Positions 1 to 20,179 of a DNA stretch of 20,179 nt are shown piece by piece (position 1 is the stretch's first letter; each line of letters begins with the position of its first letter). The stretch is from the IMG/VR virus record IMGVR_UViG_3300047309_000007, positions 1 through 20,179 of that record; one strand, given 5' to 3'. The translations under genes and the position numbers were made by a program. This DNA is from a virus. A model generated the notes under the pieces. The model ran no database searches. It had not been told where the DNA came from and saw only the letters and a list, made by a program, of their open reading frames with translations.

Positions 1-1211
1 TCCCAGTACGGCTTCTCGGCTTCTGTTTTGGCCGGGGGTTCAGGAATTTCGCCAAATGCGTACTCAAACGGGGTCAGTTTGGCTTTGCGTGCTTCTTCAG
101 CGGTCTTGGCCAGTTCAGCCTGCACCAACGGGCGCAGTTTGTTGTATTCCTTGGCATCTGCGTCCAACGACTCTTTGAGTGCGTTTTGCGCAGTTTTACG
201 CTCTTTGTAAATTTCCCACTCGTCAGGGGTTGCCTCGTTGCCCGGACGCTTGAGTTCTTTTAGGTCGGCTTTGTACTGGGCTTTGCGGGCTTCAAAATCT
301 TTTACAAACTCGGCGGCGTATCCGGGTTCTGCCTTGCGGGCTTCTTCAGCCGCACGAGCGGCTTCTTCCTCGGCACGGGCTTTACTTACTTCGTCTTGTG
401 TAGTGGCACGTTTGGCACGACGACCCAGCGCCAAGTCCAATAGCCCTTGGGCCAACGCACCCACAGCGCCGCCGTAAGCGGCAGACTCGCCAACCTGTTC
501 AATAATCTCTTGCTCTGGTTTGTAAATGCCCTTGGCAATCAAGTTCTGGGCGGCTTGGCTGGCGGCTTCTTGTGCGGCTTCTTCCCCACCCGCAATTGCT
601 ATGCGTTTGAGGCTTGCGGCAACACCTTGCTTAATAGGCTCATCAATTCGCCCCAGTATGCGGGCAGGGGCAAACATCTCGGATAGGCCAACAATTGAAC
701 CTAAAGCAGTGGCAGCTCCTCGTTGTTCTGCGGTAGCGCCTTCTTGTTCTGCCCGAGTGCGGGCTTCGCCAGCACCCATACCGGCACCCAGTCCGGCCAT
801 GCCAATACGCCCAGCCGCGCCCAAAGGCCCAAGCCCTAAGAACGGAAGAATTGAACCAGCGGCTTCACCAAACTTGCGGCCAACAGTTTCTTCGTAGCCG
901 GGGGTTGCGGCAAAAGGTTCTTTGGCGGCTTTGGCTATGCTGGCAATGCCTTCTCGGGCACTTTTCTCGTACTGTTCTGGGAGTAACGCTGACGCGCCAA
1001 CAGCCGCTGACTCAAGCGCTCCAATACCGCCGGGTAAAACGCCCTTGAAAAACTCGCCTACTTGCCCACCGATCGTGGGTTCTTTTTTGGGTTGCGCAGA
1101 CTGAAACGCGTCGGGATACATTTGCATGGCACGCGCATACGTTTGCTCAGGCGTTTCACCTTCACGGATTGTCACGTAGCGACCGTCTGGTAGGGGCAGT
1201 GCAAGAGGCAT
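1..1211 (-). CDS. Large internal/ejection protein, C-terminus beyond left edge
   Basis: An open frame runs to the left edge, 403 codons from the ATG at 1211 (MPLALPLPDGRYVTIREGE). The N-terminal part contains TPEQTYARAMQMYPDAF and GGQVGEFFKGVLPGGIGALE. Gly/Ala-rich hydrophobic segments follow (SILPFLGLGPLGAAGRIGMA, VGLSEMFAPARILG, YGGAVGALAQGLLDLALG), then long Glu/Lys/Ala coiled coils (KARAEEEAARAAEEARKAE). This pattern fits a very large phage internal protein, possibly with enzyme domains further downstream that are not visible. The start is uncertain: the ATG lies 77 bases after the previous stop, unlike the tight junctions elsewhere, and the frame is open back to that stop through TTG and GTG. 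A +/-1 shift near 1246-1249 would link an ATG at 1279 to this frame. Confidence 0.75.
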   Translation of the reverse strand, partial: MPLALPLPDGRYVTIREGETPEQTYARAMQMYPDAFQSAQPKKEPTIGGQVGEFFKGVLPGGIGALESAAVGASALLPEQYEKSAREGIASIAKAAKEPFAATPGYEETVGRKFGEAAGSILPFLGLGPLGAAGRIGMAGLGAGMGAGEARTRAEQEGATAEQRGAATALGSIVGLSEMFAPARILGRIDEPIKQGVAASLKRIAIAGGEEAAQEAASQAAQNLIAKGIYKPEQEIIEQVGESAAYGGAVGALAQGLLDLALGRRAKRATTQDEVSKARAEEEAARAAEEARKAEPGYAAEFVKDFEARKAQYKADLKELKRPGNEATPDEWEIYKERKTAQNALKESLDADAKEYNKLRPLVQAELAKTAEEARKAKLTPFEYAFGEIPEPPAKTEAEKPYW

Positions 1212-1288
1212 TTCAGTTCCAAATTGTGCGGCTGGTTTCAACACACCCCAGCGGGCCGATCCGTCTGGGGCATGGCCATATTATGCGC
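1212..1288 (-). other. Short region with unresolved start of the leftmost gene
   Basis: These 77 bases are the largest apparent gap in the operon. They contain ATG codons at 1279 and 1273 in a frame that stops after 13 codons, and an in-frame open path without ATG for the leftmost gene. The G run at 1246-1249 (coding strand GGGG) is the natural place for an indel. No promoter or hairpin is evident. Confidence 0.5.
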
Positions 1289-3304
1289 TTACGGCAAAGC
1301 GTTTTGAACATTGACCGGGGTAAGAGTACCAATACCTTGCAGTTCTTTGATGCGTTGGCGGATTTGCATCGCTCTTAGTCGGTCCTCGGGGGTGCCTCGC
1401 TCTAGTTCACGAAGTTTCATCTCGCCAAGCGTACCGGTGTACTCCTTGAGCAAAGGCGTTGACTGTCTGTCGCGGTATCCCATACCTTCCGTATAGACGT
1501 TGAAGCCTTTTGTAATAGGATTATTTGGGTCTGCCAAAGAGGTGTACAGTTTTTCAGTGTCACTGGGTTTAGCCAACCCCATCAAACCAAGCGCTACTCT
1601 GCTCTGATTTTCCAACGCCGCGCGTTGGGAGGCCGCTCCTTCACGGAACAAGGTGCGAGCGGTTTCGCCGTTTTCACGAACGCTTGCGTTCCAAATGTCG
1701 CCCGCAACTTTGCTACTAGTTTGGAAAATGTCGCTAGTAATCTTTACGCCTAACTGATTGATACCGTCTCGACGCGTGTCTGCGCGATCAAGAAAAGTTT
1801 GACGGTCTTTAAAATTTTCCCGTGCTTCCGCAACACTTGCACGTTCCAAGTCAAGCCGTAGTTTGTCGTATTCAGACTGCAATTTCTTGAAGTCTTTCAT
1901 TGCGTCTTTGTAACTGGCTACGCCTTTTTGTCCGCCAGCGCCAATGTTAGCCAAGGCAAACGGAGAAGTCCCAGCCATGATTCCAAGGCCTGTCTCAAGT
2001 ATCGCCATCCAGCCAGCCGCTTTTTTATCGTCGGCCAACTCTTGTTCGCGTTTTTTGAGCGTTTCTTCTGCTTTGACGCCAAACTTGGGCAAGTTTGCCT
2101 GCTCTTCAAGGAACGTGCGTTCGCGGTTTCCAATGTCTGCTTCCATTTGCAAACGGAGTCGTTCGTAGTTTTGAAGAACAGGGGATGCGTCCACCAATTT
2201 GCCAGCCGCCGTTTTGGCTTCTTCTGGCGTCATCGGTTTTAAACTTGGCAACCCAGCCGTAGAAGGCATGCTTACGCCCGGCCCTTTTCCACCAGTCAAG
2301 ATGTTGTACTGGTTTTTAAGTTCAGCAAGACGATCTGCATCCGTTTGTGGTGGCGCAGGGGGTGGAGGTGTTTGTCCGTCAGCACCGGGTGCTGAACCAC
2401 CTGCATTGCTTGGCAAAGGCCCCGTAACAGCACCAGAAGTAATAGCATCCAACTCCGACTGCGTTGGAGAACGAGAAGCAGGGGTTGCCATGACTTTTTC
2501 TAGATCGCGTTGTCGATCAGCGGCACGCAAAACAGCAAGTTCTTCCGGTGTAGTGCCGTAAAGATTTTGAAACACGGCGTACGGTGTCGCGGCTTTATTC
2601 AACGCATTCAAACCGCCTTTTAAGTGTTGCCCAGCGGTAGACGCGCCCCGGTTTATGGATTGAATTACACTTTCTGCTGTTGTGGGTGTCCGTGCGGCAG
2701 AAGCAGGTTGTGCAGAAGTAGTTGCCCCAGCCGGTGCCGCGCCAGAGGGAGGTCCCATCCCAGAGGCCGCATATGCATCGCGTAAAGCCTGTTGATCTTG
2801 CGGCAACAGTTTGAGAAACCCTTCTACTGTCGCACCTTGGTTTGCAAGAAACTGCTGAAACGACATTGTCGGCCCAACAAAAGAACTTGCCCCACCATTA
2901 AAACGAGGCACTGCTCCACCGCCAGACATACGCAAAACAGGCTCGCCCGGCAAATATGGGTTAACGTCACCACCATCGGCAAACGCTACGATACCACCGC
3001 CAGCCATTTTGGCAATGTTTTTAGCAGGCAATTGGCCAATTCCAACAGTCTCAGGAAGTGGCGAACCCATGTAGTTGCCCATAGGATCAACAGACGCCAT
3101 GCCTTGAATGGCTTGATCAACAACTTTAGGCTGTTGGGGAGCCTGCATCTGTGCGCCAGCACGTATGTCTTTGCGGCGGTTGGACTCGGCTAACGCCAAT
3201 GATGTAATGTACGGATCGTTTTTGTGCAACATTGCGTACTGTTGCAATGCCGAATCTGGTTGCAGTTTGGCCAGATAACTTGTGATCTGATTGACGTTGA
3301 TCAT
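1289..3304 (-). CDS. Large internal virion protein with MAGGGIVAFADGG motif
   Basis: A 671-residue protein. The N-terminus (NVNQITSYLAKLQPDSALQQ) is helical; residues 100-112 are MAGGGIVAFADGG, followed by GEPVLRMSGGGAVPRFNGG. Residues 160-345 are Pro/Ala-rich linker. Residues 350-560 are a long charged helical segment (VLQNYERLRLQMEADIGNRE, LKKREQELADDKKAAGWMAI) including a hydrophobic patch (ETGLGIMAGTSPFALANIGA). The C-terminus (LREL...RLRAMQIRQRIKELQGI) is coiled-coil-like and ends NVQNALP. It follows TAAGGA fused to the upstream stop. Likely an internal protein crossing the envelope with DNA. Similar glycine motifs occur in phage internal proteins I recall, without assigned function. Confidence 0.74.
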   Translation of the reverse strand: MINVNQITSYLAKLQPDSALQQYAMLHKNDPYITSLALAESNRRKDIRAGAQMQAPQQPKVVDQAIQGMASVDPMGNYMGSPLPETVGIGQLPAKNIAKMAGGGIVAFADGGDVNPYLPGEPVLRMSGGGAVPRFNGGASSFVGPTMSFQQFLANQGATVEGFLKLLPQDQQALRDAYAASGMGPPSGAAPAGATTSAQPASAARTPTTAESVIQSINRGASTAGQHLKGGLNALNKAATPYAVFQNLYGTTPEELAVLRAADRQRDLEKVMATPASRSPTQSELDAITSGAVTGPLPSNAGGSAPGADGQTPPPPAPPQTDADRLAELKNQYNILTGGKGPGVSMPSTAGLPSLKPMTPEEAKTAAGKLVDASPVLQNYERLRLQMEADIGNRERTFLEEQANLPKFGVKAEETLKKREQELADDKKAAGWMAILETGLGIMAGTSPFALANIGAGGQKGVASYKDAMKDFKKLQSEYDKLRLDLERASVAEARENFKDRQTFLDRADTRRDGINQLGVKITSDIFQTSSKVAGDIWNASVRENGETARTLFREGAASQRAALENQSRVALGLMGLAKPSDTEKLYTSLADPNNPITKGFNVYTEGMGYRDRQSTPLLKEYTGTLGEMKLRELERGTPEDRLRAMQIRQRIKELQGIGTLTPVNVQNALP

Positions 3305-3313
3305 GGCGCGTCC

Positions 3314-4558
3314 TTAGATTTTTGAGAGTGCCAAGGCTTGCAGGCCCGTCGGGTCTGTGTTTTTCTTGGGCGGCGGCGTTTGTTTTTTTATGGTGTCTTT
3401 GAGCAGACCGCCTTCTTTACTGGTGAACAGTTTACTGATGGGGTCTCCGGTGATTGACTTGTATAGACCTGCACCGCCCACCGCAGTAGTGCCAAGACCT
3501 GCCAATTGAGACAGCATGTTTGGTCCGGGAATTGTAGAAACCTGACCAGAAGAACTGACTGGCAAACCGGACAACAAGGAGGACAAGTACTGCAACTGCT
3601 GTTGCGGATACAGTTTTTGCAGTTGGAAGTTCTGCATCGCTTGGTTGATGACCGCTTGGTTGTATGCCTGTCGTTGTTGACCCAGTGTGTTTTGCAAGTT
3701 GGCAATCGACTGTTGAGCACCGAGTTGTTGGCCACCCAAAGTACCAAGTCCTGAAGCCGCGCCTGTGGCTTGACCGTATGCGCCAGTTTGACCTTGAATG
3801 CCTTGGCCGTAGCCTTGTATCCCAGTCGTCAGACCCTGCATAGCCTGCCGTTGCGCTTCTTGTTGCTGTGCTTGAGCGTTCTGAAAAGCCGCTTGCTGAC
3901 CTTGCGCTTGAATGGTGGCCAAGTTGCGTTGAAGATCGGCGTTGGCTTGAGCACGTTGGCGAGACAGACCAGACCCACCAAACATACCTGCCCGAGCGGC
4001 TTGCGCCTCTGCCGCTTGCTGAGAAATTGCCGCTTGACGGCGAGCCTCTTGTTGCTGAACGTTCACCACATTCTGCATATACGGCGACATGAACTGCGCC
4101 GTGCGGGTGGGGTCTGTGATGTCCTGTGCGTACCGTTGGCCTTGCTGAACCGCTTGCAATCCCAGATTCTGTAGCCCCTGCGCCTGCCCAGCCGTGTTCA
4201 ACAGGCCAAGACCAGCGGTTGTGCCAATATCTGTGGCCGTGCCAAACTGACCCGGAGTCTGCATGTTGTAAGCAGTGTTTGCGGCTTGTTCTTGAAGCGC
4301 TGTAGGCCCAGCAACGGCGGCTTGCGCGGCGGCTTGTTCACCGGGACCCATGCCAGCCATGTATTGCGAACCTGCAACAGGGGAACCATAGGCTTGATAA
4401 GGAACAATGCTGGTTATTTTTCCAGTAGATGGGTCGGTATTAAACACTTGCTGTTGTGCCGCGCCCAACAAAGAACCGACGTAGTTTTGTGACCAAGGGG
4501 ACAGGCCAGCGGTGGTTTGTGTGGTTTGCGTTGCGGAGGTGGGGCAAAGTCCAGCCAT
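3314..4558 (-). CDS. Ala/Gln-rich internal virion (ejection) protein, probable
   Basis: A 414-residue protein, largely Ala/Gln helical. The N-terminus is LCPTSATQTTQTTAGLSPWS. Residues 158-196 carry SPYMQNVVNVQQQEARRQ and AEAQAARAGMFGGSGLSRQR, a motif I recall from many phage structural proteins. The centre (200-330) is a Gln/Ala-rich coil, with QQQLQYLSSLLSGLPVSSSG near 321-340. A small hydrophobic segment (LGTTAVGGAGLYKSI) is followed by a basic Lys/Pro tail. Composition and position after the nozzle genes and before a second large internal protein suggest ejection into the host with DNA. The assignment is by analogy with P22/T7 internal proteins. No enzyme motif is seen. Confidence 0.72.
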   Translation of the reverse strand: MAGLCPTSATQTTQTTAGLSPWSQNYVGSLLGAAQQQVFNTDPSTGKITSIVPYQAYGSPVAGSQYMAGMGPGEQAAAQAAVAGPTALQEQAANTAYNMQTPGQFGTATDIGTTAGLGLLNTAGQAQGLQNLGLQAVQQGQRYAQDITDPTRTAQFMSPYMQNVVNVQQQEARRQAAISQQAAEAQAARAGMFGGSGLSRQRAQANADLQRNLATIQAQGQQAAFQNAQAQQQEAQRQAMQGLTTGIQGYGQGIQGQTGAYGQATGAASGLGTLGGQQLGAQQSIANLQNTLGQQRQAYNQAVINQAMQNFQLQKLYPQQQLQYLSSLLSGLPVSSSGQVSTIPGPNMLSQLAGLGTTAVGGAGLYKSITGDPISKLFTSKEGGLLKDTIKKQTPPPKKNTDPTGLQALALSKI

Positions 4559-4561
4559 GAT

Positions 4562-5011
4562 TTAACCCTCGTAAAAATACGTTTCGCCAGCCTTGATGTA
4601 GCCAGCGCGTTTGAGAATGGAGGAAAGATTGTTGCCCTCTTGGTGACTGACAACAACTTGATCAACGCCTTGAGAACGCAAGGTGGTTCCGGCAAAACGA
4701 AGCAATTTACACATGCCTAAAGACCCTCTGAACTCCGGCAAAATGTAATAGAAAATGTCCATGGCTATCAGTTTTCCGTAAAACGGATTACGGTACACCA
4801 TGAAACCTACGTGCCCCGCTAGTTTACCCTCTGGATCACGCAAGGTAAAGTACGCTACGCCCCCGTTTTGCTCAGACAGCACAACGGCTGGAAAGTCACA
4901 GCAATATCCATTACTGGTGCCGTAAAGTTCCTTCCAGTGCATACCTGACAACACGGCAATATCGGCCGTGTTGTTGACAAACAGTTCTTGGGCGCAGGTC
5001 AAGTCGCTCAT
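4562..5011 (-). CDS. GNAT-family N-acetyltransferase (second copy)
   Basis: A 149-residue GNAT-like protein. Strands (YFTLRDPEGKLAGHVGFMVY) lead to motif A at residues 84-103 (MDIFYYILPEFRGSLGMCKL, R95-G96), followed by VDQVVVSHQEGNNLSSILKR and the AGYIKAGETYFYEG end. As in the first copy, the canonical Gly after RxS is replaced (RGSLGM). The two proteins share the (V/I)(V/L)P(D/E)FRG core but otherwise differ, and in particular the second has four Cys residues. It overlaps the preceding gene by four bases and ends three bases before the next start. Activity is likely but the acceptor is unknown. Confidence 0.76.
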   Translation of the reverse strand: MSDLTCAQELFVNNTADIAVLSGMHWKELYGTSNGYCCDFPAVVLSEQNGGVAYFTLRDPEGKLAGHVGFMVYRNPFYGKLIAMDIFYYILPEFRGSLGMCKLLRFAGTTLRSQGVDQVVVSHQEGNNLSSILKRAGYIKAGETYFYEG

Positions 5012-6051
5012 ACGGGCAAGTACTTATCCGCGTTGGTGTTTGCGGCAAACTTCTTTTTGCCTGTTGTTTTGGCACGCGCCGACTGAATTCGGTCCATCAT
5101 TTGGTACAGTTTACGTGCGCCAGCATCGGTCGAGCCATTACCCAGTTCCGACACAATCCGAGCAGGAATCACAAACTCCCCATCGGCTAAACGGGCAGGT
5201 TGCTTGCCGCCAATCACGGCGGGGATGTTGTCGGATACGCCATCACCGGGACCACGAAGCAGTCGCCCACCGTCAGAATAGTCGCCCAAAGTTGACTGCC
5301 CGCCCATAGCCAGAGCGTTGATGCCGCCACCCATGGCATAGGGTTGGTAACGGTAAGGTTTGTAGTCTTCAGATAGACCAGCGCCAACAGGGGTTTGTGG
5401 TGTTTGTTGAGGTGCTTGTTGCTGTTGGTTGCCGCCAAGTAACGTAGAAGCAAGCCCTGCAAGCCCAGCATATTTGAGAATGTCAGTAAGGCCCAGCGCA
5501 CCAGCGGCACCAGCACCAGCGGCACCAGCGGCACCAGCGGCACCAGCGGCACCAGCACCAGCGGCACCAGCACCAGCAACTCCAGCGTCATAAGCGTCAA
5601 GTGCGGCAATATCGGCCGCTGTAGCACCGGCAAGACCAGTGCCAGCACCAGCAAGGCCAGCCTCATAAGCGTTAAGCGCATTAATGTCGGCTGTTGTACC
5701 ACCTGCGCCAGTTAGAAGACCGCCAGAAACTTCGTCAAATCCAAGGGGTTGGGAAAGATCATAAGGTAAACCCGCACCAGCGGCCGCTTCCTGTGCGGCG
5801 GCTAACGCCTCGGTTTGTGAGACCGTTTCACCTGCGGCATTCATATACGCACCAATCTCAGGGCTGAAATAAATCCCCGTTGCCGCCGCTACAGTGCCCC
5901 AACCACCGGGAATCTGATTGACCGTATCGTCGATTTGGGAACCCAAATCAGAAACAGCGTTAATAGCGCCTTGACCAAGGTCGGCTATGCCGCCCGCAAC
6001 GTCTTCAAACGCATTGGTAATTCCACCAAAAAATCCGCCACCACCGCACAT
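5008..6051 (-). CDS. Ala/Gly-rich internal virion-type protein with conserved GPGDG C-terminal domain
   Basis: The start at 6051 gives 347 residues. The N-terminus MCGGGGFFGGITNAFEDVAG is of a kind seen in phage internal proteins. Residues 52-100 are Ala-rich. Residues 121-137 and 146-162 are near-duplicates (ADINALNAYEAGLAGAG, ADIAALDAYDAGVAGAG). Residues 159-185 are pure Ala/Gly. A Gln/Pro linker follows, then GGGINALAMGG (241-251). The C-terminal domain (261-335) holds GGRLLRGPGDGVSDNIPAVI, KQPARLADGEFVIPARIV and LGNGSTDAGARKLYQMMDRI. This domain recurs in many environmental phages in unnamed proteins, as I recall. Two GNAT genes flank it, with a 1-base gap before and a 4-base overlap after. 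Role is inferred as virion-associated. Confidence 0.78.
   Translation of the reverse strand: MCGGGGFFGGITNAFEDVAGGIADLGQGAINAVSDLGSQIDDTVNQIPGGWGTVAAATGIYFSPEIGAYMNAAGETVSQTEALAAAQEAAAGAGLPYDLSQPLGFDEVSGGLLTGAGGTTADINALNAYEAGLAGAGTGLAGATAADIAALDAYDAGVAGAGAAGAGAAGAAGAAGAAGAGAAGALGLTDILKYAGLAGLASTLLGGNQQQQAPQQTPQTPVGAGLSEDYKPYRYQPYAMGGGINALAMGGQSTLGDYSDGGRLLRGPGDGVSDNIPAVIGGKQPARLADGEFVIPARIVSELGNGSTDAGARKLYQMMDRIQSARAKTTGKKKFAANTNADKYLPV
5497..5577 (-). repeat. Tandem 9-bp low-complexity repeat (Ala/Gly tract)
   Basis: The plus strand shows repeats of ggcaccagc, mixed with a shorter gcaccagca variant, across about 80 bases. On the coding strand it encodes an uninterrupted Ala/Gly tract. Such arrays change length by slippage, so copy number is likely variable between relatives. 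Confidence 0.8.
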
Positions 6052-6052
6052 G

Positions 6053-6487
6053 TTATGGCTCCTTTGAACAGTTAAACCCAGTTGTTTTAAAACCAAGTTT
6101 TTCGTAGAAATTTCGCACGCGATCCATGTCCCCAATGCCAGTTGACTGACCGATGTTTATGTAATCAACTTTTTGTTTTTGCGCCCATGCGTCGTACATT
6201 TTCATCAAGCGAACAGCGATAGGCGTGCCTCTAAAATCCGGCACAACATACAGCAGTAAGTCCGCAGAAAACTTGGCGTGAAACATGGGGTGATTGTAGG
6301 TGTAGCCCATAAAAATAGCCACTGGTCTGTCTTCACTGTACACCACAACGGTAAGCGATCCGGGGCTTGCCACCGTGCGTTTAAGGCCATCAACATTGAT
6401 AGGCCGATCATAAATACTTTCGTTAACAAAAGCCGTCAACAACAACTGAATGTCGTCAAAGTTATGCTGTTCGGTCTTATAGATCAT
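6053..6487 (-). CDS. GNAT-family N-acetyltransferase (first copy)
   Basis: A 144-residue protein with the GNAT order: N-terminal helices (FDDIQLLLTAFVNESIYD), strands LTVVVYSEDRPVAIFMGYTY, then motif A (DLLLYVVPDFRGTPIAVRL, R86-G87) that would hold acetyl-CoA, and the C-terminal FYEKLGFKTTGF (motif B). In motif A the classical third-position Gly (RxxGxG/A) is Pro, giving RGTPIA, a variant common in phage GNATs as I recall. The acceptor cannot be deduced. It overlaps the upstream tail gene by four bases and precedes the Ala/Gly-rich protein by one base, so modification of a virion or host protein during assembly or entry is possible but unproven. Confidence 0.8.
   Translation of the reverse strand: MIYKTEQHNFDDIQLLLTAFVNESIYDRPINVDGLKRTVASPGSLTVVVYSEDRPVAIFMGYTYNHPMFHAKFSADLLLYVVPDFRGTPIAVRLMKMYDAWAQKQKVDYINIGQSTGIGDMDRVRNFYEKLGFKTTGFNCSKEP
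6059..6064 (-). promoter_or_regulatory. Ribosome binding site deciding the start at 6051
   Basis: AAGGAG lies seven bases before the ATG at 6051, inside the last codons of the first GNAT gene. A longer in-frame reading from 6135 would overlap the GNAT gene by 83 bases, so this site supports the shorter protein beginning MCGGGGFFGG. Confidence 0.65.
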
Positions 6488-7125
6488 GCGGGCAGGGCTG
6501 AGACAAACGAAAGTGTAGCCACCACCGAGGGGATGGACGGCATTGCAAACGGAGATGTCTGCGCGGGATAGGCTTCCAAGTAGACTGATGTGTTGGCCAC
6601 CGCCGCATACAACTCTACAAAGTCGCCAGCGTTGAGTCTGACGTAAAAATTACAAGCGGCAATCAAATAGCCATCACTGCCTGCATGTTTACTCGGGACA
6701 TCAAATTTGCTACCAGTGCCGTCTAAATCGACCCCGTTGACGCGAAGCCAAATATACGCCGTCTGCACCCCAGCATTTGTGTTGGCAAACTGAGCACTAA
6801 ATTGGTAATTATATATTCCTGCCTGTTGAACATGAATGCCGTCCGTACCATCATTGGTACAGCCGCTCAAGTAATCATTTTGTTCAAACGTGATCTGCGT
6901 GGGGGTGTTTAGGGAAAAAGTCAGATCAGTGTTGCGTTGTATGGCGGCATACGGGAATTGCAAATACTGCCCACCACGATCCCCCAAGACCAACCCATAT
7001 GAGTTTTTCAATTGGTTGAAATACAGGCGCAATACGTTGGAGTACTGATCTTGATACCGGCGTTCGTACTGCTCCGGCCCCAAGGGCAAGTTGGGTGGTA
7101 CTGGGTTGTTTACGCGAGTAGCCAT
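6484..7125 (-). CDS. Tail protein with C1q/TNF-like jelly-roll domain
   Basis: A 213-residue protein. Residues 1-45 (PVPPNLPLGPEQYERRYQDQ, then NVLRLYFNQLKNSYG) form a Pro-rich helical anchor. Residues 60-200 look like a ten-strand jelly roll: VQQAGIYNYQFSAQFANTNA, TAYIWLRVNGVDLDGT, YLIAACNFYVRLNAGDFVEL and VATLSFVSALPA are the strand pattern of C1q/TNF-type trimers used as phage fibre or tail-tip heads. A trimeric tail tip or fibre head attached by the N-terminal helix is the likely role, next to the nozzle gene with which it shares a start/stop base. No catalytic motif is seen. Fold assignment is by pattern. Confidence 0.72.
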   Translation of the reverse strand: MATRVNNPVPPNLPLGPEQYERRYQDQYSNVLRLYFNQLKNSYGLVLGDRGGQYLQFPYAAIQRNTDLTFSLNTPTQITFEQNDYLSGCTNDGTDGIHVQQAGIYNYQFSAQFANTNAGVQTAYIWLRVNGVDLDGTGSKFDVPSKHAGSDGYLIAACNFYVRLNAGDFVELYAAVANTSVYLEAYPAQTSPFAMPSIPSVVATLSFVSALPA

Positions 7126-9233
7126 TACCGGCGACCATCCGGGCGAATGTCAATACGAGGCGCACCCAACTGCCAAGTGGTGTTGATTTGCCCAGAACTG
7201 ATCTTGAAAATCATCTGTCGACCGCGCAACCGTGTGTAAATCTGACCAGTAAATTCCTCGGTGATGTAGTACGTGCTGGCTTTGCGCACTGGCTGTGAGG
7301 CATCGCTGGTCACACCTGAACCCGAGTTTGTAAGCCCGTACAACTCCATTGTCACTCTGGGTTGGTCGCCTGTGTTGGGGTCAACCGAAGAACTCTCAAA
7401 AGTCAAATCGGGCAGTATGCGCCACACGAATCCAAAATTGTGCCCGTCTTGGATGTCAAATTCAGACGAGGATATGGAGGCGCTGATAGCCGTAGTTGTG
7501 CCTGTTTCGTTGTCATTGATGCCGTTTTCATGGTCAACAATGTTGTAACTGTAGGTAGCCGCTTGCGGATAGGGGCGCAGACCAGAGTCAGACCAAGCCG
7601 TTCGTGCCATCGTGCCGTAGTACCACACCTTCTCCATGTAGTTGTAGATGACATACCTGTCAACTGTATTGCTGTTGGCTGAACAATAGAACCACCAAAC
7701 TTCGTTAAAGCCTTCGTTGGTGCCCGCAAAAATCTGTTGTCTTTGTCCTTGATTCAAGTCAGAGAACACATACCGACGCAAGTCACAATTGAGTGTCTGC
7801 ACCCGACCATCGTAGGCATAGAACTTGTCAACACCCATCCAATACACCACACCAGAGGCAATGATGGCGGCGTTCTGACCTTGAATAGAGATATTGTCAC
7901 CAAGCAACTGTGGAACCCACGCTTGCGTCGGGTTGCCGCTAAACTGAAGCGAATACACAGATGCGTCTGTAATGACAACAATTTCTTGACGTGCCTGCAC
8001 CGCAGTCACAATCTCAGACCCGTGCGATAAGCGGACATACCCCGCTAAATTTGTGGCGTCTTCAGTCCAGTTGTACGGATCGTCTTTGTTTGACCAACGA
8101 ATCAACATGGGGTCAATGGTGCTGGACTCGTACGGGTTGGTTCCAAAAGTAAGGATGAACCGATAGGTGTCAGAAATCATAATAAAGTTCTGCGCCACCG
8201 GAATATCTTCGGGTGTTATGGACTGCGTACCAGACTGGGTGCCAGATGTGTTGACAATGTTGCCAGATGAGTCCAGCAAATTGAACGTCAAACCATTTAC
8301 GTTATACGCATAGTAGGTTGTGCCTGCCGTGATACCTGTTGGCAAAGCACCTGTAGTGCTAAACGATATAGCCGCACCCTCAGTATAGAGGATGGTGGAT
8401 GTGACCACCGCAGGCGAAGCAATTGTGATTGTGCAAGTGCCGCCAAGTGAGCGCAAATTGACTCCGCGTGTGGTCACGTCATTTGTCGCATCCCAATAGT
8501 AGATGCCACCCCCGCGAGGGCCAAAAATCAAGTCCTCGCCATAGTTCATCTGGCTCCAAAGACGAATGCTTGCGTAAGTTGTGGTGCCTACACCCCAAGT
8601 GCCAGTCCCCCACGTACCGCCGCCCCAACCCGTATATGGCACAGCATACGACGGACCAACGTTGATCTGATATGCGGCAACAACCGAGGCACCGCCGCCG
8701 GGGGATGCGGCAATGGCCGTGGCGTTGGGGGTAACAGAGAGTTGAATTGTGTAGGTGTTGGCGTTAATAACCGTGACTTGGAACTCTTGGTTGAGCACAG
8801 CCGCCGTCACGTTTGTCCCACCACCGCCAATGGCAACGGCACCGCTAAAAGTAACAAAGTCCCCAGTCACACAACCGTGCGCTGTATCCGTCACCGTACA
8901 AGTGGTCGAAGCCGTCAGTGCAAAAGGGTTGTTATTAATTGTGGTCGTGGAACGAATTGGCGTGATGTCGTAGTACGCGGCCCCTTTTTCAATATAGAAC
9001 TTGAGGTTTGTACCAACACCCAAAAGGTTTTGAAAACTCAGCGTAATCCAGTTCCACAGGGAACGACAGACACCTTGGTACGTGTTAGCAGATATGCGTT
9101 GCCAGCCACCGATAACTTCTGGGTTGCCTTGACGGAAACGAATTTTGTCGCACTCATACCACCCGCCCTCAGTGGTATATCGTGTGTTTTCCCGGTTAAC
9201 CCCCGGTTTGAACAGTATTTTTTGTAATGGCAT
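7125..9233 (-). CDS. Tail nozzle / DNA stabilisation protein, P22 gp10-like
   Basis: A 702-residue protein starting MPLQKILFKPGVNRENTRYT, then GGWYECDKIRFRQGNPEVIG, which I recognise as the conserved beginning of podovirus stabilisation (nozzle) proteins. Propeller-like beta repeats follow, with YGEDLIFGPRGGGIYYWD, SDTYRFILTFGTNPYES, YWMGVDKFYAYDGRVQTL and EVWWFYCSANSNTVDRYVIY. Two inserted beta domains are apparent at about residues 103-193 and 265-340, of a type often added to tail proteins. Residues 202-215 carry a GGGTWGTGTWGVG motif. In P22, gp10 sits below the adaptor gp4 and plugs the channel. Unusually, the lysis genes lie between adaptors and this gene. It shares one base (TAATG) with the next gene. 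Confidence 0.82.
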   Translation of the reverse strand: MPLQKILFKPGVNRENTRYTTEGGWYECDKIRFRQGNPEVIGGWQRISANTYQGVCRSLWNWITLSFQNLLGVGTNLKFYIEKGAAYYDITPIRSTTTINNNPFALTASTTCTVTDTAHGCVTGDFVTFSGAVAIGGGGTNVTAAVLNQEFQVTVINANTYTIQLSVTPNATAIAASPGGGASVVAAYQINVGPSYAVPYTGWGGGTWGTGTWGVGTTTYASIRLWSQMNYGEDLIFGPRGGGIYYWDATNDVTTRGVNLRSLGGTCTITIASPAVVTSTILYTEGAAISFSTTGALPTGITAGTTYYAYNVNGLTFNLLDSSGNIVNTSGTQSGTQSITPEDIPVAQNFIMISDTYRFILTFGTNPYESSTIDPMLIRWSNKDDPYNWTEDATNLAGYVRLSHGSEIVTAVQARQEIVVITDASVYSLQFSGNPTQAWVPQLLGDNISIQGQNAAIIASGVVYWMGVDKFYAYDGRVQTLNCDLRRYVFSDLNQGQRQQIFAGTNEGFNEVWWFYCSANSNTVDRYVIYNYMEKVWYYGTMARTAWSDSGLRPYPQAATYSYNIVDHENGINDNETGTTTAISASISSSEFDIQDGHNFGFVWRILPDLTFESSSVDPNTGDQPRVTMELYGLTNSGSGVTSDASQPVRKASTYYITEEFTGQIYTRLRGRQMIFKISSGQINTTWQLGAPRIDIRPDGRR

Positions 9234-9241
9234 GGTTGTCC

Positions 9242-9718
9242 CTACGACAGAAACAAGTTGCGTTCGTCAATTCGGCGGTTTTGCAACCCTTTGAGTATTT
9301 TCCCACCAGCCATGCAATACTTCAAGAGTTCTTCAGCCGCACCCTCTTTATCGCCCCGATTAAGTTTCTGGCGAAGCGTCGAACGCTGGAGTGTTCCCAA
9401 ACCGACGTTAAAACTGAAAGACACAAGAGCGTCAAACATGCCTTGTGTAAGAGGGGCAGTGATATATTGCTCCACTCCCCGTTCAAAACGGCTGAGATCA
9501 GACCGAAGAATTCCATCGACTTCCTCCATCGTGAAAGACCGGTCGTCCTCTGGGCGCAGGGCCACCGACATCCGATCCTCCAGTTTTAATTTACCCTGAT
9601 CTGGGTACATCACATGGCCCACCCCAATCGTCCAGAGTTTGGCTGGACATCTGTAGGGCTTTTGTCTTACACCTTCATGGTGCTTGATCATAGCCACGGC
9701 CTTGGGAGACACGTTCAT
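9242..9718 (-). CDS. Endolysin, GH24 lysozyme (T4/P1 type)
   Basis: A 158-residue lysozyme that would cleave the glycan strands of host peptidoglycan. The active site is readable: E15 in HHEG, then C24 in YRCPAKLW, then T30 in TIGVGH, that is E-x8-C-x5-T. The usual family spacing is E-x8-D/C-x5-T, and the Cys version is known in P1 Lyz. Further family features are QGMFDALVSFSFNVGLGTL (residues 92-110) and the C-terminal helix RRIDERNLFLS. There is no signal peptide or SAR anchor at the N-terminus (NVSPKAVAMIKHHEG), so export should depend on the adjacent holin. The length is normal for a single-domain enzyme. The start overlaps the holin stop. Confidence 0.93.
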   Translation of the reverse strand: MNVSPKAVAMIKHHEGVRQKPYRCPAKLWTIGVGHVMYPDQGKLKLEDRMSVALRPEDDRSFTMEEVDGILRSDLSRFERGVEQYITAPLTQGMFDALVSFSFNVGLGTLQRSTLRQKLNRGDKEGAAEELLKYCMAGGKILKGLQNRRIDERNLFLS

Positions 9719-10230
9719 TTGCCAAACGCCCTGCCACCGAAGTGAAATGCGATGATGCTGGCAAACAGGGCTTGGGTATCGTTATCCCAGAGTTGGTCGG
9801 CCATCTGCTGGAACTCAACACCTTTGTTGATGCCGTGCCATGCCAAAGCCACATCAATTCCGACCAGCAGGAAGAAAAACCCGTAGGTAATGACGGGTCG
9901 GACACTGGCTCGCAGGTTCTTCATCCACTGACTAGTCCCCTCGTTTAAAGCGGTGTCATGGGCGTAGATGGCCTGCATCTCGGCTTTTTGGGCATCAATC
10001 AGGCTGGTCTTGACCTGAGTGCTAGTCTCCAGCATCAACTGCTGGGTGTGGATTTGCTCCACGCGCTCTTGGGCTTCAAAGCCGACTCGACGCATCTCCA
10101 GTTCCCGCTGGATTTGCATCTGCGCTAGTTCCAGTTCATGGCGTTTGTCTGAGCGGTCTTGGAAAAAATCCAACAGTTTGGGCAGTCCGCCCATCAGGAA
10201 AGAAATCAAGGTTGAGAGCAGGGTCAGCAT
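9715..10230 (-). CDS. Holin, GTA-type three-span family
   Basis: A 171-residue protein. Residues 1-21 are hydrophobic (LTLLSTLISFLMGGLPKLL). Residues 27-100 form a long charged, Gln/Glu-rich helix (DKRHELELAQMQIQRELEMR). Then comes the conserved block ASVRPVITYGFFFLLVGIDV (108-127), forming a second span, and the motif LWDNDTQALFASIIAFHFGG (147-166), a third. The RPVITY motif and the WDxDTQxLFxxIIxFxFG motif are those of the holin family described from gene transfer agents (three-transmembrane holin). It would form the membrane lesion releasing the endolysin encoded next; the stop overlaps that gene's start by four bases. The upstream start is set by a GGAGG site. Confidence 0.85.
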   Translation of the reverse strand: MLTLLSTLISFLMGGLPKLLDFFQDRSDKRHELELAQMQIQRELEMRRVGFEAQERVEQIHTQQLMLETSTQVKTSLIDAQKAEMQAIYAHDTALNEGTSQWMKNLRASVRPVITYGFFFLLVGIDVALAWHGINKGVEFQQMADQLWDNDTQALFASIIAFHFGGRAFGK

Positions 10231-10234
10231 GATG

Positions 10235-10239
10235 CCTCC
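10235..10239 (-). promoter_or_regulatory. Strong ribosome binding site for holin
   Basis: GGAGG lies four bases before the ATG at 10230 and immediately after the stop of the 22-codon ORF, supporting the holin start. Confidence 0.6.
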
Positions 10240-10240
10240 A

Positions 10241-10309
10241 TCAGTTCAACAAAATAAACAGGCAAACGCCCAGAAGAAGTCCAATCACAAACTGTTCAAG
10301 GAAGGTCAT
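10241..10309 (-). CDS. 22-residue single-span membrane microprotein in lysis block
   Basis: An ORF of 22 codons starting MTFLEQFVIGLL and ending LLGVCLFILLN, read to a TGA at 10243-10241. Residues 7-21 are continuously hydrophobic. Its ATG overlaps the upstream stop by four bases (ATGA), and the holin start lies ten bases beyond its stop, so it fills what would otherwise be a 75-base gap in an operon with almost no gaps. This placement argues for a real gene, possibly a holin regulator or lysis accessory. There is no strong ribosome site of its own; translation would rely on coupling. The LGVC sequence is not a proper lipobox. Chance cannot be excluded for an ORF this short. Confidence 0.5.
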   Translation of the reverse strand: MTFLEQFVIGLLLGVCLFILLN

Positions 10310-10617
10310 TTTTTGCCCAACCGTTCGTAGAGAACCGCAATGTCCTGACGGTTGTGCATGATGTCATCACGGTTCTTTTGGATTTCTTTTTCCAAATCCT
10401 GCCGCAATTTTTCCCGTGCCAACTCGGCACCAGTGTTAGTGGCTTGTTTGTTGTCGCTGGTCACAACTAAACTGATTTTGTTGTTCAGCACCGTAACCTC
10501 ATGGTTCAGGGTGTTTAGGGCAGACATTAGGTATACCACACAGGTAAACATGATGGGCAGAATTGCAAACGCCGCCTTTTCGATTAGTTCGTGTTTGGCT
10601 TTAAACTCGTCCATCAT
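10306..10617 (-). CDS. Small membrane/coiled-coil protein, possible inner-membrane spanin-like
   Basis: A 103-residue protein (or 102 if the second ATG is used; both overlap the upstream TGA, and AAAGGA lies 5 to 8 bases ahead). Residues 13-34 are a membrane span (EKAAFAILPIMFTCVVYLM). From about residue 36 the chain is a coiled-coil-like helix (LNHEVTVLNNKISLVV, later REKLRQDLEKEIQKNRDDI) ending in YERLGKK. One N-terminal span plus a long charged helix is the topology of an i-spanin, and the gene lies beside holin and endolysin. No partner o-spanin with a lipobox was found, so the spanin idea is tentative. The stop overlaps the start of a 22-codon ORF (ATGA). Confidence 0.72.
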   Translation of the reverse strand: MMDEFKAKHELIEKAAFAILPIMFTCVVYLMSALNTLNHEVTVLNNKISLVVTSDNKQATNTGAELAREKLRQDLEKEIQKNRDDIMHNRQDIAVLYERLGKK

Positions 10618-11102
10618 TTGTCCTTTGCAAACATGATCCCTTGGATCACCAACCAGATCAGCGGCGGGACCAACAGAACCACCAACACAATCCCAATCAC
10701 CAGATTGACCAACTCAGCCATCTTTCTGGCTTTGACCCTTGCGGCATCGTTGGCCCTGCGTCTGGCTTCCCGCTGGGCTTCTTCACTTTCCTTGACCCGT
10801 TTCTGGATGTTGTCCCAAATGTCGGCGTGTCCGGTTTGAAAGAAGATCATCTTCAACTGATCCTCAAACTGCTTCTGGGACAACAACTCCATCTCAATCT
10901 GGACGGCCTGTGCCAGCGACGAGCCACCCTGTTTCTTTGCCTCCTCAAGGGCTTTTACAGTTTCCTGCTTATGCCCAAAATACTGTCCCAACAACGGGCC
11001 AAGACTGGATACATCATCTATCGTTGCCTTGGCTTTCTTGATGACCTCAACTGTCTTTTGGACGGCGGCGAATGCGGCCAGCGCGGTGGTGATTGGGTCC
11101 AT
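10614..11102 (-). CDS. C-terminally anchored membrane protein with charged helix, lysis block
   Basis: A 162-residue protein. Residues 1-95 are helical with small hydrophobic stretches (ALAAFAAVQKTVEVIKKAK). Residues 100-128 form a highly charged helix (KRVKESEEAQREARRRANDA), and residues 129-157 are a single strong membrane span (LVNLVIGIVLVVLLVPPLIW), with the end MFAKDK. No signal peptide is seen, so the bulk probably stays cytoplasmic with a C-terminal anchor. It is the first gene of the lysis block, after a 18-base gap with an AGGAT site, and overlaps the next start. Unknown family; a holin accessory or inner-membrane virion-assembly factor are options. Confidence 0.7.
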   Translation of the reverse strand: MDPITTALAAFAAVQKTVEVIKKAKATIDDVSSLGPLLGQYFGHKQETVKALEEAKKQGGSSLAQAVQIEMELLSQKQFEDQLKMIFFQTGHADIWDNIQKRVKESEEAQREARRRANDAARVKARKMAELVNLVIGIVLVVLLVPPLIWLVIQGIMFAKDK

Positions 11103-11120
11103 GATTCACTGTTACATCCT

Positions 11121-13061
11121 TCAGAACATCATCAAGAAATTAGCACTTGTTACTGGTGTATAGGTAATGATGATTGCGCCTTGTGCGGCATTTGGGCCAG
11201 TTTGGTTTGCAAGAGTTGAGCCAGCACCGCCACCTGGGAATCCTCCCGCACCACCAACTCCTGTGTTTGCACAACCCCCACCACCACTACCACTACCAAT
11301 TCCAATCACAATGTCGTAACCAGTTGAGCCTGCGCCTGCATCACTTGCTGAACCAGCCCCTGCGCCTGGTGCGCCCCCACCACCAACAGCACCTCCACCA
11401 TTTACACCCGAACTCGTATCTGTTGTAGCACCGCCAACACCAGCATTATTATTACCACCATCGGCTTCTGTTCCACTGGCAGCAACCGCATTTCCACCAG
11501 CAGTTCCACCACCATTTCCTCCACCAGCACCAGCCCTAACTTGGTTAGATGGGCCTGTACCACTAACACCATTACCACCTTTTGCACCAACTCCAAGAGG
11601 CCCACCAGCACCGCCACCACCATCTCCACCACCCCAAGAAGCACTTGTTGTTGTACTTCCTCCAGCACCTCCGTTGTAAGTGCTTCCTGTGCCTCCAGAA
11701 CCACCAGCACCAGTTGTGGCATTACCACCCCCGCCACCTCCAGCAGTTGAAGCACCAGAATTCCAAGATGTTGTGCCGCCCGCTACACCATTCGTGTTTT
11801 GTGGGCTTGTTGTTCCAGCAGAACCGCATTGATATGTAATAGCACCACTTATAACTTGATTTGTGAGTTTTGTGTATCCACCACCACCACCAGCACCGCC
11901 AGCAATACCAGTAGTAACTCGACCAGCCGCACCACCACCACCACCAATCAAGTGAATGGTGTTGCTAGATGGATTCCAGTCTGATGGAACAGTCCAAGTT
12001 GTTGACGATGTGCTAGTTAAAACAATAACCGCAGTTGTTGCCCTCTGTGACCCATATAAACCATAACCACTATTTGGTGCGGTTGTTACATAAGTTGAGT
12101 TTGCGCCTATGTACCATGTATCAGAAACAGGAGAGCCAACAATATCCCTTACAGACAAATAATCAATACCTGTCAAATAACCTGTTCCTGTGTATGTAAG
12201 CGTTCTTGCTGTTCCATTGGTATCACTAGTCAAAGAAACCACATTACCGCTTGTACCTGTAATAGACCACGCACCAACAGACTGATTTCCTCCAAATGCA
12301 ATTGTGTGTGCAACTGTTTTTGTGCTGGCTAATTCGCTAAATGTGTTTGCGCCAGTGATAGTAAGAGTTGATGTTCCTGTTGCACCACCAATGGTTAATT
12401 TGTTGTAAGTAAGAGTTCTGCCAGCAAATGTTCTTGCTGTAGTTGTGGTGTTGCTTAACAGTATATTTGCTGTGTTTTTGTTAAAAGTTAAACCAACACT
12501 TCCAGTTCCGAAATTCCAAACAGTTCCTGTTCCTGTCAAAGTCCACAAGCCAGAACCCATAGTAACTGTTCTGGTGTTAGTGTTTGATGACGAAAAAATA
12601 CTCGCAGTAAAGTTGAAATTGTTAGCGTCAAATGTTCCAGCGGTCAGCGTAACAGTCCCGCTTGAAGTAAAAGCATCTCCAAGTGTTGAGGTAATACCTG
12701 CGCCATTAACTGTTACTGACGAAAATGTTTTGCCAGCAGATGTGATTGTGCCTGTGCCAGTAATTGTTATTGTTCCTGTATAGGAATATGTCATTCCAGC
12801 AACAAGAGTCACGCCACCCGCAACAGTAATAGCGGCAGTCCCTGCCAATGTTCCTGTGTATCCAGTGCAAGTTATGGATTTTGCACCTGTGTTTCCAGTT
12901 GAAATCGTTACTGTGCTAGCCCCAGAACTACCATCAAAGAACACATCGTCAGCAGTTGTGGGTATGGCTTGCCCTCCAGCACCGCCAGAAGTCAAAGCCC
13001 ATTTAGTGCCAGCAGTACCGTCCCAAGCGGCAGTTCCACCAACCCAATAACGATTTGCCAT
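11121..13061 (-). CDS. Large tail fibre / adhesin with glycine-rich tip
   Basis: A 646-residue protein. The N-terminus (ANRYWVGGTAAWDGTAGTKW, then PTTADDVFFDG) matches a family of repetitive phage and bacterial surface proteins. Residues 45-300 are Thr/Ser/Gly-rich short beta repeats (TITITGTGTITSAGKTF), likely a beta-helix shaft. Residues 353-371 (STTWTVPSDWNPSSNTIHL) introduce a very glycine-rich domain (372-635, with GGGGG runs) like the glycine-rich tips that bind receptors in some phage adhesins; the protein ends ITYTPVTSANFLMMF. Its codons look richer in A/T than those of flanking genes, consistent with separate acquisition. Role is probably host binding. The shaft fold is inferred from composition. 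Confidence 0.82.
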   Translation of the reverse strand: MANRYWVGGTAAWDGTAGTKWALTSGGAGGQAIPTTADDVFFDGSSGASTVTISTGNTGAKSITCTGYTGTLAGTAAITVAGGVTLVAGMTYSYTGTITITGTGTITSAGKTFSSVTVNGAGITSTLGDAFTSSGTVTLTAGTFDANNFNFTASIFSSSNTNTRTVTMGSGLWTLTGTGTVWNFGTGSVGLTFNKNTANILLSNTTTTARTFAGRTLTYNKLTIGGATGTSTLTITGANTFSELASTKTVAHTIAFGGNQSVGAWSITGTSGNVVSLTSDTNGTARTLTYTGTGYLTGIDYLSVRDIVGSPVSDTWYIGANSTYVTTAPNSGYGLYGSQRATTAVIVLTSTSSTTWTVPSDWNPSSNTIHLIGGGGGAAGRVTTGIAGGAGGGGGYTKLTNQVISGAITYQCGSAGTTSPQNTNGVAGGTTSWNSGASTAGGGGGGNATTGAGGSGGTGSTYNGGAGGSTTTSASWGGGDGGGGAGGPLGVGAKGGNGVSGTGPSNQVRAGAGGGNGGGTAGGNAVAASGTEADGGNNNAGVGGATTDTSSGVNGGGAVGGGGAPGAGAGSASDAGAGSTGYDIVIGIGSGSGGGGCANTGVGGAGGFPGGGAGSTLANQTGPNAAQGAIIITYTPVTSANFLMMF

Positions 13062-13064
13062 TCT

Positions 13065-13250
13065 TTATTCTCCAACAGGCGTAAAAGGCGTGTCAGATGC
13101 TGATGCAGACTCAATTGCCGCAAGCCAATTGTCTCTACGCTCTAACTTTAATCGCTCAATCTCATCCACGTTAGGCACAGCATCATCTGAGAAATGCAAT
13201 GCATCCCTGAATGTTCCATACTCTGTTTCAAATTCAAACTCAATAACCAT
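13065..13250 (-). CDS. Small acidic protein between fibre genes (61 aa)
   Basis: A 61-residue acidic protein. The N-terminal half is beta-like (MVIEFEFETEYGTFRDALHF) and the C-terminal half helical (VDEIERLKLERRDNWLAAIE), ending in a Pro/Thr tail. Its position between two fibre genes, its small size and the RxxNWLAAIE helix recall tail-fibre assembly or chaperone-type proteins, which often carry a similar Arg/Asn-Trp helix. That is a suggestion, not an identification. The start follows a TGAGGA site fused to the upstream stop, and the next ATG lies only three bases beyond its own stop. It could equally be a minor structural component. Confidence 0.7.
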   Translation of the reverse strand: MVIEFEFETEYGTFRDALHFSDDAVPNVDEIERLKLERRDNWLAAIESASASDTPFTPVGE

Positions 13251-13259
13251 GATTTATCC

Positions 13260-14678
13260 TCATGCTTGAGTGGTAAGAGCAACAACATCCCAACGATCTG
13301 CGTTTGCGTTGTAGATGCATCCAAAATAGGTCAACTTGCTCACAGTTGTTGCAAAGGTAAAGTCTGAACCGCTTGCAGTTAGGTTTGTTCCGATGGGTCT
13401 AAATCCACCAGAAACGCCACCAGTAAATGTGATGGTTCTGGATGTGCCATTATCCAGAATCCTAAAAATCATCTTGTCTCCATCGGTTGGAGTGCCAGTG
13501 ACAGCATTGATCGTCAAAGCCGATGCCAATGCGGTATAGGCATATTGGTCAGCGGTTGCAATTGATGGGGTTAAAGAAGATGCAGTAGTTGTGCTTGTGA
13601 CTCTAGGATCAATACGCTTATTAGTCAGAGTTGCAGTTCCATCAATGGTTGCAAAACCACCCGTGGCGTTTGCGTTATTGCCAAGTGCCGTGACTACGCC
13701 CGTGCCAGTGGTTGTTGAGGAAATTGCCGTACCCGAACCACCACCCAACAAAATTGCACTTGATGCCAAGGTTCCAGACTGCGTTACTAAACCACCAGAA
13801 GTATTTACAGAATTTCCAACAGCAGTGACTACGCCCGTACCAGTGGTCGTTGTAGCAGGTGCGGCTCCAGCACCACCACCCAGCACAATAGCGTTTGCGG
13901 TAAGGGCGGCAGAAGTTGCCCAAGTCGATGCGCTGGAGAAATAAGGAATGCCGCCAGAAGTTCCAGCAATTGTGAATGCAGGCGTAGTAGTTCCGTTGGC
14001 AACAGAAACAATACCGCCAGTCCAACTCACTGATGTAACAGTGCCACCAGAGCCGGTTGCGGCAATGCTAATTGATCCGCCACCGTTAGTAATTGAAACG
14101 CCAGAACCAGCGGTCAGTGTGGCTTTGGTCAGCGTGTTACCCGTTGAGTTACCAATCAGCAATTGACCATCGGTGTAGGTGCTTTGTCCCGTTCCGCCGT
14201 TGGCAACGGCCACAGTTCCAGTAATGCTGGAAGCAGGCACTACTGTCGAGGCTACTTTGACAAAATCAGAACCGTTCCACACCACAACGGCCTTTTCGCC
14301 AGACACCAAAGTCACGCCAGTAGTGGGTCCAACGCCCACAACGGCCACAGATTGACTGGTCGATGTGGCATTTATGACGATGTAATTGCGGCTGGACGCA
14401 GGGACCGTGACCGTTAAAGTGCTGGCTGGATTCCCTGTGCAGTTGATGACTGCGTACTGGGCAGAGCCTGTAGCACCAGACCCGGCCTGAGAAAGCGCCG
14501 ATCCGTTTGTGGTCGATAGCGTTACAGCCGTCTGGCTTCCGCTGATGGTCTGGGTTCCTTCAACAGCGGCATCAATATACTGCGTGATGTAGTCGTTAAC
14601 GGTGGTGCCCCACTGACCGGCCAATTCCCCCGTGACCGGCAAAGCCAGCCCAAGAAGTGATGTGTACGCTGTCGTCAT
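13260..14678 (-). CDS. Tail fibre protein
   Basis: A 472-residue protein. The N-terminus (YTSLLGLALPVTGELAGQWG, then VNDYITQYIDAAV) matches the start common to many phage tail fibres, where it is thought to anchor to the virion. Residues 80-145 form a beta domain with ASSRNYIVINATS and EKAVVVWNGSDF. From residue 151 the shaft is Gly/Thr/Ser-rich, with the collagen-like fibre signature NGGTGQSTYTDGQLLIGN. Two 45-residue shaft repeats span 266-355, followed by TLTNKRIDPR. The C-terminal domain (residues 375-472) has DKMIFRILDNGTSRTITF and ends YNANADRWDVVALTTQA. It follows a TAGGAG ribosome site. Likely role is host recognition, alone or with the neighbouring fibres. Confidence 0.88.
   Translation of the reverse strand: MTTAYTSLLGLALPVTGELAGQWGTTVNDYITQYIDAAVEGTQTISGSQTAVTLSTTNGSALSQAGSGATGSAQYAVINCTGNPASTLTVTVPASSRNYIVINATSTSQSVAVVGVGPTTGVTLVSGEKAVVVWNGSDFVKVASTVVPASSITGTVAVANGGTGQSTYTDGQLLIGNSTGNTLTKATLTAGSGVSITNGGGSISIAATGSGGTVTSVSWTGGIVSVANGTTTPAFTIAGTSGGIPYFSSASTWATSAALTANAIVLGGGAGAAPATTTTGTGVVTAVGNSVNTSGGLVTQSGTLASSAILLGGGSGTAISSTTTGTGVVTALGNNANATGGFATIDGTATLTNKRIDPRVTSTTTASSLTPSIATADQYAYTALASALTINAVTGTPTDGDKMIFRILDNGTSRTITFTGGVSGGFRPIGTNLTASGSDFTFATTVSKLTYFGCIYNANADRWDVVALTTQA
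13614..13883 (-). repeat. Two 45-residue direct repeats in tail-fibre shaft
   Basis: Residues 266-310 and 311-355 align without gaps. Both begin LGGG, contain TTTGTGVVTA(V/L)GN and end before or at the next shaft element. At the DNA level a near-identical tract of about 25 bases recurs 135 bases apart (from 13690 and 13825), so the duplication is fairly recent. Confidence 0.75.
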
Positions 14679-14687
14679 TTATGACTC

Positions 14688-15776
14688 CTAATTTGTGTTG
14701 ATCTTGGTCCACTGCGGCGTTTGCGCAGTGTCGACGTCGGTCCAACCAAGCGGGTTTGTTGTGTCGACGGGTTGCCATGTTGAGCCAGATGCGGTGTCGA
14801 CACTTTGCCAGCCAGCACTTTGCACGTTGGTTATATTCTGCCAGTTTGCGTTCTGGCTGTCATCAATTAACTCCCAGTACAACTGCTGGAAAGTGGCATC
14901 CAACGCTGTTGCTGTCTCCAAAATTGAAGAAACAAAAGCCGCCGCCGCACTGGTTACATCTGACGCATTGACGGCATCCACCACGGAAACATTAAATGTC
15001 TGTCTGGCAAAAACCAAATCCGACAAAGATGCCGACTCCTCAACAGAAGTCTCAAAATACAGAACGCCAGAAATTGAGTCCGCGCCAACCGCAGACTCCT
15101 CAATAACACCAATAAAAGTAAACGCCGATGCTGTTTCATCCGCACCAGACGCTGTCTCGTCAACGCTGGCTGGCAGTGTGAGCAGGGCAGAAATCTCATC
15201 TGCACCAGCCGCCGCCTCGTCTACTGCAACACCGTAAGTTGGGGTCGAACTAATTGCGTCTGCACCCGAAGCAGTTTCAGCAATATAAGAATAAGGTTTA
15301 AATCTTGCATCAATACTGTCTGCCCCAGACGCAGTCTCCGCAACAGCCGCGTAATATGCCAGCAAGGAACTGACAACATCGGCACCGGAGGCCACCTCGT
15401 CAACTGCAACGGCAAACGTAACGGCAGAAGAAACAGTATCGGAACCAACAGCGGCTTCGGATATGGCCGCAAGCGCCTCAAGCCCTGCCGCTATAACATC
15501 GACACCAGAGGCTGTCTCAACAATTGCGGAGTCATAAAGTAACGCACCGCTGATGCTGTCTGCCGCACTTGATGTTTCAGAAACATCGGCGGGCAACGTC
15601 AAAAACGACGATATTACATCGGAGCCTGTGGCCGTTTCAGAAACGGAAGACGCAATAGACAGCGTCCCATCAACGCTGTCCGACCCGGTTGCAGTTTCAG
15701 CCGCATCACGATCATAGACTGAGTCACCCCAGCCTGCCTGACCCCATGTGCCTGAACCCCAACCGCCTTCGGCCAT
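14688..15776 (-). CDS. Repeat-built tail fibre/adhesin-like protein (14 x 20 aa plus 5 x 11 aa)
   Basis: A 362-residue, acidic, Ala/Ser-rich protein made almost entirely of repeats. Residues 1-26 are Trp/Gly-rich (GGWGSGTWGQAGWGDS). Residues 27-306 are fourteen contiguous units of exactly 20 residues, consensus E-T-A-S-G-A-D-x-I-S followed by about ten variable hydrophobic positions. Residues 311-362 hold five units of an 11-residue repeat with Trp at position 2 (GWQSVDTASGS, TWQPVDTTNPL, GWTDVDTAQTP); the last is truncated to 8. No indel interrupts either series. Such regularity indicates an elongated repeat fold. Its place between structural genes and a collar-type fibre suggests a virion fibre or receptor-contacting protein. 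No catalytic motif is seen. Function is inferred from architecture and context. Confidence 0.78.
   Translation of the reverse strand: MAEGGWGSGTWGQAGWGDSVYDRDAAETATGSDSVDGTLSIASSVSETATGSDVISSFLTLPADVSETSSAADSISGALLYDSAIVETASGVDVIAAGLEALAAISEAAVGSDTVSSAVTFAVAVDEVASGADVVSSLLAYYAAVAETASGADSIDARFKPYSYIAETASGADAISSTPTYGVAVDEAAAGADEISALLTLPASVDETASGADETASAFTFIGVIEESAVGADSISGVLYFETSVEESASLSDLVFARQTFNVSVVDAVNASDVTSAAAAFVSSILETATALDATFQQLYWELIDDSQNANWQNITNVQSAGWQSVDTASGSTWQPVDTTNPLGWTDVDTAQTPQWTKINTN
14691..14846 (-). repeat. 33-bp coding repeats (11-residue Trp units) at C-terminus
   Basis: Residues 311-362 contain Trp at a strict 11-residue spacing in five units, most with a W-x-x-(V/I)-(D/T/N) core. 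They form a separate terminal domain after the 20-residue array. Confidence 0.8.
14859..15698 (-). repeat. Fourteen tandem 60-bp coding repeats (20-residue units)
   Basis: Counting residues 27-306 of the repeat protein gives fourteen successive units of exactly 20 amino acids, each starting with Glu (one Asp) and carrying a conserved Asp at position 7, often as GAD or GSD. DNA identity between units is modest, so the repeats are old or under diversifying change rather than fresh copies. Confidence 0.85.
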
Positions 15777-15785
15777 GGCTCATCC

Positions 15786-16364
15786 TTAAGCCGACAGGCT
15801 GAATGTGTAAGTCACCGACAAAATATCGCCGCTCACAACCGAACGATCACCGGGGGACTGGAAGTCAGCCGCCGAGAACAGCGTGCCAGTAGACCCGCCT
15901 TTGGTGTTATTGCTGGTCAAGAACGCACCGCCAACAGTAGTCGAGCCGCTCATGGTGAACGTGGCTTTGCTGGCAGTATTGGTTACAACAGATGGATTGG
16001 CGTTGGTGGCGGCGGCAAAGGTAGCCGCAGGGCGGGTAGACTCACTATAAGCAGTGACTTCAGTCCAACCGCCATGAGTGCCCATTGTGTCGCCCGCAGA
16101 CGGGTTGTTGGAAGATGCGGCTCCGTACAGGCCCAAGTACCAACTGGTGATTTGCGAAGTGCTGGTCAACGCAGAACCTGCCATGTATTGCAAGCCCACA
16201 TTGACGACCAAGTTGGGAGTCTCGGCTACCCACTTTAGGTTGCCATCTTTGTCATGGCACTCCACAACATATCTGCCAGTGGCACGAGCGCCTTCAGAAG
16301 CGCCTGTGTTTGCAATCAGACCACCAGAAACTTGGTCTTTTGCTTTGAGTTTTTCCGTGGTCAT
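15786..16364 (-). CDS. Beta-rich phage structural protein
   Basis: A 192-residue protein. A charged N-terminus (MTTEKLKAKDQVSGGLIA) leads to RYVVECHDKDGNLKWVAE and then NLVVNVGLQYMAG. The remainder is a Ser/Thr/Gly-rich beta domain with SWYLGLYGAASS, ATFTMSGSTTVGGAFLTS and a final VSGDILSVTYTFSLSA. The central motif is one I associate with structural genes of aquatic podoviruses, unnamed in function. It follows a strong TAAGGAG site and ends in TAAGGA ahead of the repeat protein, so it is embedded in the fibre block. It may be a capsid decoration or fibre-base protein; which of these cannot be told from sequence alone. Possible distant paralogue of the preceding gene. Confidence 0.75.
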   Translation of the reverse strand: MTTEKLKAKDQVSGGLIANTGASEGARATGRYVVECHDKDGNLKWVAETPNLVVNVGLQYMAGSALTSTSQITSWYLGLYGAASSNNPSAGDTMGTHGGWTEVTAYSESTRPAATFAAATNANPSVVTNTASKATFTMSGSTTVGGAFLTSNNTKGGSTGTLFSAADFQSPGDRSVVSGDILSVTYTFSLSA

Positions 16365-16369
16365 GGTTA

Positions 16370-16375
16370 CTCCTT
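16370..16375 (-). promoter_or_regulatory. Ribosome binding site overlapping upstream stop
   Basis: The TAA of the preceding gene runs into AAGGAG, five bases before the ATG at 16364. It fixes that start and again shows the stop/Shine-Dalgarno fusion used at several junctions here. Confidence 0.65.
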
Positions 16376-16796
16376 ATACAAGTCGAATCAGCGCAGAACT
16401 GCTTGTGTTTGAAGGCATCTGCACTGTGAAAGTGGTGGCTGAAGTTTTGTCAGAACCAAAGTCCAGCACACAAACAGCACCGTTAGCACCGGGCGTGTAG
16501 ATCAACGCACCACGGGCTGTGATTGCGCCGGTCCACGCAGGGGACGAAAAATTGACATACACCGTGCTACCTGTGTTGGTGTTTTCGCTCGATACTGTGG
16601 CAGTAACGACCTGCCCCCCGGCAACGTAGTCGCCACCAGAGGCTTCGCCCACTGTTGTGTACTCGGTCGTGGTGTAGTCCAACGTAGCGGTGTTGTTGTA
16701 CAGCGCCAAATAAAACGTGTCCGTGGCAAAGTTGATCGTGCCGTTGGCCAGACCAGATCGCAAGGTGTTGCAGGAGTAGTTGCCTGTAAAGGCCAT
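16374..16796 (-). CDS. Small beta-rich phage virion protein (probable surface/decoration type)
   Basis: The ATG at 16796 is preferred; it shares one base with the upstream TGA and gives 140 residues (AFTGNYSCNTLRSGLANG after the Met). A GTG at 16799 would add one residue. The protein is rich in Thr, Ser, Gly and Tyr and looks like a beta sandwich, with FYLALYNNTATLDYTTTEYT, GGDYVAGGQVV and SPAWTGAITARGALIY. No enzyme motif is present. It resembles small structural proteins found beside adaptors in aquatic phages, from memory. The next gene shows a similar order of motifs (YLGLY, a Gly-Ala turn, a DF motif), hinting at duplication. Precise position in the virion is unknown. Confidence 0.72.
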   Translation of the reverse strand: MAFTGNYSCNTLRSGLANGTINFATDTFYLALYNNTATLDYTTTEYTTVGEASGGDYVAGGQVVTATVSSENTNTGSTVYVNFSSPAWTGAITARGALIYTPGANGAVCVLDFGSDKTSATTFTVQMPSNTSSSALIRLV

Positions 16797-17491
16797 CACT
16801 GGACTCCGTTATTCTGGGGCAAAGGCGAAACACGCGCTTGCCCACTGCGGTACGCATCACTGCGCTCCAGCCCGTCGCCCAGACGTTTAGCCAACTGCAA
16901 GGCTTCCATGTACTTCTGGTTGTACAACGACATCATGTCGTTCTCACCTTTCATGTAGGTGTAAGCCTCAACCAACGAACCATAAAATAGCACGGTGTCA
17001 AAGTTATCACCCAACCATGTGCGACCATCAGCGGCCACAGTTATTGACTCGGGATAGTAATAATAGTGCAGTTCGATCCCGTACGAGGCATCCGGTGTAG
17101 GGCCAAGGATGATGCTCAGTTCATCGGAAATTGTGGAGCCACTTACATACGGACCAAACAGCGCATAGTATTTGGGGATGCCTGTATCGGATGTTGGGTT
17201 GGGATACGCTTGGCGAATGAAGTTGACATCTTTATTGAGCAAGTATTCGTAGTTGCCAGACCCGTCAATAACTGCGACAGAGTATGCCGCTAAAAAATCG
17301 CTGGGTGCTTGCAGATACTTGTTGCCCAAAGAAGTTGTCCCCGTCACGTTTTTACGCAATGACGGGAACTGGACTGAGTTGTAAATGCGCTGTTCCGCCT
17401 GTGTGACAAACACAGGTATCTCGTCCACGAAGTTTTGCTCAGTGTTCTCCGTGTACGCCTGAATAGCGGCAACCAACTCAGTGTAGGTCAT
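16796..17491 (-). CDS. Phage adaptor protein (SU10 / P22 gp4 type)
   Basis: A 231-residue protein with the usual layout of short-tailed phage adaptors that sit between portal and nozzle. Residues 1-40 are helical (YTELVAAIQAYTEN, then VFVTQAEQRIYNSVQFPSL). The middle is beta-rich with the LQAPSDFLA motif and a IILGPTPD turn (residues 127-134) followed by ELHYYYYP. Residues 155-205 are C-terminal helices (AADGRTWLGDNFDTVLFYGS, then NQKYMEALQLAKR). The AEQRIY, LPSDF-like and GPTPD features are what I associate with the SU10 adaptor family. It overlaps the upstream gene by four bases and ends in TGATG, shared with the next gene. Family call is fairly secure; the structure is not confirmed. Confidence 0.82.
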   Translation of the reverse strand: MTYTELVAAIQAYTENTEQNFVDEIPVFVTQAEQRIYNSVQFPSLRKNVTGTTSLGNKYLQAPSDFLAAYSVAVIDGSGNYEYLLNKDVNFIRQAYPNPTSDTGIPKYYALFGPYVSGSTISDELSIILGPTPDASYGIELHYYYYPESITVAADGRTWLGDNFDTVLFYGSLVEAYTYMKGENDMMSLYNQKYMEALQLAKRLGDGLERSDAYRSGQARVSPLPQNNGVQ

Positions 17492-17727
17492 GCCATTGGC
17501 CCTCTTGCCATCACACCTTTGGTGGCCGCACCAGTCCCACGAATCTTAATACCACTGGTTTTAACACCAGCGTAATCGTCGCTACGAGCGTTGGCCACAG
17601 ACAGCGGGGTGTCTTTCAAAAACTTCTTCTGGTCCGATTTACCGGCTTCCTGAATCTTGAGTTTTTTGCCGCTCATGGTATGCGGCTCGGCGTAAGCCGA
17701 TGCGGGTTTATTGTTTATCTTTGCCAT
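17488..17727 (-). CDS. Small conserved phage protein with Gly/Lys-rich C-terminus (79 aa)
   Basis: A 79-residue basic protein starting MAKINNKPASAYAEPHTM and ending with the motif KTSGIKIRGTGAATKGVMA then RGPMA. That C-terminal motif recurs, as far as I recall, in many environmental phage genomes next to adaptor genes, without a known function. There are no Cys, membrane or enzyme motifs. Its GGGGAGG ribosome site lies inside the last codons of the preceding gene, and its stop overlaps the next start by four bases (ATGA), so the three genes are probably translated as a coupled set. It may be a small virion component; this is inference. Confidence 0.75.
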   Translation of the reverse strand: MAKINNKPASAYAEPHTMSGKKLKIQEAGKSDQKKFLKDTPLSVANARSDDYAGVKTSGIKIRGTGAATKGVMARGPMA

Positions 17728-17729
17728 GA

Positions 17730-17921
17730 TCAGCCTCCCCGGCCAACAGAACGCTGGTTCATGACCTTAGCCATATTGCGTCCATACTTCAGCATGTCGG
17801 AGTTGGTTTTGCCACCAGCCTTGAGTTTGGTCATGGGCTGGCCTTTGTGCTTGGCCTTCTCATGCTTGTGGACCGCCGCCGCGATCATCTTTTTGTCCTG
17901 CGCTAAATCTTTCTTGTCCAT
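17730..17921 (-). CDS. Small conserved basic phage protein (63 aa)
   Basis: A 63-residue, Lys-rich protein beginning MDKKDLAQDKKMIAAAVHKH and ending in NMAKVMNQRSVGRGG. It is highly charged with a predicted helical N-terminus and has no membrane segment or Cys. I recall very similar short proteins in uncultured aquatic phages, always unnamed and near adaptor genes; that is memory, not a search. It follows a strong AAGGAG site, and its own end (CGGGGAGGCTGA) supplies the ribosome site for the next gene. A DNA- or capsid-binding minor protein is possible, but function is unknown. Confidence 0.75.
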   Translation of the reverse strand: MDKKDLAQDKKMIAAAVHKHEKAKHKGQPMTKLKAGGKTNSDMLKYGRNMAKVMNQRSVGRGG

Positions 17922-17927
17922 GATCGA

Positions 17928-17933
17928 CTCCTT
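17928..17933 (-). promoter_or_regulatory. Ribosome binding site fused to upstream stop codon
   Basis: On the minus strand the TAA stop of the zinc-ribbon-like gene reads directly into AAGGAG, six bases before the ATG of the 63-residue gene. This strong Shine-Dalgarno match supports that start and suggests coupled translation. Confidence 0.65.
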
Positions 17934-18360
17934 ATGTCGTGACTGCCTCTACTGTACCCAAATTCACTTGCAAAACCAAGTTATTTGGGGTCTCGTTTGC
18001 CGTGAAAAACGTCGAGCCGCCCACAGGGTTCCAGCCCCACTGGAATATGCGGCTACCGCCTGTCTCCGTACCGGTCTGATTGGGGCCAGTGCCAGAAAGA
18101 TAGGAAATTTGCAAACCACTTGTACCGCCCAACAGATATGTGATGTCAGGACGGGGGTTACGCACCCCTTGTGGGTCGTCCACAGGGTACATACCCAACT
18201 GCAACTGGGGATGGTCGGGGTCCCAGCAGGTCGAACAGACCAGCATGTTAACGTTTTTGGTCTTGAGCGTGTAAGTTTTGAGTTCTTTCAGTTTGTACCG
18301 AAAGTTGCACCGATCGCACTGGGCAATCGAGTACTTACCAGACGCAAAACGATTGGGCAT
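17932..18360 (-). CDS. Zinc-ribbon-like virion-associated protein, unknown function
   Basis: The start chosen is the ATG at 18360, which overlaps the upstream stop by one base (TGATG) and gives 142 residues beginning MPNRFASGKYSIAQ. A longer in-frame version from 18444 would run 84 bases into the upstream gene and is unlikely. The N-terminal region has two Cys pairs, C15-x2-C18 and C42-x2-C45, spaced as in a zinc ribbon and separated by a basic strand-rich segment. The C-terminal half is rich in Gly, Thr and Asn and looks beta-stranded (SRIFQWGWNPVGGSTFFTAN). It sits between two adaptor-type genes, so a connector or minor virion role is plausible. The metal site is inferred from Cys spacing only. 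Confidence 0.75.
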   Translation of the reverse strand: MPNRFASGKYSIAQCDRCNFRYKLKELKTYTLKTKNVNMLVCSTCWDPDHPQLQLGMYPVDDPQGVRNPRPDITYLLGGTSGLQISYLSGTGPNQTGTETGGSRIFQWGWNPVGGSTFFTANETPNNLVLQVNLGTVEAVTT

Positions 18361-19304
18361 CAGAAACTCCCAGCGATGTATTGACGGCGCGGAACAAACC
18401 GCACAGCCGCTTTCTCGTGGTCTTCCTGAGATGCCAAGTCCCAAGCCTCGTCATATTGCTGTTTTAGCACCGGCAGACGCTCCATGGCCCCCGGAACCTT
18501 CAAAGTCATGTAGTAAGCCAGCCCTGCAACCATACAAGGAATGAATCGGAAAGGCACATCCATGACATTGACACCGCCACCAGCGTCCTCGACCCTGCGC
18601 ATGCGCCAGTAGACAAACTGATAGTAGGGATTACCCGTAGTTCCAATGTTTGGAGTCGGCCAAACCGTTACTCGGGGGATGTTATTGACATAAACAGCGG
18701 TGCCAACAGCCGGTGTGGTCTGGCTTGTGCCGTTTTGAGCACGAAAAACCCCGCCCAAAGTCGTGTTGTCATTGATCCAATTGTAAAAAATTGTTTCTGT
18801 ACCAATGTTCAAGTACCCCGTAGTGGGCAAACCCACTGTTGAGGACAGTGTCACCGTCTGCGCACCCGTATCGGCACTTTGATAGGTGAACCCTGTGGGG
18901 GAAACCTGCCCATCCAACCGCTGAACCCAGACCTGAATAGGCCGTGCTTGTGTCAACTTGTTGGGAATAGTGGCGTACGTAGAAACACTGATGCGTGTAA
19001 TTGTCAAATCAGCCTGTGTAGCCAACTGATTAGGGTTTGTACGGATAACGTGGTCGAGTAAATCGACAGTGTCGTTTGGCAGGGGGTAGGTGTTTAGCCC
19101 TTGGATCAGGTTGATCGTGCCCTGCTCAAACGTCCACATGTTGATGCCACGGTTGGCCCAGTCTGCAAACATCAGGTTCATCGACCGACGTGCAGTTTTT
19201 AGGTCATAGCCCGTACGCATCTCCGAGCCGACGCGCTCGAACGCCTCCTCGACGATTTCCGTCAAGTCTAGATTAAAGCCTGATGCGCCGGATGTGGTTG
19301 CCAT
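18360..19304 (-). CDS. Putative head-to-tail adaptor / tail-tubular-A-like protein
   Basis: A 314-residue protein. Residues 12-60 form a helical start (LTEIVEEAFERVG, then KTARRSMNLMFADWANRGINMW). Next comes the strand motif YPLPNDTVDLLDHVI, and after it a beta region containing VQRLDG, RVTVWPTPN and YYQFVYW. The C-terminal helices follow the motif VPFRFIPCMVAGLAYYM. This order is typical of T7 gp11 / P22 gp4-like connector proteins that attach below the portal. Residues 137-205 look like an inserted beta domain (GLPTTGYLNIGTETIFYNW, then FRAQNGT) of a kind common in phage tail proteins. The TGA stop shares its A with the ATG of the next gene. Assignment is by pattern; a related fold appears again in the gene at 16796-17491, so the exact ring position is uncertain. 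Confidence 0.7.
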   Translation of the reverse strand: MATTSGASGFNLDLTEIVEEAFERVGSEMRTGYDLKTARRSMNLMFADWANRGINMWTFEQGTINLIQGLNTYPLPNDTVDLLDHVIRTNPNQLATQADLTITRISVSTYATIPNKLTQARPIQVWVQRLDGQVSPTGFTYQSADTGAQTVTLSSTVGLPTTGYLNIGTETIFYNWINDNTTLGGVFRAQNGTSQTTPAVGTAVYVNNIPRVTVWPTPNIGTTGNPYYQFVYWRMRRVEDAGGGVNVMDVPFRFIPCMVAGLAYYMTLKVPGAMERLPVLKQQYDEAWDLASQEDHEKAAVRFVPRRQYIAGSF

Positions 19305-19307
19305 TTA

Positions 19308-20072
19308 TTAGCCCATCATTCTGTTTCTTAATGCGGCAAGCCCCCCGCTTATAGGCACGGGACGTTCGCGCGGTGCTTGTCGAGATTGCATTTGTTGTTG
19401 CGTTGCCTGCATATCAGGACGCATTTGTTGTCGTTGCTGTACAGGCGCAAACATACTTGGCTGTCTTGGTTGAACTTGTGCAGGCATAACCTGCGGGCTT
19501 GGTTGAACTTGGGGATTAACAGGCAAAACCGGCGGTCTTGCTTGCGTTGCCGTCTTAAATGGGTTCAGATCGTTAGCAGGAAGCGTTCGGGGTAGCGATT
19601 GAGGTTGGCTAATACCACCGCCCAAAAGGCCCAACTGCCCCATGGCCTGCCCAAACGGAACGCTTGTGCCGCTTTGCCCCGTCATGTTTTGAGTAGTCGT
19701 GGAGTTAACGGAACTAATTGGCACTTGCGTTGGGTATGGCGTGTCGTACCCAGTACCCCCAAATCCACCGCCAAACGGGTTTGGCATGGGGGCAGGCATA
19801 CCACCAAGCAGACCACCAAGCATACCGCCGCCCATACCGCCCAGCGCAGGTGGTGCAATGCTCCCAAAACCAGAACCTAAACTGCCAAGCGCTCCACCAA
19901 CGGGGCCACCACCAAAATTATCATCGTAGCCCATAGGCATAGGTGCCATACCGCCAAACCCGCCGCCAAACCCTAAACCGCCACCACCAAGCCCCAATTC
20001 GGGCTGGCTCAATTGAGGATTATCTGTTACGGCCGAAGCAACGTCGTTCATTGAAGGTGCAAATGTTCCCAT
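19308..20072 (-). CDS. Gly/Met/Pro-rich low-complexity phage protein, unknown function
   Basis: A 254-residue protein. After a short N-terminus (MGTFAPSMNDVASAV) it becomes glycine-rich, with GGGLGFGGGFGG and GGMGGGMLGGLLGG interspersed with Met-Pro pairs. The C-terminal half is Pro/Gln-rich (QPRQPSMFAPVQQRQQM), and the protein ends in GGLAALRNRMMG. No enzymatic motif is visible, and the composition suggests disorder or a flexible assembly role. It lies just upstream of the adaptor genes; the start follows the previous stop by one base, with GGGAAAT as a weak ribosome site. I do not recognise a family. A minor virion or scaffold-like role is only a positional guess. The gene itself is secure from its length and tight junctions. 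Confidence 0.75.
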   Translation of the reverse strand: MGTFAPSMNDVASAVTDNPQLSQPELGLGGGGLGFGGGFGGMAPMPMGYDDNFGGGPVGGALGSLGSGFGSIAPPALGGMGGGMLGGLLGGMPAPMPNPFGGGFGGTGYDTPYPTQVPISSVNSTTTQNMTGQSGTSVPFGQAMGQLGLLGGGISQPQSLPRTLPANDLNPFKTATQARPPVLPVNPQVQPSPQVMPAQVQPRQPSMFAPVQQRQQMRPDMQATQQQMQSRQAPRERPVPISGGLAALRNRMMG

Positions 20073-20073
20073 T

Positions 20074-20179
20074 TTATTTCCCTAATTTCTTTAAGGTTTG
20101 AGCAAGCCGAGCACGTTGGCCCATTTTTCCGGGTTTCTTTGCGGCGGCGGAGAGTTTTTTCTCTGGAATCGGTTTCCCG
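20074..20179 (-). CDS. C-terminal end of a small basic protein (5' end outside window)
   Basis: The frame is open from the right edge to a TAA at 20076-20074, one base before the next ATG. The visible 34 residues are strongly basic and Ala/Lys-rich, with the stretch AAAKKPGKMGQRARLAQTL followed by KKLGK at the end. Only the C-terminus is present, so neither length nor function can be judged. A Lys/Arg-rich tail could bind nucleic acid or an acidic partner, but that is inference. The tight junction and shared direction put it in the same transcription unit as the genes that follow. The frame choice rests on the clean stop just before the next start; the other frame I translated lacks such a stop. 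Confidence 0.55.
   Translation of the reverse strand, partial: GKPIPEKKLSAAAKKPGKMGQRARLAQTLKKLGK

Follow-up and report, generated by a model that had tools for sequence, protein, structure and literature searches.

A viral protein of exact 20-residue repeats, with a Trp-Gly head and an 11-residue Trp tail, as a candidate component of the tail-fibre apparatus

The window analysed here, 20,179 nucleotides of DNA from an uncultured aquatic phage, encodes a 362-residue repeat protein that is real, selected and modular, and that is most likely part of the tail-fibre apparatus. We propose, with moderate confidence, that this protein is a stiff shaft or spacer, built by stacking beta units of two strands each and bearing a Trp-Gly (WG) head and a docking module of Trp repeats; the length of the shaft would be set by the number of its units.

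The repeat gene and its surroundings

The features on which our argument draws are as follows:

15776-14688, minus strand: repeat-protein gene, 362 aa, from the ORF list
15699..15776, minus strand: N-terminal head, residues 1-26, read from the sequence; holds the Trp-Gly element GGWGSGTWGQAGWG (residues 4-17)
14859..15698, minus strand: 14 units of 20 aa, residues 27-306, from the sequence, homologue segmentation, AlphaFold2 and couplings
14691..14876, minus strand: residues 301-362, the C-terminal module in which Trp recurs at 11-residue intervals, from profile alignment and a tail scan
13260..14678, minus strand: the next gene downstream, 472 aa and tail-fibre-like, with a match to PHROG 31660 tail fiber protein (E 2e-16)
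15786..16364, minus strand: upstream neighbour, matching phrog_8123 (function not assigned in PHROGs)
16374..16799, minus strand: phrog_644 gene, a tail-module neighbour, also found upstream of the 22-residue family described below
16796..17491, minus strand: SU10-type adaptor (connector) protein (Pfam SU10_adaptor, E 2.5e-24)
7125..9233, minus strand: hub, a virion 'stabilization/constituent' protein (phrog_3287), with a WG element near residue 203
11121..13061, minus strand: Gly-rich adhesin-like protein, whose domain 71-323 is elsewhere fused to 20-residue repeats and a Trp tail

A preliminary description had placed the repeats at 14691-15698, and this is indeed where they lie; but the plus strand of that span is full of stops, and the whole gene, on the minus strand, begins beyond it at 15776; the WG head at residues 4-17 had also been overlooked. 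The 14 units are contiguous over residues 27-306 with no indel, exactly as described. D7 is found in 14 of 14 units, E1 in 13 and A3 in 12, and the self-identity of the protein is 0.36, 0.36 and 0.41 at lags of 20, 40 and 60 residues, against a highest value of 0.198 at any lag in 2000 shuffles. The low DNA identity claimed for the units was also right: their mean pairwise identity is 47% in DNA and 34% in protein, which marks the copies as old. Units 13 and 14 are the most degenerate of the array, and the protein is rich in Ala, Ser, Thr and Gly. The Trp residues of the tail keep the exact 11-residue spacing reported for them and number six (301, 312, 323, 334, 345 and 356), the first falling inside unit 14.

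The neighbours of the gene are fibre and tail genes, and the window has virion structural genes and fibre genes, an endolysin and a putative holin. Across the 80 loci of our first scan, the nearest upstream homologue of a window gene was the 15786 (phrog_8123) gene in all 80, and the nearest downstream one was the fibre gene in 74; these fibre-type neighbours support the original suggestion of a fibre. Several relatives carry an extra ORF between the repeat gene and the fibre gene, and we saw no clear relationship between unit number and downstream ORF length (rho -0.15, p 0.08, in a set that includes some non-fibre ORFs). In L010, L013, L016 and L018 the repeat gene is followed by an ORF (about 263 aa) that, judged by eye, resembles a GIY-YIG homing endonuclease. 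Elsewhere in the window, two acetyltransferase-like genes (phrog_1249; 4562-5011 and 6053-6487, minus strand) lie within the structural region, and an edge-cut ORF (3-1244, minus strand) is weakly similar to very large phage proteins, one of them labelled virion RNA polymerase; a giant ejected protein may begin with it.

Unit length, unit number and selection among homologues

Three scans of IMG/VR viral contigs gave 289, 400 and 236 confirmed stretches with relatives of the window protein, so homologues of its gene are present in at least 289 viral stretches; it matched nothing in cultured-phage records, and a scan of bacterial genomes found no relatives. We extracted 143 distinct homologous proteins, all from uncultured viruses, and segmented the complete ones. 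Of 1617 unit-to-unit steps, 1560 are exactly 20 residues, and a further 51, all in one clade, are of 38 residues, being one unit plus an 18-residue WG element; the other six comprise four steps of 40 (consistent with one unit scoring below threshold), one of 58 and one of 39. In that clade (L036/L080) the WG element stands between units 5 and 6, or after unit 9 or 10 in the longer members, and leaves the unit length undisturbed. Some steps in distant fused relatives are 41 or 62 residues instead of 40 or 60, owing to a few 21-residue units, which suggests that the exact length belongs to the close family and is not a law. The expectation that homologues would not break the unit length is thus upheld strictly by the close ones, but not by the clade with the 18-residue insert or by these distant relatives.

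Copy number varies by whole units, as had been anticipated: we counted 10, 11, 12, 13, 14, 15, 18 and 19, although a missed unit makes some of the counts of 12 and 13 too low. In L182 and L179, two nearly identical phages, the arrays are one whole unit apart, their other units being essentially the same DNA. Units from different phages are 55% identical at the same position and 42% at different positions, so the array is handed down with its units in order. Tails of homologues hold 1, 2, 3 or 5 Trp repeats, judged by length, and wherever the spacing was printed it is exactly 11.

The repeat protein is under purifying selection, with a median dN/dS of about 0.22 over 417 homologue pairs of 75-99% DNA identity. 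Within the unit, pN is 0.062 at positions 1-7 and 0.156 at positions 8-20 while pS is nearly equal (0.384 and 0.390), so the second half does change faster, as predicted. The division into a conserved polar half and a variable hydrophobic half is borne out to that extent, but an alternation between odd and even positions (pN 0.077 and 0.170) is clearer, and fits better what is expected for beta strands; the constrained face would be E1, A3, G5, D7, V/I9, F/Y15 and V/I19.

The Trp module and the WG element in other phage proteins

No family in Pfam, NCBIfam or PHROGs covers the 20- or 22-residue proteins, and in the same libraries the repeats match no annotated tail or fibre family; searches with the protein and its homologues gave nothing real. 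Hits to NAD_binding_2 (E 0.004) and HopJ (E 0.06) fell below the cut-offs of those families and were rejected. A match to designed helical repeat proteins in a sequence-profile search of the PDB (E 4e-7) was set aside as composition plus 20-residue periodicity, because the prediction is all-beta and the unit positions include Gly and Pro. We likewise rejected the structural protein of Roseovarius podovirus RPP1, with its period of 22, collagen-like parts and unrelated consensus. Literature searches for the consensus string and for virion proteomics of relatives found none. The 20- and 22-residue proteins are without a family in the libraries searched; repeat-built fibre shafts are already a known kind.

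What the window protein shares with other proteins is its C-terminal Trp every 11 residues. Profiles of the 20-residue family and of a 22-residue family (in which 600 of the unit steps are exactly 22) align only over the Trp tail, in 46 columns (probability 97.4, E 9e-12), and when the tail alone served as the query, it turned up after shafts with periods of 18, 20 (in two consensus types), 22 and 23 residues. Judged from these sequences, the Trp tail is the constant part, and the repeat units differ among proteins. In seven proteins (L306, L308, L343, L310, L301, L304 and L297; blastp E down to 2e-24) the repeats come after a domain homologous to residues 71-323 of the adhesin-like protein 11121-13061, and in L309 they come after a Gly-rich domain that matches phrog_863, tail fiber assembly (E 1e-4). 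Several of the fused relatives begin with the adhesin-like domain and end with the constant module; many phage fibres have the opposite order. A 23-residue shaft with the same Trp tail matches phrog_8501, a minor tail protein (E 4e-16), which in L326 has its repeats before that tail but differs from the window protein in unit sequence and length. L326 (484-1779) has two shaft types within one protein, with about ten 23-residue units (LSPARYDNAQVFYSPTVTAGAVT) ahead of 22-residue ones and the Trp tail last.

The WG element, too, is shared. In the head, W6, W11 and W16 are invariant in homologue sets A1 and A2; related elements sit inside the array in one clade, and the hub protein (7125-9233) carries GWGxGxWGxxxWG near residue 203, like the head of the repeat protein. 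The element is found in 16 of 20 hub homologues and in 10 of 679 other long ORFs, which suggests an interaction element common to the repeat protein and the hub.

Among known phages, gp68 of the cultured Pelagibacter phages HTVC023P and HTVC027P, annotated as hypothetical, resembles the window protein in having a repeat shaft and a Trp-rich C terminus, and in both it is directly followed by a 'putative tail protein' (gp69 in HTVC023P) whose N terminus resembles that of the window fibre. The HTVC023P gp68 differs in its 22-residue units, its consensus and its lack of a WG head; that of HTVC027P is irregular, with WG elements inside. In HTVC023P about 10 kb separates the pair from the phrog_644 homologue, so block synteny does not account for the pairing with a fibre gene. 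The WJZ48131 protein of the metagenome-assembled phage DSL-LC04 (PMC10611076) has the same gene position, WG elements and a homologous Trp tail, but 22-residue units (VTGVQATGxVGTVTV...) and several WG elements; of 80 IMG/VR relatives of this protein, most have the phrog_644 gene upstream as well, and in over half, where the contig extends, a fibre gene with the same N terminus follows downstream. PhiCh1 gp34, a tail fibre with many short repeats and an invertible segment, gave a weak tblastn match to L001 (E 3e-4) that may be compositional; its dominant period is 10 residues, of other composition, and it has neither Trp tail nor WG head. The repeats of the window protein are not of the gp34 type, and by eye we found no second repeat-protein gene in the window, such as an invertible fibre locus would suggest.

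Predicted fold, rival readings and proposed role

AlphaFold2 with a 57-sequence alignment predicts a pair of strands for almost all units; pLDDT is 70-83 through most of the span 30-260 and under 50 in the head and in the tail. From the single sequence it was uninformative (pLDDT 36). Turns in the model are short (2-3 residues), with one predicted at 16-18. Coupling analysis on three-unit windows (Neff about 254) gave a strong fold-back centre at residue 14, about 2-3 residues off that turn, a weak one at residue 4, and couplings in register from i to i+20, a signal that can also arise from unit duplication. Foldseek found no significant structural match in the PDB (best E 0.37), the weak matches being mostly parallel beta-helices; against BFVD the best E was 1.2e-3 with low TM-scores, and the matches of best probability were uncharacterised proteins from uncultured phages. 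On these models, a two-strand solenoid rung of 20 residues per unit is most likely. The same fibre-shaft role could be served if each unit were instead folded as a beta hairpin, the hairpins forming a single long antiparallel sheet or, in a trimer, three of them; the length per unit would then be about twice that of a solenoid. We regard this as rather unlikely, if to be kept in mind: the short turns, and couplings (12-16, 9-19, 8-20 and 7-1) that involve both faces and are hairpin-like, speak for it, and the i to i+20 couplings and the parallel beta-helices among the weak PDB matches speak against it, neither of them decisively. A largely disordered, low-complexity linker, whose periodicity merely reflects unit duplication, would accord with the Ala-, Ser-, Thr- and Gly-rich composition and the poor single-sequence model; this is very improbable given that the 20-residue length is kept over 1560 steps despite sequence divergence, that constraint alternates strongly by unit position, and that the alignment-based model is ordered in the repeats. 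Disorder throughout, which would have told against the fibre suggestion, is not what AlphaFold2 predicts for the repeat region.

Two further readings place the protein outside the fibre. It could be a capsid decoration, or another virion protein unrelated to fibres, that merely lies within the late gene block; the upstream genes (15786-16799) are without assigned function, and the KPP25 match to the 15786 protein falls at the junction of a 'head closure Hc3' gene and the next, hypothetical one, within a block of structural genes. That the repeat gene in HTVC023P keeps its fibre-gene partner although the other genes of the block lie elsewhere, and that the Trp tail occurs on minor-tail and tail-fibre-type proteins, makes this unlikely. 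A secreted curli-like or other adhesive polymer, made in the infected cell and no part of the virion, seems to us a very distant prospect. The curli subunit CsgA is built of two-strand units of about 20 residues, similar in size to the 20-22-residue units here; but Pfam curlin has no match at E 1 in the window protein or at E 0.1 in L001, the consensus is one of Glu, Asp and Gly without a Gln/Asn ladder, no hydrophobic signal peptide is visible at the N terminus, and no secretion genes were recognised among the window ORFs. Curli genes are nevertheless present in related phages, curli modules being known in those of the HTVC023P type (PMC9599517).

Returning to the tail-fibre shaft, we infer a beta-solenoid topology, a location in the virion and a function of length as a spacer. 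Several results tell against this reading: no significant fold match in the PDB or BFVD, pLDDT that is no more than moderate, the offset between coupling centre and predicted turn, unit numbers that do not follow downstream ORF length, and the domain order of several fused relatives, which is the reverse of that in many phage fibres. The repeats would stack into a rod, one 20-residue rung per unit, and with beta-sheet spacing of about 0.48 nm per rung the 14 units of such a solenoid would measure about 7 nm. Unit number would set the length of the shaft, which may evolve as whole 60-bp units are added or dropped, and the WG head and the Trp module may dock it to other components of the tail, roles that we assign speculatively, from how the elements are distributed among sequences. 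Phage fibres are known to be modular. A broader and more tentative proposal is that one constant Trp module bears interchangeable solenoid shafts (18-, 20-, 22- and 23-residue units) whose length changes rung by rung, the WG element shared with the tail hub forming a docking code, and that this arrangement is widespread in aquatic phages.

With one family spanning 10 to 19 steps of equal length, natural alleles could test whether shaft length tunes infection. The signature of WG head, repeat shaft and 11-residue Trp tail offers a way to recognise genes that are at present annotated as hypothetical in phages of fresh and sea water, among them the SAR11 phages HTVC023P and HTVC027P.
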